Part shown: positions 1 to 64,000 of the stretch, in pieces
How the letters are laid out: each line of letters starts with the position of its first letter
How positions within the stretch are numbered: position 1 is the stretch's first letter
DNA from: Vulcanimicrobiota bacterium
Lineage (GTDB): Bacteria; Vulcanimicrobiota; Vulcanimicrobiia; Vulcanimicrobiales; Vulcanimicrobiaceae
Reading direction: 5' to 3'
Length of the DNA stretch: 64,000 nt
NCBI GenBank assembly: GCA_003168375.1
Contig: PMSI01000001.1
Coordinates: 1,116,001-1,180,000 of the forward strand
The notes under the pieces: generated by a model
The model's database searches: none
What the model saw: the letters and a program-made list of their open reading frames with translations, nothing else
What the model was told of the DNA's origin: nothing
Translations under genes and position numbers: made by a program

Positions 1-1087
1 CGCCGGTTTGCGGGTCGGCGACCGCCGAAACGTCGACCGCCTCGCGCGTGCTGCAGCGCAGGTGCGCTTGGAACCAGGGCCGGCTGACGTACTTGCTGCA
101 GCCGTGGCCAGCGTACTTCCAGCCGGTCTCGCTCCAACCGCTTCCGCTGCGCGAGAGCGCGGTGCCGCCGACCGCGGTGACCGTCGCTGCAGCCGCCGGA
201 TACGAGGGGTAGCCCCGGTCGCCGGAGCTCGCGGTGATCGCGACGCCGTCATGGCGGTAGTGCGCGTCTTCCGCGCTCTGGTTCGCCCACTCGACCGCGT
301 AGTAGCTGTTGCTCACGGCCTGCGCACCGAGGCCGACGGCGACGTCGACCGCCGCGCCCAGATTGTCCAGCAGCGCGGAGTCGGCCTCGACCAGGACGAT
401 CGAGCAGCGCGGACAGGCGGCGGAGACCATGTCGAGGTCCAAGGCGATCTCGGCCGACCATCCCGTGTCGAGCGACGGATACGAGCCGCTTTGGCCGCGC
501 TGGTTCACTTTGCGAAAACAGCCGTTCGCTGAGGTGCACTCGGGGAGGCCGAAGGCGGCGCGGTAGACCGCGAGGTCGGCTTCCGCGGTCGGGTCGTCGT
601 AGGCGTCGACGATCGCGACCGTCCCGCCCGGGAGCTGCGAGGCCAGCCCGTAAGCACTCTGCAGATCCGCCGGGTGGAGGCCGGGGATCGCGGCGGCGGG
701 GAGGCCGGGATTCGCGCTCGGCGGCACGTTGAGGTTGATCGCCGCGGTGCAGGCGGCGGTGCCGGCCGCCGGGACGCCGGGGCACGCGAAGCTGGCGCCC
801 GGGAGTCCGGCTGAGGATTCACCGGGCAGGCCGGCCGACGATTCGCCGGGGAGGCCCGCCGAGGACTCGCCCGGCAATCCGGCCGAGCTTTCGCCCGGGA
901 GCCCGGCCGAGCTCTCACCGGGCAGGCCCGCCGAACTTTCGCCGGGCTGCCCCGATGCTGCGTCCGTCGCGGCGCGAGTCCGTGAGCCTTGCAAGTCAGG
1001 GCGCGCGGCCGGAGTCGCCGGCGCGAGGGCGCCGCCGGAACAGCCCGCGAGGGCGATGAGGGCGAGAATTGCGAGCGTGCGATGCAT
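1..1087 (-). CDS. S53 (sedolisin-like) serine peptidase lipoprotein, C-terminus beyond the left edge
   Basis: The frame is open from an ATG at 1087 to the window edge, about 362 residues. The N-terminus is a lipoprotein signal: a hydrophobic stretch ending in the lipobox LAGC, with Cys16 the predicted lipid anchor. A low-complexity linker of six PGESSAGL repeats follows. The peptidase part then shows AIVDAYDDPTAEADLAVYR, the pair Glu and Asp in EIALDLD (spacing of four, as in the sedolisin Glu/Asp dyad), the oxyanion Asp in SSGDRGY, and VDVSAVADPQTG at the edge. The catalytic Ser (GTSA-type motif) would lie outside the window. It is a secreted, membrane-tethered protease, probably acid-active as is usual for S53. 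It diverges from the LuxR-family gene, and about 115 bp between them should hold both promoters. Confidence 0.85.
   Translation of the reverse strand, partial: MHRTLAILALIALAGCSGGALAPATPAARPDLQGSRTRAATDAASGQPGESSAGLPGESSAGLPGESSAGLPGESSAGLPGESSAGLPGESSAGLPGASFACPGVPAAGTAACTAAINLNVPPSANPGLPAAAIPGLHPADLQSAYGLASQLPGGTVAIVDAYDDPTAEADLAVYRAAFGLPECTSANGCFRKVNQRGQSGSYPSLDTGWSAEIALDLDMVSAACPRCSIVLVEADSALLDNLGAAVDVAVGLGAQAVSNSYYAVEWANQSAEDAHYRHDGVAITASSGDRGYPSYPAAAATVTAVGGTALSRSGSGWSETGWKYAGHGCSKYVSRPWFQAHLRCSTREAVDVSAVADPQTG
798..941. repeat. Six tandem 24-bp repeats encoding PGESSAGL
   Basis: Six head-to-tail 24-bp units lie in frame within the S53 lipoprotein gene. On the minus strand each encodes Pro-Gly-Glu-Ser-Ser-Ala-Gly-Leu, with mostly synonymous differences between copies. 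They form a flexible linker between the lipid anchor and the peptidase domain. Such arrays expand and contract by slippage, so the copy number may vary between strains. Confidence 0.9.
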
Positions 1088-1202
1088 GTCCGTCCGGTTC
1101 CAAAAACGAGCATGGTGGCAGGTCGCTTCCCCGGGCCGCGCTGCCGAAAGGGGCTTACCCACGGAAACCGGGATTCCGAAGCCGAACTGGGACCAAGGTC
1201 CC

Positions 1203-3773
1203 GTGATACCGGTCACTCGTTTGCTTCGCGCGCGCGTCAACGACCGTCTGACCCGTGCCGCCCGCTTCCCGGTCACCCTCATCGTCGCGCCCGCCGGGTT
1301 CGGCAAGAGCGTCGCGTTGCGCGATTTCGTCGAGACGTCGCGGCTCGAAGCGGTACGGTACGACGTCGCGCGCGAGCACCGCACGCTGATGGCGTTCGTA
1401 CACGGGCTGAGCGCTGCGCTCGAGCCGGTCGCGCCGAGCGCGATCGCCGCCTTTCCGGCGATGCAGCAGCTGATCATGGGCGCGACCGATCCGGTCCGCG
1501 AGCTCGCGAGCTGGTTCGCGGAGCACCTCAAGCGCACGGTCTGCACGATCGTGGTCGACGACCTCCACTATGCGGCGGTCGATCCCGATGTCGTCGCGCT
1601 GCTCGTCGATCTGGTCGAGCGCGGCGGCGAGCGCATCCGGTGGATCATCGCGACCCGCTCGGATGCGGGACTCCCGACCGCTTCGTGGATCGGCTACGGC
1701 CGCATGGACTACCCGGTCGGCGAGGACGATCTGCGCTTCACCGTCGAGGAAGCGCTGGCGACCGCCGACGACGCGCAGGCCAGTACGGAGCCGAGCGAGG
1801 TCGAGGCGCTGCGCGAGCTCACCGGCGGATGGCCGATCGCGCTGTCGATCGCGCTGCGCACGCGCACGCACGCGGCCGACTTGCGCGCCGCAGCGACCGG
1901 CACGCGCGAGATGGTGTACCGCTACCTCGCGGAGCAGGTGTTCACCGGCCTCAAACGCGGGCAGCAGATGTTCCTCTTGCGGACCTGCGTCTTTCCGACG
2001 TTCGACCTCGAGATCGCCGAGGCGTTGGGCGCGACGGCGGAGTTTCTCGCCGAGCTGCGGCGCACCGTGACGTTCCTCAGCAGCTCGTCGACGATCGAGT
2101 ACCGCTATCACGAACTCTTCCGCGACTTCCTCGAGCACGAACTGCGGCGCAGCGGTGCGAGCGAATGGTACGGCGCGCACGTCGAAGCCGCCGAGCTGCT
2201 CGAACGACGGCCGGGAACCGAGGCAGCGGCGCTCGCGCTGTACGTGAAGGTCGGTGCGGTCGACGCCATCGTGCGCATCGTGGAGAACGGCGGGATCGAG
2301 TTGCTCGAGCGCGGCGAGAGCGAGCTGTTGGCGACGGCGCTCGAAGCGGTTCCGGAAGCGACGCGCCGCCGCCACGCCGCCGTGATCGGGGTTCGAGCGA
2401 TGCTCGATGCCAACCGCGGACGCTTCGACGTCGCCGAGAGCGGATTCGTCGCCGCGATCGAAGGGGCGCGCGAGATCGATCTGCGCGTCGCCCTCGTGCA
2501 CCGCTACGCGATCGAGCTCGTGCGGCAAGGGCAGGACTGCGTCGAGCTGCTCGCGCCGTACGCTGCCGACGAAGCGTTGCCGCGCACCGTGCGCGTGCCG
2601 ATCCTCGGCACGCTGGCGACGGCGTACGTGCGCGCGGGGCACATGGACGACGCGCTCGCGACGGCGCGCCGCGCGCTGTTCTCGATCGAAGAGCTGGACG
2701 AAGGGCTGCGCGCGCGCGTCTACCAGCAGGCGGCGTACGTGTTCCAGTTCTCCCCGGAACGCGAACGCGCGCGAACCTACGCCGGGCTCGCCGTCGAGCT
2801 CGCCACCGCGCACGGCCTGTTCGAGGTCGCGGCGCGCGCCTACAGCATCCTCTACGCGATCGCGAGCGGCGACGACGACGATCCGATCGCGGCGCTCGCT
2901 ATTTTGGACAAGCTCGAGGAGTGCGCGCGCAAAGGGGCGAGCCGCCAGGTGCGGATCTTCGGGATCGTCGAGTCGTACGCGATCGAGGTCGACCGCAATG
3001 ACGAAGCCGCGATCGAGCGGCTGGAGCGCGAGCTGCTCGACGAAGAGGCGATGGCGCGCACGCACGGCGCGCTGCTGCCGGCGCACGCGCTGCGCGCGGC
3101 GTGGGAGGGCGACTTCCGGCGCGCGTACGACCTGCTCGCCGGAACCGCTGAACACCAGGAGGTCGACGAGCGGCGAGCGCTCCGCGCCGCCGAGGCGGCG
3201 CTGTACGCGTTCTCCGCCGGTTTGGCCGCCGAAGGCGAAGAGTCGCTGCGGTACGCGCTCGCGGCGCTGGAGCGCTGCAAGCCCTCGCCGCGCGCGCTGC
3301 GCGCGCAAATCACGGTCGCGCTCACCGAGGTCGTGCGCGGGCGCGCGTCGTCGGGGCATCGGCACCTTGCGGATGCGGAGCGCAAGCTGACGCCGGCGAT
3401 GCGCCGCCTCCGCGTCTTCGCGAACGCGGTGCGCGCGATGGAGCGCGTGCAGCTCGAGCAGGCCGATCCGGCGACGCTCACGGCGGCGCTCGAACGGCTG
3501 CGCGCCGAACACTTCGGCGGGCTGGCGCGGATGCTCGCCGCGCTCCCGGTCACGCGAGCGGAAGACGCCGGCTACGCGCAGCTCACCCCGTCGGAGCGTG
3601 AGATCCTCCAGCTGCTTGCGAAGGGCGCGAGCACGAAGGACGTCGCCGCACGAACCGGGCGCAGCCCGCAGACCGTCGACACGCACACCCGCTCGATCTG
3701 CCGCAAGCTGAACTGCAGCGGCCGCCGCGAAGCGATCGCCATCGCGACCAGCGCCGGCTGGGTCAGCGTCTAA
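1203..3773 (+). CDS. LuxR-family transcriptional regulator with N-terminal MalT-like ATPase
   Basis: This is an 856-residue one-component regulator of the large STAND/MalT-like type. Walker A (APAGFGKS) is at about residues 29-36 and Walker B (TIVVDDLHY) at about 114-122. A long helical, TPR-like middle follows. The C-terminus is a LuxR/GerE helix-turn-helix (about 793-850, LTPSEREILQLLAKGAS ... TVDTHTRSICRKL). I chose the GTG at 1203 because the conserved start of this family (PVTRLLRARV...FPVTLIVAPAG) follows at once. The frame stays open upstream, but that stretch overlaps the divergent lipoprotein gene and has no family features. The DUF5069 gene begins 12 bp downstream, suggesting co-transcription. 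The ligand is unknown. Confidence 0.88.
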   Translation: MIPVTRLLRARVNDRLTRAARFPVTLIVAPAGFGKSVALRDFVETSRLEAVRYDVAREHRTLMAFVHGLSAALEPVAPSAIAAFPAMQQLIMGATDPVRELASWFAEHLKRTVCTIVVDDLHYAAVDPDVVALLVDLVERGGERIRWIIATRSDAGLPTASWIGYGRMDYPVGEDDLRFTVEEALATADDAQASTEPSEVEALRELTGGWPIALSIALRTRTHAADLRAAATGTREMVYRYLAEQVFTGLKRGQQMFLLRTCVFPTFDLEIAEALGATAEFLAELRRTVTFLSSSSTIEYRYHELFRDFLEHELRRSGASEWYGAHVEAAELLERRPGTEAAALALYVKVGAVDAIVRIVENGGIELLERGESELLATALEAVPEATRRRHAAVIGVRAMLDANRGRFDVAESGFVAAIEGAREIDLRVALVHRYAIELVRQGQDCVELLAPYAADEALPRTVRVPILGTLATAYVRAGHMDDALATARRALFSIEELDEGLRARVYQQAAYVFQFSPERERARTYAGLAVELATAHGLFEVAARAYSILYAIASGDDDDPIAALAILDKLEECARKGASRQVRIFGIVESYAIEVDRNDEAAIERLERELLDEEAMARTHGALLPAHALRAAWEGDFRRAYDLLAGTAEHQEVDERRALRAAEAALYAFSAGLAAEGEESLRYALAALERCKPSPRALRAQITVALTEVVRGRASSGHRHLADAERKLTPAMRRLRVFANAVRAMERVQLEQADPATLTAALERLRAEHFGGLARMLAALPVTRAEDAGYAQLTPSEREILQLLAKGASTKDVAARTGRSPQTVDTHTRSICRKLNCSGRREAIAIATSAGWVSV

Positions 3774-3784
3774 GGGAGGACATC

Positions 3785-4225
3785 ATGGAACCGCTCGATC
3801 TTGAATCACGGCCGCCGCGCTCGCCGCGCGAGCAGATGCTCGGCGTGTACTTCCTCCCGCGCACGATCGACAAGATCCGCGCCGAGCTGCCGGGCGGAAA
3901 ACCCGGCGGCTACATCGTCGTCGGCCCTGACAGCATGAGCGCGTACCTGCTGCACAAGCTGCGCATCGCCGTCGACGATCTGCGCGAAGTCGTCGCCCAC
4001 GCGGCGGACGAAGACGAAGTCGTCGCGTGGTTGCGCGAGCGCGTCGATCCGGCCGTCGTCGAGCCGCTCAACGCGAAACTGCTCGGCTCGCGCATCGACG
4101 CCGCACCGCCGGACAAGCAGGAGATCATCCGCGAACGGCACCCGGTACTCGCGACGCGCCCCGACATCGAGAACGCGTTCCAGCTGCTCGAAGCCGACGA
4201 CGCCTGGCACTTCGCGAAGCGTTGA
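3785..4225 (+). CDS. DUF5069 domain protein
   Basis: This 146-residue cytoplasmic protein matches the DUF5069 layout: an RPPRSPREQMLGVYFLPRTI opening, a helical middle (SAYLLHKLRIAVDDLREVV), and a DEVVAWLRERVD segment before a charged C-terminus. A strong Shine-Dalgarno (GGGAGGA) sits just upstream of the ATG, 12 bp after the LuxR-family gene, so the two probably form an operon. The family has no established biochemical role that I know of. A second member lies at 26461-26919, downstream of the genomic island. Confidence 0.85.
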   Translation: MEPLDLESRPPRSPREQMLGVYFLPRTIDKIRAELPGGKPGGYIVVGPDSMSAYLLHKLRIAVDDLREVVAHAADEDEVVAWLRERVDPAVVEPLNAKLLGSRIDAAPPDKQEIIRERHPVLATRPDIENAFQLLEADDAWHFAKR

Positions 4226-4806
4226 CCCGCTTCCGAGTTGCGACGCTAATCGGCGCCGGGTTCACTCTGCTTCTCGCTTTGGCGCAGGTGAGTCGGCCAG
4301 GATCGGCCGGTTTAGTGCCAGTCCAGACGATGAGCACGAGGCTCGTGATTCAAGAGCGGTGCGGAATGGATCCCGTAGCGTTGATTCGTACATTCGGCAA
4401 TATCGTGCATCTCGCCGGAAGCAACGAGCGCGTTGCCGCCCGAGAACCCCGGTTCTTAGCCGATGTACGGCGCTGTGAAACGATGGTGAGGGATTCACCA
4501 AGGAGCGCCGCGAGCGTGAAATCGGCGCGCATTGCGCTCGCCGATCTCGAGCTCATCGAGGTTATTGTGGCGGCTCGTCGGCGCCGGCGGTTCGTTTTGC
4601 GCCACGACGTTGCGGCGGCAAGCAGTGAATTACGGTCATATCTTCCGTCGATGTTGCGGTTGTGCGGAGATTCGTCGTTGCGCGAAATCACGACCGGCCC
4701 TATCGGTCTATGGTCAGCCGTGCGCACGACGCTGATCTTCCCGGACGATCCTCAGATTCGCCGGAATGTTCCCTTCCAGAAATGTGCTCAGCGTCTCGGC
4801 GCTTGA
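4222..4806 (+). CDS. Hypothetical exported or membrane-anchored protein
   Basis: This 194-codon frame starts at a TTG overlapping the stop of the DUF5069 gene (TTGA), an arrangement typical of translational coupling. The first 25 residues look like a signal anchor (VATLIGAGFTLLLALAQV). The rest (MSTRLVIQERCGMDPVALIRTFGN ...) has normal composition but no family I recognise. GC content falls here compared with the genes on either side, which may indicate acquired or degenerating DNA. The start is inferred from the overlap alone. Confidence 0.45.
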   Translation: MTRFRVATLIGAGFTLLLALAQVSRPGSAGLVPVQTMSTRLVIQERCGMDPVALIRTFGNIVHLAGSNERVAAREPRFLADVRRCETMVRDSPRSAASVKSARIALADLELIEVIVAARRRRRFVLRHDVAAASSELRSYLPSMLRLCGDSSLREITTGPIGLWSAVRTTLIFPDDPQIRRNVPFQKCAQRLGA

Positions 4807-4834
4807 CGTGAGCCCGCGCTTCCGGGAGGTATCC

Positions 4835-5374
4835 CTAGCGCTCGAGAGAGCCGATGAGTTCGCCGAGGGCGGCGACGTGGCCGGCGATTGCGTCGAGGAG
4901 CCGGCCGCGCGTCGGCGGCTGATCGAAGCGCGGCACGAAGTCGACCGCGAGCAGCGTGAAGACGTAGCGGTGCGGGCCGTGGCCCGGGAGCGGCGCCGGC
5001 GCGACGTAGCCGCGGCGGCCGGCACCGTTGTACCCCATCGTCACGTGCGCGCCGTCGAGCGCGCCCTCGCCCAGCGACGTCGTCGCCGGGTCGATCGCGT
5101 ACGCGATCGCGTGCGTCAGCGGCCGCAGCATCGGCGCGTCGACGTCCTCCACGACGAGCGCCAGCATCTTCGCCGCGGCCGGAACGCCGCTCCACGCGAG
5201 TGGCGGCGACGCGCTGCCCGCCGGGATCGGTTCGCCGTACGCGAACGCCGGGCTGCGCAGATCGATCGTGCGCGGCACCTGCGAGAAGCGGATGTCCTCG
5301 GCGACGCGGTACTCGTCGCCCGCGCGCCAGCCGCGCAGCCTGCGCCCCATGAATCGCCCGAGAAGGTGCATCAT
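4835..5374 (-). CDS. YbhB/YbcL family (PEBP, Raf kinase inhibitor-like) protein
   Basis: This 179-residue protein has the phosphatidylethanolamine-binding-protein fold signatures: SPAFAYGEPIP, a PPLAWSGVPAAAKMLALVVEDVDAP strand pair containing the conserved DxDAP-type motif, and GHGPHRYVFTLLAVD near the ligand pocket. Compared with the second PEBP of this window (17308-17790), it has an N-terminal extension rich in Arg and no signal peptide. The bacterial proteins have no settled function. The gene stands alone, with a cluster of dispersed repeats just upstream of its start. Confidence 0.85.
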   Translation of the reverse strand: MMHLLGRFMGRRLRGWRAGDEYRVAEDIRFSQVPRTIDLRSPAFAYGEPIPAGSASPPLAWSGVPAAAKMLALVVEDVDAPMLRPLTHAIAYAIDPATTSLGEGALDGAHVTMGYNGAGRRGYVAPAPLPGHGPHRYVFTLLAVDFVPRFDQPPTRGRLLDAIAGHVAALGELIGSLER

Positions 5375-5390
5375 CGCGTGGCACCCGCAC

Positions 5391-5470
5391 CCTTCGACAA
5401 GCTCAGGGTGACATCGAGCGGGGCACCCTTCGACAGGCTCAGGGTGACAATGGGTCGGCTCCGGGTGACA
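5391..5470. repeat. Cluster of the dispersed CCTTCGACA(A/G)GCTCAGGGTGAC repeat
   Basis: Two full copies (5391-5412 and 5427-5448) and a third partial copy (ending near 5470) of a short dispersed repeat lie between the YbhB gene and the pilus-like gene. The same motif recurs at 36101-36123, 36383-36415, 40674-40695 and 61224-61245. Copies occur in both orientations, sometimes as inverted pairs that could form hairpins. It behaves like a REP-type intergenic element. Confidence 0.85.
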
Positions 5471-5492
5471 CGACCCCGGTCGGCGCGGGGCG

Positions 5493-6281
5493 TCAGTTCG
5501 GGATGAGTTGTAGCGTGATGTAGGCGCCGGTTTGGCCGGCGGTCGTCGAGGCGGCGCCGGAGGCGAGGTTCACTTGCACGTCCTCGGCCCCGAACATGTT
5601 GACCAGCACGCCGCCGTTGACGGTCGGTCCGGCCATGGTCATCAGGCCCAGACTCGTGCCGGAGGGCGAGTAGAACTCGAGCCCGGGCGCGCCCGGGTTG
5701 CCGGGATTCGCGCCGGCGCTGGAGGCACCGCCGGTGCCCGGCGGGACGATGCTGCCGCCAGCCGCGCAACTGGTCAGGTTCATCCCGGTGAACGTCCCCG
5801 CGGCTGGGTTGCCGGAGCGGCCGGAGGCCGTCAGCGGCGCGACCGCTGGCGCGAGCGGGAACGACGCGCCGCCGTTGGGGTACGCGCAGATTCCGATGCC
5901 GCTGGTCGGCGTGGCGTCCAGATACTGGTTCACGGTGAAGCCGGTCGCGTCGTTGGTGTTGACCGAGACGGCGATCGCGTTCTTGTAGAGGCAGGCCGTC
6001 GCGGCGTTCGGCCGCGGGCTCAGGCCGCCGAAGGTCAGGGTGAAGTTCGTCTCGGCGCCGGCCGCGGTGCAGACGCCCGCCAGGCTCGGGAGCAGCGTCG
6101 GGACGGCGTTGCCCTGGGCCCCGCCGACGCTGTACTGCGTGACGATCGTCATCGAGGCCGTCGCGGAACTGGTCCACTGGATCTGGGCCCCTGCGGTGCG
6201 CGTCGAGGACGCATGCGCGCCCGGCGTCGATGCTGCGGCGAGCGACGCGACGATGGCGGACGCGACCAGGAGGCGTTTCAC
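5493..6281 (-). CDS. Secreted pilus/coat-like surface protein of unknown family
   Basis: This is a 262-residue protein with a clear Sec signal peptide (VKRLLVASAIVASLAAASTPGAHA). The mature part is rich in Ala, Gly, Ser and Thr and resembles spore-coat-U/pilus subunit-like domains in composition and size: beta-rich, with several widely spaced Cys (GVCTAAGAET, ATACLYKNA, GICAYPNGG, LTSCAAGG). I chose the GTG at 6281 because AAAGGA lies 9 nt upstream and the signal peptide begins there. An upstream ATG at 6338 falls inside a leader hairpin and gives a non-signal extension. The gene follows the MFS gene in the same direction after about 120 bp. The function is inferred only from export and composition. 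Confidence 0.7.
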   Translation of the reverse strand: MKRLLVASAIVASLAAASTPGAHASSTRTAGAQIQWTSSATASMTIVTQYSVGGAQGNAVPTLLPSLAGVCTAAGAETNFTLTFGGLSPRPNAATACLYKNAIAVSVNTNDATGFTVNQYLDATPTSGIGICAYPNGGASFPLAPAVAPLTASGRSGNPAAGTFTGMNLTSCAAGGSIVPPGTGGASSAGANPGNPGAPGLEFYSPSGTSLGLMTMAGPTVNGGVLVNMFGAEDVQVNLASGAASTTAGQTGAYITLQLIPN

Positions 6282-6285
6282 GAAG

Positions 6286-6345
6286 GCAAATCCTTTGCAT
6301 CTGGGGCCCGCTGGGCGCAGCGGGCACGGTCTCGCCATCCTGGCG
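6286..6345 (-). promoter_or_regulatory. Structured 5' leader: three consecutive hairpins, two with GGA loops
   Basis: Reading along the minus strand, the leader contains CGCCA-GGA-TGGCG (6345-6333), GCCCGCTG-CGCC-CAGCGGGC (6325-6306) and GCAAA-GGA-TTTGC (6298-6286), all perfectly paired. The last loop holds the Shine-Dalgarno of the secreted protein gene. GGA exposed in a hairpin loop is the hallmark of CsrA/RsmA binding sites, and here it occurs twice. Control of translation is therefore likely. The CsrA assignment is inference. Confidence 0.5.
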
Positions 6346-6402
6346 AAACGGGATATCAGACGCTTTCGGATATCGGGTGGGCATCGAGCGTAGTTTAGCG
6401 GC

Positions 6403-7593
6403 TCACTCCGCCGAGGCCGCTGCGGCGGCCGCCCGCGGGCCGGCCCGCCGAGCTTGCGCGACGCCCAGGACGAAGGCCGCCACGACCAGCGTCGTCATGA
6501 TCGCGGCCACGGGCGGGACCCCGAATGCCCCCAGCACACCGGTCGTGATCGGCGGCATCACGAAGCCCGCCAGGCTGTCGAGCCCCGAGACGACGCCCAG
6601 CACGGTGCCGCGGCGGTCGTCCGGGGCGACGTCGGAGGCCAGGGCGGGGAAGGCCGAGTTCTCGATGGAGAGCCCGATGCCGAACAGCACCAGCAGCACG
6701 ACCGCCAGCGCGAACGACGTCGCGAACGGTACCAGCGCGAAGGCCGCGACGCAGAACGCGAGCCCGAGGTTGGTCGCCACGCGGTTGCCCAGCCGGTCGA
6801 CGATTCGTCCGACGACCGCGAGCTGGAGCACGACCTGCAGGACGCCGAACGCCGCGAACACGTACGAGGTTTCCGCGACGCCCCAGCCGAGCTGGGCGTG
6901 CAGGATCAGCGCCATCGCCGAGAACCAGCCGTACATCGCGAGCGTGTAGATGAGCCGCAGCCACAGCACCGGCGCCACCGCTCGGTCGCGCAGCGAGTGG
7001 AAGATCTCGCCGAGCCCGACCGCGCTCTGTGCGCCCTCCGGCGTCTTGCCGCGCGACTCCGGCAGCATGAAGATCGTCAGCAGCAGCGTCAGGAGCTGCA
7101 GCGCCGCGGCGAGCAGGAACGGCACGGCGAAGCCGTAGCGCTGCGCCAGCCAGCCGCCGGTCGCGGGGCCGAAGACGAACCCGGCGCTGAACGCGGCGCC
7201 CACGTACGCGAACGCCTCGCCGCGGCGCTTGGGCTCGACGAGATCGGCGACGTAGGCTTGGGTCACGCCGATGTTGCCGCCGGAGAGCCCTTCGAGCGCG
7301 CGCGAGAGGAGCACGAACGGGACCGACGGCGCGAATGCCATCAGCACCCAGGCGATCGTCGCGCCGATCTGCGAGACGATCAGCACCATCTTGCGGCCGA
7401 TGCGGTCGCTGACGTTGCCCCACACGGGTCCCGCGAACAGCTGGCAGATCGAGTAGGTCGCGAACACGACCCCGACGACGTAATCCTGCGCCCCGAACTT
7501 CAGCACGAAGAACGGCAGCAGCGGGATCAAGATGCTGAAGCCGAGGATGTCGATGAAGGTGATGCCGAGGATCGGTAGCAGTCGCAGGATCAC
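6403..7593 (-). CDS. MFS transporter, TetA/DHA1-like drug efflux type
   Basis: This is a 396-residue inner-membrane transporter with 12 predicted helices. It opens with LPILGITFIDILGFSILIPLLPFF and carries the loop 2-3 motif A GNVSDRIGRKMVL and motif-C-like glycines in LSGGNIGVTQAYVADLVEP. This places it among proton-driven drug/H+ antiporters such as TetA-like proteins; the substrate is not predictable. The gene sits 8 bp after the SDR gene, so it probably belongs to a three-gene operon with the SDR and the small membrane protein upstream. Confidence 0.88.
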   Translation of the reverse strand: MILRLLPILGITFIDILGFSILIPLLPFFVLKFGAQDYVVGVVFATYSICQLFAGPVWGNVSDRIGRKMVLIVSQIGATIAWVLMAFAPSVPFVLLSRALEGLSGGNIGVTQAYVADLVEPKRRGEAFAYVGAAFSAGFVFGPATGGWLAQRYGFAVPFLLAAALQLLTLLLTIFMLPESRGKTPEGAQSAVGLGEIFHSLRDRAVAPVLWLRLIYTLAMYGWFSAMALILHAQLGWGVAETSYVFAAFGVLQVVLQLAVVGRIVDRLGNRVATNLGLAFCVAAFALVPFATSFALAVVLLVLFGIGLSIENSAFPALASDVAPDDRRGTVLGVVSGLDSLAGFVMPPITTGVLGAFGVPPVAAIMTTLVVAAFVLGVAQARRAGPRAAAAAASAE

Positions 7594-7601
7594 GTGTCAC
7601 C

Positions 7602-8477
7602 CTAATCCGGTCGAAGGGCGATCCGTTTCAGCATCGCGCGCAACAGCCGGTCGCGCGCTCGATCCGGGACGATCGAACCGATCGCGACGCGCACCTTCGC
7701 ATCGAACCCGACGACGTAGCGGGTGCGCGGCTTGCGCGCGCTCAGGGCGTGCGCGATCGCATCGGCGACGCGCTCCGGCGCGATGCCGCGCGCGGCGAAC
7801 TTCTCGGAGACGCGCAGCATCATCGCGATCTCGTCCGCGTAGCGCGCGCGCAGCTCCGGATCCATCGCGTCGCCGAGCGCCGAACCGAACTTCGCGCTGC
7901 GTTCCCAGATCGGCGTCTTCACCGCGCCGGGCTCGACGATCGCGACGTCGACGCCGCTCGGCAGCAGCTCGGCACGCAGTGCGTCGGAGAGCGCTTCGAG
8001 CGCGTGCTTCGACGCCGCGTACGGACCGACGAACGGCGCGGCGAGCCGGCCTTGCACGGAAGAGATCATCACGATCCGCCCGCGCGTGCGGCGCAGCAGC
8101 GGCAGCATCGCCTGCGTGACGGCGAGCGCGCCGAAGACGTTGATCTCGAACTGCTCGCGCAACGCGTCCAGCGGGATCGCCTCGAGCGGCGCACCGACCG
8201 CGATGCCGGCGTTGTTCACCAGCCCGTACAGCCCGCCGTCGCTCGCGATCGTGGTCGCAGCGGCCGCGATCTGCGCCGCGTCGGTCACGTCGAGCACGAT
8301 CGGCGTGCAGTGTTCGCCGAGTTCGTGGAGCCGGGCGGCGGCGTCGGCACTGCGGACGCCGGCCCACACGCGGAATCCGCGCTCGACGAGGACGCGCGCG
8401 CTCGCCGCCCCGATCCCGCTCGATGCGCCGGTGATCAAGACGGCGCGGCGTGCCGGGTTCGGCGACGCCGAGGCCAT
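7602..8477 (-). CDS. Short-chain dehydrogenase/reductase (SDR)
   Basis: This is a 291-residue classical SDR. It shows the cofactor motif TGASSGIG (about residues 16-23), LVNNAGIAVG, the catalytic Ser in MISSVQG, and Tyr/Lys in YAASK. The long C-terminal extension after the active site resembles retinol-dehydrogenase-like SDRs that reduce lipophilic carbonyls. The start ATG at 8477 overlaps the stop of the preceding gene (TAATG), indicating translational coupling. The substrate is unknown. Confidence 0.88.
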   Translation of the reverse strand: MASASPNPARRAVLITGASSGIGAASARVLVERGFRVWAGVRSADAAARLHELGEHCTPIVLDVTDAAQIAAAATTIASDGGLYGLVNNAGIAVGAPLEAIPLDALREQFEINVFGALAVTQAMLPLLRRTRGRIVMISSVQGRLAAPFVGPYAASKHALEALSDALRAELLPSGVDVAIVEPGAVKTPIWERSAKFGSALGDAMDPELRARYADEIAMMLRVSEKFAARGIAPERVADAIAHALSARKPRTRYVVGFDAKVRVAIGSIVPDRARDRLLRAMLKRIALRPD

Positions 8478-8971
8478 TACACCGGCACGATGAAGGCGAA
8501 CCAGAGCGCGGCGGTCGCGGCCCCGCCGCACAACGCGTAGACGGCGCACTCGGCGAGCCGTCGCGTCCCCGGCGGGACGACCTCGTCGAGGACGGGCGTC
8601 GGCGTCGCCGGGACGATCGGTGCGAAGACGAGGTACCGGCGTCCGTCGTGGGCGGTGAGGACGCCGTCGACCGCGGTCGTGAAGCGGAAGTCGGTGATCG
8701 CGAGGTCGCGCGGGCGGCCGAGGTCGGCGTTTTCGCGGACGAACGCACGCAATCGTGCGGCGGGGCCGAGCGCGCGCTCCGGGACGCCGGCGAGCAGTTC
8801 GTTCACCGCGGCGACGACGCGCGCCCACGAGCGTTCGCGGCGCTCCGGTCCGGCGGTCAGCGCGACGCCGATCCGGCTTTCGATCTCGGCGACCGAGGCC
8901 GGTGCGCCGCCCGCGGCGCAGCGACGGACGTCGTCGATGAACCGCCGGTAGAAGAGTACTTCCTCAGTCAT
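8477..8971 (-). CDS. Hypothetical protein with a C-terminal membrane segment
   Basis: This 164-residue protein has a soluble, charged N-terminal two-thirds (MTEEVLFYRRFIDDVRRCAAGG ...) and one hydrophobic C-terminal helix (AVYALCGGAATAALWFAFIV). No family is recognised. It is the first gene of the operon with the SDR and MFS genes, with a TAATG stop/start overlap to the SDR. The divergent SDR gene starts only 63 bp away, so the promoters must share that gap. Confidence 0.6.
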   Translation of the reverse strand: MTEEVLFYRRFIDDVRRCAAGGAPASVAEIESRIGVALTAGPERRERSWARVVAAVNELLAGVPERALGPAARLRAFVRENADLGRPRDLAITDFRFTTAVDGVLTAHDGRRYLVFAPIVPATPTPVLDEVVPPGTRRLAECAVYALCGGAATAALWFAFIVPV

Positions 8972-9033
8972 GGCACCGTGAACCGCATGAGCGCAGGTAC
9001 CGCAGTTCGCCGTCGGCGCGGTATAGTCCGGGC

Positions 9034-9804
9034 ATGCCTACGTCACTCGTCACCGGCGCGTCCTCGGGGATCGGGGAGGCCTTCGCCCGAGCCCTGGCCG
9101 CCCGCGGCTCGAGCCTGGTCCTCGTCGCCCGCTCGGCCGCTCGCCTCGAGGCGCTCGGGGCGGAGCTCTCGGCGCGGCACGGGGTGCGCGCCGACGTCAT
9201 CGCGGCGGATCTCGCCGATCCGGGCGCGCCCGACGCGATCGTCGCCGAACTGCGCGCCCGCTCCATCGAGATCGATACGCTGATCAACAACGCCGGGTTC
9301 GGGACGCACGGCGAGTTCGCGACGCTCGACGGCCGGCGCGAACGCGACGAAGTGATCGTGAACGTCTACGCACCCGTCGCGCTGACGCGCGCTCTCCTGC
9401 CGGGGATGGTCGCGCGCAAGAGCGGCGCGATCGTCAACGTCGCGTCGACCGCGGCGTTTCAGCCGGTCCCGTACATGGCGACGTACGGCGCGACCAAGGC
9501 GTTCCTGCTCTCCTTCGGCGAGGCGCTCGCCGAGGAAGTTCGCGCGCACGGCGTGCGGGTGGTCGTGCTGTGTCCGGGGCAGACCGACACCGCGTTCTTC
9601 ACCGGGATCGACGAAGCGCGCGTCGGCTGCGCGCGCACCGCCGAGCAGGTCGTCGCGACCGCGCTGCGGGCGGTCGAGCGCGGTCGCGTCGTCGCGGTCG
9701 ACGGCTTCACGAACTACGTGCTCGCGAACACGACCCGATTTGCGCCGCGGCGGCTCGTCGCGCGCGTCGCGGCGCGCATGCAGCGGCCGTCTTCTTCGAG
9801 GTAG
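9034..9804 (+). CDS. Short-chain dehydrogenase (SDR), DltE/YqjQ-like
   Basis: This 256-residue SDR has the nucleotide motif TGASSGIG at residues 7-14, LINNAGFGTHGEF, the catalytic Ser in NVASTAAFQ, Tyr and Lys in YGATKAF, and the PGQTDTAFF segment after the active site. It resembles the YqjQ/DltE group of SDRs of broad or unknown carbonyl substrates. It is divergent from the SDR/MFS operon and is not a close duplicate of the other SDR in the window. Confidence 0.87.
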   Translation: MPTSLVTGASSGIGEAFARALAARGSSLVLVARSAARLEALGAELSARHGVRADVIAADLADPGAPDAIVAELRARSIEIDTLINNAGFGTHGEFATLDGRRERDEVIVNVYAPVALTRALLPGMVARKSGAIVNVASTAAFQPVPYMATYGATKAFLLSFGEALAEEVRAHGVRVVVLCPGQTDTAFFTGIDEARVGCARTAEQVVATALRAVERGRVVAVDGFTNYVLANTTRFAPRRLVARVAARMQRPSSSR

Positions 9805-9830
9805 CGTCGACGTGCTCTCCAGGCCATTTC

Positions 9831-10028
9831 CTATGCTGCGCCCTGCCGACCGTGTTGACGACCCCTTGGCGTTCCGTGCGGCGGATCGGGAACAGACTCA
9901 AGCCGCGTCCGGCGTTCGAGATCAGCAATCACCTCGCTCACGGATTGTCCCGTTGGTGCTCCACGCCGCCTGAGCAGCTCGTAAAGGTCTTCGTCGACCC
10001 AGACCATGAGCAGCCTCACGCGCGTCAC
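9831..10028 (-). CDS. Possible ribbon-helix-helix (antitoxin-like) small protein
   Basis: This 65-codon frame includes VWVDEDLYELLRRR ... GQSVSEVIADLERR, which resembles the beta-strand plus two helices of CopG/VapB-like ribbon-helix-helix antitoxins. The tail (SVPDPPHGTPRG) is low-complexity and may not be genuine. No toxin gene is visible next to it, so it is either an orphan antitoxin or a remnant. Base composition is more mixed than in the flanking SDR gene. Confidence 0.35.
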   Translation of the reverse strand: MTRVRLLMVWVDEDLYELLRRRGAPTGQSVSEVIADLERRTRLESVPDPPHGTPRGRQHGRQGAA

Positions 10029-10140
10029 CGGGAGCTCCGCATTCTGCTCCCGACGACGGTTGCACGCTCGTGTCGATCTTCAAGGGAAGAATCGGATCTC
10101 GGGTGCCGAAGCATTGTCGATCCTCCACGACGGTGGGCGC

Positions 10141-10169
10141 ATTATAATCCAGTCGCGGCGGGCTTTCTA
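10141..10169 (-). promoter_or_regulatory. Possible sigma70-type promoter
   Basis: On the minus strand TAGAAA is followed after exactly 17 bp by a perfect TATAAT. It could drive the small ribbon-helix-helix frame about 110 bp downstream. The core ATTATAAT is symmetric, so a plus-strand reading is also possible. Confidence 0.3.
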
Positions 10170-10224
10170 CGCATCGACAACGGCTAGCGGAGGGACGACT
10201 AGCCGAAAGCCAACTGGATGCTTC

Positions 10225-11466
10225 CTATCCAGTTTTTGCAGAGCACAGATCGGGTCTTGCGGTCCTGATGATGCCTTTGAATCGCTCGGCGAACGAGGGC
10301 AGCGCTTTCGAAAAGGCGGCAATTTCGTCGAGAATTGCGTGAGCGCTCCGATCCGCTGCCGCCTGGCACGTCTCTGACTTCTGTTTCATGGCACAGCGGT
10401 GGCGGAGCCACGTTAGCGTCGGGCCGCTGGTAACGAACATTGTGGCATATGTTGCCAAGCGGATCGTCAACTGGAGACTCTCCAACGCCGTCGATGCTTT
10501 TCCATCGCTCGAGCGGTACGCGGCGAGTAGCTGGGTTGCTGTTCTCAGATCGAGGGCGCACATCGCCCCCGACGATCTCCTGATGTCGGAATCGAGAAAA
10601 TTCAACAGGCATTCCATCGCCTTGATTCCGTCGTTCGTGTCGGCCGACCGCCGTACGAGAAACCGTAGGTTTTGTTTGGCATCCTCCTCGACGCCATGAG
10701 TTCGCGACAAATAGTGACACATGACGTCGACATGCTTGAGCTCGCACATCGCGTGGGCAAGCACACGCTGGACGACCCAGTCCGTCCCGTCCGGGAGTTC
10801 TCGAAGCACTGCCTCAATCGTATCGACGGCCAGCATGTGCTCTTGATGACTGGCCTTGAGGCTCATGACGCTGCGCGCCCAGTAGAGCAGAATTTGCGAA
10901 ATCTTGTCGAGCGGCATTCCCTTGTCGAGCGCGCTACAACATGTGATCCGCAGAATTCCGCGAATTTCTCGCAGGACGTCGCTGTTCACCAGGTCGCCGT
11001 CGAGAATCTTGCTTAACTTTGCGGAGTGGCGCGCACCGTCGGTCGCGGCACCGACTGCTTGCAGTTCGTCTCCCAAGCCGTTCGTGTCGAAGACGATGCG
11101 CAGCCAGCCGCGCTTCCCTGAGTCGGGTTGCATCAACAACGATTCGAAGGCGCGAGCTCGATATTGATATTCTTCTTCCGTGGGTCGCGTTATCCGGATG
11201 TCTCGCAGAAAATCATCTGCCTCCGTCGCACTCTGCAACAGTGTCAACTCACGTCCGGTGAGGTCGAGCTCGTCCGAGATCCGTACGAGATGCTTTAGTA
11301 CGAAATCGGAAGACCAGTTGCCACGCTCGAACTTGCGTAGGATATCGAGATTTACGTGAATCTTCTCGGCGAAGAGCCGTTGTGATAAGCGCCGCCGTTG
11401 GCGAAAGTACGCGAGGAGTGTGCCGGCAATGCGTATGCCGGTATTCTGAAACCTCGTTTCTTCCAT
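10225..11466 (-). CDS. XRE-family helix-turn-helix regulator with a long unknown C-terminal domain
   Basis: This is a 413-residue cytoplasmic protein. The first ~75 residues form a Cro/C1-type helix-turn-helix (IAGTLLAYFRQRRRLSQRLFAEKIHVNLDILRKFERGN). The remaining ~330 residues are alpha-helical, without a family I recognise, and may be a ligand-binding or TPR-like sensor. Base composition is clearly lower in GC than the flanking SDR and oxidase genes, suggesting acquisition by transfer. There are no obvious operon partners, so the target is unknown. Confidence 0.75.
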   Translation of the reverse strand: MEETRFQNTGIRIAGTLLAYFRQRRRLSQRLFAEKIHVNLDILRKFERGNWSSDFVLKHLVRISDELDLTGRELTLLQSATEADDFLRDIRITRPTEEEYQYRARAFESLLMQPDSGKRGWLRIVFDTNGLGDELQAVGAATDGARHSAKLSKILDGDLVNSDVLREIRGILRITCCSALDKGMPLDKISQILLYWARSVMSLKASHQEHMLAVDTIEAVLRELPDGTDWVVQRVLAHAMCELKHVDVMCHYLSRTHGVEEDAKQNLRFLVRRSADTNDGIKAMECLLNFLDSDIRRSSGAMCALDLRTATQLLAAYRSSDGKASTALESLQLTIRLATYATMFVTSGPTLTWLRHRCAMKQKSETCQAAADRSAHAILDEIAAFSKALPSFAERFKGIIRTARPDLCSAKTG

Positions 11467-11670
11467 TTGCCAGCGCCTCGCCCGCTACGCATGTCACCTC
11501 AAAAGGAGACACACCAAGATCGCCCCCGGAAATACGCGATGGGCATTTTCGGCGAGATTCCTTGGGTCAGGTCGGTTGCCCTGCCTATCTCAGGAACCGA
11601 TGACGGCGGAGAATGAGGCTCCGTGTGGGCGCTTCGTCGCTTTACGCCACCGCGCGCGCAGTGATCGCGC

Positions 11671-13593
11671 TCAGCGGCTGCCGAAGTCGACGAGGATCTC
11701 GGTGCCGAGCGCGACGATGAAGCCCGCCGCGAGCATCGAGGTCGACGTGACGGTGAGCCCGCTGCGCTTGAGCACGCTCCACAGCTCGCCGACGACGAAC
11801 ACGAGTGCGCCGACCGCCATGGTGAGAAAGAACGTCTGCAGCGTCGGCGAGGAGAATCGGTAGCCGATCATCGAGCCGATGAACGTCGGCCCGCCTGCAA
11901 CGAACCCCGCGAGCGCGAGCTGACCCCACGTCGGCGGCGTGCCCCGTCCGGCGATCGGCGCCGCGATCCCGAACCCTTCGGTCGCGTTGTGCAGCGCGAA
12001 GCCGAGGATCAGCGCGAACGCGATCGTGGTCGCGCCCGACGCGGCGGACGCGCCGATCGCAAGCCCTTCGGCGAAGTTGTGCGCGCCGATACCGACCGCG
12101 ATCATCCCGGCGAGCACCAGCGGGCGCTCGTCACCGGCAATCGCGCTCCCGGCCTTCGCGATGCTGCCCGCGAACGTGCCGAGTCCGACGAGTCCGGCCA
12201 GCAGTCCGGCGACGTACGCGATCGCCATCGCGAGCGGCAACGGCGAGGCTGCCCCCGCCCCGCCGGTCGAACGGTGCCATGCGGAGAGCGCGCGCAGGAG
12301 CGGCGTCGTCGCGTTGCCGGCGATCTCGACGATGAGGTAGACGAGGATACCGATCGCGAGCGCGTTCAGCGCGCCGACCGCCGCGGGCGAGAGGCGCCGT
12401 GCGCGGGCGATCGGCAGCCCGAGGAAGATCGTCAGACCGGCGAACGCGCCGAGCAGCGCCGTCATCCAGAACGAGAGCGGCCCGCGCGGGTTGCGGTTCG
12501 AGGAGTCCGGCATGTGCATCCGCATCGCCACGTTCATCGCGTCCAAGCGCTGTGGCGTGCCGGCGTAGTGGATCGTGGTGATCAGGCCGGCCGGCAACCC
12601 TTTGCCGTCCTCGGTGTGATCGAGCACGTGGCAGTGGACCAGCCAGTTGCCGGGCTGCGCGTTCGCGTACACGACCGCATCCAGGCGCTGTCCGGGGCCC
12701 ATCAGGATCGTGTCCTGCACGTCGCGCGCGCCGACGGGCTGCGCGTCGCGCGCGATCACGATCATGTCGTGCCCGTGCGCGTGCATCGTGTGCATGTTCT
12801 CCGACGACATGTTGATCCAGCGCAGCCGCACGCGCTCGCCGCGCCGCACTTCGATCGGCGTCGTCGCCGGATACTCTTTGCCGTTGATCGTGAAGTGGCT
12901 CTCGGAGACGCTTTGGATCGACCACGACGAGATCAGCTCGACGTCGTCGCGCTGCACGCGTTCTTCGGGACGCGGGTGCGCCGGCAGCACGACGATCGCG
13001 CCGTAGAGCCCGCTGTTCACCATCTGCTCGTTGGCGTGGCTGTGGTAGATGAACGTGCCGGACTGTCCGGCGGTGAACTCGTAGCGGAAGCGCCCGCCGG
13101 GCGGGATCATCTCTTGCGAGATGCCGGGGACGCCGTCCATGGTGTCGGGCGTGCCGTGGATCCCGTGCAGGTGCACGGTGTCGGGGACGCTCATGACGTT
13201 GCGGACGTCGACGACGACGCGGTCGCCCTGGCGCGCGACCAGCGTCGGGCCGGGGACGACGCCGTTGTAGGTCTTGGCCATGACCGTGAGGCCGGGCTGG
13301 AGCGTCCACGGCGCCTCGCGCGCGACGATGTGGAACGTCACCGTGCGGCCCTGCCGGTCGGGGACGGCGCCGAACGTGCCGTCCTCGCGCCGCACGAGCC
13401 GCGACTCGCCGGGGAGCGGCGTCGCGACGGGGATCGGCCCTTTCAAGGGCTGCAGCCCGACCGTCGTGGGGTCGACACCGAGCGCCGATTCGTCGGAGTC
13501 GGCGCCGACGGCCAGCGGCACGGAGGCGAGGAGAAGGACGAGCGGGATGACGGCCGCGACCAGCGAGGCACGCCGAACGATCCATTTCGGCAC
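11671..13593 (-). CDS. Multicopper oxidase fused to a ZIP-family metal transporter
   Basis: This is a 640-residue fusion. A signal anchor (about 6-31) precedes two cupredoxin domains. All four His-x-His copper motifs are present: HLH 141-143, HSH 184-186, HAH 271-273 and HCH 320-322, the last within HCHVLDHTEDGKGL, which also supplies type 1 ligands. From about residue 372 to the end it becomes an eight-helix membrane domain with both ZIP signatures, HNFAEG (about 505) and HNATEG (about 545), plus GGPTFIGSMIGY. A multicopper oxidase joined to a divalent-metal permease recalls the yeast Fet3/Ftr1 oxidase-permease pairing. Metal oxidation coupled to uptake is inference. I chose the GTG at 13593 because a terminator lies just upstream of it. 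Confidence 0.88.
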   Translation of the reverse strand: MPKWIVRRASLVAAVIPLVLLLASVPLAVGADSDESALGVDPTTVGLQPLKGPIPVATPLPGESRLVRREDGTFGAVPDRQGRTVTFHIVAREAPWTLQPGLTVMAKTYNGVVPGPTLVARQGDRVVVDVRNVMSVPDTVHLHGIHGTPDTMDGVPGISQEMIPPGGRFRYEFTAGQSGTFIYHSHANEQMVNSGLYGAIVVLPAHPRPEERVQRDDVELISSWSIQSVSESHFTINGKEYPATTPIEVRRGERVRLRWINMSSENMHTMHAHGHDMIVIARDAQPVGARDVQDTILMGPGQRLDAVVYANAQPGNWLVHCHVLDHTEDGKGLPAGLITTIHYAGTPQRLDAMNVAMRMHMPDSSNRNPRGPLSFWMTALLGAFAGLTIFLGLPIARARRLSPAAVGALNALAIGILVYLIVEIAGNATTPLLRALSAWHRSTGGAGAASPLPLAMAIAYVAGLLAGLVGLGTFAGSIAKAGSAIAGDERPLVLAGMIAVGIGAHNFAEGLAIGASAASGATTIAFALILGFALHNATEGFGIAAPIAGRGTPPTWGQLALAGFVAGGPTFIGSMIGYRFSSPTLQTFFLTMAVGALVFVVGELWSVLKRSGLTVTSTSMLAAGFIVALGTEILVDFGSR

Positions 13594-13608
13594 GCCTAAC
13601 TCATTAGT

Positions 13609-13643
13609 CCCGAGCCCGCCGACACCCCGCCGGCGGGCTCGGG
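13609..13643 (-). terminator. Hairpin between the EXORDIUM-like lipoprotein gene and the oxidase-ZIP gene
   Basis: CCCGAGCCCGCCG pairs perfectly with CGGCGGGCTCGGG across a 9-nt loop (13-bp stem). It lies directly after the stop of the upstream lipoprotein gene on the same strand. No T-run follows, so it may act as a Rho-aided or mRNA-protecting hairpin rather than a classical intrinsic terminator. Confidence 0.6.
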
Positions 13644-13662
13644 ACAACCTACGGTTCGTTCT

Positions 13663-14625
13663 CTAGTAGGTTTGGACGCAGCCGTTGTTGGCGTTGCTCC
13701 AGAGCGGCTGGGTCGGGTAGCCGCCCGCGTTCGGGTTGTTGATGAGGTTGATCCAGGCGCACTTGTCGCCGTTCTCGGCGTTGTTGCTGTCGAGCCAGCC
13801 GGTGTTCGGGAAGGGGTCCGTTTCGGTCTCGCCCTGTTCGTGGCCGAAGACGATCGAGACGCCGTCCAGCGTACCGGGGTTGTTCACCGAGCCCGCACCG
13901 CACGATGCTCCGACGTCGGGCAGGTAGGGATCGTTCGTCCACGCGATCGTGTGCCCGGCCGCGGTCGTGGTGCTGTGGTACGCACAGTACTGCGTGCCGA
14001 AGCCCTGCGGTTTGATCCCGTGCGGTAGCGCGACGATGTACGCCGCGTTGGCAGAATAGTCGCCATATTTCGCAGCGGCCTTGACGGCCTCGGCCGCGAG
14101 CTGCGACTGACTGGGACGGCTCGGCGGCGAGCTCGTCGTGTCGACGTACGAGCCGACGAAGCTGCCCGTCTGATTGCCGACGTGTTGCCCGTCGCTCTGC
14201 GTGTACTGCGTGGTGCTGTTGTTCCAGCCGCTCCCGCCGACGATGGCGAGGAATGCCTTCATCCGGGCGGCGACGCCGCTGGGGTCCCCGCTGCCGTTCC
14301 ACGAGGAGCCCCAGAAGACGACATACATCTTCGGGTTCGTCTGGATCGGGCCGCCGTGATACGTCAGCGGCGAGGTCGCCTGCAGCTCGCGCTGCCCGAG
14401 CTGGGTTTGACGCAGCGCGTCGATCGTTTCGCGAGTCGGAAAGATGCGGACGTACTCGCCCGTAGTGTTGTTCTGAGCGACGAACGTCGAGAGCGTCGTG
14501 AACTCGCGGTCCGCCGACTGCGCCTGCGTGGTGTCTGTGTTCGCGGGAACGATCTGCTGACCGCCGCCGGAGCATGCTGCAAGCAACGCCGAAACGGCGG
14601 CTGCAGCGAATAGCCGAGCCTTCAA
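13663..14625 (-). CDS. EXORDIUM-like secreted lipoprotein (copy 1)
   Basis: This is a 320-residue lipoprotein. TTG at 14625 is preferred because AGGGGTGG lies a few bases upstream and the signal (LKARLFAAAAVSALLAACSGGG, lipobox LAAC) starts there, as in its paralogue. The mature part contains SPLTYHGGPIQTNPKMYVVFWG near the start. Near the end comes a His-Glu motif GHEQGETETDPFPNTGW followed by NAENGDKCAW, which parallels the SHELAE...NAWY...EIGDLC region of EXORDIUM/phosphate-induced-1 family proteins. HExxE could bind a metal. The downstream copy 14830-15798 encodes a close paralogue, so this is a tandem duplication. The role is unknown. Confidence 0.75.
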   Translation of the reverse strand: MKARLFAAAAVSALLAACSGGGQQIVPANTDTTQAQSADREFTTLSTFVAQNNTTGEYVRIFPTRETIDALRQTQLGQRELQATSPLTYHGGPIQTNPKMYVVFWGSSWNGSGDPSGVAARMKAFLAIVGGSGWNNSTTQYTQSDGQHVGNQTGSFVGSYVDTTSSPPSRPSQSQLAAEAVKAAAKYGDYSANAAYIVALPHGIKPQGFGTQYCAYHSTTTAAGHTIAWTNDPYLPDVGASCGAGSVNNPGTLDGVSIVFGHEQGETETDPFPNTGWLDSNNAENGDKCAWINLINNPNAGGYPTQPLWSNANNGCVQTY

Positions 14626-14781
14626 AGAACCACCCCTATTTGGAAAAAAGAGACGCAGCGCTACACCCACACCATCGGACATCTGCGGTCGCGGTGTGCG
14701 CGGCCGTCTGCATTTGTTCGCGCGGTGCAAAGCCACCTTCGAGAAAAGCCGGGTACGCGACATTCGTCGCTCCCGTCACAT

Positions 14782-14814
14782 AAAAAAGGCCCGCCGTGCG
14801 ACACGGCGAGCCTT
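14782..14814 (-). terminator. Intrinsic terminator after EXORDIUM-like copy 2
   Basis: On the minus strand AAGGCTCGCCGTG-TCG-CACGGCGGGCCTT forms a 13-bp stem with one G-T wobble and is followed by six T residues. It begins just after the stop codon of the lipoprotein gene ending at 14830. This is the clearest Rho-independent terminator in the window and shows that the two paralogues are separate transcripts. Confidence 0.9.
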
Positions 14815-14829
14815 CGGATGCGCAGAGCC

Positions 14830-15798
14830 TTAAGGGTACGTCTGCACGCAGCCGCTGTTGGCGTTGCTCCAGAGCGGCTGCGTCGGATAACCGCCGGCGT
14901 TCGGATTGTTCTCGAGGCTGATCCACGCGCACTTGTCGCCGTTCTCCGCACCGCTGCTGTCGAGCCAGCCGCTGTTCGGGAAGGGATCGGTCTCGGTCTC
15001 ACCCTGTTCGTGACCGCCGACGATCGTGACGCCGTCGAGCGTACCCGGGCTGTTGACGGAACCCGCGCCGCACGACGCCCCGGCGTCGGGCATGTACGGA
15101 AGATTCGTCCACGCGATCGTGCCGCCGCTCGTACTCGTCGAGCTGTGATACGCGCAGTACTGCGTTCCGAAACCGGACGGCTTGATGCCGTGGGGCATCG
15201 CGACGATGTACGCTGCGCTTGCGGTGTAGTTGCCGTAGTGCGCCGCGGCCTTCGCCGCCTCGGCCGCCATCTGCGACTGCGTCGGGTGCCGTGGCGGCGT
15301 GCTCGTCGTGTCGATGTACGAGCCTGCGAAGCTGCCCGTTTGGTTGCCGACGTGCTGCCCATCGCTCTGCGTGTACTGCGTGACGCTGTTCAACCAGCCG
15401 CTGCCGCCGATCACGCCGTAGAAGGCCTTCAGACGCGTGGCGACGCCGCTCGGGTCGCCAGTGCTGGTGCTCCAGGCTGAGCCCCAAAAGACGACGTAGA
15501 TCTTGGGTGTCGTTGCGATGGGCCCGCCGTGATACGTCAGCGGCGAAGTCGCCTGCAGCTGGCGCTGACCGGCCAGCGTTGCGCGCAGTGCATCGATGGT
15601 GTCGCGTGTCGGATAGATGCGGACGAACTCTCCGGTCGCGTCGTTCTGCGCGACGAACGTCGAGACCGTCGTGAGTTCGCGGTCTTCGGCCGCCGGCGCT
15701 TTCGCCGGCGGAGGCGCGGGCGGCGCCGTTCCGCCGCCGTTACAGGCGGCGAGGAGCGCCGCGATCGCGGCGACGGCGAACAGCCTGGTCTGTTTCAA
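14830..15798 (-). CDS. EXORDIUM-like secreted lipoprotein (copy 2)
   Basis: This 322-residue paralogue of the next gene shares the same order of motifs: lipobox LAAC, SPLTYHGGPIATTPKIYVVFWG, TQYTQSDGQHVGNQTGSF, YCAYHS, GHEQGETETDPFPNSGW and NGDKCAW. The segment after the lipid anchor is Pro/Ala-rich and differs between copies, while the catalytic-looking C-terminal half is almost identical. TTG at 15798 is chosen, with GGAGG 7-8 nt upstream; a GTG one codon earlier is the alternative. The protein is outer-membrane or surface-tethered by inference. The substrate is unknown. Confidence 0.75.
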   Translation of the reverse strand: MKQTRLFAVAAIAALLAACNGGGTAPPAPPPAKAPAAEDRELTTVSTFVAQNDATGEFVRIYPTRDTIDALRATLAGQRQLQATSPLTYHGGPIATTPKIYVVFWGSAWSTSTGDPSGVATRLKAFYGVIGGSGWLNSVTQYTQSDGQHVGNQTGSFAGSYIDTTSTPPRHPTQSQMAAEAAKAAAHYGNYTASAAYIVAMPHGIKPSGFGTQYCAYHSSTSTSGGTIAWTNLPYMPDAGASCGAGSVNSPGTLDGVTIVGGHEQGETETDPFPNSGWLDSSGAENGDKCAWISLENNPNAGGYPTQPLWSNANSGCVQTYP

Positions 15799-15930
15799 CA
15801 CAAGGACCTCCACACCCCAAATTGAGGGCAGCAGGAAATGACGCCCCTAACCTTTGTCGGTGCAGCGAATCCGTCCTTCGACTGCTGTGCTCGTATCGCA
15901 GAATTGTGATGGAAGTCTGTAGAGCGGCCG

Positions 15931-16299
15931 TCAGACCGTCGCGGTCGCGAACTCGGCCGGAAGCGTGATCTCGAGCAGCTCGAGGTCGTCGCTGTGGGCG
16001 AGCTCGGCGTGGTGGATCCCCGGCGGCTGGACGACCGACGATCCGGCCTCGAGGCGCACGCGGCCGACGTCCGCGTACTCGAACTCGACCCAGCCGCGCA
16101 GCACGTAGACCAGCTGGAACTCGAGCGCGTGGTGATGGGTCTCGCCGGCGGTCTCCGACGCGCCGCGGGCTCGGATCACGTGCGCCCCGACGCGGCCGCC
16201 GGTCGCCTCCGCGACGCCGAGGTCGCGGTAGGCGAAATACCCGCGGAGACCCTCGTCCCAGACGGCGTCCCGCTCGTGGCTGAGCACGAAACCGCTCAT
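15931..16299 (-). CDS. Cupin-domain protein
   Basis: This 122-residue single-domain cupin has the first motif as THHHALEFQLVYVLRGWVEFEY and the second as GSSVVQPPGIHHAELAHSDDLELLEI. Both carry metal-binding His and Glu residues, so a metal-dependent small-molecule enzyme or sensor is likely. ATG 16299 overlaps the stop of the preceding gene (ATGA), so the two proteins are probably made together. No signal peptide is present. Confidence 0.85.
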   Translation of the reverse strand: MSGFVLSHERDAVWDEGLRGYFAYRDLGVAEATGGRVGAHVIRARGASETAGETHHHALEFQLVYVLRGWVEFEYADVGRVRLEAGSSVVQPPGIHHAELAHSDDLELLEITLPAEFATATV

Positions 16300-17192
16300 C
16301 GCGGACGGCGTCCCAGCCACACGACCAGATTCCGGACGTACTGCTTCGTGTCGTCGAGCAGGGCCGGGTCGCGGGCGATCGCGTCCGACGGCTTCTCGCT
16401 GACGAAGGACGGGCAGCCCGCGCCGATGTCCCAGTTGTAGTCGCAGAAGTGGTGGAAGGTCGACTCGGCCCAGCCGCGTCCCGCGCCGCCGTGCGAGTCG
16501 AACGCGACCGCGATGTTGAACGGGCGGTGGGTCGCCGTGGAGGTTCCGGTCACGACGACGCGCGATTCGGGCTCGTCCGGCGGCGCGCTGACCGCGCCTT
16601 CGTGGGGATGGGCCGGGAGCGTCCGTACCTCGCCGCCGCCCAAGCGCTGCAGCACCGGGTGGACCGGCTGCGGGACGTGCACCTGCTGCACGTCGCCGTT
16701 CGCGCCGGAGTGATAGTTCGGCCAGTCGATCGCGGTCGTGTACGGGTCGTCGCGGCGTTGCCGGTCTTCACCGGGCTCGGGATTCTCGGAATGGAAGTGG
16801 TGCGCTTTGCCGATCCCGCCGAGGTTGCAGAGCGACGAGCCGAGATCCTGATGGTCGCGCGTCGAGAAGATCGCGCCGCCGTGCTCGCGGAAGCGCCCAA
16901 GCGCCTTGCATTCCGCGGCGCTGATCCCGGTCTCGCCGCCGACATCGACGCCGAACAGCCACACCTGATCGTAGTCGCTCCCGTCGATCGCGATCAGGAC
17001 CGGATCGTTCCCGTTCGCGTCGGGCTCACGGTTGCGCGCCGTAACGTCGGTCAGCGGCGCGCCGCCGGCGTCCCGCAAGCCCGCGATATGGTCGCCCAGG
17101 AGGCGAAAGCGGCCGATGTGCCAGTCGTCCTCCGCGTACGGGATCGTCGTCTGCAGCAGTATCTTAATCGGGCGGGCCGCGGTCGTGGTCAT
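16296..17192 (-). CDS. ThuA-like / glutamine-amidotransferase-fold protein
   Basis: This 298-residue protein begins PIKILLQTTIPYAEDDWHIGRFRLLGDHIAGL and continues with a QVWLFGVDVGGETGISAAECKALGRFREHGGAIFSTRDHQDLG block. Together these resemble the Rossmann-like core of class I amidotransferase/ThuA-like proteins (strand-turn motif, then a conserved D/H cluster). The C-terminal half has NIAVAFDSHGGAGRGWAESTFHHF, typical of trehalose-utilisation (ThuA) style domains. No nucleophilic Cys elbow is obvious, so a hydrolytic role is unproven. I chose the ATG at 17192, and the gene is coupled to the cupin gene. The family assignment is moderate. Confidence 0.6.
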   Translation of the reverse strand: MTTTAARPIKILLQTTIPYAEDDWHIGRFRLLGDHIAGLRDAGGAPLTDVTARNREPDANGNDPVLIAIDGSDYDQVWLFGVDVGGETGISAAECKALGRFREHGGAIFSTRDHQDLGSSLCNLGGIGKAHHFHSENPEPGEDRQRRDDPYTTAIDWPNYHSGANGDVQQVHVPQPVHPVLQRLGGGEVRTLPAHPHEGAVSAPPDEPESRVVVTGTSTATHRPFNIAVAFDSHGGAGRGWAESTFHHFCDYNWDIGAGCPSFVSEKPSDAIARDPALLDDTKQYVRNLVVWLGRRPR

Positions 17193-17307
17193 TGTGCCGC
17201 TGAGACCGAAGTGGCTGCTGGCGCGGTTGCAGGCGGCGTAGCATGGCACCTGATCGCGATCGCGCTCGGGATCGCGCTCGTGCAACGAGGATGAACGGAG
17301 ACAACCG

Positions 17308-17790
17308 ATGCTGATGGTTCCGGCGCTGCTGGCGCTGACGCTGACGAGCCCCGATCTGAAGGACGGCGCGACGGTGCCGAAGGCGTTCGTCTGGAACAAG
17401 AACGGCTGCGCAGGCGACAACCGCACGCCACGACTACGCTGGGATGCGCCGCCGCGCGGGACGCGCGCGTTCGCGCTGACCGTCGTCGACCGCGATGCGC
17501 CGAAACCCGGCGGTTGGGTGCACTGGCTCGCGTTCGACATCCCGGCGAACGCCCGCGCGCTCGGCCGCTTCGAACCGCGCACCGCGGTCGACGGCCGGAA
17601 CGATTTCGGGACGATCGGCTGGGGCGGCCCGTGTCCTCCGCCCGGTCCGGTCCATCACTACACGTTCACGCTCGACGCGCTCGACATCGCGCCGCACTTC
17701 GACGCGCGGACGTCGTACGACGCGTACCGCGCGCGCATCGAGGGACACGTGGTGGGGTCAGCGACGATCGTTCCGATGTACAAGCGATGA
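17308..17790 (+). CDS. YbhB/YbcL family (PEBP) protein
   Basis: This 160-residue protein of normal length for the bacterial PEBP family contains LTSPDLKDGATVP, the GDNRTPRLRWDAPPRGTRAFALTVVDRDAP segment with the conserved DRDAP pocket, WVHWLAFDIPAN, and GPVHHYTFTLDALD. A short hydrophobic N-terminus might be a weak export signal. The MFS gene starts 4 bp after its stop, so the two are an operon. It is only distantly similar to the YbhB protein at 4835-5374. Confidence 0.9.
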   Translation: MLMVPALLALTLTSPDLKDGATVPKAFVWNKNGCAGDNRTPRLRWDAPPRGTRAFALTVVDRDAPKPGGWVHWLAFDIPANARALGRFEPRTAVDGRNDFGTIGWGGPCPPPGPVHHYTFTLDALDIAPHFDARTSYDAYRARIEGHVVGSATIVPMYKR

Positions 17791-17794
17791 TGCG

Positions 17795-19000
17795 ATGACC
17801 CAGCGCTGGCGCGTCCTGGCGCTGATGACGACGGCGCAGGCCGGCGCATCGGTGATGCAGCAGGCGCTGGGCTCGCTCTCGCCGATCCTGGTGGTGGCGT
17901 TCGGGCTCACGAAGGCGCAGCTCGGGTTCGCGTTCACCGCGCTGATGTTCGGCTCGGCGTCGTTCACCGCGACGGCCGGCGTGATGACCGACCGCTGGGG
18001 CGAGCGGCGCATGGTGCTGTATTCGGGGATCGCGATGGCGATCTCGCTGCTCGCGGCAACGCTCTTCCCGAGCTACCCGTGGCTCGTGTTCTGCATCTTC
18101 TTGTTCGGTGCGGCGTACGCCGCGTCGACGCCCGCCGGCGGACGCGCGATCCTGGCGTGGTTCGACCGCGATCGTGGGATCGCGATGGGGATCCGGCAGA
18201 CCGGCGTGCCGGTCGGCGGACTGCTCGGGGCGCTGACGCTGCCGTTCGTCGCGCACGTCGCCGGACTCCGCGGTGCGTTCGTCTACGCCGCCGCCATCAC
18301 GCTCGTCACGACGCTGATCGCGGTCGTGCCCTACCGTGAATCACCCGATACTCGCGCCGGAGATTCTTCGCTGGGCTCGGTGGTGCGAGGGATGCGCACG
18401 CTGGCGCGCGATCCGCGCTTGATCGGCGTGACGCTGACGTGCATGATTCTCTCCGGGATCCAGCAGACGATGAACGCGTTCGTGACCGTCACCGGCGTGA
18501 CGATCGTCGGCGTCTCACCCGCCGTCGCCGCGCTTGCCTTCGCGTGCGCGCAGGGCGCGGCGGTCGCCGGGCGGTTGGGCTGGGGCTTCGTCAGCGACCG
18601 AGTGCTGCACGGCGAACGGCTCGTGCCGCTGGCCGCCATTTGCGTGCTGGCGGCGCTCGCCACGGCTGCGTTGAGCGCGTCGCACGCGGGCGGTGTGGTC
18701 CCGTTGTTCGCGGCGGCGATCGTCCTCGGCTTCAGCGGCGCCGGTTGGAACGGCCTCATGGCGGCGGCGCTGGCGGAGGTCGGCGGCACCGAGCGGGCTG
18801 CAAGTGCGCTGGGGCTCGCGCTCACCGCGATCTTTCTCACCTCCGCGATCGCGCCGACGGCGTTCGGCGCAACGGCCGACCACTCGTCGCTGCGCGTCGC
18901 ATGGCTGGTCGCCTCGGCGCTCGCGCTCGCCGGCGTCGTGCCGGTGCTCTGGCTGCGCACGCACCTGCGCTCGCCCGATCGCAGGTCCGCGGGTCCCTGA
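17795..19000 (+). CDS. MFS transporter
   Basis: This 401-residue inner-membrane protein has about 12 helices. The loop 2-3 motif A is present as GVMTDRWGERRMVL, and the second half has the matching GRLGWGFVSDRVLHGER. The pattern fits small-metabolite or cyanate/oxalate-type MFS carriers (SDRWGxR signature, two bundles) rather than TetA-type efflux, but the substrate cannot be named. ATG 17795 is used because it follows the YbhB stop by 4 bp. Longer upstream frames would overlap that gene. Confidence 0.85.
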   Translation: MTQRWRVLALMTTAQAGASVMQQALGSLSPILVVAFGLTKAQLGFAFTALMFGSASFTATAGVMTDRWGERRMVLYSGIAMAISLLAATLFPSYPWLVFCIFLFGAAYAASTPAGGRAILAWFDRDRGIAMGIRQTGVPVGGLLGALTLPFVAHVAGLRGAFVYAAAITLVTTLIAVVPYRESPDTRAGDSSLGSVVRGMRTLARDPRLIGVTLTCMILSGIQQTMNAFVTVTGVTIVGVSPAVAALAFACAQGAAVAGRLGWGFVSDRVLHGERLVPLAAICVLAALATAALSASHAGGVVPLFAAAIVLGFSGAGWNGLMAAALAEVGGTERAASALGLALTAIFLTSAIAPTAFGATADHSSLRVAWLVASALALAGVVPVLWLRTHLRSPDRRSAGP

Positions 19001-19143
19001 CGGACCATCTGCGCGAGGGATACGTCGCGCTGCCGTGTCACCGGGCTGCCCGCGACAGCGTGCTCGGGATCTCGGCCGGAACGTAGCGGCAGGAGCGCGG
19101 TCGCGGCATGGTGGACGAACCGGGGACGTCGTCCCGTACGATC

Positions 19144-19173
19144 GTCACATGCTGCAGCGTCACATGCTGCAGC
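19144..19173. repeat. Perfect 15-bp tandem direct repeat upstream of a secreted protein gene
   Basis: GTCACATGCTGCAGC occurs twice head to tail, 31 bp before the ATG at 19204. Each unit contains the palindrome CTGCAG. It could be a pair of regulator binding sites or a simple slippage duplication. Confidence 0.7.
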
Positions 19174-19203
19174 GCGTCGTCCGGATCCCGCGGAGCAAAG
19201 AGT

Positions 19204-19713
19204 ATGCGTTTCCGTTTCCTGGTGTTCGCGGTCGCGGCGCTGGCGCTCGCCGCCGCTCCGGCCGGCGCGAAGCCGACCCCCGAACCCGGCGGCGCGAACC
19301 AGGCGCGAGCCGTCGTCGGGACGCTCCACGACGTGCTCTTCAACGGACAGGCGCGGATCAAGAAGATGGTGCTCGCGAAGCCCGACAATTCGCCGGACGA
19401 GTCGTATGCGGACGACGCGAGCACCACCTGGATCGTGTTGCGCGCCCTCATGAGCAACGGCACGCCGCGCGTCCTCGAGATGACGCAGTTCAGCGCCTCG
19501 ATCATCGATACAGACGGTGTCGCCGTCGCCGCGCAGCCGGACAAGGTCCGCCCAGCCGGCATGGTGACGAATATCCCGCCGGGCGGAGCGTGGCACGAGA
19601 CCGTGTTGTTCGCCGTACCCAAGGGCTTCAAGCCCGTCAAGATCGTCTTGGTGAGTGCGAGCGCGCGCTACAAGTCGTTCCGCATCGCGATCGCACCGTC
19701 CGATATGCCGTAG
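19204..19713 (+). CDS. Secreted protein of unknown function
   Basis: This 169-residue protein has a Sec signal peptide (MRFRFLVFAVAALALAAAPAGA, cleavage expected after AGA). The mature part is beta-rich, with VVGTLHDVLFNGQARIKKMVLAKPDNSPDE and a C-terminal YKSFRIAIAPS. No family is recognised. ATG 19204 is preceded by GGAG, and the Tat-type protein gene follows after 3 bp, so the two are probably co-transcribed. Confidence 0.65.
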   Translation: MRFRFLVFAVAALALAAAPAGAKPTPEPGGANQARAVVGTLHDVLFNGQARIKKMVLAKPDNSPDESYADDASTTWIVLRALMSNGTPRVLEMTQFSASIIDTDGVAVAAQPDKVRPAGMVTNIPPGGAWHETVLFAVPKGFKPVKIVLVSASARYKSFRIAIAPSDMP

Positions 19714-19716
19714 CTC

Positions 19717-20863
19717 ATGAACTGGTTCGACGAGCTCTCGGTGGCACTCGCCAAGAAGAGCGTTCCGCGGCGGACCGCGCTAACGAACGTCGCGCGCGTC
19801 GCCGCATCGGCGTTCCTGTTCCCGTGGGCGTCGACGGCAACCGCCGCGCTGGCACAGACGGCACCGCCGCTGAGCCGCGGGTCGGGGTTCCCGGCGAGGC
19901 GGGTGCGTCCGGTTCTCGGCGTGCCGGCGCTTCGTCCGGCGAAGCTGCCGTTGACCACCCGTATCGGGCCGTGTACGCATCGTTTCAACAGCCGCGGGAG
20001 CGCGCTGACGTACAGCACCTCTTCGTCCGCCGGCGGCGGCGCTCTCAGCCTGACGATCGAACAGCAGTCGGTCGTGCAGCGCGGCGCCGGCGGGGGTGCG
20101 ACGCTCTTCGGCGGGACGAGTACGATCACGGTGACGTCCGGCGGCGATCAGGTCGTGCGCATCGCGACAACCCTCCGGCCGACTGCGGCCGGCGCGCCGG
20201 CCAGCGGGAACGTCTCGGTCACGTACGGCCCGCTCGTGCGGGGGTTGAGCAGCGCCTCGCTCACGATCGATCGCGGATCGATCGGCGGGACGGTCGGCGG
20301 CCGAAGGCTCGTCCCGATGTCAGCGCGCCCCGGCGTTGCCCCCGAGCAGGTGCGCTTTGCGGACGCGCGCGCGTTTCCGCGCGTCCAGCTCGACCCGGGT
20401 CTCCGGGACGGCATCGCCGCGCTGTTCGACAGGGCCAAAACTCGGCTGCGGCTCGACGCGGCCGACCTGCTGCGCGCCCGGATCGACCTGCTGCGGCGAA
20501 TCGTGCTGCCCGCCGGGAGCGGTGTGCTCGCCCGACGGCACGTGCGTCACGTGCCCGCCCGGGCAGACCAATTGCGGCGGAACGGCCTGCTGCGCAGCGG
20601 GCAAGGTATGCCACAACGGAAAGTGCTGCGACTTTCTGTGCGGCGACGATTGCTGCATGAGCGGCGAGGTGTGCAATCATCAGAGCGGCACGTGCGGGTA
20701 CGGTGGCATCTGCGACGTGCGGAGCCCGGGGGCATCGTCGCGAGCGAGCTCGCGGCGGGAACCGATGCGATCTCGCGCTCCTCCGGACGGAAGAAAACAG
20801 GTCCGCTTCACGGGCGGGCTGAATCGGGGTCGGTCGGTCCGGCCCAGGTGGCGGAATTGGTAG
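19717..20863 (+). CDS. Tat-exported Cys-rich protein, apparent frameshift
   Basis: The N-terminus has a twin-arginine-type signal (VPRRTALTNVARVAASAFLF ... TAALAQ). About 240 residues follow in frame 1. After AALFDRAK at 20437-20440 (an AAAA run) the sensible sequence continues in the next frame: KLGCGSTRPTCC, CCGESCCPPGAVC, CPPGQTNCGGTACC, CCDFLCGDDCCMSGEVC. This is a dense CC-x(n)-CC domain recalling granulin- or dickkopf-like disulfide knots. Removing one A restores a single reading frame, so this is either a sequencing indel or a true lesion. The frame-2 stop falls inside the tRNA-Leu gene, so the true C-terminus is uncertain. The function is unknown. Confidence 0.55.
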
Positions 20864-20928
20864 ACGCGCTAGTTTCAGGTATTAGTCCTCGCAAGGGGGT
20901 GGAGGTTCGAGTCCTCTCCTGGGCACCA
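20842..20928 (+). tRNA. tRNA-Leu (anticodon CAG)
   Basis: An 87-nt cloverleaf with CCA encoded. The acceptor stem GCCCAGG pairs with CCTGGGC. The D-arm contains AATTGGTAGACGC, the anticodon arm CTAGT-TTCAGGT-ATTAG reads CAG, the variable arm is the long class II type (CCTC-GCAAG-GGGG), and the T-arm is GGAGGTTCGAGTCCTC. It is the attachment site of the island that follows. A second copy of its 3' part lies at 26329-26387. Confidence 0.95.
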
Positions 20929-20932
20929 AGAC
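20874..20932 (+). repeat. Left attachment repeat (inside tRNA-Leu)
   Basis: This is the 3' two-thirds of the intact tRNA-Leu gene, from TTCAGGTATTAGT in the anticodon loop to CACCAAGAC. It matches 26329-26387 except for CC to GA and GG to TC in the variable arm. Integrases of the tyrosine family commonly use tRNA 3' ends in this way. Confidence 0.85.
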
Positions 20933-20935
20933 GAA

Positions 20936-20970
20936 AAGCCCGGCACATCAATGAAAGATGTGCCGGGCTT
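20936..20970 (+). terminator. Terminator downstream of tRNA-Leu
   Basis: AAGCCCGGCACATC pairs with GATGTGCCGGGCTT over a 7-nt loop (14-bp stem), followed by CTT. A shorter version of the same hairpin follows the partial tRNA copy at the far end of the island. Confidence 0.85.
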
Positions 20971-21047
20971 CTTACATCACGGTCCAATCACGCCGCGTCG
21001 GTCCGCTCTCGGGAGCAGTTTCCGGAGCATTCCGCCTCGGCCCCCGT

Positions 21048-21212
21048 CTAGATCGTCAGCGGGCCAGCGAGGGCATCAAAAGCACCGGCCAACGGGGCTT
21101 GGTCCTCGGGGATCGCGGAACTGTATACGTTCAAAGTGATCGCGGGCTTGGAGTGCCCGAGCCGGTGTGAAACGGCTGTCAGCCGAGATTCCACGTGCTC
21201 ATAGGGACCCGG
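21048..21212 (-). pseudogene. Tyrosine recombinase (phage integrase) C-terminal remnant
   Basis: On the minus strand, 54 codons end at a TAG and read HVESRLTAVSHRLGHSKP followed by AITLNVYSSAIPEDQAPLAG. This is the end of a tyrosine recombinase, with the RLGH box (catalytic His) and the catalytic Tyr in NVYS both present. Upstream the frame is closed by a TGA and no N-terminal part is visible. It lies next to the left attachment repeat, where an island integrase is expected. The remainder has been lost, so it cannot function alone. Confidence 0.8.
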
Positions 21213-21482
21213 TCAAATGCGAACGATTTCGGACGTTGTTCGGCATCCCAACAGCGGAGCGTTCGTGGGTAATAACTTACACCGACGTATCATTCGAGGA
21301 TGCTTGACCGCGCGTGGGAGCCCGAAGCGGTAGAAAAAGTCCAAGCGCCTTCGTGCACCAACGTCGTCAGGAAGCCGTCTCTGCCCCGCGAGGGCATATA
21401 CCCGGCAGGGCGGCTTCCGTCCATCCTGGCGCGAATCCACGACCCTATGGGGTCACCTCCCGAGCCAGAGATCATCTACTTC

Positions 21483-21945
21483 ATGGACGAGATCATAAAG
21501 ACGCTACGGCGCGACGATGATCTCGTTGCGGTTCTGCGCGGACAGTTGCACATTGAAGCCTTGCTCTCCAAGGTGCTCCTAACAAAGTACCCGGGCGCGA
21601 TTGAACTTCTGGATCACGTCGGCTACTTCGACAAGATCAGGCTCGCGCGCAAAGCGAACCTCATCAACGCAGAAATGCGCCGCGCGCTCCACGCGCTCGG
21701 TGAACTGCGCAACTCCTTCGCGCATCTTCCCGTGAAGCACATGATCACGAAGGAAGACGAAGAGACGTTCCTTGCAGAGATGCCTGAGACAGTCCGCGAG
21801 GGGCGCAAAGACGTTTGTAGTGCGCGGCGGTGGGTTCGCCGGAATCCCGACCGAGATCGGGCAACCGACGCGCACCGCCATCGGCATGATCTATCTGTTC
21901 ATCGCGGCCGAAAACCCGGGTTACCTGGACGTGCCTTGGACATAG
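21483..21945 (+). CDS. HEPN-type nuclease-like protein, apparent frameshift near the C-terminus
   Basis: From ATG 21483 the protein (MDEIIKTLRRDDDLVAVLRG ... ALHALGELRNSFAHLPVKH) is helical. It carries RNSFAH, the R-x4-H motif that defines the RNase site of HEPN domains, which are common in toxin-antitoxin and defence systems. After MPETVREG the original frame degenerates into Arg-rich sequence. Shifting by one base at the GGGG near 21800 gives a sensible ending (KTFVVRGGGFAGIPTEIGQP ... PGYLDVPWT) with a TAG at 21943-21945. It may be a sequencing indel or a real mutation. Location in the island supports a defence role, which is inferred. Confidence 0.5.
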
Positions 21946-22100
21946 ACATGCTTCGCCCGCGGATCCGAATGGAACGATTGTCCCCGCAATGAAGCGGATA
22001 ATAACCGAATCTAAGGATGAAGCCTAAGAGGGACCGCCGCATCGCAAGACAGGCGCTTCAGCGACCGTATTTCACCAACATGGCCCTTCGCGCGCCAAGA

Positions 22101-22745
22101 TTAGGAATAGTACGCTCGACGTATTCGCGCGCCGTCCGCATGAAACTTCTCCAATGTCCCACGGGCCGACGTGTGGTAGGCCGCGAGTACCTTTGTTGGG
22201 TGTCCACCGATGATTCGATGTTCCGCCTCACCACGATTGAACTTGAGATGGCCTGCGGCATCTCCTCCGAGCGCGACGATCACCTTTGGTTTCATCGCGA
22301 AGACGCAATCCTCGAACACGCGCCGAAACTCAAGAGCCTTGCAAATCTGCGGCGGAAATGAGTAACACGGGTCTGGATTACCATCGTCATCCCGGCTATC
22401 CATAACTCCGTGACAATAGTTCGTAAACCAAAACGTAGCGAGCGGAATTCCTGAGGCCGGGACGAGAATGTTTCGCATTCGCTTCCATGTTGGGGACTTA
22501 GGGGCGTAGTTCAAATCGTCCCGGTATGTGCTCCACCCGCCGAGGCAGTCGAAGTTGTTCGCGACGATCATGACGCCCCCGGACGGGAACTGCTCGCCGC
22601 TATAACCCCGTTGTCCTGGGAAAAATTCTAATGCTTCATGGCCCATCGGAAAAATTGGCGTCACGGCCGAAGCAAGGTGCCACGGCACGGAGCGGAGAGC
22701 CGCGAGGGCTCCGGCGTAACCTAACGTCCTTACCGGCCGAGGCAT
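22101..22745 (-). CDS. Uracil-DNA-glycosylase-superfamily-like protein
   Basis: This 214-residue protein shows GVMIVANNFDCLGGW at the place of the UDG motif A region. It has the central strand FAMKPKVIVALGGDAAGHL typical of the superfamily (KPKVIVxLGxxA) and a later AAYHTSARG where UDGs have a His-containing motif B. These support a UDG-like fold, but the catalytic Asp/Asn of motif A is not the classical one. Activity on uracil is therefore uncertain. GC is lower than in the chromosome, in line with the island. It stands between the HEPN-type and HEAT-repeat genes. Confidence 0.5.
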   Translation of the reverse strand: MPRPVRTLGYAGALAALRSVPWHLASAVTPIFPMGHEALEFFPGQRGYSGEQFPSGGVMIVANNFDCLGGWSTYRDDLNYAPKSPTWKRMRNILVPASGIPLATFWFTNYCHGVMDSRDDDGNPDPCYSFPPQICKALEFRRVFEDCVFAMKPKVIVALGGDAAGHLKFNRGEAEHRIIGGHPTKVLAAYHTSARGTLEKFHADGARIRRAYYS

Positions 22746-22898
22746 GTTGACCGCCGAACCGGCTTCATTGTATGCGGGGTGTCACGTCTATCCGCATCCA
22801 CGATGACAAGCGTGGATTTGACGACGGCAACTAGACTCTGAAAATTGAACCAGAGTCCAACGGGCGAAAATATCATGTGAATAGCGCGGAACCGAAAC

Positions 22899-23177
22899 CT
22901 ACGAAGGTGTCGGAATGCCTAACACCTGTGCGGCCGTCTCGCGGACTTCATAAGCCCGGTCTTTGAGGCACCCCTGAGCCGCCGTGCAAGCGCGGGAAGC
23001 ATCAATTTTCGCTATTGCACGTAGAGAGGCACTACGCACATGATGTGTTCTCGACTTCAGAGCGTACTCTAGCGCGTCAAGCGCAGGCGTTCCACGTTGC
23101 ACAAGAGACTCGGCAAGTGCATCACATGCTGGCCAGTGTGACTTCTTTAGCGCATCGGCCTCTGCTTGATACTGCAT
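22899..23177 (-). CDS. Small HEAT-repeat protein
   Basis: This 92-residue protein is made mostly of two or three HEAT-like helical hairpins: TPALDALEYALKSRTHHVRSASLRAIAKID and CLKDRAYEVRETAAQVLG. These resemble PBS-lyase/HEAT units that act as protein-binding scaffolds. It starts 1 bp after the methyltransferase stop, so it is the third gene of the restriction-modification operon. No enzymatic motif is present. Its role next to a type II system is unknown. Confidence 0.6.
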   Translation of the reverse strand: MQYQAEADALKKSHWPACDALAESLVQRGTPALDALEYALKSRTHHVRSASLRAIAKIDASRACTAAQGCLKDRAYEVRETAAQVLGIPTPS

Positions 23178-23178
23178 C

Positions 23179-24657
23179 TTAGGGGTCAGCCTTTCTTAAC
23201 AGAGTACCGCCCAGGTTCGCTCTCGACCAATCGACGCGGTTGAGGACCTGCGCTTTGATCGCACGCTTCTCGTCTCGGAACATCAGTGAACCAAGGAGGG
23301 CGAGTACGGGCCACGACGTTAGAGATTCATAGGCGATATTCGCCTCCTGATATGAATCGAAGCCCATGAAGTACACCGTATCATCGAACACAACCGGTTT
23401 ACCTTTGCACGGGCCTACCATCTGAAATGACAACTGCTTATGAAGCGCTGAAACCGCAATCTTCCACGGCTTAAAGGTGTAATCGCCGACGCCAAACACG
23501 GAAAAACGCGGATTGGTCCGGTAGATCGAACTCTTACGGTCACCAAGCGAAGTACGATGTGCCGACAGGTATGCCCATGTCTTGGGAGCACAATACTCGA
23601 TCTCTGCCGTCGGTGCGCCGACGGACCGCTGGGGGACAATCATGTATCGGCTTATGTTTGATACTCTGCCGTGATTTAAATCCGTCCCCTTGACCATTGG
23701 GTATAAGTAGGTGTCTTCAATATCCGCGGGTTCGCCTTGCATGTTGACCATGACGCCGTCACGATCTTGAATCTCCATCACTTGCACAGCGTCGTGTTTG
23801 ACACCTGAACGCCAGCGTACCGGACTGTTCCCTATCAGATGCACATTCGCGTCAAACGTCGGAATGTCGGATACCGGCAGTCCTAGCCGCGATCCCATTG
23901 TCGTCCCGGACGTCTCGCCGAGGTCGCCATATACCGTGTAGTCGTAGGCGTGAGGTGCGCTGGATGAGAACCGCATGATGAGTAAGCATGCATCGACGGA
24001 AGCGCCAAAATGTCGCATGGCATCTATGCGAGTCAGGGATGCGTCCGCGAGCGGAGCATGCTTGCGCTCCGCATGCGCGATCACTTTGCGCGCAACTGCG
24101 GACTTGCATAGCATTGCCAGGGTGGAATCTCTCGTCGCGAGCCAGCCGATTACATCCAACAACATCCATTCGGAAATGTCAAAATTGGCCTTGCCGGTGA
24201 TCGCGTCGATGCCTGGTAATTTTAGAAAGTTCGATTTTGACGGCAGATTCGTTCCGCCAATTTCTCCCTGCGTCGAGTTTGTAACCCACGGAAAATTGCC
24301 CAGGACGAGTACGTGTCCGCTGTGGCGTTGTAGTTCTGCGGCCCAATCGGTCTGAAAGTAGTCGCGCAGTTGTAGATCGATGCGTTCCGACCTGGGTAGC
24401 GCGTGAAGAGCATTATTTAGGTGCGTAACGTATTCCCGATTGATTTCCGCGGCAATGATATTCCTGGCAAAGGGGAACGTCTTTGCCGCCGCCGCGACGA
24501 ATGTGCCGAGGCCGCAGGAAGGTTCGATGATTAAGTCGGGCCATGTCCCGTTTGACGCCAGGTGCTGACACACGGCGAGTGCCAGTGCATAGGGTGTCTG
24601 GAAGTCACCAAACTCGATGCGCTCAGTCGCTTGCCGCACGATATATCGATTCGACAC
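23179..24657 (-). CDS. Type II N6-adenine DNA methyltransferase
   Basis: This is a 492-residue methyltransferase. Motif X is FGDFQTP near residue 17-23, the SAM motif I is EPSCGLGTF (about 44-52), and the catalytic motif IV is GNFPWVT, a variant of (N/D)PP(Y/F/W) typical of adenine methylases. A long target-recognition region follows. The neighbouring endonuclease gene overlaps its start by about 35 bp, so the pair is a classic type II restriction-modification unit. The methylase should protect host DNA at the same site. The recognition sequence cannot be read from the protein. The gene is clearly lower in GC than the chromosome. Confidence 0.88.
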   Translation of the reverse strand: MSNRYIVRQATERIEFGDFQTPYALALAVCQHLASNGTWPDLIIEPSCGLGTFVAAAAKTFPFARNIIAAEINREYVTHLNNALHALPRSERIDLQLRDYFQTDWAAELQRHSGHVLVLGNFPWVTNSTQGEIGGTNLPSKSNFLKLPGIDAITGKANFDISEWMLLDVIGWLATRDSTLAMLCKSAVARKVIAHAERKHAPLADASLTRIDAMRHFGASVDACLLIMRFSSSAPHAYDYTVYGDLGETSGTTMGSRLGLPVSDIPTFDANVHLIGNSPVRWRSGVKHDAVQVMEIQDRDGVMVNMQGEPADIEDTYLYPMVKGTDLNHGRVSNISRYMIVPQRSVGAPTAEIEYCAPKTWAYLSAHRTSLGDRKSSIYRTNPRFSVFGVGDYTFKPWKIAVSALHKQLSFQMVGPCKGKPVVFDDTVYFMGFDSYQEANIAYESLTSWPVLALLGSLMFRDEKRAIKAQVLNRVDWSRANLGGTLLRKADP

Positions 24658-25297
24658 CCGGCACAGTTCCTGCTAGGGTGATGAGACGTCCGTATTGGAG
24701 CCGCCACTGTGGAGCATTCGTCATGGTCAGGTAGCCCTGCGGAGGCTTTTCGTTCAAGATTCGCTCAGCAAGCAGAGCCGCTTTGATTTCATCGACGGGC
24801 AGGTTCTTCTCCAACATAAAGCCCATCAGGTCCTCGGCGTTTCCGTCGTGCTCCAGAATCTCGCGGATGCCGCGTGTCATCTGATAGTCGCCTGTCTGCT
24901 CTTTCTCGACATATGTCACATTGATTATTCTTAATGTAGCGGTACGGTGTGCAGGGTCGTCCGTCTTACCGTAAACGAATATGAGGAGCGCATAGCCCAG
25001 TCCATAAATCTTTTGGCTTGCGTCTTTAAACGGAGATGATGATTGCGGTTGACGTCTGCTTGTAGTCTTAACGTCAACGCCGACGGTCGGGAAGTCAATC
25101 CCGCTTGCCGAGTTCCCTTCAACGAACTCGTACCGTGCTTTTAGGTACGCGCGAAACTTCTGTTCAAGGTACGTTCCAATTGTCTTTCCGTTGTCGACGC
25201 CGTACAGCGTTGGTTCGGTATGCGAGCCTTCCGCGATAGCGAACGTCCGGGCTTCATCGCGTAGGATGTCAACACTGAGGGTTGGGAGCGGCATCAT
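24623..25297 (-). CDS. Type II restriction endonuclease (PD-(D/E)xK)
   Basis: This is a 224-residue protein directly upstream of and overlapping the methyltransferase. The core GNSASGIDFPTVGVDVKTTS gives Asp, then eight residues later D-V-K, the arrangement of a PD-(D/E)xK nuclease with FPTVGVD on the catalytic strand. Such stand-alone endonucleases next to an N6A methylase are typical of type II systems. I do not recognise the exact subtype. The ATG at 25297 is followed by MPLPTLSVDILRDEARTF. The site specificity and whether it is still active are unknown. Confidence 0.8.
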   Translation of the reverse strand: MMPLPTLSVDILRDEARTFAIAEGSHTEPTLYGVDNGKTIGTYLEQKFRAYLKARYEFVEGNSASGIDFPTVGVDVKTTSRRQPQSSSPFKDASQKIYGLGYALLIFVYGKTDDPAHRTATLRIINVTYVEKEQTGDYQMTRGIREILEHDGNAEDLMGFMLEKNLPVDEIKAALLAERILNEKPPQGYLTMTNAPQWRLQYGRLITLAGTVPGVESIYRAASD

Positions 25298-25330
25298 ATA
25301 TTCCTCACGCCAGCCGAGTCGCGAAGCGCG

Positions 25331-25768
25331 CTACCACGTGCCCGCCCGCTTCCCAGCCGCGATGATCGTGTCGTAGTCCGGCATAGGGATTCTTCGTGGC
25401 GTGCGCCGGAAGGAGCCGCCCCAATATTTCTTGTTAGAAACGAACGTAAGGGAATCAACCAGGTCACCAAGGGCCAGCGGTTTCGCGGCCCGCTGTACGT
25501 TGCTCAAATGCAATGTATATCGCAAGAACGGCGCTTGGTATCCCAAGGCGACGGAGACATCTCTAGGTGTCGCTGTAGTGATCTCGCGGACCTTAGCGTG
25601 ACCGATGATCCCGTGGCCGTTCCTATAAAACAAAGTAGGCGTCCCGGTCAAAGCCCTTGGATTGAGCGTAGTAAACCACAGACCTTCGCCCAGGAGGGCG
25701 TCGGCGATCCGTTCGCTTCGGTCAACGGTCCCGTCGGGGCGGGCAAGGTCGCCGAATGCGAGGAGCAT
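25331..25768 (-). CDS. Small protein, probable PUA-like (EVE/ASCH-type) domain
   Basis: This 145-residue protein lies just upstream of the endonuclease gene. The middle, LLGEGLWFTTLNPRALTGTPTLFYRNGHGIIGHAKVREIT, has the pattern of a small beta-barrel with an internal GxGIIGHAKV strand, as in EVE/ASCH domains that read modified bases. That fold assignment is by pattern only. A start at GTG about nine codons earlier is also possible. It may recognise methylated DNA or RNA as part of the same defence module. Confidence 0.45.
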   Translation of the reverse strand: MLLAFGDLARPDGTVDRSERIADALLGEGLWFTTLNPRALTGTPTLFYRNGHGIIGHAKVREITTATPRDVSVALGYQAPFLRYTLHLSNVQRAAKPLALGDLVDSLTFVSNKKYWGGSFRRTPRRIPMPDYDTIIAAGKRAGTW

Positions 25769-26328
25769 AGCGTAACTGGAGAACCGTTGTGTTGCCACGG
25801 CTTTGCGGTGTCGTGTCCTGTCGGCGCGGGACCAAAGTGGCCCCGGACTTGATTCCGAAACTCCGCCGCACCATCGGTCCGCACCTTGCGGGGTACCGCC
25901 GTCCCCGGTCGGAGGGCACCGAAACGTCGCAAGAAAGCCTTCGGCGGGCATGCCGGACCCTTTCGTTCCGGTACCGGCCCTGGTACCTATCGCCTGGTTC
26001 GACTCGGACTAGGGCCGGCCGGGTCAAGAGCGGATTTGCCTGCTTTCCACCAAACATGGCCGTTCGCGCGCGGCTCGCCGAGGCTCAACAGGAAACGGCG
26101 TCGGGGTCGCGGTCGCGGCCCAAGCGAGAAGTTCCACGTCGCCTCGTTCGACGGCCGACCACGGTCGTCTCCTGCGCTCGGACCGCACGCACGTCGCGGA
26201 GACCACCTTGAATGGGAGCAGTTCTGGGAGCATTCGTCGTGAAATTGACCGGACTTCCACGGACCCGCCAGGACCTCTAACGTTCGACAGTGCAACGAAA
26301 ACGAGGCTTTGAGCGTGACTCGACTGTA
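25769..26328. other. Island right-hand spacer without a recognisable gene
   Basis: Some 560 bp between the PUA-like gene and the right attachment repeat contain only frames with poor codon usage on both strands, and I see no family or RNA motif. It is richer in GC than the island cargo. It may hold the remains of an excised segment or the promoter region of the restriction-modification operon. Confidence 0.4.
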
Positions 26329-26387
26329 TTCAGGTATTAGTGATCGCAAGGTCGTGGAGGTTCGAGTCCTCTCCTGGGCACCAAGAC
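26329..26387 (+). repeat. Right attachment repeat: 3' fragment of tRNA-Leu
   Basis: This is a partial tRNA-Leu lacking the acceptor 5' strand and D-arm. The variable arm reads GATC-GCAAG-GTC, where both strands of the stem differ from the intact copy in a pair-preserving way. It was therefore once part of a different functional tRNA-Leu allele, consistent with an element-borne copy or a second island end. Confidence 0.85.
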
Positions 26388-26391
26388 AACA

Positions 26392-26423
26392 AAGCCCGGC
26401 ATCGCGAAAGAGGTGCCGGGCTT
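26392..26423 (+). terminator. Terminator hairpin following the tRNA-Leu fragment
   Basis: AAGCCCGGCA pairs with TGCCGGGCTT across a 12-nt loop, then CTTGTT. It is related to the terminator after the intact tRNA, which shows that the duplicated segment included the downstream region. Confidence 0.75.
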
Positions 26424-26460
26424 CTTGTTGCGCGATCCTCGGCGTTCAGAGGAGACCGTT

Positions 26461-26919
26461 ATGGCGTGGATTCCGTGTTCCGGTCGCGATTCGATCGAGG
26501 GACTTGCGTGGCTGCCGCGATTATTGGAAAAGGCGCGCCACGCGGAGATCGCGCAGAGCGGGCGCCTCGTCGACGGCTACTGCTACGGCGACAATGACTT
26601 CATCGACAAGCAGCTGATCGCGTTCTTGCGGACGGACGATGTGACGATCTCCCGGCTCGTACGCGAGCATCCAGCCGACGCGGATGTCGCCAGAATACTG
26701 GTCGAACGAAGTGGGCGCACGCGGACTGAGTGTGAGACGTTCAATGCGGCGTTCGTGAAGAAAAACTTCAACTTCATCCTGATCGAAGCGGACGAAGGGC
26801 GGCTTTCGGGCTTCAAAGCGCCGGTGTTGAAGTTCGTCTACAACGGGGTGATCATGCGGATCTTCTACCCGCTGTTCCGGCGCGACGAGCGTCGCCGCCG
26901 CGCGGCCGCGGGCGTATAA
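26461..26919 (+). CDS. DUF5069 domain protein (second copy)
   Basis: This 152-residue protein has the same family signature as the gene at 3785-4225: GLAWLPRLLEKARHAE at the front, FIDKQLIAFLRTDD, a DADVARILVERSGRT helix, and an ETFNAAFVKKN segment. It differs at the C-terminus (VYNGVIMRIFYPLFRRDERRRR), which is basic and might contact membrane or nucleic acid. GGAG precedes ATG 26461 closely. It is the first chromosomal gene after the tRNA-Leu island and is not next to a regulator. The family role is unknown. Confidence 0.75.
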   Translation: MAWIPCSGRDSIEGLAWLPRLLEKARHAEIAQSGRLVDGYCYGDNDFIDKQLIAFLRTDDVTISRLVREHPADADVARILVERSGRTRTECETFNAAFVKKNFNFILIEADEGRLSGFKAPVLKFVYNGVIMRIFYPLFRRDERRRRAAAGV

Positions 26920-26955
26920 GACGGCGTCGCCGGCCACGACTTCGTCGCCGGCGGC

Positions 26956-27264
26956 GTGCGTCGCACGGAACTCTTCCCCGCCGCCAAGGGGATGGTAGCG
27001 AACGTCGCCATGCTGGCTGGCTCGCCCCATTCGCCTACCGGACGCCACCAACTCTACCGGTGTCATCTTTGCGGCGACCCGTTTTGTGGCTCCCTGACCG
27101 CCGACGTCCGGTTCTTCGCCGATCGTGTCGTGTGGTCGCGGATCGGACTCGAAAGGTACGACTACTCGGCCGAACGGTGGGAATTGGCGGCCCGAAGGGA
27201 CCCGCCCGGGTTCGCCTTCGACATTGGATCGTATCGCCGCGAACTTGGCAATCCTCGGGACTGA
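26956..27264 (+). CDS. Hypothetical protein, probably N-terminally truncated
   Basis: The frame from GTG 26956 encodes 102 residues. The C-terminal half, LYRCHLCGDPFCGSLTADV ... FAFDIGSYRRELGN, resembles a small CxxC-x(4)-C family seen in actinobacteria (a Cys-rich opening, then a VVW strand and a final FxFDxxxY). The N-terminus looks unconserved, so a start further in or a lost upstream part is likely. Alternative starts exist, and the call is weak. Confidence 0.4.
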   Translation: MRRTELFPAAKGMVANVAMLAGSPHSPTGRHQLYRCHLCGDPFCGSLTADVRFFADRVVWSRIGLERYDYSAERWELAARRDPPGFAFDIGSYRRELGNPRD

Positions 27265-27410
27265 GTCGCTGGGGGACTATTGGATCGGAGGGATTTTCGG
27301 CGCCGTGCGCCTCGCGGGCAGCAGCGACCGGCGCATTTTTGGTAATGTCAAAGCCCGGGTCCGTGTGGTCTCCCGGTTTTCTGCTATGACCATTGTCAGG
27401 AGAAGCGTTT

Positions 27411-28103
27411 ATGGTGCTCAAGAAAGCCGTCGCGGTCGCCGCCCTCGTCTCGCTCGCCGCATGTTCGAGCGGCGGCGGCAGCGGCAGCTCGGTGCCGCAA
27501 GGCCGTGGGATCCTCAGCACGGGTGGCGGGGCAACCTGGCAGTCGCTCGACTCGCAGACGGTACAGCCGTCGGGCGCGGATCTCGCCGCATTCGGTTTTG
27601 CCGTGAAGCCGAACAGCAGATTGCTCGTGACGCAGAACGACAAGACGAAGAATCCGTTCCTCGGCGACCACAGCAGTCAGCCGATCTCGGCGACCGTCTC
27701 CGTCACCGCGCTCAGCCCGGGCGCGACGTTCACGTACGACACGACGAACAATCCGTGCGGAACGCCCGCCACCGTGCGGCTCTTCTTCTCGTCGACGGGC
27801 GGTCCGTTCGCGTTCACCGACTACTGGTGGAGCGACTCCGCATCCGTGACGCTGGACGCCCTCAAGGCCGGGCCGCAGACCCTCACGGCCACGCTCGATC
27901 CCGCCACCCCCTGGTCCGACTGGAACGGCCAGCCGAGCGCGGCGAATGCCCCTGCCTTCATGGCGGCGGCGCAGAACATGACGTCGGTCGGGCTGTCGTT
28001 CGGCGGCGGATGCTTCTTCGAGAACGGTGTCGGGACGAGCGACGGTTCCGGCGTCTTCAACCTCAAGAGTTTCTCGGACGGGACCACGGGAACGCGACCG
28101 TAA
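27411..28103 (+). CDS. Secreted lipoprotein of unknown function
   Basis: This is a 230-residue lipoprotein. The signal MVLKKAVAVAALVSLAAC ends in the lipobox LAAC with Cys18 and is followed by a Gly/Ser-rich stretch. The mature part is beta-rich with repeated Thr/Ser (ISATVSVTALSPGATFTYDT, GPQTLTATLDPATPW), suggesting an Ig-like extracellular domain. A good AGGAG sits 8 nt before ATG 27411. It is followed by an intrinsic terminator, so it is a single-gene transcript. No catalytic motif is seen. Confidence 0.75.
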   Translation: MVLKKAVAVAALVSLAACSSGGGSGSSVPQGRGILSTGGGATWQSLDSQTVQPSGADLAAFGFAVKPNSRLLVTQNDKTKNPFLGDHSSQPISATVSVTALSPGATFTYDTTNNPCGTPATVRLFFSSTGGPFAFTDYWWSDSASVTLDALKAGPQTLTATLDPATPWSDWNGQPSAANAPAFMAAAQNMTSVGLSFGGGCFFENGVGTSDGSGVFNLKSFSDGTTGTRP

Positions 28104-28127
28104 ACCCGCCGGGCCGCTACGCGAAGC

Positions 28128-28160
28128 AAGCCGCCGGAAGGAAACTTTCCGGCGGCTTTT
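28128..28160 (+). terminator. Intrinsic terminator after the lipoprotein gene
   Basis: AAGCCGCCGGAA pairs with TTCCGGCGGCTT through a 7-nt loop, followed by TTTT. It separates the lipoprotein gene from the large metalloprotease gene. Confidence 0.88.
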
Positions 28161-28244
28161 CCACTATTTGACACCAGGAGACAGGGCTCGCTCACCCTCC
28201 TCTCCGAATTCATGCGGAGTTCTCCTTGATCGAGGTGGGTGTCT

Positions 28245-30959
28245 ATGTCTGTCCGGCCTATCGCCGCGTCCATTTTGTGTTTCTTCGCGCTCGCCGTTCC
28301 GGCGTTCGCGCAGACCGCACCGCCACCGCCGGCGCCGTCCGGCTCGCCGAGCGCGGCTGCGGCCGGCGCTGCCGCCGGCGCCGCCGCGGGTGCGGCTGCC
28401 GCCGCCGCGAGACCGCCGGCCCCCGGCGACATCCCGGCGTACGACACGTTCGTCAAGGACACGGTCGTGCAGAACGGGCTCTTCACGCTGATCCGCAAGG
28501 ACGGCAAAGTCTACATGCGGCTCGCCGCCGACCAGCTCGACAAGGACTACCTGCAGACCGCGGTTCCGAAAAACGGACTCGGCGGGTACGGCGTCCTCGC
28601 GGGCGACGTCTTTCAGCAAGAGGCGCGCGTCGTGCGCTTCGTGCGCATCGGCAAGAGCGTCGCGATGATATGGCCGCACACGCGGTTCATCGCCGACAAG
28701 GAGACGCCGCTGGCGGATGCCGTGCGTGCCTCGACCGCGGACTCGGTGATGGGCATCGCCGGCATCGCGGCCGAGAAGAAGGATGACAAGTCCATCGTCA
28801 TCGAGCTCTCGACGCTGATGGGTGACGTCATGGACTTCGCCAACAATCTGAACGACGTCATCAAGGACCCGACGAACCCGCTGGGCGGGTACCGGCTCGA
28901 CGCGACGCGCTCGTTCTTCGGCGTCTCCAAGGCGTTCCCGAAGAACGTGCTGATCGAAGCCGATCAGACGTTCGCCTCGCTGAAGCCGAGCGTGATCGAC
29001 ACGGTCGTCGACCCGCGCTCGATTCAGATGAAGATCGCCTACAACTTCGCCGAGCTCCCCGATGCGAGCAAGTACATGCCGCGCATCGCGGACGACCGCG
29101 TCGGCTACTTCGACGATGCCCACATCTCGTTCGACCACGTCGAGCGGATGGAAAACATCGTGCACTACGTGATGCGCTGGAACATGCGGCCGAGCGACCC
29201 GTCGAAGCCGATCTCGCCGGCCGTGCATCCGATCGTCTACACGCTCCAGAACACCATCCCGATGGAGTATCGCGATCCGATCCGGCGCGCGATCCTGGCC
29301 TGGAACGCTCCGTTCGAGAAGATCGGTATCTCCGGGGCGGTGCAAGTGCAGGACCAGCCCAAGGATCCCGACTTCGACGCGGACGACATCCGCTACAACA
29401 TGATCCGGTGGCTGACGGAATCGAACAGCGGCGGATTCGCCGAGGCACAGCTCACGTGGGACCCGCGCACCGGTGAGGTGTTCCGCAGCGGTGTCATGAT
29501 CGACAGCGATCTGGTTCGCTACGGGAACATCACGCGCACGGTCCTCGGCGTCGCCGCGGACGGCAGCGAGGACCCCGAGCACGACGAGCGGCTGGTCGCC
29601 CACAACCGTCTCGCTCACAACGACGGTCCGGGCGCGCACGCCCAGCTCATGTTCGCGTCGATCACGGCCGCGCTCATGGACGGTGGCAGCCCGGCCGAGA
29701 TCGCGCAGCGTACCGGAGCGGAATATCTCCACGCCGTCGTGCTGCACGAGGTCGGTCACGACTTCGGGCTCGCCCACAATTTCATCGGGCACATGGCGTA
29801 CAGTGCGGCGCAGATCCGCGACAAGAACTTCACCATGAAGAACGGCATCGCGTCGTCGGTGATGGAGTACAACCCGGCCAACGTCTGGCCGAAGGGCATG
29901 AGCAGCGGTACGGTCGAGCAGACGGTGCTGGGACCGTACGACTTCCACGTGATCAAGTGGGGCTACGCGCCGGTTCCCGGCGCGAAGACCCCGTACGACG
30001 AGGTGCCGACCCTTTCGAAGTGGGCCTCGAATTGGACCGATCCCAAGGTCCGCTACGCCGGTGACGAGGACGTCGCATGGTTCGGCCATGCGGTTGATCC
30101 GCGCGTTCACCAGTGGAACCTGACCAACGATCCGCTCACCTGGTGCGGTACGCAGCTGGGCCTCATCCAGTCGCTGCTGCCGAAGCTCGATGCTCGCTAC
30201 CCGCAGAACGAGCACACCTATGACGAAGAACGGATCGCGTTCTCCGTGCTCGTGAACCAGTACGCCCGCTGCGCGACCAACTCGGCGCACTGGATCGGCG
30301 GCGAGTACCTGTCGCGGTCGCACCGCGGCGATCCGCACGCCGAGTCTCCGCTGACACCCGTCGCGCGTGCCGAGGAGCGGCGCGCTTTCGCGATCCTCGA
30401 CAAGTACGTCTTCTCGAACGACGCCTTCCGGTACGATCCGCGCACGCTGCGCCGCCTGGTGTACGCGGAGCACGGAACGTTCTCGAGCTTCGGCTACAAT
30501 CCGCAAATGCGCCACGACATCTCGGTCGCGGACTTTGCGGGGCGCGTGCAGGTTCGCGCGCTGGCCTACATGTACACGCCGATCGTGCTGGCGCGTCTGG
30601 CCGACCTCCCGACGAAAGCGAAGCCCGGCGAGACGATGACCCTCGCCGACCTGTTCGAGTGGTCGCGGGCGTCGATCTACGGCGACATCGCGAACGGCCG
30701 CGTTGCGCAGGCGACGACGGTCCACCGCAACCTCCAGCGCACATACGCGTCGCTGCTACGTACGCTCGCGCTGAATCCGCCCCGCGGGACCCCGTACGAC
30801 GCGCAGGCGATGGCGCGCTACGAGCTGATCGGGCTCGACAAGGTCGTGAACGCGGCGATGGCCCGCTCTGGGCTCGACGTGCAGACCCGTGCCCATCTCG
30901 GCGCCCTGCACGACGACGTCTCGCGCGCCCTCAAGGCCCAGCGCGTCATCACCACCTAG
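28245..30959 (+). CDS. Large secreted zinc-dependent metalloprotease (DUF5117/DUF4953-like, M10-type site)
   Basis: This is a 904-residue protein with a signal peptide (AASILCFFALAVPAFA) and an Ala/Pro-rich linker. A long DUF5117-like middle follows (LRKDGKVYMRLAADQLDKDYL ... YRLDATRSFFGVSKAFPKN). The catalytic motif HEVGHDFGLAHN (about residues 500-511) gives His-Glu-x2-His-x2-Gly-x2-His, the metzincin/matrixin zinc site. The C-terminal third matches the DUF4953 region. ATG 28245 is preferred, with GAGG about 9 nt upstream; GTG 28239 is an alternative. It is a periplasmic or extracellular protease. A hairpin terminator follows, so the gene is a single unit. Confidence 0.85.
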   Translation: MSVRPIAASILCFFALAVPAFAQTAPPPPAPSGSPSAAAAGAAAGAAAGAAAAAARPPAPGDIPAYDTFVKDTVVQNGLFTLIRKDGKVYMRLAADQLDKDYLQTAVPKNGLGGYGVLAGDVFQQEARVVRFVRIGKSVAMIWPHTRFIADKETPLADAVRASTADSVMGIAGIAAEKKDDKSIVIELSTLMGDVMDFANNLNDVIKDPTNPLGGYRLDATRSFFGVSKAFPKNVLIEADQTFASLKPSVIDTVVDPRSIQMKIAYNFAELPDASKYMPRIADDRVGYFDDAHISFDHVERMENIVHYVMRWNMRPSDPSKPISPAVHPIVYTLQNTIPMEYRDPIRRAILAWNAPFEKIGISGAVQVQDQPKDPDFDADDIRYNMIRWLTESNSGGFAEAQLTWDPRTGEVFRSGVMIDSDLVRYGNITRTVLGVAADGSEDPEHDERLVAHNRLAHNDGPGAHAQLMFASITAALMDGGSPAEIAQRTGAEYLHAVVLHEVGHDFGLAHNFIGHMAYSAAQIRDKNFTMKNGIASSVMEYNPANVWPKGMSSGTVEQTVLGPYDFHVIKWGYAPVPGAKTPYDEVPTLSKWASNWTDPKVRYAGDEDVAWFGHAVDPRVHQWNLTNDPLTWCGTQLGLIQSLLPKLDARYPQNEHTYDEERIAFSVLVNQYARCATNSAHWIGGEYLSRSHRGDPHAESPLTPVARAEERRAFAILDKYVFSNDAFRYDPRTLRRLVYAEHGTFSSFGYNPQMRHDISVADFAGRVQVRALAYMYTPIVLARLADLPTKAKPGETMTLADLFEWSRASIYGDIANGRVAQATTVHRNLQRTYASLLRTLALNPPRGTPYDAQAMARYELIGLDKVVNAAMARSGLDVQTRAHLGALHDDVSRALKAQRVITT

Positions 30960-30986
30960 TCCCGCCGCGGCGCAGGCCCAACCAGA

Positions 30987-31019
30987 AGAGCCCGGCATCG
31001 GCGACGATGACCGGGCTCT
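30987..31019 (+). terminator. Hairpin after the zinc protease gene
   Basis: AGAGCCCGG pairs with CCGGGCTCT over a 15-nt loop, followed by CCTC. It is weaker than the other terminators because no T-run follows, but its position right after the stop supports the call. Confidence 0.6.
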
Positions 31020-31071
31020 CCTCATCGCCTGACGCCGCGGGAACGAGCGCCGGGGCTGAGAATCAGCCGGC

Positions 31072-31656
31072 ATGGAGGGCAGGGGAACGGCCGCTGCCGC
31101 GCTTGTCGCGCTGGTACCGTTGCTGGGCATCACCGAGAATCCACCGGACGTGCGGCCGGCGTGCGTGCGGGGGACGATCGCGATGACGAGCGACGTCGAC
31201 AGTGCGTCTGCGCGACCCGGCGATTCGTTCGGGTTTCGCCTGGTCGACGCGGTGACCGCGTCCGACGGCACCGCGATTCCCGTGGGAGCGAACGGCTTCG
31301 GCGTGGTCGCGATCTCGAATCACGCGGCGCGCGGTGGGCGGGGCGGGTACGTCGTGATTGAGACGCGGTTCGTCCAGCTCGCCGACGGCAGGCACGTGCC
31401 GGTGACGATCGACTGGGCCGGCGCCGCGCGTGCGGTCGCGACCGGTGCGTCGCGGAACATCCCGGGGTTCGTCGGCGCCGTGCCGCTGGTCGGCTACGTG
31501 CTCGGCCCGTACGGTTTTCTGCACCACGGCAAGGACATCACGATCCCGCGCGATGCGCAGATCCCGGTGATCGTCGGCGACGACGTCGCCGCCGGCACGT
31601 GCCACATGCCGACCCCGGCGCCGAGTGCGTCGCCGGCGCCGTCTGCATCACCCTAG
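31072..31656 (+). CDS. Exported protein of unknown function
   Basis: This 194-residue protein has a likely signal or anchor near the start (GTAAAALVALVPLLGI) and a Pro/Ser/Ala-rich tail (TPAPSASPAPSASP). The middle contains AIPVGANGFGVVAISNHAARGG and PGFVGAVPLVGYVLGPYGFLHHGKDITIP, a Gly-rich beta pattern. No family is recognised. It ends 2 bp before the convergent AlgJ-like gene, with no terminator visible between. Confidence 0.5.
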   Translation: MEGRGTAAAALVALVPLLGITENPPDVRPACVRGTIAMTSDVDSASARPGDSFGFRLVDAVTASDGTAIPVGANGFGVVAISNHAARGGRGGYVVIETRFVQLADGRHVPVTIDWAGAARAVATGASRNIPGFVGAVPLVGYVLGPYGFLHHGKDITIPRDAQIPVIVGDDVAAGTCHMPTPAPSASPAPSASP

Positions 31657-31658
31657 GC

Positions 31659-32816
31659 CTACGGTTCGAACCGCGCGCTGTAGACGAGGCTGCGCTCGAT
31701 CAGCTCTTGGATCACGACGGTCGGCTTCTCGGCTTCGATCGCGGCGCGATCGAACTGGACGCCGTGCGTGATCTCGTGCTGCAGGACCACCGTACGGCGG
31801 AAGTCTTCCGCCAGAAAACGGCGCAGGACGACGCTGAACGAATCGCCGAACACGACGGCGCCCTTTGGCAGTCGCGGGTCGTCGACCGCGTACGCCGCGC
31901 GTTGAAACTGATCCGCGATGGGATCCGCCGGGTAGACGGGCGGCGCAACTTCGTGCGCGCGGTGCGGAAAATCGAGGACGACGACCTGGTTGGGGACCGA
32001 CGAGGAGATACCGGCGAGACGGTCGAGATCGCCGTCTTCGAGCGAGATGCGCCGCGCGATCGAATCCGGCGAGATCGTGTCGCGGATCCCCGCGTCACGC
32101 AACGCGCCGACGATCTCGCGGTACGCGACATACGCGCCCGCGTCGTTCCAGTGCGTCTCGCCCTTGGAATAGACTTCTCCCTGAGCCGACGCCCGAATCA
32201 GCGCGCTGCGCAGATCGATCGCGCGCACTCCGCGGGCGCGGACGAGCGGGATCAGCCGCTCTCCCGCCGTCGGCGTCACGTGCGCGATGGTCGCCGGCAG
32301 GAAGCGCGCGTAGACGGTGCTCTTGTTGGGGACGAGCGCGAACACGTAGACGATACCGCGGCGCGCGCACCACTGGGCGCGCGCTTTGTAGACGTCGGCC
32401 AACGTCGCGAGCGCGGCGTCGCTGGGACGGTACGTTCCGTCGTCGTAGCTGCGCTCTTCGTCGCCGTAGAACAGCCAGCCGTCGGTTCCGCCGACGACGT
32501 GGCTCGACGCGACATCGTGGAGCCATGCGTACTTCGCGAGATCGTAGTCCTCGATCAGGTGCCGGCGCAGCGGAAAGCCGTCCGCGATCTGGCGCTCGAC
32601 GTCACGCTGCCAGCCGCCGGTCGCAAGCGCGCCCGCACTGACCGCCGGCGCGACGAACGGATATCGCATCTCGTGGTGATAGATGAAGTCCGCGTCGACA
32701 CCCGCGCGCCCGGCGAGCGCCAGCACCGCCGGTGCCAGCAGCACCAGCGCGAAGAGCGCGACGACGATCGCGTTTCCGGGGCGCACGGACTGCGGGGCGG
32801 CGGGTTCGTCGGCCAT
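31659..32816 (-). CDS. AlgJ/AlgX-like SGNH-fold acetyltransferase
   Basis: This is a 385-residue membrane-anchored protein with one N-terminal helix (AIVVALFALVLLAPAVLALAG). The rest is a periplasmic SGNH-type domain with the family motifs YSKGETHWNDAGAY (the catalytic D/T-H-W box) and VVFGDSFSVVLRRFL (GDSFS, nucleophile Ser). It is encoded just downstream of the MBOAT gene with a TGATG overlap. In alginate-type O-acetylation the MBOAT protein moves acetyl groups across the membrane and the AlgJ-like partner adds them to the polysaccharide. The substrate here is unknown. Confidence 0.82.
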   Translation of the reverse strand: MADEPAAPQSVRPGNAIVVALFALVLLAPAVLALAGRAGVDADFIYHHEMRYPFVAPAVSAGALATGGWQRDVERQIADGFPLRRHLIEDYDLAKYAWLHDVASSHVVGGTDGWLFYGDEERSYDDGTYRPSDAALATLADVYKARAQWCARRGIVYVFALVPNKSTVYARFLPATIAHVTPTAGERLIPLVRARGVRAIDLRSALIRASAQGEVYSKGETHWNDAGAYVAYREIVGALRDAGIRDTISPDSIARRISLEDGDLDRLAGISSSVPNQVVVLDFPHRAHEVAPPVYPADPIADQFQRAAYAVDDPRLPKGAVVFGDSFSVVLRRFLAEDFRRTVVLQHEITHGVQFDRAAIEAEKPTVVIQELIERSLVYSARFEP

Positions 32817-34249
32817 CAGAAGCGGAAGTAGATGAACGGGTTGTACGTGCCGGCCGTGAGCTTCGCGACCGACGCGACGAAGATGAGGGCGAGGCCGGCC
32901 GGAAGCGCGCCCGCGCCGAGCGCGATGCGCGGCCACCACGCGCTTTCGCGCAGCGCGGCCTCGACGCGGCGCGCGAGCAGCGGCGTCGCCAGCACGCAGC
33001 CCAGCGCGAACACCAGCAGCGTCTCGTGGTCGACCGCGCCCCAGAAGCCGAGGTGCGGCGCAGGCGCCTGGAGCACGAGCGCGCGCAGGTAGCCCAGCGC
33101 GTACGCGAACGAGTCGGCGCGGAAGAACACCCAGGCGAACATCACGACGCCGAGCACGTAGACGTGCCGCACGACCGGCAGCACGGTGATCCGGCGCAGC
33201 GCGCCGACGCGCTCGAGCACCAGAAACAGGCCGTGGATCAGCCCCCACACGACGAAGGTCCACTTCGCGCCGTGCCACAGGCCGCACAGGAAGAACACGA
33301 TGACCAGGTTCAGGTACACGCGCCACGCGGAGACGCGGTTCCCGCCCAGCGGAACGTAGAGGTAGTCGCGGAACCAGCGCGAGAGCGAGATGTGCCAGCG
33401 CCCCCAGAACTCGCGGATCGACGTCGCGACGTACGGAAAGTTGAAGTTCTCCAGGAAGCGAAACCCGAACATGCGCGCCATTCCGATCGCCATGTCGGAG
33501 TAGCCGGAGAAGTCGAAGTAGATCTGCAGCGTGTAGGCCGCCAGCGCGAACCACGCGAGCGGCCGCGAAACGTCGGCCGGCGGGGTGCGGAACACGTGGT
33601 CGACGCACGCGCCGAGCGTGTTCGCGATCAGCACCTTCTTGCCGAGGCCGACGACGAACCGCCGCGCGCCCCAGGCGAAGCCGTCGAGCGTGACGACGCG
33701 GCGCGCGAGCTGCGCGGCGACGTCCTTGTAGCGGATGATCGGCCCGGCGATCAGCTGCGGGAAGAACACGAAGTAGAGGACGACTTCGAGCGGGTTCTTG
33801 CGCGCCTCCGAGGTGCGGCGGTAGACGTCGACGATGTACGAGATCGCGTGGAAGGTGAAGAACGAGATCCCGAGCGGTAGGTAGATCTGCGAGAGCGCGA
33901 CGCTCCGCCCGATCTGCCCGCCGGTGATGAAGCTCAGATTGTCGGCGAAGAATCCGGCGTACTTGAACCACGCCAGCACGGCAAGGTCGAACGCGACCGC
34001 GCCCGCCACGACGAGCCGCCGCTCGCGCGTCGCGCCGCCGGACAGCTGCGAGAGCGCGAGGCCGAACGCATAGTTGACCAGCGCCGATCCGAGCACGAGC
34101 GGGACGTACATCGTGCCGCCCCACGCGTAGAACACGATGCTCGCTGCGACCAGCACGACGTTCTTGAGGAGCGCACCGGGCGCGAGGAAATACAGCGCGA
34201 GGACGGCCGGAAGAAACGCGAAGAGGAAGACCTCGCTGCTGAAGACCAT
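32816..34249 (-). CDS. MBOAT-family membrane O-acyltransferase (AlgI-like)
   Basis: This is a 477-residue inner-membrane protein with about ten helices. Characteristic stretches are FFPQLIAGPIIRYKD, the conserved QIYFDFSGYSDMAIGMARMFG, the REFWGRWHISLSRWFRDYLYVPLGGNR block, and LWHGAKWTFVVWGLIHG containing the catalytic His. This is the AlgI/DltB-type acyl carrier across the membrane. Stop and start overlap with the AlgJ-like gene (TGATG), so an O-acetylation machine for a surface polysaccharide or cell-wall polymer is likely. No polysaccharide synthesis genes are nearby. Confidence 0.92.
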   Translation of the reverse strand: MVFSSEVFLFAFLPAVLALYFLAPGALLKNVVLVAASIVFYAWGGTMYVPLVLGSALVNYAFGLALSQLSGGATRERRLVVAGAVAFDLAVLAWFKYAGFFADNLSFITGGQIGRSVALSQIYLPLGISFFTFHAISYIVDVYRRTSEARKNPLEVVLYFVFFPQLIAGPIIRYKDVAAQLARRVVTLDGFAWGARRFVVGLGKKVLIANTLGACVDHVFRTPPADVSRPLAWFALAAYTLQIYFDFSGYSDMAIGMARMFGFRFLENFNFPYVATSIREFWGRWHISLSRWFRDYLYVPLGGNRVSAWRVYLNLVIVFFLCGLWHGAKWTFVVWGLIHGLFLVLERVGALRRITVLPVVRHVYVLGVVMFAWVFFRADSFAYALGYLRALVLQAPAPHLGFWGAVDHETLLVFALGCVLATPLLARRVEAALRESAWWPRIALGAGALPAGLALIFVASVAKLTAGTYNPFIYFRF

Positions 34250-34257
34250 GCTACGGC

Positions 34258-34668
34258 GTGACGCCTTGGCCGCTCTCGGTCGCTTTCCCGCTCACGCTGC
34301 TGGGCGGTATCGTGCTGGTCGTCGGCTTCGACGCGGCCGCGGCGTGGCTCACCCGCGGCGCCGTCAAACGCTACCGCCGGCTGTGGCCGGCGCAGTTCGC
34401 GCTCTACGTGCTGATCGGCTTCGTCGCGATGCTGACGACGCTCGACCTGCGCCTGGTCGAAGCGATCGGCGCTCTCTGCGGCCTCGCCGCATCGACGGTG
34501 GGCTGGTACATCACGTGGCGCATCGGCCCCGGCCGCGTCGAGAAGTCGAGCCCGGTGAGCATCGCCGTCGTCGTCGGATCGATGACCGCGTTCGGCTTAG
34601 GCCTCGCCGGCGCCGGTGCCCTCGCGTTCAACCTCGTCGCGCGCATCCTGATGAACGCGCACCGCTAG
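34258..34668 (+). CDS. Small integral membrane protein of unknown function
   Basis: This 136-residue protein has about four membrane helices (LTLLGGIVLVVGFDAAAAWL, FALYVLIGFVAMLTTL, IGALCGLAASTVGWYITW, VVVGSMTAFGLGLAGAGAL). The start is GTG 34258, 8 bp from the divergent MBOAT gene start, so the two may share a promoter. No family recognised. Confidence 0.6.
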   Translation: MTPWPLSVAFPLTLLGGIVLVVGFDAAAAWLTRGAVKRYRRLWPAQFALYVLIGFVAMLTTLDLRLVEAIGALCGLAASTVGWYITWRIGPGRVEKSSPVSIAVVVGSMTAFGLGLAGAGALAFNLVARILMNAHR

Positions 34669-34669
34669 C

Positions 34670-35044
34670 CTACGGCTCTCGGACGACGACGGTGCCTTTC
34701 ATCGTCGCGTGGTACGCGCAGACATACGCGTACGTGCCGGCCTTGTCGAACGTGTGCGTCCAGCTCTGGCCTTTGTCGAGGTTGCCGCTGTCGAACGACT
34801 TGTCGACGGCGGTGACCGTGTGCGGGGTGTCGTCGTCCTGGACGAAGCGCACGGTCTGGCCCGCGTTGATCGTCACCTTGTCGGGGACGAAGGCGAAGTT
34901 CTTCACGTGCACGATCGAGACGGGCGAGGCGGCCGGCGCGGGCGCCATGGCCGGCACCGGCGTGGGCGGATCGCCGTACTGGGCGAGGGCTACGCCGCCG
35001 CCGAGGGCCAAAGCGACGCCTAGCGAGAGAACGAATCTGCGCAT
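34670..35044 (-). CDS. Plastocyanin-like cupredoxin
   Basis: This 124-residue periplasmic blue copper protein has a signal peptide (LSLGVALALGGGVALA) and then a single cupredoxin domain. The copper ligands are visible: His in DDTPHTV, then Cys, His and Met in the YVCAYHATMKG loop. It resembles the amicyanin/plastocyanin type that carries electrons between periplasmic partners. The neighbouring gene encodes another secreted protein. A link to the PQQ dehydrogenase or cytochrome c genes of this window is possible but is only inference. Confidence 0.88.
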   Translation of the reverse strand: MRRFVLSLGVALALGGGVALAQYGDPPTPVPAMAPAPAASPVSIVHVKNFAFVPDKVTINAGQTVRFVQDDDTPHTVTAVDKSFDSGNLDKGQSWTHTFDKAGTYAYVCAYHATMKGTVVVREP

Positions 35045-35091
35045 GCCCCTTTAACGCCGCCCGGGCGCGCAAGGTTCGGGCCCGGTTTCGG

Positions 35092-35598
35092 CTAGAGTGG
35101 TACTTGGGTCAGCGTTGCGGTACGCGCCGGCTCGGTGGTCGTGCGCGGTGGTTTCGTCGTCGCATCGTACACGGTCGTCGCCTTGAGATCGATCTGCAGC
35201 GTGCTGTGTGCGGGATCGACCGTCAGAACGGCCTCGGCGTCGGCGTGCCGCATGAGGCGGGGACGCGCGACGTTGTACGTCCCCGCAGCATAGTCGGCCA
35301 TGATGAAGCTGCACGCATATCCGTACGACGCGCCGGTCGCGGACCGGCGCGTCGGGCAGGTCAGGCTGGAAGACCTCGTCACCGGGTGTCCTTTGGTGCC
35401 GAAGAGTCTGAACCAGGCATAATCCCGGGGTGCCTGCAGAACGTAATTCGTACCGCCCCTATCCTTGAACGCGATGAAGTTCACCGCGTCCCCGGCCATC
35501 GCGGGCCCGGCGACCGGGGCCTGCGGCGATCCGTTCGCGGCGACGGCGAGCCCGATCGCGATCGCTCCGGCAACGGCTGCCAACCATCGTCCGCGCAT
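35092..35598 (-). CDS. Secreted protein of unknown function
   Basis: This 168-residue protein starts at ATG 35598 (MRGRWLAAVAGAIAIGLAVAANG), giving a clear Sec signal. The mature region contains NFIAFKDRGGTNYVLQAPRDYAWFRLFG and a CPTRRSATGASYGYACSF pair of Cys that may form a disulfide. No family recognised. The upstream gap to the divergent 2-oxoglutarate dehydrogenase gene is about 190 bp and holds a partial copy of the dispersed repeat. Confidence 0.6.
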   Translation of the reverse strand: MRGRWLAAVAGAIAIGLAVAANGSPQAPVAGPAMAGDAVNFIAFKDRGGTNYVLQAPRDYAWFRLFGTKGHPVTRSSSLTCPTRRSATGASYGYACSFIMADYAAGTYNVARPRLMRHADAEAVLTVDPAHSTLQIDLKATTVYDATTKPPRTTTEPARTATLTQVPL

Positions 35599-35788
35599 CA
35601 ACGCCCGCCTGGTTGGCAAGAGAGCACGAGGGCCGGGAGGCGCAAATTCCCATCGGCTTCCGGTGGTTGTATCATTCTGTAGTCATCCCTAACTCCGCAG
35701 TCACCCTGAGCGGTGGGGAGGCCGCGGCTTCGGCCGAGCCCGAATTGTGCTGTTACCCGCGTATGGCGAACCCGCTCCGGAGATCTCT

Positions 35789-38700
35789 TTGCAAACGCTC
35801 GTGAACGTCACCCTGCCCGAGATGGGCGAGTCGGTCAGCGAAGGCTCGATCGTCGAGTGGCGCAAGAAGGTCGGTGACTGGGTCGACGAGGGCGACACCA
35901 TCGTCGACATCACGACCGACAAAGTCGACGTCGAGGTCCCCTCGACCGCGAGCGGCATCATCACGGCCCTCCACGGCGACGAAGGCGCCACCATCAACGT
36001 CGGCAGCGTCCTAGCCGAGATCGACACAACCGCCCGGAAAGCCGAAGCCGCCGCCGCCGGCCCGAAGCCCGAAGCCGCGGGTGCCGGCGCGTCCGCCGAT
36101 GTCACCCTGACCCTGTCGAAGGGCGAACCCACCCTCGTCACGCCGGCCAGCTACGGCGCCCCCGACGCGCCGACCCCGCCGCCCGAGCGACGCGAGACGA
36201 ACGGCAAGCCCTCCGGCGTCCTCTCCCACCACGCCCGCCGGCTGGTCGACCGCCTCCACATCGATCCCGCGAAGCTCACCGGCACCGGCCCCGACGGCCT
36301 GGTCCTGCGCGAAGACGTCGAAGCCGCCGTCGCCTCCGGCAAAATCGCCTTCACCGGTACCCTGGGCTCGGCGTCCTCAGATGTCACCCTGACCCTTCGA
36401 CAGGCTCAGGGTGACTCGAAGGGTGGCGTAGCGTACCCGCCGCTCCCGGCCGAAGCGAAGGTCACCGACCTCAAGGGCTCCGTCGCGACGCTGGCGTCGT
36501 ACATGGAGCAGTCGCTCTCGATCCCGGTCGCGACCTCGTTCCGCACGCTGCACGTCGGCACGATGGAGCAGCGCCGTGCCGAGCTGACCGCTGCGATGAA
36601 GCAGACCGGCCGCACCGAGAAGGTCTCGTTCACCCACCTCATCGCGTTCGCGCTCGTGCGCGCCGCGACGGAACAGCCCGCGATCACCGCGTCGTTCCGC
36701 CGCGTCGACGGCAAGCCGCAGAAGATCGAAGCCGGGATCCACCTCGGCCTCGCGGTCGACGCGCAGAAGAAAGACGGTTCGCGCTTCCTGGTCGTGCCGG
36801 TGCTGAAGAACGCCGGTGCGCTCGACTTCGCCGCGTTCCGCACCGCGTACGAAGAGCTGGTCGCCAAAGCGCGCGACAACAAGCTCTCGGTCGAAGAACA
36901 GACCGGCGCGTCGTTCACGCTGACCAACCCCGGCGGGATCGGCACCGTCGCCTCGGTTCCTCGCCTGATGGTCGGACAGGGCGCGATCATCGCCGCCGGT
37001 GCGATCGCGTTTCCGCCCGGCTTCGCGCACGCGTCGCGCTCGACGCTCGAACAGCTCGGCGTCGAGAAAGTGATGACGCTGACCTCGACGTACGATCACC
37101 GCGTCATCCAAGGCGCGCAGTCGGGCGAGTACCTGCGCCGCGTCGACGCGCTGCTCGGCGGCGCCGACGAGTTCTACGAGACGATCTTCTCGCACATGGG
37201 CGTGAGCGCCAACGTGCGCGGCGTCGCGACCAGCGCGAACGGTGCCGCGCCGACGCTGCGCGAACACGCGGAGCCGGTCACCGCCGACATCCCCGGCGTC
37301 CCGTCGGAAGAGATGCTGCGCGCGATTGCCGCCGGGATGGCGGTCGTCTCGGCGTATCGCCGCCACGGCCACCTCGGCGCGAACCTCGACCCGCTCGGCA
37401 CCAAGCCCCCGAACGATCCGTCGCTCGACCCCGCGACGTACAACCTCACGCCGGCGATGATGCAAGCGATCCCGGCGTCGATCCTCAACGTGAAGCTGCC
37501 GGGCCGCACGCTTGCCGACGTGCTGCCGAAGCTGCGCGAGACGTACAGCTCGACGATCGCCTACGAGATCGAGCACATCTCGAACACGCAGCAGCGCGAG
37601 TGGCTGCGCGACTACATCGAGACCGGCAAGCACAAGACGCCGCTCACGCCGCAGCGCCGCGTGCAGCTGCTCCAGCGCCTGACCAAGGTCGAGACGATGG
37701 AGCGCTATTTCCGCAAGCAGTTCATGTCGCAGAAGACCTTCTCGATCGAAGGGCTTGACGTGATGGTGCCGATGCTCGAGGAGACGATCTCGATGCTGGC
37801 CGAGGACGGCACGAAGACCGTCGTGCTCGGGATGGCGCATCGCGGCCGCCTCTCGACGATCGCGCACGTGGTGAACCGTCCGTACGAAGAGCTGCTCAAA
37901 GAGTTCGAGTCGGCCGCGCTGCGCGAAGAAGCACCGCAGGACGACGACGACGCGACCGGTGACGTGAAGTACCACCACGGCGCGCACGGCGAGTACGTGA
38001 CGCCGGTCGGGACGAAGATCACCGTCGAACTCGCCAGTAACCCCTCGCACCTGGAAGCGGTGGACGGCGTCGTCGAGGGGATGACGCGTTGCCTGCAGAC
38101 CGATCACAGCGTCAACCCCGCGACGCTCAACCACGAAGTCGCGGCGCCGATCCTCATCCACGGCGACGCCGCATTCGCCGCGCAAGGCGTGGTGGCGGAA
38201 GTCCTCAACCTGCAGGGTCTCGCCGGCTACAAGACCGGCGGCACGATTCACATCATCTCGAACAACCAAGTCGGTTTCACGACCGATCCCGGCGAAGCGC
38301 GCTCGACGCGCTACGCCTCGGACCTCGCGAAAGGCTACGACCTGCCGATCGTGCACGTCAACGCCGACGACGTCGACGCGTGCATCGCCGCGGTGCACCT
38401 CGCGATCGACTACCGCCGCAAGTTCGAGCGCGACGTGGTGGTCGACCTGATCGGTTACCGCCGCTTCGGCCACAACGAGCAGGACGAGCCCGCGTACACG
38501 CAGCCGCGCCAAACCGAGCTCATCAAGCAGCACCCAACCGTGCGCGAGCTCTATGCCGCGCAACTCGTTGCGCAGGGCGTGCTGACGAACGAACAGGTCA
38601 AGGAGCTGCAGGACACCGCGACGGCCCGCATCGCCGAGGCGCACAAGAGCGTGAAGTCCGGCGAGTACCAGGCGACAATGATCAACGCCGCCGTCTCCGG

Positions 38701-39898
38701 GAACGTCACGGCGCCCGCGCCCGACACACGCGTCGAAAAGAAGCGCCTGCTGAAATGGGCCGACGATGTGGTACGTGCCCCCGACGGTTTCGCGCTGAAC
38801 AAGAAGCTGGCGCAGCAGTTCCAGAAGCGCACGGCGGCGCTGCGCGAGAGCGGCGAAGTGGACTGGGGCCTGTCGGAAGCGCTCGCGTTCGCCTCGCTGC
38901 TGACCGAAGGGACGCCGATTCGCCTCACCGGCCAGGACACCGAGCGCGGCACGTTCTCGCACCGCCACGCAGCGCTGCACGACGCCCGCACGAACGCGAA
39001 GCACGTGCCGCTACAGCATCTTCAGGGTGCGAAGGCGTCGTTCGAGATCCACAACTCGCCGCTGAGCGAGTACGCGTGCCTCGGGTTCGAGTACGGCTAC
39101 GGCTTCGAAATCCCGAACGCGCTCGTGCTCTGGGAAGCCCAGTTCGGCGACTTCAACAACGGCGCACAGATCATCATCGACCAGTTCATCGCCGCAGGCG
39201 CCGCCAAGTGGGGCCAGCAGACGCGCCTGACGCTGCTGTTGCCGCACGGCTACGAAGGCGCGGGACCGGAACACTCGAGCGCGCGGCTCGAGCGGTTCTT
39301 GCAGCTGTCGGCTGAGGGCAATATCCGGGTCGCGAACTGCTCGACCGCGGCGCAGTACTTCCACTTGCTGCGCGCGCAGGCGAAGGCGAAGCAGGCCTAT
39401 CCGCTGGTGGTCATGACGCCGAAGTCGCTGCTGCGGAACCGGGCCGCGTACGGCACGATCGACGAACTCGCGAAGGGAACGTTCCGCGAACTCATCGACG
39501 ACCCGCGTTACGAGAAGGGCGACAAGTCCGGGATCGAGCGCGTGCTGCTCTGCAGCGGCCACATCTACTACGACCTGATCGCGAGCCCGCTCTACGAGCA
39601 GGCGAAGAAGACGGCGATCGTCCGCGTGGAGCTGCTCAGCCCGCTCCCCCACGCCGAGATCCTCCGCACGATCGCGAGCTACACGAGCGCGAAGGAAGTC
39701 ATCTGGGTCCAAGAAGAGCCGAAGAACATGGGCGCCCGAGCCCACGTCCGCCGTCGCCTCGTCGAGCGGCTCCCGAAGCCCCTAACCGACATCGACTACG
39801 TCGGCCGATCCTATCGCGCAAGCCCGTCCGAGGGCTACCCGGGGGCGCATGCAGTGGAGCAGGAGCGGATTGTTCGGGAAGCGCTTGCGGAGACGTAG
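35789..39898 (+). CDS. kgd: Single-chain 2-oxoglutarate dehydrogenase: lipoyl, PSBD, E2 and E1 domains fused
   Basis: This 1369-residue enzyme catalyses oxidative decarboxylation of 2-oxoglutarate to succinyl-CoA in the TCA cycle, with E3 (Lpd) from elsewhere. It has a lipoyl domain (about 4-80, lipoylated Lys45 in TTDKVDVEV), an E3-binding domain (SHHARRLVDRLHIDPAKL, about 145-185), an E2 acyltransferase (about 220-450, DHRVIQG) and a ThDP E1 (from about 490, GMAHRGRLSTIAHV and HIISNNQVGFTT). Actinobacterial KGD/OdhA has E2-E1 fused but lacks the lipoyl and PSBD domains. TTG 35789 is chosen, with GGAG 6 nt upstream; GTG 35801 is too far from it. Two linkers contain dispersed-repeat copies (36101-36123, 36383-36415). 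Confidence 0.9.
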   Translation: MQTLVNVTLPEMGESVSEGSIVEWRKKVGDWVDEGDTIVDITTDKVDVEVPSTASGIITALHGDEGATINVGSVLAEIDTTARKAEAAAAGPKPEAAGAGASADVTLTLSKGEPTLVTPASYGAPDAPTPPPERRETNGKPSGVLSHHARRLVDRLHIDPAKLTGTGPDGLVLREDVEAAVASGKIAFTGTLGSASSDVTLTLRQAQGDSKGGVAYPPLPAEAKVTDLKGSVATLASYMEQSLSIPVATSFRTLHVGTMEQRRAELTAAMKQTGRTEKVSFTHLIAFALVRAATEQPAITASFRRVDGKPQKIEAGIHLGLAVDAQKKDGSRFLVVPVLKNAGALDFAAFRTAYEELVAKARDNKLSVEEQTGASFTLTNPGGIGTVASVPRLMVGQGAIIAAGAIAFPPGFAHASRSTLEQLGVEKVMTLTSTYDHRVIQGAQSGEYLRRVDALLGGADEFYETIFSHMGVSANVRGVATSANGAAPTLREHAEPVTADIPGVPSEEMLRAIAAGMAVVSAYRRHGHLGANLDPLGTKPPNDPSLDPATYNLTPAMMQAIPASILNVKLPGRTLADVLPKLRETYSSTIAYEIEHISNTQQREWLRDYIETGKHKTPLTPQRRVQLLQRLTKVETMERYFRKQFMSQKTFSIEGLDVMVPMLEETISMLAEDGTKTVVLGMAHRGRLSTIAHVVNRPYEELLKEFESAALREEAPQDDDDATGDVKYHHGAHGEYVTPVGTKITVELASNPSHLEAVDGVVEGMTRCLQTDHSVNPATLNHEVAAPILIHGDAAFAAQGVVAEVLNLQGLAGYKTGGTIHIISNNQVGFTTDPGEARSTRYASDLAKGYDLPIVHVNADDVDACIAAVHLAIDYRRKFERDVVVDLIGYRRFGHNEQDEPAYTQPRQTELIKQHPTVRELYAAQLVAQGVLTNEQVKELQDTATARIAEAHKSVKSGEYQATMINAAVSGNVTAPAPDTRVEKKRLLKWADDVVRAPDGFALNKKLAQQFQKRTAALRESGEVDWGLSEALAFASLLTEGTPIRLTGQDTERGTFSHRHAALHDARTNAKHVPLQHLQGAKASFEIHNSPLSEYACLGFEYGYGFEIPNALVLWEAQFGDFNNGAQIIIDQFIAAGAAKWGQQTRLTLLLPHGYEGAGPEHSSARLERFLQLSAEGNIRVANCSTAAQYFHLLRAQAKAKQAYPLVVMTPKSLLRNRAAYGTIDELAKGTFRELIDDPRYEKGDKSGIERVLLCSGHIYYDLIASPLYEQAKKTAIVRVELLSPLPHAEILRTIASYTSAKEVIWVQEEPKNMGARAHVRRRLVERLPKPLTDIDYVGRSYRASPSEGYPGAHAVEQERIVREALAET
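36101..36123. repeat. Dispersed repeat copy inside the 2-oxoglutarate dehydrogenase gene (first)
   Basis: GTCACCCTGACCCTGTCGAAGGG lies in frame in the linker between the lipoyl and E3-binding domains, encoding DVTLTLSKG. It matches the intergenic element seen at 5391-5448 in reverse orientation. Confidence 0.8.
36383..36415. repeat. Inverted pair of dispersed repeats inside the 2-oxoglutarate dehydrogenase gene (second)
   Basis: GTCACCCTGA ... TCAGGGTGAC form a perfect 10-bp inverted repeat around CCCTTCGACAGGC, in frame between the E3-binding and E2 domains. It encodes DVTLTLRQAQGD. This is the same element as the intergenic copies, in an arrangement that can form a hairpin in mRNA. Confidence 0.85.
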
Positions 39899-39946
39899 CC
39901 CGTCACTCTGCAGACGGCTCGCCCAGAGGCGCTAACTGGTGTGCTA

Positions 39947-40291
39947 TTAGGACTGTCGTCTGAGTTCACACTTTGCGGTCCTATTGACCGGTTTGATGTT
40001 TGCGACCAGGCGCGCGGCCGGGCCGTGTAATGCGTCGTACATGTCGACGGTCAGTTGCATGCGCAGCCATGACTCTGCCTTCATCCCGAGGGCTCGTTCG
40101 AGACGCAGCGCGGTATCCATCGTGATTGGCCGCTTGCCGTGGATGATCTCCGACAGTCGCGCCGCCGTCACGCCGATGCGCTTGGCAAAAGCGGCTTGCG
40201 TGATCTGAAGCGGCTCAAGGAACTCGCGCAACAGGATCTCCCCGGGTGGTACCGGGCGGCGATGCGTCGGGATGGTCAACGGGCGATTCAT
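39947..40291 (-). CDS. higA: HigA-family antitoxin (module 1)
   Basis: This 114-residue XRE-type antitoxin has the HigA signature: HRRPVPPGEILLREFLEPLQITQAAFAKRIGVTAARLSEIIHGKRPITMDTALRLERAL. It binds its toxin and, through the helix-turn-helix, the operator upstream of the operon. ATG 40291 lies 10 bp after the toxin stop. The toxin-first order is the usual HigBA layout. A related module is at 58335-59024. Confidence 0.9.
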   Translation of the reverse strand: MNRPLTIPTHRRPVPPGEILLREFLEPLQITQAAFAKRIGVTAARLSEIIHGKRPITMDTALRLERALGMKAESWLRMQLTVDMYDALHGPAARLVANIKPVNRTAKCELRRQS

Positions 40292-40301
40292 GCTGACGCT
40301 C

Positions 40302-40589
40302 CTAATGATAGTCGACGATTTCAACGTGGGTCGGTCCGGTGGCCGTCCAGCGGAAGCAGATCCGGTACTGATCGTTGATGCGAATTGAGTATTGCCCGCT
40401 CCGTGTACCGCGAAGACGCTCGAGACGATTCCCCGGCGGCATGCGCAACTGATCGAGGCTGACTGCGGCGTCCAACAGAGTTAGCTTGTCGAGCGCCTTC
40501 TGCCGAAGGGACGCTGGAACGAGCCGCCGCGCTCCCCCGGAATCGACGCCATTGTAGAGATCGGCGGTCGCGCGATCGGCGAAGTCCAA
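40302..40589 (-). CDS. higB: HigB-family RelE-like mRNA interferase toxin (module 1)
   Basis: This is a 95-residue RelE/HigB toxin with SLRQKALDKLTLLDAAVSLDQLRMPPGNRLERL and the C-terminal QYSIRINDQYRICFRW ... HVEIVDYH. These match the family's RNA-binding strands, and the basic Arg/Tyr residues of the ribosome-dependent site are present. The TTG at 40589 is only 7 nt from the predicted -10 box, so the transcript may be leaderless. The protein degrades mRNA when not neutralised by HigA. Confidence 0.85.
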   Translation of the reverse strand: MDFADRATADLYNGVDSGGARRLVPASLRQKALDKLTLLDAAVSLDQLRMPPGNRLERLRGTRSGQYSIRINDQYRICFRWTATGPTHVEIVDYH

Positions 40590-40596
40590 CCTCAGG

Positions 40597-40632
40597 ATCT
40601 TATCATATTACGATATTATCGTCAAACGATAA
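40597..40632 (-). promoter_or_regulatory. HigBA promoter with overlapping operator palindromes (module 1)
   Basis: On the minus strand TTGACG (40625-40620) and TAAGAT (40602-40597) are 17 bp apart. TTATCGT-CAA-ACGATAA (40616-40632, plus-strand reading) is a perfect 7-bp inverted repeat across the -35, and ACGATA-T-TATCGT (40610-40622) overlaps it inside the spacer. HigA binding here would block RNA polymerase, giving autoregulation. Confidence 0.75.
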
Positions 40633-40673
40633 GGCATCCGTCGGCCCGGCCTGTCGTCGGCCAACGAAAACGT

Positions 40674-40695
40674 CCTTCGACAAGCTCAGGATGAC
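40674..40695. repeat. Dispersed repeat copy upstream of HigBA module 1
   Basis: CCTTCGACAAGCTCAGGATGAC lies between the HigBA operator and the end of the GGDEF-EAL gene. It differs from the others at one position (GGAT for GGGT). Confidence 0.85.
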
Positions 40696-40804
40696 AAAGT
40701 ATGCGTCACGGTCGGATGGCTCCGATTTAGGCACGCAGTCGGGTTAACATTCCCGCTTTTTCCTCGATCCCGCCACGCGCGCCGCCCTCTAGTCTCGCCT
40801 ACGG

Positions 40805-42832
40805 CTACGCCACGTTTTCCAACGACAACGACGGCATTCCAGCATCCACGACGTCGCCGAACTCTGCGGCCGACATTGCGGCGCCGAAGTAGGTGCCTTG
40901 TGCGGCGTCGCACTGGAGGGGGGCAAGCGCTGCTCGTTGTGCTTCGTTTTCGACGCCGGCTGCGATGACGCGTGCGTTGAGGCCGTGTACGACGTGCACG
41001 ATTGCCGAGGTGATGACTCTGTCGGATTCGTTCGCCAGGAAACCCCGAACGAGCGACCGATCCAGCTTCACCGTGTCGAACTCGCACGACCGGAGAACCG
41101 CTAGTGCGTTGAAGCCGGTTCCGAAATTGCCGAGGGTCACGCGAACGCCGAGCGCGCGTACCTCGCGAATCTTGCGGGCGGCGTCGCGAAGATCGCCTTG
41201 TGCGATCTCGGTCAGCACGAGTTCCAGCATCGTCGGGTCGAGGCCGGCATCCTCGAACGCCGACCGGACGCCCTTGGTGAACTCGGGATGCGCGATCGAG
41301 TGCGTGGAGACGTTGACCGCGACGGTCAGCGGACGGCCCTCGCGCGCCCACGCGGCATTCTGCCGGCACGCTTCGCGCAGCACGAAGGTGTCGAGCGGGA
41401 CGACAAGGCCGGTCTGTTCCGCCATCGGGATGAATGCCGACGCCGTGAGCACTGTGTCCCAGCGCGGCCACCGCGCGAGCGCTTCGGTGCCGATGATGCG
41501 GCCGTCGATCGCGACGAGCGGCACGTAGTGAACGAGAAGCTCGTCGTTGCTCAGCGCGTTGCGCAGGTCGGTCTCGAGATTGAACTGGCGCACCAACGAG
41601 TCGTGCATCGACGCCTCGAAGAGGCGGTACGAACCGGACTGAAGCCGTTTCGCCTGATACATCGCGGTGTCGGCGTTGCGCAGCAGCGTCTCGCCGTCGG
41701 TGCCGTCGACCGGGAAGCGGGCGACGCCGATGCTGAGGCTCATGCACAGCGTGCGGCCACCCACCTGGAGGGGCTCGCGAAAGGCGTCGACGATCCGCTG
41801 GGCGGCCGCGGCCGCATCGACGGTGATCGGATCTTCGAGCAGGATCACGAACTCGTCGCCGCCGGTGCGCGCCACCTCGTCCTCCGCCCGCGTCAACGCG
41901 CGTAGGCGCTGCGCGACGCTCTGTAGGAGCAGGTCGCCCACCGAGTGGCCCAGCGTGTCGTTGATCTCTTTGAAACCGTCGAGGTCGATGAAGAGGATCG
42001 CCAGCTCTGACTTGCGCCACTTGGCCGCGGAGCACGCGGCGCCGAGCCGCTCGTTCAAGAGCATTCGGTTCGCCAGGCCCGTGAGCGCATCGGACCGGGC
42101 GCTGAGAGCGAGCCGCTCGGAAGCCTCTTTGCGCTCCGTGATGTCGAGGCACGTCCCTACGAGCCGGACCGGCTTCCCGGCACTGTCGTCCTCGCGCGCG
42201 ACGAGCAGCTCCAACCAATGCATGGTCTTGTCGCTGCGGATGCTGCGGTACTCGATGCGGTTCACGGTGCCCGTGTTGATGGTGTGGTTGAGATCTGCGA
42301 GGACGCGCGCACGATCCTCGGGATGCACGTGCCGTTTGACGATGTCGTAGCCTGATCCCGGAGACGTCGCGTTCGGCGGCTTCGGAACGCGGGCTTGCAC
42401 CCACATTTCGTCCGACCAGGTGATCACGTCTGTCGCCAAGTCGGTCGACCAGTGACCGAAATTGACGAGCCGGTGCACGCGCGAGAGGGCACTGGCCGAG
42501 TCATGTCGCACTCGCTCAGCTCGGACGCGCTCCGTCGCATCGCTCGTGAGCAGAATCGATGCCGGGACGCCATCCCAGGTGACGTCGAACACCGTCTCGT
42601 CGGCATCGAATTCCGACCCGTCCTTGCGACGATGCACCGTGGTCGTCGTGCTTCGCGCATCGGCAGCGACGCGGTCCGTGACCGACGACGCGTGGGCCGG
42701 CGCGCAGAAGCTCTCCGCAGGCTGCCCGATGATCTCCACGCGAGAATAGCCATAGGTGCTCAGGGCGGCCTCGTTGACCCAGATGCAGCGGTGGCTCGCT
42801 GAGTTGAAGACGATGACGGAATTGCCGTTCAC
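40805..42832 (-). CDS. PAS-GGDEF-EAL protein, predicted diguanylate cyclase (degenerate EAL)
   Basis: This is a 675-residue cytoplasmic protein with an N-terminal PAS domain (about 10-100), a second PAS/PAC domain (about 120-230, ending GTCLDITERK), GGDEF (about 240-400) and EAL (about 410-660). The GGDEF is intact: FIDLDGFKEIND supplies the metal Asp, RTGGDEF the active loop, and RAED five residues before it an RxxD inhibitory site. The EAL keeps EALARW but the metal-binding DDFGTGY is changed to GNFGTGF and the late AEGVE Glu is replaced (AAGVE). It is therefore predicted to synthesise c-di-GMP only. It overlaps the upstream gene by GTGA. Confidence 0.88.
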   Translation of the reverse strand: MNGNSVIVFNSASHRCIWVNEAALSTYGYSRVEIIGQPAESFCAPAHASSVTDRVAADARSTTTTVHRRKDGSEFDADETVFDVTWDGVPASILLTSDATERVRAERVRHDSASALSRVHRLVNFGHWSTDLATDVITWSDEMWVQARVPKPPNATSPGSGYDIVKRHVHPEDRARVLADLNHTINTGTVNRIEYRSIRSDKTMHWLELLVAREDDSAGKPVRLVGTCLDITERKEASERLALSARSDALTGLANRMLLNERLGAACSAAKWRKSELAILFIDLDGFKEINDTLGHSVGDLLLQSVAQRLRALTRAEDEVARTGGDEFVILLEDPITVDAAAAAQRIVDAFREPLQVGGRTLCMSLSIGVARFPVDGTDGETLLRNADTAMYQAKRLQSGSYRLFEASMHDSLVRQFNLETDLRNALSNDELLVHYVPLVAIDGRIIGTEALARWPRWDTVLTASAFIPMAEQTGLVVPLDTFVLREACRQNAAWAREGRPLTVAVNVSTHSIAHPEFTKGVRSAFEDAGLDPTMLELVLTEIAQGDLRDAARKIREVRALGVRVTLGNFGTGFNALAVLRSCEFDTVKLDRSLVRGFLANESDRVITSAIVHVVHGLNARVIAAGVENEAQRAALAPLQCDAAQGTYFGAAMSAAEFGDVVDAGMPSLSLENVA

Positions 42833-44622
42833 GCGACTCTCCCGAGGGTGCCGGGGAGGATCGGAACGCCGATCAGCCGCTCGAATTCGGTCGGCGAAAG
42901 CGCCGCGCCGAAAAGATAGCCTTGCGCATCATCGCAATGCAGGTCCGCCAGCGTTGCTCGCTGCTGTTCGGTCTCGACCCCTTCCGCGACGACCCGCGCG
43001 CCGAGGCGATGCGCCGCGAAGATCACCGCCTCGGCGATGACCGAATCAGCCTGATGCGTCACGATATCGCTCACGAACGAGCGGTCGAGCTTCAACGTAT
43101 CGAAGCCGCACGTGCGCAGCACCGAGAGTGAGTTGTACCCCGTCCCGAAATCGTCGAGGGCGACCCCGATGCCGAGCGCGCGTACCTCGGCGACTTTGCG
43201 CGCCGTTCCGGTGAGGTCGGCTTGCAGCGCGCTCTCGGTGAGTTCGAGCTCCAGCAGTGCCGGATCGAGACCGGATTCGCTCAGCGCGGCGCGGACACTC
43301 TCGATGAAATCCGGTCTGGCGATGCTGTGCGCCGACACGTTGACGGCGACGCGCAGCCGTTGCCCTCGCCGCTGCCAGAGCGCATTCTGGCGGCACGCCT
43401 CGGTGAGCACGAACGCGTCGAGCTGAGCGATGAGACCCGTCTCTTCGGCGACCGGGATGAAGTCCGCGGCGCTGAACAGCAGACCGTTTCTCGGCCAGCG
43501 AACGAGCGCTTCGGAACCGATGAGGTGTCCGTCGATCGTGACGACGGGCTGATAGTGGACGAGCAGGTCGCGGCGCTGGAGCGCGCGGCGCAACCCGGAT
43601 TCGAGGCTGAAGCGGCGCACTGCAGCCGCGTGCATCGATTCTTCGAAGAAGCGATACGAACCGCGGTCGGAACGCTTCGCATGATACATTGCAGTATCGG
43701 CATTGCGGAGGAGCGAGTCGGTATCGGTGCCGTCTTGGGAATAGCAGGCGATCCCGATCGTCACGCTCACGCTGATGTCGCGGATGCCGACGCGCAGCGG
43801 CACGGCGAAGGCGTTGATGATCCTGCACGCTGCCGCCGCCGCGTCGGTCGCGGTCCCGCGGTCGAGCACGATTGCGAACTCGTCGCTTCCGCTGCGCGCC
43901 ACGAGATCGGCCATCCCCGTGAGGCTCCGCAGACGCATCGCGGCCGCTTGGAGAACCAAATCGCCCGTCGCGTGTCCTAGCGTGTCGTTGATCCGCTTGA
44001 AACCGTCGAGACCGAGAAATAGGATGGCGGCTTTGGAGTCCTGACGGTGCGCCTCGAAGCAGACGGCCGACAGCCGTTCATGGAGCTGCATCCGGTTTGC
44101 GAGTCCGGTGAGCATGTCGTGCCGAGCATTGAAGTCGAGCAGCTCCACCGCGCTCTTGCGCTCCGTAATGTCGACGACGGTCCCAACGATGCGAATCGGT
44201 TTGCCGCTGGCGTCGTCCTCACGCGCGGCGATCATCCCCACCCAGCGGATCGGCTCGCTGCCGCGGATGGTGCGATATTCGATGTGCCGCACGCGCCCCG
44301 TCTCCAAGACGGCCCTGAGATCGGCCAGGACGCGCTCCTGATCGTCGGGGTGCGCATGACAGCGGATCGCCGCCGCGCCGCGCCCGGGAGACGAATCGGC
44401 CGGTATCGGCATGCGCGCCAACGCAAACAACTCGTCCGACCAGGTCGTTCGGCCCGTCGCGAGATCGACCCAATAGTGTCCGAGGTCAATGAGGCGGTGG
44501 ACGCGCGAGTGCGCGCTGAGCGATGCGCGCAGCTCGTCGACGATCGTGACAGGATCAGGCTGAGCGACGAATGGAATCTCGCCGCGCAGCGTCCGGCCGC
44601 TCGCTATAATCGTGTCGGGCAC
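42829..44622 (-). CDS. PAS-GGDEF-EAL protein, predicted c-di-GMP phosphodiesterase (degenerate GGDEF)
   Basis: This is a 597-residue protein with one PAS/PAC domain (about 40-160, ending GTVVDITERK), then GGDEF and EAL. Here the GGDEF half is damaged: the metal Asp of the DLDGFK motif is Gly (FLGLDGFK), the signature is GSDEF, and the RxxD inhibitory site is missing (GMAD). The EAL half is complete: EALVRW, the Asn of NVSAHS, Glu in LELELTES, DDFGTGYN, KLDRSF and AEGVETEQQ. It is predicted to break down c-di-GMP. It is the first gene of the pair, and the synthase gene follows with a 4-nt GTGA overlap. Confidence 0.88.
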   Translation of the reverse strand: MPDTIIASGRTLRGEIPFVAQPDPVTIVDELRASLSAHSRVHRLIDLGHYWVDLATGRTTWSDELFALARMPIPADSSPGRGAAAIRCHAHPDDQERVLADLRAVLETGRVRHIEYRTIRGSEPIRWVGMIAAREDDASGKPIRIVGTVVDITERKSAVELLDFNARHDMLTGLANRMQLHERLSAVCFEAHRQDSKAAILFLGLDGFKRINDTLGHATGDLVLQAAAMRLRSLTGMADLVARSGSDEFAIVLDRGTATDAAAAACRIINAFAVPLRVGIRDISVSVTIGIACYSQDGTDTDSLLRNADTAMYHAKRSDRGSYRFFEESMHAAAVRRFSLESGLRRALQRRDLLVHYQPVVTIDGHLIGSEALVRWPRNGLLFSAADFIPVAEETGLIAQLDAFVLTEACRQNALWQRRGQRLRVAVNVSAHSIARPDFIESVRAALSESGLDPALLELELTESALQADLTGTARKVAEVRALGIGVALDDFGTGYNSLSVLRTCGFDTLKLDRSFVSDIVTHQADSVIAEAVIFAAHRLGARVVAEGVETEQQRATLADLHCDDAQGYLFGAALSPTEFERLIGVPILPGTLGRVA

Positions 44623-44738
44623 CGATCGAGGATAGTCCGCTGCGGTAACGCGGGGGATACGGCCCGCCGCGTTACCACCGCGACACCGTCGTTCGAGGGT
44701 GTGGCAGTAACTTGGCGGTCTTCCGCAAAGATACGGAG

Positions 44739-46805
44739 GTGCATTCGATTCGTGTTGCCGTGCGCTTCCTTGGTGCTGCGGCGCTTACCGCGCTTATTGC
44801 GACTTCGCTTCCTCATCTCGCCGTCGGCGCGCCCGCGGGCGGGTCGAGCGCCAATGCGAAGGTGCTCGACCTTGCCAACCTCGATCCGACCTGCAAGGCG
44901 TGCGACGACTTCTACCAGTTCGCGACCGGCGGGTGGATAAAGAAGAACCCGATCCCCGCGGGGCATGCTTCCTGGGGCGGCTTCGCTGAGTTGGCCGATC
45001 AGAACCGCGCCGTTCTGACCTCGATCCTCGAGGACGCGGCGAAGGTCACGAACGCACCGGCCGGGAGCGATACGCAGAAGATCGGTTCGTTCTATCGCGC
45101 GTGCATGGACGAGGCCGGCATCGAGAAGGCGGGCACGGCACCGATCGACTCGATGCTAGCCGACATCAACGGCGTCAGCTCGATTCCGACCGTCGTTGCC
45201 GAGGTCGGCAAGCTGCACGTGGTCGGGGTCAACGGTGGGCTCAACTTCGGTTCGAGCGCTGACACCAAGGACTCATCGAAGCAGATCGCGGCGCTCAGCC
45301 TGGGCGGCACGGGTCTGCCCGATCGCGACTACTACCTCAAAGACACGGAGCGCTTCGCGGCGATCCGCAAGGCGTACCACATCTACGTCGCCACGCAGCT
45401 CGCGAACCTCGGCGAACAACAGGCCGCGGCGGAGACCGACGCCGACGGCATCATCGCGCTCGAGACAGCGATCGCCAAAGCGACGCCGCCGCGCGAAGAG
45501 ATGCGCGATCCGGCCTCGACCTACCATCCGATGCCCGTCACCCAGCTGGCCACGCTCGCGCCGCACGTGCCGTGGGCGTCGTACTTCGCGACCTTCAACG
45601 CGCCGGCGTTCACCATCGTCGACGTCGGAATTCCGCCGTACGTCACGGCGTACGACGGTTTGCTCGTCTCGACGCCGTTGCCGACGTGGAAGGCCTACCT
45701 CCGCTACAAGGTCGCTGACGCGTATGCGAACGCGCTGGCGAAGCGGTTCGCCGACGCGTCGTTCGCGTTCCGCAGCACGACGCTCACCGGCGTGAAGGAA
45801 CAGCTCCCGCGCTCGCAGCGCTGCACCGCCGCCGCCGACGCATCGCTGCGTGACGTGCTCGGCAAGACCTACGTCGAAAAGGCGTTCCCGCCCGCTGCGA
45901 AGACGCGCGCGCTCGCGCTCGTCAACAACCTGCAGGGCGTGCTCCACGACGACATCGAGTCGCTCGACTGGATGAGCGCGCCGACCAAGACGCGCGCGAT
46001 CGAGAAGCTCAGCGCGTTCACGAAGAAGATCGGCTATCCGGACAAGTGGGTGGACTTTTCCGCCCTCACGGTCACCGACGGCCCGTACGCAAACGACCTC
46101 ATGGCGGTGCGTCGCTTCCAAAGCGCCCGCAACATCGTGCGGATCGGCCGGACCACGGACCGCACGCTGTTCGGCATGACGCCCGCGACGGTCAACGCAT
46201 ACTACAGCCCCTCCGACAACGAGATCGTGTTTCCGGCCGGGATCCTGCAGCCGCCGTTCTTCAACCCCGCCGCCGACGACGCCATAAACTACGGCGCGAT
46301 CGGCGCGGTGATCGGGCACGAGATGACGCACGGCTTCGACGATCAGGGCAAGCAGTACGACGCGAAGGGCAACCTGAGCGATTGGTGGACGCCGGCGGAC
46401 AGCGCCGCGTTCAAGAAGCGCGCGCAGTGCATCGTCGATGAGTTCAGTGCGCTCGAGCCGTTCCCGGGCGTGCATGCGAAGGGCGAGAACCTGCAGGGTG
46501 AGGCGATCGCCGACCTCGGCGGACTCACCATCGCGTACAAGGCCTTCGAGCGTACCCCGCAGGCGAAGGAGCACAAGATGATCGACGGCTACACGCCGGA
46601 GCAGCGCTTCTTCCTCTCCTACGCACAGGTCTGGCGCGGATCGCAGACGGAGGCCATGATCCGTCAGCTCGCGCTCACCGACCCGCATCCGAACCCGCGC
46701 CTGCGCGTGATCGGCACGCTCTCGAACATGCCGGAGTTCCGCGCAGCGTTCAAGTGCGCCGCCGGCACGGCGATGGTCCGCCAGGAGAGCTGCCAGATCT
46801 GGTAG
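44739..46805 (+). CDS. Secreted M13-family (neprilysin-like) zinc metallopeptidase
   Basis: This is a 688-residue peptidase. An N-terminal signal (VRFLGAAALTALIATSLPHLAVGA) is followed by the M13 N-terminal domain (DDFYQFATGGWIKKNPIP). The M13 catalytic motifs are VNAYYSPSDNEIVFPAGILQPP, the zinc site IGHEMTHGFDDQG (about 524-536), GEAIADLGG (the third zinc ligand Glu) and a C-terminal Cys pair, FKCAAGT ... ESCQIW. The enzyme should cut peptides in the periplasm or outside. The start is uncertain: GGAGG overlaps GTG 44739, and in-frame GTG 44760 is the alternative closest to the signal. Confidence 0.9.
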   Translation: MHSIRVAVRFLGAAALTALIATSLPHLAVGAPAGGSSANAKVLDLANLDPTCKACDDFYQFATGGWIKKNPIPAGHASWGGFAELADQNRAVLTSILEDAAKVTNAPAGSDTQKIGSFYRACMDEAGIEKAGTAPIDSMLADINGVSSIPTVVAEVGKLHVVGVNGGLNFGSSADTKDSSKQIAALSLGGTGLPDRDYYLKDTERFAAIRKAYHIYVATQLANLGEQQAAAETDADGIIALETAIAKATPPREEMRDPASTYHPMPVTQLATLAPHVPWASYFATFNAPAFTIVDVGIPPYVTAYDGLLVSTPLPTWKAYLRYKVADAYANALAKRFADASFAFRSTTLTGVKEQLPRSQRCTAAADASLRDVLGKTYVEKAFPPAAKTRALALVNNLQGVLHDDIESLDWMSAPTKTRAIEKLSAFTKKIGYPDKWVDFSALTVTDGPYANDLMAVRRFQSARNIVRIGRTTDRTLFGMTPATVNAYYSPSDNEIVFPAGILQPPFFNPAADDAINYGAIGAVIGHEMTHGFDDQGKQYDAKGNLSDWWTPADSAAFKKRAQCIVDEFSALEPFPGVHAKGENLQGEAIADLGGLTIAYKAFERTPQAKEHKMIDGYTPEQRFFLSYAQVWRGSQTEAMIRQLALTDPHPNPRLRVIGTLSNMPEFRAAFKCAAGTAMVRQESCQIW

Positions 46806-46824
46806 CTCGCCCGCCGAGTGCCTT

Positions 46825-46863
46825 GAGCCGTCAGTCCGCCTTCTTGCGGTCTGACGGCTCTTT
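46825..46863 (+). terminator. Intrinsic terminator after the M13 peptidase gene
   Basis: GAGCCGTCAG pairs with CTGACGGCTC over a 16-nt loop, followed by TTT. It lies directly after the stop and probably also marks the end of the opposite-strand small gene. Confidence 0.8.
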
Positions 46864-47022
46864 CGCGCGTGGCTTCGGCGGCTTCCGAAACCCGAACCCG
46901 AACACGGCCGAATACGTCGGATCGCGCATTGGTTGGCCAGCATCGTCCACCTGGGGCGAGTCGGGCGCGTTCGGATCCATCCGTTTGGGATCGAGATAGC
47001 AGGTGACGTCAATGTTCTTCAT
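46831..47022 (-). CDS. Possible small hypothetical protein
   Basis: This 63-codon frame from ATG 47022 is convergent with the M13 gene. It reads MKNIDVTCYLDPKRMDPN then SPQVDDAGQPMRDPTYSAV, with a charged Pro/Arg/Lys-rich tail. It has no recognised family, and its stop falls inside the hairpin of the opposite gene. A frame this short may be fortuitous, although the composition is not extreme. Confidence 0.35.
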   Translation of the reverse strand: MKNIDVTCYLDPKRMDPNAPDSPQVDDAGQPMRDPTYSAVFGFGFRKPPKPRAKEPSDRKKAD

Positions 47023-47182
47023 CGTGTTTCTGATAAGACTCCGAGAGCGCGGCTGGCGGTTGCGAGGATGAGCGGACCGATGGTTAGTATCCATGACGCA
47101 CCCATGGATCGATAAGATCATACGCAACGTACGGAGCGCAATACCGAAGTTGCACGTGCGGGTCGCCTGCCGGCTGCGGCGT

Positions 47183-47647
47183 TCAGAGGCCGAGCTCGGT
47201 CAGCCCTGGATAGTCCTTCGGACGCGGGCCGAGCGGCCAGGTGAACTTGCGCTCGGCCTCGGTGATCGGGACGTCGTTGATGCTGGCTTCGCGGCGTCGC
47301 ATCAGGCCGTGCTCGTCGAACTCCCATTGCTCGTTCCCGTGCGAGCGGAACCAGTTCCCGGACTCGTCGTGGAACTCGTATTGGAACCGCACCGCGATCC
47401 GGTTGCCGTCGAAGGCCCACAGCTCTTTGATAAGCCGGTAATCCAGCTCGCGGGACCACTTGCGCTGGAGAAACGCGACGATCGCTTCCCGGCCCGCAAA
47501 GAACTCCGCGCGGTTGCGCCACCGGCTGTCTTCGGTGTACGCCTGCGCGACGCGCTCGGGTTCGCGCGCGTTCCAGGCGTCTTCGGCCAGGCGCGCCTTC
47601 AGCGCGGCGGTCTCGCGAGTGAACGGCGGTAGGGGCGGTCTGGACAT
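47183..47647 (-). CDS. DUF1348 / SnoaL-like (NTF2-fold) protein
   Basis: This 154-residue protein matches the DUF1348 family, a group within the NTF2-like superfamily: [56 protein letters not shown], then [19 protein letters not shown] and a [15 protein letters not shown] ending. The fold forms a small pocket with Trp and His lining it. The chemistry is unknown. It is in the same direction as the PQQ dehydrogenase upstream (gap 66 bp). Confidence 0.88.
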
Positions 47648-47713
47648 GACGCGATACCTCGTGGCGGCGCGATAGGTCCTCGCGCAGAAGGATCTCTCCG
47701 GACCCGCTCATCG

Positions 47714-49813
47714 TTACCGCGTCGGCTGCGGCCTCGGCGCCATCGTCATCGGGATCCCCGTGGGAGCCGGCGACCCCAGCTTGAAGATCGCGACGGTGTC
47801 ACCGTAGGGGAACGTGAGCTGGAAGTTTCCGCCGGCGGCGACGGCGATGTACTGCTGCCCGTTGACCTCGTAGCTGATCGGCGGTGCGTTCACGCCGGCA
47901 CCGAGGTTGTAGCGCCACAAGCGGGTTCCGGCCTTCGCGTCGAGAGCGTCGAACCAGCCGTTTCCCTCACCGAAGAACACGAGATTGCCGGCCGTCGCGA
48001 GCGCGCCGCCGATGAGCGGCTGCGGCGTCATGTACGTCCACGCGATCTTCCCGGTCTCCGTGTCGATCGCCACGAAGCGCCCGTCTTGCACTCCGTGCGG
48101 CTCGACGTTCGAGAATGCGCTCCCGAGCCGAATGCGGCCCTTCTGATACGCTTCACGCTGCGTGGAGAACCGCATCAGCTGATCCATGCCGAGCACGTAG
48201 ACGTAGTGCGTGTCGGGCGAGTACGCGGGCGGCGACCACTCGGCGCCGCCATTCGCGCCGGGCAGCATGACGACGCCCTTTTTCGTCGGCTGGCTGAACA
48301 TGTTCTTCGACATCGCGACGTACGGATCCGACTTGCGGATCAGCTTGCCGTTTCGCCGATCGACGATGAAGAACCAGCCCACCTTGCCGGCTTCGCCGGC
48401 GGCGGGTATCGTCTGACCGTTCTGGTGAACGTCGAACAGCACGACGTTGCTGGCGGCATCGTAGTCCCACACGTCGTGCTTGATCTCCTGATAGCCCCAT
48501 TTCAGTTTGCCGGTGTGGACGTCGAGCGCGACGATCGAGTCGCTCCACTTGTTGTCGCCGGGCCGATAGCTGCCGTTGAGATCCGGATTCGGATTACCGG
48601 TGGCGAAGATTACAAGCCCGAGCTGCGGGTCGATCGCGGGCGTCGTCCACACCATTCCGCCGCCGCGCTTCCAGGAATCACCACCGTACGTCTTGGGGTC
48701 GGTCGAGTTCCAGCGCCAGCGCTGCTTGCCGTTGCGCGCGTCGTATGCTGCGACGAAGCCGCGAATTGGCCACTCGCCGCCCGCGCTCCCGACGATCACC
48801 ATGCCGTCGTACACCTGCGGGGTCATCGTCTCCGAGTAGCCGACCGACGGATCGGCGACCGTGCTCTGCCAACGCGACTTGCCGGTCACCGCGTCGAGCG
48901 CAAGCAGCTTGTCGTCGAGCGTCAGCACGTACACCATGCCGTAGCCGACCGCGGCGCCGCGGTTGACGGGACCGCAGCAGACCTGGAACGATCCCAGGCT
49001 GTAGGTGCTGTCCCAGATCGTGCGCCCGTTGGTCGCGTCGAGCGCCATCGTCTTCATCTTGTTGTCGACGGTCGGCGTCGTGATGTACATGACGCCGTTG
49101 ACGACGATCGGCGTGGTCTCGAAGCTCGCCGTCATCCCCGTCTGCGCGATCCCGGCGAGCTGCAGCGACCCGACATTGCCGGCATCGATCTGCGTGAGCG
49201 GCGAGTAGCGCGCGTTGTCGTAGGTCCGGCCGGGCAGCACCCAGTTGGCGCCGGCGCTCTGAGCGCCGGTCATCATCGCGTCGGAGACGACGACGTCCGC
49301 GCCGCGCGGCAGCCGCGCATACACTTTGTTCTGCGGCGGCGCGCTGCGCACGATCTCGTTGTTGTTGTTCGCGGGTCCCGGCGCGTTCGTGCCGTGCAGC
49401 GAAACCTGCGCGAGCACGCCCGGCGTCAGCGGCTGGTCACCGGCGGGATAGCCGTTGCGCGAGAGCAGGTACGCGACGACGTCGAGGTATTGCTGCTGGC
49501 TGAGCGAGCCGGGTTTGTCCGCCGGCATCTGCGTGTGGATGAAATTGTACAGGGACGCTGCGGTGCCCGACTTGCCGACGTACGCCTGGAACACCGCGCC
49601 GACGAGCGCCGGCCCGGATTGGCCCTGCAGATTGACGCCGTGACACTGCGAACATTTGGCGCTGTAGACGGCCGCACCGGCCGCCGCCTGGGCCTGGGTG
49701 TAGTGCCCGGTGCGCTGCGCCTCCGAGATGGATCCGGCTAGCAGCACGCCGGCGATCGCCGTGAGCCCGGCGACGACGAGTTTTGCGTTGCGTGACGAGC
49801 GGGCAGTGCGCAT
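47714..49813 (-). CDS. PQQ-dependent dehydrogenase with N-terminal cytochrome c domain
   Basis: This is a 699-residue periplasmic quinoprotein. After the signal, a cytochrome c domain carries the heme motif CSQCH (54-58) and a distal Met candidate in THTQMPADKPGSL. An eight-bladed propeller follows, with repeated W motifs (GKQRWRW, GKLKWGY, GTRLWRY), the adjacent-Cys pair in FQVCCGPVNRG expected for PQQ binding, and the catalytic WDYDAASN. Quinohaemoprotein alcohol dehydrogenases normally put the cytochrome at the C-terminus, so the order is reversed here. It probably oxidises an alcohol or sugar. Electrons could pass to the heme and then to the cupredoxin (34670-35044). Confidence 0.88.
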   Translation of the reverse strand: MRTARSSRNAKLVVAGLTAIAGVLLAGSISEAQRTGHYTQAQAAAGAAVYSAKCSQCHGVNLQGQSGPALVGAVFQAYVGKSGTAASLYNFIHTQMPADKPGSLSQQQYLDVVAYLLSRNGYPAGDQPLTPGVLAQVSLHGTNAPGPANNNNEIVRSAPPQNKVYARLPRGADVVVSDAMMTGAQSAGANWVLPGRTYDNARYSPLTQIDAGNVGSLQLAGIAQTGMTASFETTPIVVNGVMYITTPTVDNKMKTMALDATNGRTIWDSTYSLGSFQVCCGPVNRGAAVGYGMVYVLTLDDKLLALDAVTGKSRWQSTVADPSVGYSETMTPQVYDGMVIVGSAGGEWPIRGFVAAYDARNGKQRWRWNSTDPKTYGGDSWKRGGGMVWTTPAIDPQLGLVIFATGNPNPDLNGSYRPGDNKWSDSIVALDVHTGKLKWGYQEIKHDVWDYDAASNVVLFDVHQNGQTIPAAGEAGKVGWFFIVDRRNGKLIRKSDPYVAMSKNMFSQPTKKGVVMLPGANGGAEWSPPAYSPDTHYVYVLGMDQLMRFSTQREAYQKGRIRLGSAFSNVEPHGVQDGRFVAIDTETGKIAWTYMTPQPLIGGALATAGNLVFFGEGNGWFDALDAKAGTRLWRYNLGAGVNAPPISYEVNGQQYIAVAAGGNFQLTFPYGDTVAIFKLGSPAPTGIPMTMAPRPQPTR

Positions 49814-49946
49814 GGGTACTCCTCCAGGGGAGCGGGCGTGCGAACTCGTTCGAACGACAAGCTGCCCTCCCCCGGCAGGCGAGCGGACGCCGATCCGGTT
49901 GGCCGGGATGACGGGCCCAGGCTACCATCGAACGCTCCACGGCGTA

Positions 49947-50450
49947 GTGAAAATCGCCGTCTTTGGTTCCGGCTCCATCTACGAAGCCGCCCTTCGCGCG
50001 TGCCTGCGGCACGAGATCGACGTCGTCGACGTGGCCGATTGCGACGTGCTGCTGCTCGCGAACTACACGCGCATTCTGAAGGCGGCCGATCGGGCGGTTC
50101 CGCGGGTCGGAGCGCTGTGCTTCCATCCGAGCGTGCTGCCGCGGCATCGCGGGCGCGACTCCGTCTATTGGACGGTCAAGATGGGCGACCCGGCATGCGG
50201 TGTGTCGTGGTTCTGGATCGACGAGGGGATCGACACCGGCGACGTCGCGGGGAGCGTTGAGGTAGCACGGCCCGAGGCGGCGCGGCCGCGCGAGCTCTAC
50301 GAGGAGACGCTGGTCCCGCTGGGCGAGATGATCCTCGACACGCTGCTGGGTCAGTTCAAACTCGGCGTCTTCCCGCGGCATCCGCAAGACGAACGCCTCG
50401 CGACCTACGAACCGCCCCGTCCGAAACCAGCCCCCGTCGTCGAGCGCTAA
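49947..50450 (+). CDS. Short formyltransferase-like protein
   Basis: This 167-residue protein has the C-terminal core of the formyl_transf_N family: FHPSVLPRHRGRDSVYWTVKMGDPACGVSWFWIDEGIDTGDV. It keeps the His and Asp of the N-H-D catalytic triad (HPS and DTGD), but the Asn position is occupied by Cys (ALCFHPS). The family is normally 190-220 residues; here the N-terminal Rossmann strands are compressed (VKIAVFGSGSIYEAALRACL). It may act on a sugar nucleotide or amino group, or be inactive. The start GTG 49947 is chosen at the first Rossmann strand. Confidence 0.6.
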   Translation: MKIAVFGSGSIYEAALRACLRHEIDVVDVADCDVLLLANYTRILKAADRAVPRVGALCFHPSVLPRHRGRDSVYWTVKMGDPACGVSWFWIDEGIDTGDVAGSVEVARPEAARPRELYEETLVPLGEMILDTLLGQFKLGVFPRHPQDERLATYEPPRPKPAPVVER

Positions 50451-50482
50451 GAGCCGCTCCGACCGCGACGAGTCGACCGACG

Positions 50483-51715
50483 TTGGACCGGCTGACCTTT
50501 CTCACGGCGATCGCGTCGACGGCGCTCGCAGCCAACGCTCCGCCGGCTGCGCGTCCGTGGTCGCGCGGCTCGCTCGAGATCCATCACATCTCGGCCGGGC
50601 GCGGCAATGCGACGCTGTGTGTTTTTCCCGATGGCACGACGCTGCTGATCGACGCCGGCGCGGTGCGCGGCAACCCGGCGCTGCTCGCGCCGCTGCGCCC
50701 CGATGGATCGCGCCGCCCCGGCGAATGGATCGGGCGTTACGTGCAGCGCCGCCTCGCCGAAACGGGGCTTCCGGCGCTCGACGTCGCGCTGCTCACGCAC
50801 TTTCATCCGGACCACATGGGCGACATCACCGACGATTCACCGCGCTCGCGTTTGGGACCGTACCGGCTGTCCGGCATCACCGACGTCGCCGAGCTGGTGC
50901 CGATTCGTCGCATGATCGACCGCGACTATCCGCGGTACGACTATCCCGCAACGCGCCATGACGCGACGATGGAGAACTATCGTGCGTTCGTTGCTTCAGG
51001 CGCAGGCCGTGGGATGCGCACGGAGCGCTTCGCCGCCGGCAGCTCGCGGCAACTCCGCCTCCAACACGCCGCGGCCGCATTTCCGTCGTTCGCCGTGCGC
51101 AACGTCGCAGCGAACGGCGAGGTGTGGAGCGGTCGCGGCGACACCGCGCTGCCGCACTTTCCGTCGCCGGGCTCGCTGCGTCCCGAAGACCTCCCCGACG
51201 AGAACATGTGCTCGTGCGCGCTGAAGATTGCGTTCGGTCCGTTCGCCTACTTCGCCGGTGGCGATCTCACCGACGCGACCGCCGACGGCGACCTTCCGTG
51301 GCGCGATGTCGAGACGCCGGCCGCGCAAGCCGCCGGTCACGTCGACGTCGCCGCCGTCGACCATCATGGGTATTACGACGCCGCCGGCGCCGGGTTCGTG
51401 CGCGCGTTGCGCCCGCGCGTGTTCGTGATCCAAGCCTGGCACGTGACGCACCCTGCGCTCTCGACGCTGGACCGCCTTTACAGCACGCGGCTGTACGCGG
51501 GCGAGCGCGACGTCTTCGTGACGGCGCTGGTCCCTGCAAGCGCGGCGGTGAACGAGCGTCTGACCGGACGCCTGCGAAGCACGTCGGGTCACGTCGTCGT
51601 CCGCATCGCACCCGGCGGGCGGACGTACCAGGTCGACGTCGTCGACGACCGTGACGAGTCCGATCGCGTCCTGGCGACGTTCGGACCGTTCGACTCGACC
51701 GCCGGCTCGGGGTGA
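50483..51715 (+). CDS. Secreted metallo-beta-lactamase-fold hydrolase
   Basis: This 410-residue protein has a short hydrophobic N-terminus and a beta-lactamase-fold domain. The metal motif HFHPDHMGD (about 107-115) gives the HxHxDH set, and a VDHHGYYDAAG His pair occurs later, as in ComEC/Rec2-like or competence-type MBL hydrolases. The first helix is weak, so export is uncertain. It sits in the same direction as the formyltransferase-like gene and the DGLPVVPPT-family gene, with gaps of 30 bp or so. The substrate cannot be predicted. Confidence 0.7.
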   Translation: MDRLTFLTAIASTALAANAPPAARPWSRGSLEIHHISAGRGNATLCVFPDGTTLLIDAGAVRGNPALLAPLRPDGSRRPGEWIGRYVQRRLAETGLPALDVALLTHFHPDHMGDITDDSPRSRLGPYRLSGITDVAELVPIRRMIDRDYPRYDYPATRHDATMENYRAFVASGAGRGMRTERFAAGSSRQLRLQHAAAAFPSFAVRNVAANGEVWSGRGDTALPHFPSPGSLRPEDLPDENMCSCALKIAFGPFAYFAGGDLTDATADGDLPWRDVETPAAQAAGHVDVAAVDHHGYYDAAGAGFVRALRPRVFVIQAWHVTHPALSTLDRLYSTRLYAGERDVFVTALVPASAAVNERLTGRLRSTSGHVVVRIAPGGRTYQVDVVDDRDESDRVLATFGPFDSTAGSG

Positions 51716-51743
51716 CCGCGCGGTAGACGTCTAAGCTTCCGGC

Positions 51744-52862
51744 ATGAGTTCGGCGATGGTGACGCGTGCCGAGGCCGGCGTGGGTTCGGCTGAGGATCCT
51801 GTCGAGTACTACTTCGACCAGGCGTGGAGCGATGGGTTGCCGGTCGTGCCGCCGACGCAAGCGAAGATCGACGCGGTCGTCGACGCGCTGGGCGGCGATC
51901 CGGAGTTTTCGGAGGCGCTGATCCCGCCCCGGCGCGGCACCCTGACGCGCGAAGTGCTCGCGATCAACATGGTGATGGCCGGCTGCAAGCCGGAGTACGC
52001 GCCGGTCGTGCGCGCCGCGATGCTCGCGCTGTGCACCAAGCAGTGGAACCTCAACGGCGTGCAGGCGACCACGCACATGGCGGCGCCGCTGCTGATCGTG
52101 AACGGCCCGGTCCGCAATGCGATCGGGATGAACGCCGGCCACAACGTGTTCGGTTCGGGCAACCGCGCCAACGCGACGATCGGGCGCGCGATCCGACTGA
52201 TCCTGCTCACCGTCGGCGGCGCGATCCCAGGCGATCTCGACAAGAGCACGCTGGGACATCCCGGCAAGTACACGTACTGCATCGCCGAGAACGAAGAGCT
52301 GAGCCCGTGGGCGCCGTACCACGTCGAGCACGGCATGGCGCCCGAGGACAGCACGGTGTTCGTCATTGCGGCCGAGCCGCCGCACAGCGTGGTGAATCAC
52401 GTCGCGAACGACGCGCAGGGCGTCCTCGACAGCATCGTCTCGGCGATGAGCACGTTCGCGCACAACAACGCCGTCGCGAGCGGCTCGTGCGCGGTCGTGA
52501 TCGGGCCGGAGCACGCGACGACGATCGCCTCCTCCGGGTTCTCGCGGCTCGACGTGCGCAGCTATCTCTGGATGAACGCGGGCAACACCTGGGGTGAGAT
52601 CAGCTTCAACGATCGCTACGCCGGCGGCGGCAAGGTCTACAACAAGGCGCTGCCCGCGTGGTACAAGCGCGAGACGAACGCGCGGATCCCGATCGTGCCG
52701 ACGCCGGACGACATCCATCTGTTCGTCGCCGGCGGCGCAGCAGGCCGCTTCTCGGCGTTCATCCCGGGCTGGGGCCGCATGACGAGCCCCGTCCTCCGCA
52801 AGATCGACGGCAGCGCGCCGCCGACCGGCGCGGTGTGCGCCGACGGAACGTGCGCACTCTAG
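51744..52862 (+). CDS. DGLPVVPPT-family protein, probable partner of the UGSC selenoprotein
   Basis: This is a 372-residue cytoplasmic protein with WSDGLPVVPPTQAKID near residue 28, INMVMAGCKPEYAPVV, THMAAPLLIVNGP, GSGNRANATIGRAIRLI and HPGKYTYCIAENEE. This sequence family is, as I recall, encoded next to or fused with UGSC-motif proteins in other bacteria. The C-terminus carries a Cys pair (VCADGTCAL) that could be redox active. The UGSC-type gene lies about 1.8 kb downstream (54647-55183), separated by two low-GC genes. The reaction is not known; redox or dehalogenation-like chemistry has been suggested for UGSC-type proteins. Confidence 0.65.
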   Translation: MSSAMVTRAEAGVGSAEDPVEYYFDQAWSDGLPVVPPTQAKIDAVVDALGGDPEFSEALIPPRRGTLTREVLAINMVMAGCKPEYAPVVRAAMLALCTKQWNLNGVQATTHMAAPLLIVNGPVRNAIGMNAGHNVFGSGNRANATIGRAIRLILLTVGGAIPGDLDKSTLGHPGKYTYCIAENEELSPWAPYHVEHGMAPEDSTVFVIAAEPPHSVVNHVANDAQGVLDSIVSAMSTFAHNNAVASGSCAVVIGPEHATTIASSGFSRLDVRSYLWMNAGNTWGEISFNDRYAGGGKVYNKALPAWYKRETNARIPIVPTPDDIHLFVAGGAAGRFSAFIPGWGRMTSPVLRKIDGSAPPTGAVCADGTCAL

Positions 52863-52884
52863 CGACCATGGTGAGGTAAAGCCA

Positions 52885-53472
52885 ATGCCCGTAAGGCGCG
52901 TGCTAAAGCTGAATGGATACGCAGGTGGCGCTGATCAGGTCAGTGCTGACTACCGATTTGCGCCGCATGTCGATTCAATGGGTGCACAGTGCTTCTCGAG
53001 ACGGCCTAAGCTTGAACTGGGCGACTTAGTGTACCTGTGCACCATGTACAAGTCGGCTGATCGAACGACCAAACGTGCGATCTATGGCCGCGGAGCCGTG
53101 GATCGCGTTCAAGTCGACCACGATGTCATGCCGAGCGGGCTTTTCGACGGCATCCTCCGGAAGCCGGATCGAATTACCGATTGGTTTCGCGTTGTATGGC
53201 TTAGAGACATTGAAATTGTGCAATGTGCGTTGTGCGATGCACCGCATCCATACGACGCAGCTGCGTTTGCGCACCCGCTTTCGCTGAGGTCGACGCGACA
53301 AGGGAGCCATTTCTTTCCGCCGGAAAACCAGATGGCGGAAATCGATGACGCATTGAATCATAACTTCGAGCGATATGGTGCCGAGCGCCGCGAGAGGCCG
53401 GATGGTATTTGGTGGAACGACTCCTTGCCACATGAACGACACTTGTTTCGAAGCGACTTTGAGCAAGACTAA
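52885..53472 (+). CDS. Hypothetical protein, possible PUA/EVE-like region
   Basis: This 195-residue protein has clearly lower GC than the flanking genes. It contains LGDLVYLCTMYKSADRTTKRAIYGRGAV and IEIVQCALCDAP, a pattern resembling EVE/PUA-type beta-barrels, then an acidic tail. No enzyme motif is seen. Together with the next gene it separates the DGLPVVPPT gene from the UGSC gene and looks acquired. Confidence 0.5.
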   Translation: MPVRRVLKLNGYAGGADQVSADYRFAPHVDSMGAQCFSRRPKLELGDLVYLCTMYKSADRTTKRAIYGRGAVDRVQVDHDVMPSGLFDGILRKPDRITDWFRVVWLRDIEIVQCALCDAPHPYDAAAFAHPLSLRSTRQGSHFFPPENQMAEIDDALNHNFERYGAERRERPDGIWWNDSLPHERHLFRSDFEQD

Positions 53473-53599
53473 GTAGAGAGGTGAGGCGTCTCAGGCTCTC
53501 AGCGGTGACGTGTCTTTGGCTCGACTGTCGCCTTTAGCGACGCAAACGAATCTAGCCATGTGCTCCCGTCGTTGCGTCGCCAGCGATTAGGCGCAATCG

Positions 53600-54511
53600 C
53601 TAACGATAGTAGAGGGTGGTCTGGCCCAGTCGCGGGTGCGTTAACGGGATCGTAATCGAACCGCCTTTCACGGCGAATGTCGCGGGAAACGGCTTTTGTC
53701 CATTTCGGCAGTCAGCATTCATCTCGTCGACGGTGAGAGAATAGACGAGTGCGCCGTTCATCGACACCGGTCCGGTCACGCGCAAGGCGATTGCGGTGTG
53801 CTTACCGCCGGACCAGGTCCATTGATATTGGTCGCCGGCCTTTGGAACGTACTTCGATGTGATGACGCTGTAGCCGCCGTACGCTGTTGGCGACGGTAGC
53901 AAGCCCATCCACTTGCGTTGGAATGCTACCCAATAGGTGCACTGCCCATAGATTCGACTGGATATCGCCGGGATGACCTGCTCGTACTGCACAGCTTCCA
54001 GGCCGGTTGCAGTACGGATCCTCAGTGAAGTGGAGACTCCTCCGGCAGGCCATGGCATTGTCGGATCGAGCGTGATCGTCGCCGATTGCCAACTGGTGAT
54101 TCGCACAGCCTGTCCGTTCAGCGTGGCGGTCCCCATTGCGTTGCCGAAGTTCTTTCCGTAGACCGTCCAAGGGTACACGCCGGGCGTATCGTTGACGACA
54201 CGATCATCGTTGTAGTTGCTGCCGCAGTTCCCCATCGCAGCGAGTCCATTGCTGATGCCGGCGTCTGCATTCGATATTCCGCCGATGGAACTGATCTGCG
54301 GTGTCGGTATCGGGGTAGGCCGTGGGGTCGGAGTCGGGATTGGTTTCGCAGGCGCGGGCGGAAGCTTTGTGGCGGGAGCAAGCGCGGGTGCTTCCATCGG
54401 CGGTGTCGCTGTGGCTGCGCTCTGGGCCGGCACGTAAGATGATCTGCCTCCGCAACCCGGCAGAAACGCCACCATGAGTGTAACGACGGCGTAACAAAGA
54501 AGGCGTTTCAT
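53600..54511 (-). CDS. Lipoprotein with IPT/TIG-like and CHAP-like domains
   Basis: This is a 303-residue lipoprotein. The signal MKRLLCYAVVTLMVAFLPGC has the lipobox LPGC and is followed by a long Pro/Thr/Ala linker. The middle, YPWTVYGKNFGNAMGTATLNGQAVRITSWQSATITLDPTMPW, resembles an IPT/TIG Ig-like fold. The C-terminal part has GQCTYWVAFQRKW and later SGGKHTAIALRV. This matches the Cys and His positions of CHAP amidases (GxCTxYV ... GHVAxV), which cleave peptidoglycan cross-bridges. Lower GC than neighbouring DNA supports acquisition. Cell-wall hydrolase activity is inferred. Confidence 0.55.
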   Translation of the reverse strand: MKRLLCYAVVTLMVAFLPGCGGRSSYVPAQSAATATPPMEAPALAPATKLPPAPAKPIPTPTPRPTPIPTPQISSIGGISNADAGISNGLAAMGNCGSNYNDDRVVNDTPGVYPWTVYGKNFGNAMGTATLNGQAVRITSWQSATITLDPTMPWPAGGVSTSLRIRTATGLEAVQYEQVIPAISSRIYGQCTYWVAFQRKWMGLLPSPTAYGGYSVITSKYVPKAGDQYQWTWSGGKHTAIALRVTGPVSMNGALVYSLTVDEMNADCRNGQKPFPATFAVKGGSITIPLTHPRLGQTTLYYR

Positions 54512-54646
54512 TTTCTGGGACTCGAACATTCTGCCGGATATGGCGGGTCCGGGATCATAACACGTTCGTGCTGCGGAAGCAAGTGGCCCTTAGAACGTTG
54601 GCTCGTCCGTGCCGGAACGCGTGCGCTTTTCCGCGAAGAACGGGTC

Positions 54647-55183
54647 GTGGAACACCGCATCTACGATCCGCGCGGCGAGGTGCACGCCGAGCACCGCGAC
54701 CTCTCGCCGCGGGTTGCTTCGTTCGCCGGCTTGCGCCTTGGGGTTCTCGACAACACGAAGTGGAACGGCTGGCGCATCCTCGAGCGCACGGCGCAGCTGC
54801 TCGCCGAGCACACGCCGTTCGCGTCGGTGACGCGCTACAAGAAGGAGAGCTTCTCGGTCAACGCGGAGGACGAGCTGATCGCGCGGATCGCGGCGGAGAA
54901 CGACGTCGCGTTGATCGGGATCGGTGATTGAGGGAGCTGCACGTCGTGCTGTACGTACGACGCCGTCCGCCTGGAGGAGTCCGGCGTTCCCGCAGCCGTC
55001 GTCGTCACCACCGTCTTCGAACATGAGTCCGCCGTCCAGCGCGCCGCGCTCGGCATGGACGCGCTGCGGCCGGTCGTCGTGACGCACCCGCTGAGCACCC
55101 TCACCGCCGAGCAACTCGACGCCCGCGCCCACGAAGCCGCATCGCAAGTGCTCGCGATTTGGCAAGGGGCAGCGTCCGCGTGA
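54647..55183 (+). CDS. UGSC-family protein, predicted selenoprotein (Sec at the in-frame TGA 54929-54931)
   Basis: Read straight through one TGA, the frame encodes 178 residues: 94 residues ending ENDVALIGIGD, then TGA, then GSCTSCCTYDAVRLEESG to the final TGA at 55181. The residues around the stop spell U-G-S-C, the motif that names this selenoprotein family. The second half continues with family sequence (PAAVVVTTVFEH, VVVTHPL). A normal stop would leave 94 residues lacking the active site, and a downstream frame without a good start. A SECIS-like hairpin follows at 54942-54962. The start GTG 54647 (VEHRIYDPRGEV) fits the family. Whether the host has the Sec machinery cannot be seen here. 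Confidence 0.82.
54942..54962 (+). promoter_or_regulatory. Predicted bacterial SECIS element
   Basis: CGTCGT-GCTGTACGT-ACGACG forms a 6-bp stem, extendable by a G-T and a C-G pair, with a G at or next to the first base of the apical loop. The loop begins 16 nt after the TGA. Published bacterial SECIS criteria, as I recall them, are a loop 16-37 nt downstream with a G in its first two positions, and this hairpin meets them. Confidence 0.6.
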
Positions 55184-55195
55184 CGACGCGGGCGG

Positions 55196-55657
55196 CTAGG
55201 CTGCGCCGGCCGTCGTCGACGTCGGCGGTTTCGTCCCGCCGCCCGAGGCAAAGATCGCTCCCAGGACGAGGCTCAGAATGGCATTCGCCTTCGGAAACTG
55301 TTTCGACAAGAGATTCGTCAAGTCACCCAGGGAGCACGGACAGTCCGCCGGGTGTTGACGATACTGCATCGCCTGAAGATCGAATGCCACGACGACTCCG
55401 ATAACCGCCAGGGTCCAACACACCGACAGGACGACGACGGCGGGCACGAGGTAGCTGCGGCTCTCATCGTCCTTCTTGCCCGCGATGACGACGCCGATCG
55501 GTACTCCAAAGAGGCCTAGGATGGCCGTCACGAGATCGCCGATCGGCGCTTCGCTGAAGATCAGCCGCACCGCTGCTGCCGCTGCAATCGCGAACACCAT
55601 TCCGACTACGAAGATCAATGCGATGCCGCTATAGAATCGATTTAGAACATTGCTCAT
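55196..55657 (-). CDS. Membrane protein of unknown function
   Basis: This 153-residue protein has about three membrane helices (GIALIFVVGMVFAIAAAAAV, LVTAILGLFGVPIGVVIAG, VPAVVVLSVCWTLAVIGVVVAF). A soluble loop contains CPCSLGDLTNLLSKQFP, and the C-terminus is Gly/Thr-rich. Its ATG overlaps the stop of the preceding Tat-exported protein (ATGA), so the two are an operon. No family recognised. Confidence 0.6.
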   Translation of the reverse strand: MSNVLNRFYSGIALIFVVGMVFAIAAAAAVRLIFSEAPIGDLVTAILGLFGVPIGVVIAGKKDDESRSYLVPAVVVLSVCWTLAVIGVVVAFDLQAMQYRQHPADCPCSLGDLTNLLSKQFPKANAILSLVLGAIFASGGGTKPPTSTTAGAA

Positions 55658-56859
55658 GCCAATACAGCCGCCAAGGATGCGAATACTAAGTCGGCGATTT
55701 CCTTCGCCTTCTGGCGCAACGGCGATCCATAGTCAACCGGGGTCCATGGCACGCCTGGTGCGTTCAGTTGCTGCAGCGCATAGTCGAACTGAAATCCGTT
55801 CGCGGGCGTACTGGCCCCCACGAACCTCGTGACCCGAAACGCCATTCGCCCTTGAGGTGATCCCGGGACGAGGCTTTGCTTAAAACGGCGGTACTGCGTT
55901 CTCCAGTGCCCCACGTTTTTCGCCTGCTCGTCGAAGTACGGCGAGGTGTTGCGGTACAGCTGTGCACCGATGAATTCAGCGAGATACAGATCGAATTGCG
56001 CTCCCAGTTGAGAGGTCCCGACAACTTGATCTTGGATCACCGCGTCCGAGTCCAGCGGACGATCGGATTCCAGCGATGCTTCCAAGAACTGATCGAGTCT
56101 GGTCAATGCCTCGCCGATTGCTTGCTTATGTGCCTTGATCCGATCGACGAGGGAGGTTCGCGACTGAATGCGCTGCAGTGCGATTGGATCGCGCGGGTGC
56201 GGGTCTATGAGCACGGATTGCGCGATATCGAAGTCTCCTCGAGCAAGGCTCACTCTCGAGAGTCCGATCCTTGCCTCATCAGAACCGCGCGCCGCAAGCG
56301 TCCTGTACGCGGACGCGGCTTCGTTAGTCTTACCTTGAGCGTACTTGATGTTTGCTACGTCAAGAAGCGCCGTCGAATTCCCCGACGCGTACGATGAAAG
56401 AAGCGCCTCTGCTTGATCGTCCATTCCGATTCTAAAAGCGTACGTACCGGCGGACAGGCGATCGTTGGTATAGAGTGCATACTGCAGTTTTTGGTGCAGC
56501 GAGGAGTACAGCTCATCAAGATCGATCGTAGCGCCTGGTATCGGATTGCCGTTCGCATCCTTGAAGACGAGCTTCGCGAGATTCGTACCGAACGGAAAGT
56601 GGCCCGCAGGCGGGAGCAAGCCGATACCCACCAGCTCGACGGAGTCGTCAGTTGGCATCGAGTAGTCGATTGAGACCTGATAGCCTAGACCGGTCTTCTC
56701 GAGGCGCCGGAAGATCAAAGATGGATCGGAGGGATCTGCACGCGAGAAACGCGGCGGCAGCAGGACCGCCGCGCCAAAGCTCGCTGCGAACGTCCTCCGC
56801 GAGAGAGTTCCGCGCACTGAGACACCCGCGGGCCCGAACGATCGGCGACCTGACACCAT
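55654..56859 (-). CDS. Tat-exported protein of unknown function
   Basis: This is a 401-residue protein with a twin-arginine signal (LSRRTFAASFGAAVLLPPRFSRA). The body has a beta-rich N-terminal part (GLGYQVSIDYSMPTDDSVELVG), then helices with a TPR-like run (ANIKYAQGKTNEAASAYRTLAARGSDEARIGLSRVSLARG). Intermediate GC suggests a different origin from the neighbouring cytochrome gene. It is co-transcribed with the small membrane protein that follows. The function is unknown. Confidence 0.6.
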   Translation of the reverse strand: MVSGRRSFGPAGVSVRGTLSRRTFAASFGAAVLLPPRFSRADPSDPSLIFRRLEKTGLGYQVSIDYSMPTDDSVELVGIGLLPPAGHFPFGTNLAKLVFKDANGNPIPGATIDLDELYSSLHQKLQYALYTNDRLSAGTYAFRIGMDDQAEALLSSYASGNSTALLDVANIKYAQGKTNEAASAYRTLAARGSDEARIGLSRVSLARGDFDIAQSVLIDPHPRDPIALQRIQSRTSLVDRIKAHKQAIGEALTRLDQFLEASLESDRPLDSDAVIQDQVVGTSQLGAQFDLYLAEFIGAQLYRNTSPYFDEQAKNVGHWRTQYRRFKQSLVPGSPQGRMAFRVTRFVGASTPANGFQFDYALQQLNAPGVPWTPVDYGSPLRQKAKEIADLVFASLAAVLA

Positions 56860-56982
56860 CGTCTACTTCCCCCAAACGAGTTACGCTGGTCTTCGCCGAT
56901 ACTACCCAGTTACCTTGCTTTGCTGGGCGAAACGACCTACTTGAGGTCGTAACCATGGAGCAGGGGACCGTTTGCTTCGGAG

Positions 56983-58209
56983 CTACTTCACCGTAACCAG
57001 CCCGACGCGGTTGACGCCGCTGCAGGCCATCGCGATATTGCCGTCGCGGGTGACCATCATGTTGCGGACGACGCCGCCGCCCGACGGGATCGCCCACGTC
57101 TGGAAGCGTTGCGCTGCCGGATCGAAGCGGACCAGCGTGTTCGGACGCACGCCGGATTCGCTGTACCAGATCGCGCCTTTCAAGAACACGATGCCGTACG
57201 GTCGCGAATTCGGGCCGCCGGGCGACGGAAACTCGGTGACGCTGCCGGTCTTCGGATCGAAGCGGCCGAGGTAGCCGCGCGCGTAGTCGGAGTACCACAT
57301 CACGTCGTCGGGTTCGATCGCGATCCGGCGCGGGCGCGCGCCGGCGTTCGGCAGCGGGTACTCGCGGATCGCCATCGTCGCCGGGTCGATGCTCGCGATC
57401 TTGTTGCTGCCGAACTCGACGTACCACGGCACGTTCTTCGAGTCGATGACCATCCCGTACGGATTCGAGCGCGCCGTCGGCGAGGTGACCAGCTTGACAT
57501 CACCGGTCTTCGGCACGAGGCGTCCGAGCATATTGGCGCCTTGCACGGTGAACCACAGCGTGCCGTTGCGATCGAACAGCGGCGTGTGCGGATCACGCGC
57601 CGCCGGATCGAGCTTGTACTCGGTGAACGTGCCGGTGCGCGGGTCGAGCTTCCCGATGTATGCTTTGAAGTTCGCGGTGAACCAGATGTTGCCGTCGGCG
57701 TCTTCGACGAGCCCATGCGGGCCTGAATCCGCGACGCGTGCACGGTACTCTTTGAACGTGCCGGTCTTCGGATCGAGCCGGCCGAGCACGTTCGCCATCT
57801 GACCGGTGTACCAAATGGAGCCGTCCGCCGCGGCGAGCGGATCGTGCGGCCGCGACCCTGCGGTCGGGACGACCCACTCCTGAATCGACGCCTGCGCGCT
57901 GCCGGGGATCAGCACCGCGACCGGCTCCGCCTTCGGCGGAAAGCTCTTCGTCAGATACGCGACGACGGCGTTCGTCTGATCCGGCGGAAGTTTCGCGCCG
58001 GCGTTCACCATCATCGCGACCACGTTGCGCCAACCGTCGCGGTCGTAGCCGGCGCGCGTCACGCGGTCGATGCTGTGGCACGTCGCGCAGCTCGCGGCGA
58101 CGATCTCCTTGCCGGGACCGTCTGGGAGCGGCGGCGTTTGGCTGCGCACCGGTAGCGCGCTGCAGAGCAGCACCGCAGCGATCAGGGGCAAGGCGTAGCG
58201 TATCGTCAT
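56983..58209 (-). CDS. Cytochrome c domain fused to a virginiamycin-B-lyase-type (Vgb) beta-propeller
   Basis: This is a 408-residue periplasmic protein. A signal peptide precedes a cytochrome c domain with CATCH (41-45) and a possible distal Met in VVAMMVNAG. From about residue 115 it is a seven-bladed propeller with strong Vgb repeats: GSIWYTGQMANVLGRLDPKTGTFKEY, GNIWFTANFKAYIGKLDPRTGTFTEY, GTLWFTVQGANMLGRLVPKTG. True Vgb lyases use a His/Glu pair to open streptogramins; here the fusion to a heme suggests an oxidoreductase or electron-transfer sensor instead. The combination resembles the PQQ dehydrogenase of this window in design. Confidence 0.8.
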   Translation of the reverse strand: MTIRYALPLIAAVLLCSALPVRSQTPPLPDGPGKEIVAASCATCHSIDRVTRAGYDRDGWRNVVAMMVNAGAKLPPDQTNAVVAYLTKSFPPKAEPVAVLIPGSAQASIQEWVVPTAGSRPHDPLAAADGSIWYTGQMANVLGRLDPKTGTFKEYRARVADSGPHGLVEDADGNIWFTANFKAYIGKLDPRTGTFTEYKLDPAARDPHTPLFDRNGTLWFTVQGANMLGRLVPKTGDVKLVTSPTARSNPYGMVIDSKNVPWYVEFGSNKIASIDPATMAIREYPLPNAGARPRRIAIEPDDVMWYSDYARGYLGRFDPKTGSVTEFPSPGGPNSRPYGIVFLKGAIWYSESGVRPNTLVRFDPAAQRFQTWAIPSGGGVVRNMMVTRDGNIAMACSGVNRVGLVTVK

Positions 58210-58298
58210 CGGCTCGACCTCCCAACCGCAGACTTCGATGCCGCCCGGCCGACCCCCACGCCGCCGGCCGCCGGCGAAGCCGAGATTAGTCCGGCCGC

Positions 58299-58327
58299 TT
58301 GACTCGCGTATCGGTACGCGATACGAT
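58299..58327 (+). promoter_or_regulatory. HigBA promoter with operator palindrome (module 2)
   Basis: TTGACT (58299-58304) and TACGAT (58322-58327) are separated by exactly 17 bp, as in module 1. The palindrome GTATCG-GTACG-CGATAC (58308-58324) fills the spacer and overlaps the -10. HigA binding would exclude RNA polymerase. Confidence 0.75.
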
Positions 58328-58334
58328 AGGCGGG

Positions 58335-58622
58335 GTGGAGTTCAAGGATCGCGGGACGGAGGACATCTTTGACGGCAACCCGAGCAAGGCTGCCCGCCGT
58401 ACGCTGCCTACGGAACTCCACGTAGCCGCAACCGAGTTGCTCGACTCGCTGGGCGCAGCCACCACGCTGGGCGACTTGGCTGCGATTTCCGGAGCGTACT
58501 TCGAAAAGCTCAAGGGTGACCGTAAAGGCCAATACTCGCTCCGGATAAACAAGTACTATCGCGTCTGCTTCAACTGGACCGACGACGGTGCTCTCGACGT
58601 CGAGATCACAGACTACCACTGA
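58335..58622 (+). CDS. higB: HigB-family RelE-like toxin (module 2)
   Basis: This 95-residue HigB toxin is similar to module 1 in the C-terminal strand pattern QYSLRINKYYRVCFNW ... DVEITDYH and in the N-terminal helix AARRTLPTELHVAATELLDSL. GTG 58335 is only 7 nt after the -10 hexamer, so the transcript is probably leaderless. The core EFKDRGTEDIFDG replaces the DFADRATADLYNG of the other copy, so the two toxins are paralogues. HigA must be made to neutralise it. Confidence 0.85.
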   Translation: MEFKDRGTEDIFDGNPSKAARRTLPTELHVAATELLDSLGAATTLGDLAAISGAYFEKLKGDRKGQYSLRINKYYRVCFNWTDDGALDVEITDYH

Positions 58623-58682
58623 TTCTCAGTATTCTTTTCTACGCTCGCCTATGTGAGCGACTCTTATAACATGAGTTGTAGT

Positions 58683-59024
58683 ATGCGTCTTCCTCGCAAC
58701 CGCCGGCCGACGCCGCCCGGCCGAATCCTCGTGCGCCAGTTCCTCGAACCACTTGGCGTCACGCTGACGGACTTCGCAGGCCGCATCGGTGTCACGCGCG
58801 CACGTCTAAGCGAGATCGCCAACGGCAAACGCGGTGTCACGCCTGACACGGCGCTGCGTCTCGGCCAAGTCCTTGGAACCTCCCCTGTGTTCTGGCTGAA
58901 CCTTCAGCTGAACGTCGATCTGTGGGATGCGCTGCACTCCGATACCGCTGCCGAGATCCGTCGTCTCAAGCCCGTCGCATCGGTCCGCGGCGAAGGCCGC
59001 ATCGCCGTACGCGCCGCGTCTTAA
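58683..59024 (+). CDS. higA: HigA-family antitoxin (module 2)
   Basis: This 113-residue XRE antitoxin has RRPTPPGRILVRQFLEPLGVTLTDFAGRIGVTRARLSEIANGKRGVTPDTALRLGQVLG, the same HigA core as module 1. It lies 60 bp after the toxin, a wider gap than the 10 bp of module 1. ATGs at 58671 and 58683 are both possible; the latter begins MRLPRNRRPTPPG like the first copy. Confidence 0.85.
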   Translation: MRLPRNRRPTPPGRILVRQFLEPLGVTLTDFAGRIGVTRARLSEIANGKRGVTPDTALRLGQVLGTSPVFWLNLQLNVDLWDALHSDTAAEIRRLKPVASVRGEGRIAVRAAS

Positions 59025-59082
59025 GCGAAGATCAGGTGGCTGATCGTGTCGGCCATGGACCCTGCAGGAGGTCTCGCGGCGC

Positions 59083-59385
59083 CTACGCGTCGTGGTCGGC
59101 GAGGGTATAGAGCCACCAGCGCGGCGTTTCGCGGCGCGCTTTGCGGTCGAAGTACACCACCGCGACGCGGCCGTCGTCGAGTTCGACCTCGTACCAGTGC
59201 CGCGCGAGGTAGGTGTCGCCGCGGTCGGTGTTCGTCGAGCGCCAGGTTCGGCGCACGTCGTGGACGACGAGCCGCTGCGTCCGCCAGCCGAACTCTTTCG
59301 GCAGCGCGGGTTCCCCGCGGCTCAGCGCGCCGTTGTCGACGCACTCGGCCGATGCGCGGAGCGCCTCGCTGACGAAGTCCGGCAC
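59083..59385 (-). CDS. DUF6504-like protein
   Basis: This 100-residue protein has FGWRTQRLVVHDVRRTWRSTN and YLARHWYEVELDDGRVAVVYFDRKARRETPRWWLYTL. This pattern, with aromatic RWW near the end, is found in small proteins often encoded near DNA-repair or cell-division genes in actinobacteria (DUF6504 type). Start GTG 59385 lies 7 bp after the XRE gene stop. The role is unknown. Confidence 0.65.
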   Translation of the reverse strand: MPDFVSEALRASAECVDNGALSRGEPALPKEFGWRTQRLVVHDVRRTWRSTNTDRGDTYLARHWYEVELDDGRVAVVYFDRKARRETPRWWLYTLADHDA

Positions 59386-59392
59386 GAGCGCG

Positions 59393-59635
59393 CTACGCGC
59401 CGCCTGCGTAGTCGCGGAACGGCGTGATGCGCCCGCCGAAGATCTCCGTCGCGTCGACACCGTACGCGCGCGCCACGACCGCGAGCTCATCGTCGGTCAG
59501 TGCGATGAGGCCGGCCTCCGCCTCGCTGAGCCGCTCGACCGGGATCTGCGTCGCCGACGCAGCCGCGTCGAGGTCGAGCCCCGCCTGCGTGCGCAGCCGC
59601 ACGAGATGTCCGCCGACCTCTTCCAGCAATCCCAT
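59393..59635 (-). CDS. Small XRE-type helix-turn-helix protein
   Basis: This 80-residue protein is a single helix-turn-helix: VRLRTQAGLDLDAAASATQIPVERLSEAEAGLIALTDDELAVVARAYGVDATEIF. It starts 1 bp after the amidase stop and is followed by the DUF6504-like gene, so it belongs to an amidase-XRE-DUF6504 operon. It may regulate that operon or act as a metabolic switch. There is no effector domain. Confidence 0.7.
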   Translation of the reverse strand: MGLLEEVGGHLVRLRTQAGLDLDAAASATQIPVERLSEAEAGLIALTDDELAVVARAYGVDATEIFGGRITPFRDYAGGA

Positions 59636-59636
59636 G

Positions 59637-61175
59637 CTACGCTTCGAGCGCAGCCATCACGGCGAGCGCGACGTCCTCGCGCCAGTGCCGTGCGACGACC
59701 TGCACGCCGATCGGCAGACCGGCGCTGCCGCGCTCGACGGCAGCGGCCGTCTTGTCGACGAGATCGCGCCCGGCTTTGCGCGGACGGTCTTCGCCCGGCT
59801 GCACGCGCGTGATCGGCACGACGCCGGCCGGCATGCCGAGCAGGTTGTAGAGCATCGCGTAGCTCGACGCCATGGTGAGATAGTACGTGCTGCCGTGCGT
59901 CACGGCGGGGAGCGCGTGCGGCGGGCAGACGATCGCGTCGAAGCCGCCGCGGTCGAGCTCGGCGACGAAGCGCCGGCGATAGTCGGCCTGCGCTGCGACC
60001 AGCGACCAGTACTCGTCGACGCTCGAGCGCCGGATCCCGGTGACCTGGCGCGCGAGACGGCGCTGTCCGAGCGCGACCAGCAACCCGCTCGCGATCGGGC
60101 GCACCGCATTCGGGATCGCCGCGATTTGCAGCAAGGCTTTGATCCGCTTGTCGACCGCGCTCACGCCGAGGCGGCGCTGCGCGTCCGCGGCGCCGTCGGC
60201 GGAGATGATGCGCAGGAACAAGTGCATGGCGTCGGCGACGTCGGGCGGCGCGAAGCGCGCGACGGAAGCGCCGCGCTGCTCGAGCGCGGCGACCGCCTCG
60301 CGCACCGCACGCCGCACGGCGGGTGCCGCCGCGAAGTAACCGTCGTCCTCGTAGTAGCCGATGCGCAGCGCGGCGACGTCGACCGCGCCGGGCTCGCGCC
60401 ACGGGATCGGCGGGACGAGCGGATCGAACGCGTCCTGACCGGGCGCCGCGAGGACGCGCATCGCGAGCGTGAGGTCGGCGACGCTGCGCGCCATCGGGCC
60501 GGGTTGCGAGGGGATCGCGGTCTGCCCGTGCGCGTAGCCGGAGAGCCGCGCGTCCTCGTTCGTCAGCCGGCCGCTGGTCGGCTTGAGCGCCGCGATCCCG
60601 CACGCGTGACTCGGCGTGCGCAGACTTCCGCCGATGTCGCTGCCGAGACCCAGCGGCGAGCCGCGCGCGGCGATGATCGCCGCTTCGCCGCCGCTGCTGC
60701 CGCCGCACGAGCGCGTCGGATCGGCAGGATTGTTCGTGCGGCCGTAGACCGGATTGTCGGACTCGTTGTAGAGCAGCAACTGCGGCACGTTGGTCTTGCC
60801 GAGCACGATCGCGCCGGCGGCGCGCAAGCGTGCGACGAGCGGACCGTCGCGCTCGTCGGCCGCAACGCTCGCGACCCCGATCGTCGCGGGCATTCCCGCC
60901 GCGGTGAACTGCTCCTTGAGCGTGATCGGAACGCCGTGGAGCGGACCGCGCAGCCGGTCTTCGCGCAGCGCGCGATCGGCGGCGTCCGCTTCGCTGCGCG
61001 CCTCGTCGTAGCGCTTCACCACGACGGCGTTCAGCGCTGGGTTGACGGTTTCGATCCGCGCGATGTGCGCCTCGACGGCGTCGCGCGCGCTGAGCCGGCG
61101 TTCCGCGATCGCGCGGGCCAACTCGGAGGCGGAGAGCGCGGTCGGATCGGTGATAGCCGGCGCCGTTTCGATCAT
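59637..61175 (-). CDS. Amidase-signature family hydrolase
   Basis: This is a 512-residue enzyme of the amidase signature family. The Ser-cisSer-Lys triad is readable: Lys in PITLKEQF, the central cis-Ser in the Gly/Ser loop CGGSSGGEAA, and the nucleophile Ser in GSDIGGSLRTP. It cleaves amide bonds; the substrate is unknown (fatty amides, aryl amides and similar compounds are common). The start ATG at 61175 lies about 150 bp from the divergent BlaI gene and near a copy of the dispersed repeat. Confidence 0.92.
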   Translation of the reverse strand: MIETAPAITDPTALSASELARAIAERRLSARDAVEAHIARIETVNPALNAVVVKRYDEARSEADAADRALREDRLRGPLHGVPITLKEQFTAAGMPATIGVASVAADERDGPLVARLRAAGAIVLGKTNVPQLLLYNESDNPVYGRTNNPADPTRSCGGSSGGEAAIIAARGSPLGLGSDIGGSLRTPSHACGIAALKPTSGRLTNEDARLSGYAHGQTAIPSQPGPMARSVADLTLAMRVLAAPGQDAFDPLVPPIPWREPGAVDVAALRIGYYEDDGYFAAAPAVRRAVREAVAALEQRGASVARFAPPDVADAMHLFLRIISADGAADAQRRLGVSAVDKRIKALLQIAAIPNAVRPIASGLLVALGQRRLARQVTGIRRSSVDEYWSLVAAQADYRRRFVAELDRGGFDAIVCPPHALPAVTHGSTYYLTMASSYAMLYNLLGMPAGVVPITRVQPGEDRPRKAGRDLVDKTAAAVERGSAGLPIGVQVVARHWREDVALAVMAALEA

Positions 61176-61223
61176 GCGAGGGCACTCCTCGGCGGCGAAA
61201 GGGGGTTCCTGTCCTTCGACAAC

Positions 61224-61245
61224 CCTTCGACAAGCTCAGGGTGAC
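61224..61245. repeat. Dispersed repeat copy between the amidase and BlaI genes
   Basis: CCTTCGACAAGCTCAGGGTGAC, preceded by a truncated copy ending in TTCGAC (61211-61220). It lies 12-20 bp upstream of the BlaI promoter region. Confidence 0.9.
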
Positions 61246-61256
61246 AAGGGGTGCTA

Positions 61257-61309
61257 AAGAATTAATTGACAGACCGCGGGCCCGGGTGCTATCGTGCTAT
61301 TAATTCCTT
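61257..61309 (+). promoter_or_regulatory. Promoter and inverted operator sites of the BlaI/BlaR1 operon
   Basis: TTGACA (61266-61271) and TATCGT (61290-61295), 18 bp apart, make a sigma70-type promoter. AAGAATTAAT (61257-61266) and ATTAATTCCTT (61299-61309) form an imperfect inverted repeat on either side of it, both A/T-rich in otherwise GC-rich DNA. They are the expected place for BlaI dimer binding and autorepression. Confidence 0.65.
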
Positions 61310-61331
61310 AACGGACGCTGGGGAGGGGCCG

Positions 61332-61718
61332 ATGGCGCGACAAAAATCGCCGGTTCTCACGGATGCAGAGCTGCGCCTCATGGAGGTGCTCTGGCGCCGC
61401 CCCCGCGCGACCGTGAGCGACGTCGTCGAAGGCGCCGGCTCCCCGCCGCTCTCGTACAGCACGGTCCTGACCACGCTGCGAATCCTCGAGCGCAAAGGCT
61501 ACGCGACGCACGAGGAGGTCAATCGCGCGTACGTCTACCGGCCCCTGGTCGAGCGCGACGAAGCCGCCGGCAAGGACGTCGGACACGTGCTGAAGCGCTT
61601 CTTCGCCGGAAAACCGCTCGATCTCGCGATGCGGCTGGTCGAGCACGACCGCCCCTCGCGCGACGAGCTGCAGCGGCTCAAAGCGCTGATCGAACGCTAC
61701 GAGGAGGACGCACGATGA
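61332..61718 (+). CDS. BlaI/MecI/CopY family transcriptional repressor
   Basis: This is a 128-residue winged-helix repressor with LTDAELRLMEVLWRRPRATVSDVVEG (recognition helix region), PLSYSTVLTTLRILERKGYATHEE, and a C-terminal dimerisation helix, MRLVEHDRPSRDELQRLKALIERYEEDAR. BlaI proteins repress their own operon and are cut by BlaR1-type proteases. The BlaR1-like gene follows with a 4-nt ATGA overlap. ATG 61332 is preceded by a strong GGGAGGGG. No beta-lactamase gene is present, so the regulated stress is unknown. Confidence 0.92.
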   Translation: MARQKSPVLTDAELRLMEVLWRRPRATVSDVVEGAGSPPLSYSTVLTTLRILERKGYATHEEVNRAYVYRPLVERDEAAGKDVGHVLKRFFAGKPLDLAMRLVEHDRPSRDELQRLKALIERYEEDAR

Positions 61719-63055
61719 ACGCAGTGCTGCACGCGCTCGCGCCGTATCAAAGCGCCGCGCTGGCGCTGGTGGCCTACCTCGTCACGTCGCTCTGGATCGG
61801 CGCGACGGTCACCGCGCTCGCGATGCTCGTCGTGCGTTTCTGGAAGCCGCTCGACGCAGCCGCGCGCTACGCCGTCTGGTACGTCGCGCTGATCGCCGTC
61901 GTGCTGGGACCGATCGTCACGAGTGCCGGGATGCAGCGCGGCTGGCATGGCGGCACGGTGACCCAGCAGCTCGGCGCCCCGGCCGGCGACGTGCGCTTCC
62001 CGCACGCGCCGCTGCGGTACGCGCTACGCGTCGAGCGCCCTGCGATCGCGCTGCCGCCGTACCTCGCTTTCGGCGCCGCCGCGCTCTGGCTGCTGATCGT
62101 GCTCGGTGGAGCGGCGCGTTTTGGCGCCGGCACCGTCGTGCTGGCGCGGCTCAAGCGCGACGCTCTCCCGCTCGCCCCGGAGCGCCGCGCAGCGCTGCCG
62201 CTGTGGCGCACGTATGCGACCGCCGAACGGGCGCGCCACGTGCGCCTGTGCGTCTCCGACCGGGTCGAGGTCCCGGTCGCCGTCGGACTGTTCGACGGTA
62301 TGGTCGTGCTGCCGCAGCACGTGCTCGACGCGTTCGAGCCAAGCGACGTCGACCGCTTCGTACTGCACGAGCTCGCGCATCTCGAACGGCGCGACGACTG
62401 GACGACCGTCGTGCAGCGGCTGATCCAAATGGTGATGTTCTTCAACCCGGCCGTGCACGTCATCGCCCGGCGCCTCGATCTGGAACGCGAGATCGCATGC
62501 GACGACCGCGTCATCGAGGCGACCTCCGACGTGCGCTCGTATGCGGTGGGACTCACCCGCATGGCAGAGTCGACGGCGTGGCCGCATCGGGGCATCGCAG
62601 CGCCGGCGATCTTCATCACGCGTCATCAGCTTTCGCTGCGTGTCGAGGAGCTGCTGACGCGACCGCGCTCGGCCGCGCGGCGCTTCGCGATCGCTCCCGC
62701 CGTCGTCGCGCTGGCAGCCTCGCTCGGCGTCGTCGCGGCGGCGGCACCCCTCGCGCCGACGGTGGGCTTCGGTTCGGCGCCGGCCGCGGATGCGCGCGCT
62801 TTCACGCAGATCCGCACCGAGATGGTGCTCGTCGACCGCAACGGCAAGCGCACCACGATCGACGAGAAGCGGCTCGGCGTCGGCGTGATGGTCGTCCGCG
62901 GTGACGAGCAAACGGTGACCGAACTGCGCGCGCTCGATCCGGGCAGCGCGACACAGTTTCACGCGCTGCTCAAGAAGATCCACGACGACAAGCTCGCCCC
63001 CGCGAGCGCGGCCGAACTCCTCCGCACGTTCCAAGCACAGCACTCGTTGCACTAG
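61715..63055 (+). CDS. BlaR1-like M56 family metalloprotease
   Basis: This is a 446-residue membrane protease. Several helices in the N-terminal half surround the catalytic site DRFVLHELAHLERRDDW (about 214-230), an HExxH zinc motif. The last quarter is an Ala-rich periplasmic tail with VVALAASLGVVAAAAPLAP. It lacks the C-terminal penicillin-binding sensor of classical BlaR1, as many M56 proteins do. It should cleave BlaI when triggered. A TonB-dependent receptor gene follows 8 bp later, so the regulon may serve uptake. Confidence 0.9.
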   Translation: MNAVLHALAPYQSAALALVAYLVTSLWIGATVTALAMLVVRFWKPLDAAARYAVWYVALIAVVLGPIVTSAGMQRGWHGGTVTQQLGAPAGDVRFPHAPLRYALRVERPAIALPPYLAFGAAALWLLIVLGGAARFGAGTVVLARLKRDALPLAPERRAALPLWRTYATAERARHVRLCVSDRVEVPVAVGLFDGMVVLPQHVLDAFEPSDVDRFVLHELAHLERRDDWTTVVQRLIQMVMFFNPAVHVIARRLDLEREIACDDRVIEATSDVRSYAVGLTRMAESTAWPHRGIAAPAIFITRHQLSLRVEELLTRPRSAARRFAIAPAVVALAASLGVVAAAAPLAPTVGFGSAPAADARAFTQIRTEMVLVDRNGKRTTIDEKRLGVGVMVVRGDEQTVTELRALDPGSATQFHALLKKIHDDKLAPASAAELLRTFQAQHSLH

Positions 63056-63063
63056 AGGTTCCG

Positions 63064-64000
63064 ATGTTCCATCCGATCTCACCGCCGGACCGGCGGTCTG
63101 TTCGACGCATGCCTCGCGCCGTCTCGGCGATGCTCGCCGCGGCGCTCGCGGTGCTTTCGGTCGGCGCTCCCGCGCGGGCGGCGACCGACGCGAGCGACGT
63201 GGTGATCGATGTCGTCGACGCCGCGACCGGCGCGCCGGTCTCGCTCGCGCGCGTGCTGCTGCAGGGCGAGGTCGGGCTGATCGGTTACACCGATCCCGAC
63301 GGGCACGCGCGCTTCGAATCGGTCGCGACCGGCTCGTACCGCGCGATGGTCGCGAAGCGCGGTTTCGTCTCGGCGCGGTCGTCGCTCTTCGACGTCGCCG
63401 CGAACCGCACGTCGAACATGCGGGTGGGACTGCAGCGCAGCGGCGTCCTCAAGCAGATCGGCAGCGTCACCGTCACCAGTTCACCGGCGCGCGCGTCGCG
63501 CGAGGTTGGGCAAGACGACGCGCTGCGCTATCTCGACGGCTCGCTGCGCGACGCGCTCGGCGACCTCCCCGGCGTCACCTCGGCCGGCGACGGACTGATG
63601 GTCGACGGCAACGACGCCTCGCAGACCGGGACCAGCATCGACGGCGTGACGATCCCCGGCGCCGGCGGCTCGCTGGCCGGTCGCGGGATCAACGCCGACC
63701 TGTTCGGCGGAGCGTCGGTCAGCTCGGGTGCCGCGCACGGCGCGCTCGGCGGCGAGGTCGGTTTCCGCACGCTGCAGCCGACCCGCTTCGCACAGCAGTC
63801 CGCGACGCTGCAGTACGGCAGCGACAACTCGTCCTCGGCGCTGCTCGTCGCGCGCGGCTCGGTAAGGAATCTCGGCTACGTCGTGGAGCACGCCGCGCGC
63901 GGCCGGACGAACGGTGCGACGGGGCTCACGTTCGCCGACGAGACCGGCTTCTCGTACCGGCACGACGGTGACACGCTCGTCTCGGGCGACCTCGCGAAGC
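63064..64000 (+). CDS. TonB-dependent receptor with N-terminal carboxypeptidase-regulatory-like domain, truncated by the window edge
   Basis: The frame is open from ATG 63064 to the end. A signal region (MPRAVSAMLAAALAVLSVGAPARA) is followed by an Ig-like carboxypeptidase-regulatory domain (SDVVIDVVDAATGAPVSLARVLLQG ... SYRAMVAKRGFVS). The plug domain of a TonB receptor starts near residue 155 (LRYLDGSLRDALGDLPGVT, DGVTIPGAGG, GAAHGALGGEVGF). AGAGG sits 5 nt before the ATG. It brings a large solute across the outer membrane. As the third gene after BlaI/BlaR1 it may be controlled by them. The barrel is outside the window. Confidence 0.88.
   Translation, partial: MFHPISPPDRRSVRRMPRAVSAMLAAALAVLSVGAPARAATDASDVVIDVVDAATGAPVSLARVLLQGEVGLIGYTDPDGHARFESVATGSYRAMVAKRGFVSARSSLFDVAANRTSNMRVGLQRSGVLKQIGSVTVTSSPARASREVGQDDALRYLDGSLRDALGDLPGVTSAGDGLMVDGNDASQTGTSIDGVTIPGAGGSLAGRGINADLFGGASVSSGAAHGALGGEVGFRTLQPTRFAQQSATLQYGSDNSSSALLVARGSVRNLGYVVEHAARGRTNGATGLTFADETGFSYRHDGDTLVSGDLAK

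Follow-up and report, generated by a model that had tools for sequence, protein, structure and literature searches.

A multicopper oxidase fused to a ZIP-family metal permease in Candidatus Eremiobacterota, with split counterparts in other bacteria and archaea

THE FUSED GENE

The window, by which we mean the whole 64,000-nucleotide stretch of Vulcanimicrobiaceae DNA analyzed here, carries on its reverse strand a gene (11671..13593) that joins a multicopper oxidase (MCO) to a ZIP-family metal permease. The frame is open for 640 amino acids, from a GTG start to a stop codon at 11671-11673, and matches both Pfam and NCBIfam models. Along the chain lie a signal sequence, a two-domain MCO, a methionine-rich linker, and an eight-helix ZIP domain. 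The signal sequence (13504..13593, reverse strand; approximately residues 1 to 30) is predicted from the sequence and from the alignment, in which relatives carry an AxA-like cleavage site. A first-pass annotation, made from the DNA letters, had proposed that the two families share one polypeptide, and the open frame, the Pfam domains, and the fold of the modeled second half bear this out. A scan for the domain pair places Cu-oxidase_3, Cu-oxidase_2, and Zip in a single protein, with Zip below its curated cut-off. The fusion is real. A full-length model reached a pLDDT of 67, too weak for describing the junction between the two halves.

Two features lie just upstream. A perfect 13-bp inverted repeat (13609-13621 and 13631-13643) separates the fusion from the preceding gene and is possibly a terminator-like hairpin. 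Beyond it, also on the reverse strand, two tandem genes (13663-14763 and 14830-15813) encode secreted paralogs that weakly match Phi_1 (phosphate-induced protein).

THE OXIDASE HALF

The first cupredoxin domain (12982..13311, reverse strand; residues 95 to 204) matches Pfam Cu-oxidase_3 over residues 95 to 204 (E 1.4e-35) and carries HLH at 141/143 and HSH at 184/186. It has no cysteine and hence no type 1 (T1) copper. The second (12559..12960, reverse strand; residues ~212 to 345) matches Cu-oxidase_2 over residues 232 to 330 (E 3.4e-25) and shows the pattern HxxHxH and HCHxxxH, comprising H268, HAH at 271/273, HCH at 320-322, and H326, with H268, C321, and H326 as the T1 ligands. All four His-x-His motifs named in the first pass are therefore in place for the trinuclear cluster. 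The ligands of both domains are invariant in the alignment apart from one lineage (L015), which has QCH instead of HCH; the remaining 44 of 45 non-identical fusions keep HCH.

Which kind of two-domain oxidase is this? Because its T1 copper is in domain 2, domain 1 lacking the cysteine, it is a type B enzyme, a class defined by that very placement (PMC13151041). Type B two-domain MCOs assemble as trimers that hold the copper cluster at the interfaces of their subunits, and those studied so far behave as slow laccases that oxidize phenols (PMC13151041). The T1 loop of the fusions is longer than in known type B MCOs, and its axial position is variable, being Leu in the window's protein. An acidic residue stands 2 or 3 positions ahead of the T1 histidine in 45/45 fusions, which is suggestive, but only suggestive, of ferroxidase activity.

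Between the oxidase and the permease lies the linker MNVAMRMHMPDSSNRNPRG (12481..12537, reverse strand; residues 353 to 371). Across the 45 non-identical fusions, methionine makes up 17.1% of linkers and 2.2% of the remaining sequence (Fisher p 1e-76, which overstates the significance, the sequences being related).

THE ZIP HALF

The permease domain, with its eight membrane spans, occupies 11680..12471 on the reverse strand (residues ~375 to 638), as judged from alignment, model, and fold match. By profile alone it is a faint ZIP. Pfam Zip (PF02535) matches residues 493 to 587 with an E value of 3e-5 and a score of 23.8 bits, under the curated cut-off of 35.1 bits, and NCBIfam ZupT aligns to residues 376 to 627 (model positions 6 to 257 of 266), likewise under its cut-off. 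The second half matches Pfam Zip in 15/15 relatives scanned, with scores for the fusions of 23.8 to 28.1 bits, all short of the cut-off, while certain split-pair relatives described below exceed it at 40 to 43 bits. Since the match falls below threshold, routine annotation may name such proteins "multicopper oxidase" only, as has happened with a Deinococcus relative.

The fold is much clearer. Modeled alone, the second half has a pLDDT of 83 and a pTM of 0.79, with helices that form eight membrane spans, as the first pass had read them. In a Foldseek search with this model, eight BbZIP chains were the sole significant matches (E 3e-6 to 5e-5), and VIA-align gave Z scores of 19.3 to 23.3 for BbZIP as opposed to 7.4 for the best unrelated fold. 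Chance occurrence of ZIP motifs is ruled out by these matches, and with it a second half lying outside the ZIP fold, which the first pass had named as grounds for giving up its claim.

The first pass had also reported both ZIP signatures. Both are there, though not in canonical form, the prolines being replaced by Ala and Thr: HNFAEG in TM4 (12064..12081, reverse strand; residues 505 to 510, with H505, N506, and E509) and HNATEG in TM5 (11974..11991, reverse strand; residues 535 to 540, with H535, N536, and E539), where Thr stands for the canonical Pro. H505, E509, and E539, which align with BbZIP H177, E181, and E211, preserve M1-site ligands and are invariant in the fusions read. In TM6, the GGPT motif (11884..11895, reverse strand) places T570 at the position of the M2-site residue E240 of BbZIP. 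More generally, the fusions read HN[F/L][A/G/S]EG, HNxTEG, and G-x-P-T in TM6, without the prolines of HNxPEG; where BbZIP has its TM6 glutamate, the fusions carry Thr and the split relatives Ala or Val. In BbZIP, transport takes place at M1, and losing M2 has little effect (PMC11549095); unlike the trimeric type B MCOs, BbZIP is reported to be a homodimer (PMC10256678). Because the prolines and the acidic M2 ligand of TM6 are missing, we class the domain as a divergent ZIP subfamily rather than a canonical ZIP.

DISTRIBUTION OF THE FUSION

The fusion occurs within the phylum Candidatus Eremiobacterota: among its 149 genomes, a profile search found near-full-length fused frames in 65, which fall into three families of a single class (the window's own, a second of its order, and a third of its class). 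The hosts belong to a class of little-studied soil bacteria. For phylum genomes outside this class, the matches listed were MCO-only. Nineteen loci, virtually all of them from Candidatus Eremiobacterota, came out of a scan of GTDB species genomes; they match over the full length or to a contig end. The first pass had allowed that a stop at the junction would undo the fusion; the frame is uninterrupted in 17 of the 19, the exceptions being a gap of Ns (L017) and an in-frame TAG (L002). The TAG, in genome G125, lies between the two MCO domains and marks a pseudogene or an assembly error. A frame error, assembly error, or chimera at the window's locus is ruled out by the recurrence in 65/149 genomes.

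Outside the phylum, the GTDB scan gave only mislabeled metagenome-assembled genomes (MAGs), although short patterns taken from one protein would miss distant fusions. One such MAG, labeled Rhodospirillales (L012, CAJCIN010000015.1), is apparently the same contig as that of a genome in the window's family (G095). No relative appeared in a scan of viral contigs, and there was no PHROGs match.

When the ZIP half served as the query, all substantial matches in the class were fused frames or ran into a contig edge, and this ZIP was not seen there without an MCO besides contig fragments. Some genus-mates of the window's organism lack the fusion. Two of them (G119 and G124; loci L074 and L078) carry a related MCO in which one C-terminal helix replaces the ZIP and which also has a Met-rich tail.

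SPLIT PAIRS AND A REVERSE FUSION

Do the two parts occur together elsewhere? In a tblastn search of plasmids with the fused protein, an MCO gene next to and ahead of a ZIP gene turned up in Deinococcus, Rubrobacter, Arthrobacter, Nocardia, Bacillaceae, Alphaproteobacteria, cyanobacteria, and haloarchaea. A second query, made by joining the two proteins of an Arthrobacter pair, was covered to at least 80% at one place in 142 plasmid records and brought in Rhodococcus and Sulfitobacter. We read 19 annotated split loci. In many, the two genes overlap or abut; several of the MCOs have N-terminal twin-arginine motifs, and the ZIPs carry an additional N-terminal stretch of ~100 residues. The split MCOs have their HCH in domain 1, which makes them type C. 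One is a protein of known structure: the oxidase on the Arthrobacter sp. FB24 plasmid (L054:5680-8036) matches PDB 3gdc with complete or near-complete identity (E 1e-204), an entry deposited, to our knowledge, without any known role. It belongs to a split pair that adjoins an MntR-type regulator.

On a plasmid of Deinococcus sp. KNUC1210, the order is reversed, with ZIP first and MCO second on one chain (L051:5944-7755, WP_239052023.1), the sole such case among the plasmids searched. Its MCO has QCH, not HCH, and its annotation names a multicopper oxidase only. ZIPs usually have eight spans with both ends facing outward, and an even eight would put the MCO outside whether fused before or after the permease.

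In the ZIP tree, the fusions form one clade (81/96), beside stand-alone Mycolicibacterium permeases and the reverse fusion, and the split ZIPs form a separate group that includes one stand-alone haloarchaeal ZIP. In the MCO tree, the split MCOs form one clade (100/100) on a very long branch from the fused MCOs. The outgroup and reverse-fusion branches of these trees are long and their placement is unsure. That fused and split MCOs are orthologues is ruled out, as they are two lineages with T1 copper in different domains. Two MCO lineages joined to two sister ZIP clades suggest, but do not prove, that the pairing arose independently. ZIPs of the same subfamily also occur without an MCO, on Mycolicibacterium plasmids (L087 and L088) and in Natronorubrum (L089), the latter beside a DtxR-type regulator.

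Other neighbors of the split pairs include a Rieske 2Fe-2S gene (L055, L081, L082, L053, and L094) or an azurin-like gene (L083 and L093) directly or closely after the ZIP gene, either of which may encode a redox partner of the split MCO. Copper or heavy-metal ATPase genes lie close to several split pairs and to the reverse fusion.

REGULATION

In one of the three fusion families (f3), a gene of the DtxR family, with the domains Fe_dep_repress, Fe_dep_repr_C, and FeoA, sits beside the fusion in 11 of 12 loci read and, by domain matches, in 14 of 14 genomes; in most loci, it ends 4 bp inside the start of the fusion. A close relative of this regulator lies downstream of the fusion in another genome (G079). 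Which metal might these proteins sense? The residues at DtxR positions 10 and 102 serve to separate iron-type from manganese-type ligands (PMC10317159, PMC4805248), a criterion that is predictive rather than proof, since a mixed site has also been shown (PMC4805248). The f3 and G079 regulators have Met and Cys (M10/C102), the iron type. Regulators adjoining split pairs have Asp at position 10 and Asp or Glu at position 102 in 9/9 cases, the MntR (manganese) type, and 3 of the 9 are already annotated as MntR. No DtxR/MntR-type regulator adjoins the window's fusion gene; that genome has a single DtxR-type gene, located on a different contig, whose product carries Glu at position 10 and Cys at 102. 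Copper, ligand, or siderophore genes are not a recurring feature of the fusion loci read.

The start region of the fusion loci is conserved beyond the protein. In the window, an operator-like palindrome, TTAGGCGTGCCGAA (13586..13599, on neither strand in particular), agrees with TTAGGCNNGCCTAA at 11 of 12 informative positions and has the GTG start codon at its center; the consensus is TTAGGC-RT-GCCTAA, with the start codon central. The 4.43-Mb genome of the window holds two sites with at most one mismatch, of which that at the fusion start is the only non-coding one; the second lies inside a coding frame and adds no regulon member. The motif was defined on 20 fusions of the other two families (f1 and f2), where at least 10 of the 12 informative positions are matched in 20/20 and at least 11 in 18/20, at a site lying between -62 and -6 relative to the start; among random 310-bp windows drawn from these loci, 2.7% reach 11/12. 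The f3 and divergent fusions were examined afterwards, and the palindrome was found ahead of the regulator gene in 11/11 f3 operons and in all 3 divergent fusions tested. The loci are related, so none of these counts are independent. Of the split pairs, comparable palindromes occur at two Deinococcus and two haloarchaeal loci, and the rest do not rise above background. At two loci (L090 and L084), palindromes of the form ATATAGC-NNNN-GCTATA lie 5' of the MCO gene, and these we take to resemble proteobacterial MntR boxes. In two genomes (G029 and G109), perfect sites away from the fusion are near genes without an evident metal role.

An operator at the start codon is suited to repression and, by the logic of DtxR, a gene of this kind would be on under metal shortage.

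PROPOSED FUNCTION

What could an oxidase do for a permease on the same chain? An exported oxidase, an importer, a conserved pairing, and shortage-type control together argue for metal acquisition, and our main reading, to which we give a probability of about one-half, is a metal-repressed, one-chain acquisition protein whose oxidase acts on the metal at the importer's mouth. In outline, the signal sequence would export the type B two-domain MCO, and the Met-rich linker would tether it at the outer mouth of the eight-helix ZIP, both ends of which are expected to face outward. When metal is sufficient, a metal-loaded DtxR-family repressor on the start-codon palindrome would silence the gene; upon metal shortage, the protein would be made and the ZIP would import a divalent metal, inward being the presumed direction. 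The oxidase would most likely act on Fe(II), less likely on Cu(I), at the permease mouth. A metal as the oxidase substrate is favored by the acidic residues next to the T1 histidine and by the linker.

The first pass had suggested that oxidation of a metal is coupled to its passage through the attached permease. Such coupling gains from adjacent split genes in distant phyla, from the reverse-order fusion, and from regulation of the DtxR/MntR type; the same parts being adjacent in many bacteria and archaea, the MCO and the ZIP probably act together in metal uptake. As to cargo, iron is the most likely for the fusion, because the adjoining sensor, where present, has iron-type ligands, and manganese is favored for the split pairs, judging by the ligands of their sensors. 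Copper is less likely in view of both sensor types, with the Met-rich linker leaving some room for it. Given the other MCO lineage and the manganese-type sensors of the split pairs, inference from one form to the other is weak. Against the main reading are the slow-laccase behavior of the type B enzymes studied, the MCO-less ZIPs of the same kind, the lineage with QCH in place of HCH, and the window's own gene, which has no adjoining regulator in a genome whose one DtxR-type protein carries Glu instead of Met at position 10.

There is also a difficulty of chemistry. Known ZIPs take divalent ions, so that an MCO acting on Fe(II) or Mn(II) would deprive the permease of its usual substrate unless the product, such as Fe(III), or the electron were handed on directly. 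A more far-reaching reading, which we think possible but would not lean on, is a redox-coupled importer: the O2-reducing oxidase would alter the oxidation state of the metal and pass it to a retuned ZIP on the same chain, whose altered site (no TM6 acid, and PEG changed to TEG) would suit the oxidized product, with the fusion being the one-chain form, under iron-type control, of a widespread bacterial and archaeal MCO-ZIP module whose split form is under manganese-type control. Alternatively, and rather doubtfully, the ZIP chemistry stays ordinary and the MCO is a laccase that oxidizes phenolic, humic, or siderophore ligands, freeing metal at the ZIP; semiquinones would reduce Fe(III) to Fe(II), and the permease would take the divalent ion. 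Characterized type B two-domain MCOs do oxidize phenols (PMC13151041), several hosts of the fusion are named after peat or bog samples, and the same regulation speaks for uptake, but the conserved acidic residues and the linker hint at a metal rather than a phenol, and ligand or siderophore genes do not recur beside the fusion.

ZIP transporters are poorly selective, and it is conceivable, if unlikely, that the MCO acts as a valence filter, oxidizing a competing ion, Fe(II) or Cu(I), at the entrance of the pore and leaving the ZIP to admit just the desired divalent ion, namely, Mn(II) for the split pairs and, for the fusion, perhaps Zn(II) or Mn(II). The manganese-type sensors of the split pairs and the lack of a TM6 acidic ligand would fit, yet the sensor on the fusion side is of the iron type, which makes iron likelier to be wanted than excluded. 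Detoxification, in which surplus Cu(I) or Fe(II) would be oxidized by the MCO while the ZIP moved metal outward or served just as an anchor for the enzyme, seems quite improbable. The linker, the nearby copper or heavy-metal ATPases of several split pairs and the reverse fusion, and the two genus-mates with this MCO on a plain single-helix anchor can be cited in its favor; copper genes do not recur beside the fusions, however, the M1-site residues of the ZIP are retained, and a start-codon palindrome points to a gene that metal represses, contrary to one that excess metal would induce. Lastly, the sub-threshold Pfam score could be read as a sign of an artifact, or the fusion could be neutral, with no functional coupling; 65 genomes, a solid ZIP fold, split pairs elsewhere, and the reverse fusion make this scarcely credible.

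COMPARISON WITH KNOWN SYSTEMS

Two-domain MCOs are usually termed laccases for want of a physiological role. The fused oxidase shares with the type B enzymes SLAC and Cellvibrio CjMCO two cupredoxin domains, T1 ligands in domain 2, and a complete set of trinuclear-cluster histidines, and differs in having a C-terminal ZIP, a Met-rich linker, and a longer T1 loop with a variable axial position. Type C MCOs, such as those of Arthrobacter sp. FB24 (3gdc) and Marinithermus (7rab), have T1 copper in domain 1 and are a separate lineage. With BbZIP and ZupT (ZIP family, SLC39), the permease half has in common the fold and the M1-site residues; unlike them, it has the HNxPEG prolines replaced, lacks the TM6 Glu, and follows an N-terminal MCO. 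A nearer relative is the "zinc permease" of Mycolicibacterium plasmids (L087 and L088), with ~49% identity and the same motifs, which stands alone with no MCO adjoining.

The first pass knew of no described fusion of these families. We found no description of an MCO-ZIP pair or fusion in the open-license papers searched. The window's fusion is not unique, since it recurs within its phylum. Both families and the Fet3-Ftr1 type of coupling are already known; what appears new is the pairing of a ZIP with an MCO, its spread, and its regulation. ZIP transporters are not known to depend on a dedicated enzyme for moving metal ions. Here, two separate oxidase lineages are linked to two sister clades within a single ZIP subfamily, in bacteria and archaea, in three ways (fusion, a single fusion in the opposite order, and adjacency) and with metal-shortage regulators. 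If the coupling is true, two-domain MCOs, including the solved structure 3gdc, would gain a physiological role, and there would be a tractable system for asking what an oxidase does for a divalent-metal importer.

The closest functional parallel is yeast Fet3-Ftr1, to which the first pass had likened the fusion. The likeness stands insofar as an MCO is coupled to a metal permease and tied to metal shortage, a tie that is probable for the fusion, and it is otherwise loose: Fet3-Ftr1 is two chains, and Ftr1 takes Fe(III) and is unrelated to ZIP. By Foldseek and VIA-align, the permease described here is a ZIP and not a permease of the OFeT/FTR1 family. The fusion may operate as Fet3-Ftr1 does without belonging to that system and, should the coupling prove true, prokaryotes would have a widespread equivalent of the MCO-assisted metal uptake of eukaryotes, based on a different permease.

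Follow-up and report, generated by a model that had tools for sequence, protein, structure and literature searches.

A tandem pair of sister GGDEF-EAL proteins with reciprocal losses of catalytic residues in a WPS-2 bacterium

Many bacteria combine domains that make and break the same second messenger in a single chain. The reason for this, and the way in which enzymes with only one of the functions originate from such hybrids, has usually been argued from single degenerate proteins. Two adjacent genes in a WPS-2 bacterium, whose genome has 21 GGDEF matches, raise both questions in the context of c-di-GMP: did two proteins that annotation alone would list as generic GGDEF/EAL proteins arise by duplication and then divide the labour of synthesis and breakdown? 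The genes lie in a window of 64,000 nucleotides, this being the whole stretch of DNA that was analysed. Both open reading frames, P1 and P2, were found on the minus strand at the positions given in the initial annotation (Table 1), and direct reading of the sequence confirmed the GTGA overlap of the P1 stop with the P2 start. This overlap is kept as GTGA in the orthologous pair of a second species (L031) and as GTGATG in that of a third (G001); given the clean stop and start and the conservation of the overlap in three species, the possibility that P2 is a frameshift fusion to P1 was rejected. Pfam matches with E-values of 1e-42 to 1e-64 identify both P1 and P2 as hybrid GGDEF-EAL proteins. 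The two have a common domain order, as had been claimed, but P1 is without the first PAS domain that Pfam detects in P2 and that is also present in the G001 copy of P1. The GTG start of P1 aligns with the ATG (MPD...) of its G001 orthologue.

Table 1. Features of the gene pair, in positions of the window.
Feature	Coordinates	Strand	Basis
P1: PAS-GGDEF-EAL, 597 aa, predicted dedicated c-di-GMP phosphodiesterase	42829..44622	-	ORF and translation, Pfam
Degenerate GGDEF domain of P1 (residues 166-320), with the metal-binding Asp replaced by G204, a GSDEF signature and R236G at the I-site	43663..44127	-	
P1 EAL domain, intact, residues 344-572	42907..43593	-	
P2: PAS-PAS-GGDEF-EAL, 675 aa, predicted dedicated diguanylate cyclase	40805..42832	-	ORF and translation, Pfam
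P2 GGDEF domain, intact, I-site RAED, residues 246-397	41642..42097	-	
P2 EAL domain, degenerate, residues 422-650: Q437V, E539V, D568G, D569N, E625A; ExLxR (E450, L452, R454) kept	40883..41569	-	
GTGA shared by the stop of P1 and the start of P2	42829..42832	-	Read directly in the sequence
Putatively exchanged tract (~800 bp), with 98-100% identity to L031	43918..44717	.	

The catalytic residues of the two proteins are lost in complementary fashion. In the cyclase site of P1 the first motif reads FLGLDGFK, with G204 where an Asp is expected, the signature is GSDEF (S246), and GMAD stands in place of RxxD. The D204 position is nearly invariant among relatives, and from motif knowledge we take it to align with D287 of YfiN. 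The latter is an example of the metal-binding Asp of GGDEF domains (PMC7825114). G204 and GSDEF thus leave P1 without the combination of metal-binding Asp and GG(D/E)EF by which active cyclases were recognized. The EAL domains were compared at the nine catalytic positions corresponding to RocR Q161, E175, N233, E265, D295, D296, K316, E352 and Q372, which in P1 read QENEDDKEQ, the canonical set. In P2 the cyclase site is intact throughout (FIDLDGFK, RAED and GGDEF) and has the residues of an active cyclase, the I-site being optional for this assignment. The nine EAL positions of P2 read VENVGNKAQ and depart from the canonical set. Its E625 position aligns with the catalytic base of the EGVE motif, so that E625A removes the base in whose absence EAL domains are called inactive (PMC12900916). 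The EAL domain of P2 ranks within the most eroded 2-3% of those compared. The initial annotation had described P1 as combining a broken GGDEF with an intact EAL domain and P2 as combining an intact, RxxD-containing GGDEF with a broken EAL domain; both descriptions hold, and Q437V and E539V are added to its list of P2 losses. Judged by these residues, P1 is predicted to be a dedicated phosphodiesterase and P2 a dedicated cyclase.

An AF2 model of P1 (pLDDT 84) has PdeA, MorA, MucR and PA0575 among its closest solved folds, PA0575 and MorA being the nearest, and also matches DosP structures. In the model of P2 the GGDEF and EAL domains are confident and PAS1 is poor; its EAL fold matches the EAL structures of FimX and LapD with Z 26-30, and it resembles active enzymes no less closely. 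As predicted structures, these models show only that P1 and P2 appear to keep normal GGDEF-EAL folds.

P1 and P2 are 57% identical, with ~52-59% identity in the PAS2, GGDEF and EAL domains, which is high given that paralogous catalytic domains in one genome are reported to be usually <35% identical (PMC10333796). In a tree of 140 GGDEF-EAL stretches, sampled from relatives and many phyla, the six proteins of the window, L031 and G001 pairs form a single clade with support 100, within which the P1 proteins (support 92) and the P2 proteins (99) each group together; hence one duplication preceded the separation of the three species. The same division is recovered from the EAL domain alone (P1 clade 96/97, P2 clade 97/98), and the GGDEF-only tree supports the P1 clade weakly (34/65). 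An origin of P1 and P2 as unrelated hybrids brought together was rejected in light of this clade. The trees bear out the proposed sisterhood but not a recent date for the duplication, which predates the three species, with a dS of about 0.9-1.2. A search of 11 genomes from the genus and 99 from the family found the pair in only three, some of which are drafts, and a scan of species genomes for further orthologous pairs found that of L031 alone. L031 and G004 were treated as one genome, a MAG of candidate division WPS-2, and G001 is the same as L111. In L031, as in the window, the pair lies next to an M13 peptidase gene.

Both G001 copies have two PAS domains, FxDxDxFK, RxxD, GGDEF and all nine EAL positions, which places the losses after the duplication. 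The L031 pair has the same losses as the window, except that its P1 keeps RxxD (as RAAD) and its P2 has HYEP rather than HYVP. However, the GGDEF domain of G001 P1 lies on a long branch (0.39) and has lost the conserved AD of ADxAMYxAK (A146S, D147A), so its cyclase may already be weakened, and full bifunctionality of both G001 proteins is uncertain. With the signature residues intact in both G001 copies and the AD lost in one, the ancestor may have had both functions.

The shared state of P1 in the window and L031 has to be read with a further caveat. A tract that extends from upstream of P1 through its start, the scar of the PAS deletion and the PAS domain into the first part of the GGDEF domain including G204, and so takes in the first 235 codons of P1, is 98-100% identical between the two, as against 84-90% in the flanks. 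Their dS is ~0.01 in the tract and 0.3-0.5 in the rest of P1; for the M13 peptidase and PQQ genes nearby it is 0.22-0.26. The tract looks like a recent exchange between species or an artefact of MAG assembly, and D204G and the PAS deletion may have originated in one lineage and then passed to the other, with part of the P1 loss spread or homogenized by recombination; their common occurrence thus gives no independent indication of how old they are. Flanking differences at codons 245 and 250 probably place S246 outside the tract, and every loss in P2 falls outside it.

The rates at which the domains have evolved are crossed between the two proteins. When the window and L031 are compared with G001, the P1 EAL domain is 77-79% identical (omega 0.19-0.22) and the P1 GGDEF domain 58-60% (omega 0.41-0.43), and the P2 GGDEF domain is 85-89% identical (omega 0.13-0.15) and the P2 EAL domain 67-70% (omega 0.41-0.47). 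On the branch of the losses, with lengths estimated on a fixed topology alongside pairwise difference counts, the P1 GGDEF domain evolved ~3 times faster than the EAL domain (0.294 vs 0.104), and the P2 EAL domain ~9 times faster than the GGDEF domain (0.259 vs 0.028). Differences to G001 (GGDEF:EAL) number 66:60 in P1 and 24:84 in P2 of the window (p 2e-6), and 69:54 and 18:77 in L031 (p 2e-8), in Fisher tests that treat sites as independent. This is exactly the pattern predicted by division of labour. Nevertheless, the degenerate domains remain under purifying selection: since the window and L031 lineages separated, the P1 GGDEF domain has had an omega of 0.20 (0.08-0.47) and the P2 EAL domain one of 0.29 (0.19-0.43), values that are not distinguishable from that of the live P2 GGDEF domain (0.25) in the same comparison. 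It follows that the dead domains still serve some purpose, even if it is no more than folding and dimerization. Together with the sisterhood at support 100 and the intact G001 pair, the crossed rates lend support to the initial proposal of a duplication followed by division of labour.

As a yardstick, rather than a census, the 140 stretches fetched by similarity include 110 with both sites intact, 15 with loss of the EAL site only, 14 with loss of the GGDEF site only and one with loss of both. The fetched loci contain eleven further pairs of adjacent GGDEF-EAL genes on the same strand, and complementary loss is seen in none of them (two in L044, three in L121 and one each in L049, L071, L112, L113, L141 and L142; not all independent). 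In several other tandem pairs of the genus one partner has lost part of its EAL residues, and the GGDEF sites of both are intact. Our literature searches, which covered open-licence papers and were not exhaustive, turned up no description of tandem GGDEF-EAL proteins with complementary losses. Taken singly, P1 and P2 belong to known kinds, and cyclase-phosphodiesterase partners are also known; the unusual feature is reciprocal loss between sister proteins, together with an extant intact pair.

We consider it probable that tandem PAS-PAS-GGDEF-EAL duplicates have split into a translationally coupled phosphodiesterase, P1, and cyclase, P2. On this view, a gene of this architecture with both sites intact would have been duplicated in tandem before three species of a single WPS-2 genus diverged from their ancestor. 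Later, in the lineage leading to the window and L031, P1 would have lost its first PAS domain and its cyclase site to become a phosphodiesterase, and P2 its EAL site to become a cyclase with a product-inhibition site; on the simplest history the I-site Arg of P1 would have been lost later, in the window alone. The dead domains may have been retained as structural or regulatory modules. From the GTGA overlap a fixed P1:P2 ratio is predicted, such that coupled translation would make the opposing enzymes together at matched dosage, with synthesis and breakdown of c-di-GMP placed under different sensor inputs, namely two PAS domains vs one. If this split did occur, each of its steps becomes testable, as the pre-split state (G001), the split pairs (window and L031) and the relevant residues are all extant, with crossed selection, making the order and effect of each loss measurable.

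Cyclase catalysis requires two GTP-loaded GGDEF domains (PMC7825114), so cyclase activity would be expected of a P2 homodimer but not of a P1:P2 heterodimer. Alternatively to two enzymes, P1 and P2 could constitute one switch, dimerizing via their common PAS2 and linker helix, in which the dead P1 GGDEF domain keeps the P2 cyclase off, the dead P2 EAL domain modulates the P1 EAL domain, and a signal picks the heterodimer for breakdown or the P2 homodimer for synthesis. E. coli provides documented cases of hetero-contacts that involve both intact and degenerate GGDEF domains (PMC5635695), DosC complexes with DosP (PMC5549716), and the identity of P1 and P2 across all three domains, their overlapping reading frames and the purifying selection on the dead domains would all suit such a switch; however, fold and homodimer stability explain that selection equally well. 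We regard the switch as possible but on the unlikely side, and prefer two separate enzymes with matched dosage over a single heteromeric device. Somewhat more doubtful still is an obligate P1:P2 complex, in which the dead domain carried by each protein would act as regulatory partner for the other, a GGDEF-EAL balance once internal to one chain would now be struck between two chains that are translated together and sense separate inputs, and the G001 pair would be the living pre-split state.

Compatible with the split into separate enzymes, though in itself unlikely, is a role of the P2 EAL domain as a c-di-GMP receptor similar to FimX or LapD, with feedback on the P2 cyclase or a target. P2 of the window keeps ExLxR, the motif reported to determine whether inactive EAL domains bind c-di-GMP (PMC10333796), as well as the N, K and Q positions, and its fold is intact, with the match to FimX and LapD and the omega noted above; yet the motif is ExVxR in L031, Q437 and D568/D569 are lost, and the fold resembles active enzymes at least as closely. 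Plain decay, wherein a redundant tandem copy loses sites at random, complementary by chance and heading for loss, could appeal to the frequency of single-domain degeneration (29/140 stretches) and to the tandem pairs of the genus with EAL decay in one partner. We hold it to be very improbable, as the complementarity is kept in two species and recurs in none of the eleven comparison pairs, the intact domains evolve slowly (omega 0.13-0.19), and the dead ones, at 0.20-0.29, contain no stop or frameshift.

The components of this proposed split have counterparts among characterized proteins. P1 resembles PA0575/RmcA and MorA, hybrids of the intact-EAL kind, though the GGDEF domain of PA0575 still binds GTP and metal (PMC7825114), unlike that of P1, which has lost the metal Asp. 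P2 is comparable to Streptomyces CdgC, which has an intact GGDEF and a degenerate EAL domain and is reported to be an active cyclase in vitro (PMC6205966). All of these are encoded singly and so differ from the complementary sisters P1 and P2. As antagonistic partners, E. coli DosC and DosP (DgcO-PdeO) are similar; they form an operon and the GGDEF domain of DosP is degenerate. This cyclase and PAS-containing GGDEF-EAL phosphodiesterase form a complex and jointly control c-di-GMP (PMC5549716, PMC5635695). Unlike P2, DosC is a globin-coupled GGDEF protein without an EAL domain and not a sister copy of DosP, whereas P1 and P2 share a single PAS-PAS-GGDEF-EAL ancestor, and the domain that is live in one is still present, though dead, in the other. 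In evolutionary terms the closest parallel is offered by RelA and SpoT, which specialized after duplication and are not known to be a translationally coupled tandem pair. They too are two paralogues from a duplicated bifunctional second-messenger enzyme, the Rel synthetase/hydrolase (PMC6416229). Their messenger is (p)ppGpp and their folds differ from those of P1 and P2; the present pair would represent a c-di-GMP parallel to the split of Rel into RelA and SpoT.

A tract of about 800 bp (window 43918-44717; about 5762-6562 in L031, the locus of a second species of the genus with the same gene pair) is 98-100% identical between the two species and is flanked by sequence of 84-90% identity, reflecting either a recent exchange or an assembly artefact. 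The genus also has further tandem GGDEF-EAL pairs and one array of four (loci L112, L113 and L121; G000 C7 and G004 C307), with several pairs combining a partly decayed EAL (D296G/E352G, E352T, D296N, E352G) with intact GGDEF domains in both partners. A Calditrichia MAG (L044 5548-10964) has three consecutive GGDEF-EAL genes; the two flanking genes keep their sites intact, and the one between them is degenerate at both (ERDEF; EESESSKEQ).

Features neighboring the gene for the PAS-PAS-GGDEF-EAL protein P2
Feature	Window position	Remark
HigB-like toxin (PF05015) and HTH antitoxin	39947-40589	between P2 and kgd-like gene
kgd-like gene	35747-39898	one ORF, 1383 aa; from translation alone

The toxin-antitoxin module appears to be mobile, because it is absent from the equivalent place in L031 and a close homolog of its antitoxin (L111 1540-1947) adjoins the M13 peptidase in a third species, G001. 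The kgd-like ORF, as read from its translation, fuses an E2-like part (lipoyl, acyltransferase) with a 2-oxoglutarate dehydrogenase/decarboxylase E1 part, likewise combined in one chain in actinobacterial Kgd.

Follow-up and report, generated by a model that had tools for sequence, protein, structure and literature searches.

Within a 64,000-nucleotide stretch of a Vulcanimicrobiota genome (hereafter the window), we identified a gene that very probably encodes a selenoprotein of the UGSC family, with an in-frame TGA read as selenocysteine (Sec). The gene is a further member of a named, functionally uncharacterised family, for which selenoprotein status is expected; less expected are a near-constant, unnamed partner gene and a likeness to the selenium domain of glycine and proline reductases. 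UGSC-containing selenoproteins have been described since at least 2008, in the GOS selenoproteome (PMC2398784), have their own Pfam (PF24696) and NCBIfam (NF041046) models, and are still presented as uncharacterised in the UGSC passage of a 2026 review (PMC13188914). The passages on UGSC that we consulted, those of the 2008 paper among them, do not mention the partner gene, and our literature search found no paper combining Eremiobacterota with selenocysteine. Three features make up the predicted selenoprotein gene:

54647-55183, forward strand: UGSC-family selenoprotein gene, supported by matches to PF24696 and NF041046 and by purifying selection on the codons before and after the TGA
54929-54931, forward strand: in-frame TGA predicted to be read as selenocysteine (the U of UGSC), supported by TGA in close relatives, TGC/TGT in cysteine homologues and the Sec machinery of the genome
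54942-54962, forward strand: bSECIS-like hairpin with an 8-bp stem and the loop UGUAC, supported by folding, covariation and comparison with synonymous recodings

The read-through product has 178 residues with Sec at position 95, and runs from GTG 54647, the sole ATG/GTG/TTG start within the open frame, past the TGA to the second stop of the original prediction (TGA, 55181-55183). The motif that it had read, GIGD-U-GSCTSC with the TGA exactly between GIGD and GSCTSC, is present in the sequence, and its claim of family-like sequence on both sides was borne out by two matches that span the TGA and exceed their curated cut-offs: PF24696 (UGSC) at 195.2 bits over residues 5-173 (cut-off 25) and NF041046 (UGSC family (seleno)protein) at 142.8 bits (cut-off 125). 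The window gene thus has the sequence scores, the U-G-S-C motif with its TGA-encoded U, and the SECIS in common with the described family, and differs from it in nothing essential.

The host genome (4.43 Mb, 97% complete) carries the components of a bacterial Sec pathway, namely tRNA-Sec with anticodon TCA (UCA; C4:548423, 76 bits), selB (300 bits) and selA (492 bits) about 20 nt apart, and selD (377 bits; L019, C4:1443085-1444011), so that SelA, SelB and SelD, which had been predicted to lie elsewhere in the genome, are all accounted for and neither selA/selB nor tRNA-Sec is missing. SelD itself is probably a selenoprotein, since its gene carries one in-frame TGA. Across the taxonomic family the co-occurrence of UGSC and selA is consistent, and it is weak support because selA is found in 82 of the 99 genomes; selA was not found in one UGSC-bearing relative (G089), whose genome is 83% complete.

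Directly downstream of the UGA stands the hairpin, in which 54942-54949 pair with 54955-54962 (8 pairs) around a 5-nt loop (54950-54954) whose second base is G, with 18 nt separating the TGA from the loop. In bacterial SECIS elements the loop lies 16-37 nt after the UGA and has a G among its first two bases. The hairpin foreseen in the original prediction is therefore present and both descriptions of its loop fit this rule, but the fold gave 8 pairs and a 5-nt loop rather than 6 pairs and a 9-nt loop, a distance of 18 rather than 16 nt, and the G second rather than first. Taken alone, the hairpin has an energy of -11.9 kcal/mol (z -3.6), equalled by 1 of 200 shuffles; the full 47-nt segment is of ordinary stability (z 0.14). 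Comparison across homologues gives the stronger evidence. Covariation was scored on a hand-picked set (A3) of 45 of the 70 distinct TGA sequences, from which near-duplicates and a degenerate copy (L106) had been dropped. Here 92.4% of the cells are paired in a 7-pair stem, 24 cells are changed on both sides, and the true pairing scores 0.313 versus 0.01-0.09 for slid pairings; the fuller TGA set averaged much the same, with 6.5 of 7 pairs. Because the hairpin sits in coding sequence, we used synonymous recodings as the comparison: the mean energy over 67 TGA sequences is -11.6 kcal/mol versus -5.2 for their recodings, and at the same site in nine Cys sequences it is -3.4 versus -3.75 kcal/mol. 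Strong in TGA and weak in Cys sequences, the hairpin tracks the Sec codon and not just the protein family. The loop bases G54951 and U54952 are each kept in 69 of 70 TGA homologues. Since it covaries, is far stronger than the recodings and is missing from the Cys-encoding homologues, the element behaves as a bacterial SECIS, on which SelB, bound just after the UGA, would place Sec-tRNA(Sec) at codon 95.

The TGA itself is conserved. UGSC is present in 13 of the 99 genomes of the taxonomic family, where 15 of 17 matches contain exactly one TGA and the other two, which are divergent, have Cys (GHCSTC). Phylum-wide, UGSC occurs in 18 of 149 genomes, and the Pfam scan returned one TGA in 26 of 29 matches, the rest being two Cys forms and one fragment that stops short of this position. 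Among the matches listed for loci fetched via the partner, the aligned codon is TGA in 61 and TGC/TGT in 7, with the Cys codons in Mycobacterium, Planotetraspora and Roseicella. Between the window and its close relatives dN is much lower than dS both before and after the TGA (against L025, dN/dS of 0.039/0.309 upstream and 0.020/0.362 downstream), a sign of purifying selection. These close relatives have TGA, and the pattern against which the original prediction had warned, close relatives with TGC or TGT and a degenerate hairpin, was not seen.

Under the standard code TGA is a stop, and the UGSC gene of the window is parted from its usual neighbour, two facts that would suit a real stop or a sequencing error and hence a pseudogene or a truncated protein. 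The identical TGA, however, occurs in many independent genomes, the codons downstream of it are constrained as much as the upstream ones or more, other lineages encode Cys at this very position, and the genome holds the Sec machinery. Because the TGA recurs, alternates with TGC/TGT and is flanked by low dN/dS on both sides, we regard a pseudogene or an error as very unlikely. The frame by itself would also be compatible with another recoding of TGA, as Trp for example, or with unspecific read-through, but here Cys codons and not Trp codons replace the TGA in homologues, TGA also serves as the terminal stop of the same gene, and a Sec tRNA and a covarying hairpin are present; we consider such recoding more improbable still than a stop.

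Upstream of the UGSC gene lies the second member of the pair:

51744-52862, forward strand: gene for the 372-aa partner protein of UGSC, a same-strand neighbour of UGSC in relatives and in 69 of 80 loci
52836-52853, forward strand: CADGTC (CxDGxC) C-terminal tail of the partner, conserved in the close subfamily

The partner matched no Pfam or NCBIfam model, and its homologues matched no Pfam model. Among the window's relatives, most loci with UGSC, divergent ones included, have the partner next to it. With the partner alone as bait, a count that is blind to UGSC genes without a partner, we collected 80 loci (L038-L117) from many phyla, out of at least 583 confirmed candidates; among these matches listed, UGSC lies on the same strand in 69, in either order and nearly always within a few hundred bases, which suggests that the partner is a near-constant neighbour of UGSC genes. 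The 11 listed loci without UGSC include seven from Poribacteria, and some lie close to contig ends. Since some homologues, those of Poribacteria, have no UGSC within 4 kb, the partner can seemingly act alone or with another protein. Its CxDGxC tail, a possible redox dithiol, is absent from the distant partner subfamily. In two loci (L029 and L030) the partner lacks CxDGxC, and it is UGSC that has a C-terminal extension with this motif. By eye, the extension in these two genes (L029:1432-2232, forward strand; L030:1189-2016, reverse strand) is NifU-like, and it may correspond to the fusion of UGSC to an unknown domain noted in the UGSC passage of the 2008 paper (PMC2398784). A relationship between the partner and UGSC itself was considered and rejected, as profile comparison shows the two to be unrelated. 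When the UGSC and partner profiles were searched against PDB sequences, no credible relative emerged. For the partner model (pLDDT 75), class I fumarases and Toblerone-fold hydrolases came out as weakly similar, with a best Z of 4.7, too low for us to claim a fold.

The AlphaFold model of UGSC, with a pLDDT of 90.3, shows a Rossmann/flavodoxin/CheY-type alpha/beta sandwich in which a helix with Sec at its start follows a central strand. Its structural matches (Z 8-10.7) are spread over many unrelated families and so give the topology only. Because NCBIfam returned a weak GrdB/GrdF match over the Sec region, we compared UGSC with GrdB/PrdB (the glycine, sarcosine, betaine and D-proline reductases, PF07355), and because the collected PF07355 matches stop just before Sec, this was done by profile, with GrdB/PrdB-type proteins collected, extended through their TGA and aligned to UGSC by hhalign. 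The deep profiles matched with a probability of 94.6% (E 6.7e-8), Sec on Sec; the value was 65% with eight motif columns masked, only 42% in a shallower first comparison, and below 1% in the controls (reversed and 30 column-shuffled). Both share the order strand, U-x-x-C, helix, strand, and common ancestry of the two Sec domains is likely, not proven. Unlike GrdB, UGSC consists of one small domain and lacks the remainder of that protein, and by the same profile test the partner of UGSC has no relationship to GrdB or GrdE (0.2% and 0.6%). The UGSC protein does not match the PF07355 model, nor did the window's genome yield any PF07355 match, and the Sec-loop homology supports a protein that works like GrdB/PrdB, not membership in PF07355. 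PrdB/GrdB-like genes were also seen in relatives of the same taxonomic family (L118-L122), and those that were read through have an in-frame TGA.

UGSC might instead be a general oxidoreductase selenoprotein of thioredoxin fold, with no kinship to GrdB/PrdB and with a function independent of the partner. The UxxC motif, which UGSC shares with thioredoxin-like UxxC selenoproteins, is typical of redox proteins with that fold, and a likely thioredoxin-like fold is stated for UGSC in the part of the 2008 paper that deals with it (PMC2398784). The predicted fold of UGSC, as modelled with a pLDDT of 90, differs from theirs, and thioredoxin does not appear among the 50 structural matches listed; kinship with GrdB/PrdB is favoured by the profile match, and the strong pairing of the two genes speaks against independence. 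We therefore hold a thioredoxin-fold protein of this kind to be unlikely, although well ahead of a stop or another recoding of the TGA in probability.

We tentatively propose, as a possibility somewhat short of even chances, that UGSC supplies the selenium subunit of a two-protein reductase so far unrecognised, in which a minimal GrdB/PrdB-like Sec domain would act with an unnamed partner family spread over many phyla, Cys versions in Mycobacterium included. UGSC would form a single alpha/beta domain that holds the Sec-Gly-Ser-Cys loop where a helix starts after a central strand, the arrangement also found in the Sec domain of GrdB/PrdB, and together with the 372-aa partner it would make up a two-part redox enzyme whose substrate would be a small organic molecule, perhaps a carboxylic or CoA-linked one. 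Sec would attack or reduce the substrate, or attack a disulfide, Cys98 would resolve the selenenyl intermediate, and the CxDGxC tail, carried by the partner or fused to UGSC, or else thioredoxin, would restore the selenol; this GrdB-like cycle we put forward with the same reserve. Genes for CoA-transferase III, TctC or lactate racemase lie next to the pair in some other hosts, and the CoA-transferase neighbours hint at organic-acid metabolism. The pairing is a useful functional lead, and the role of UGSC becomes directly testable through its near-constant partner, the Cys versions that cultivated Mycobacterium and Roseicella carry, and the likely kinship to the glycine and proline reductases.

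In the window the pair is split by an insert, delimited by blastn against three relatives (L064, L025 and L027):

52859-54647, no strand assigned: insert of about 1.79 kb between the partner and UGSC genes
52885-53472, forward strand: 195-aa open reading frame of unknown family, within the insert
53600-54529, reverse strand: CHAP-domain-like gene, within the insert

The gap between the two genes is 19 bp in two close relatives (L064 and L025) versus about 1.79 kb here. Neither insert gene was found in the relatives' loci, and the flanks show no repeats resembling a mobile element. Because the insert splits the pair and the search upstream of the UGSC gene in the window found no sigma-70-like promoter, expression of this gene there is a prediction only. 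Elsewhere in the window, ARAGORN called a tRNA-Arg(ccg) at 49243-49313 (reverse strand), which had no Rfam match at the gathering threshold, a gene pair at 58299-59024 encodes a HigB-like toxin and an HTH antitoxin, and 56983-58209 (reverse strand) encodes a Virginiamycin B lyase family protein.
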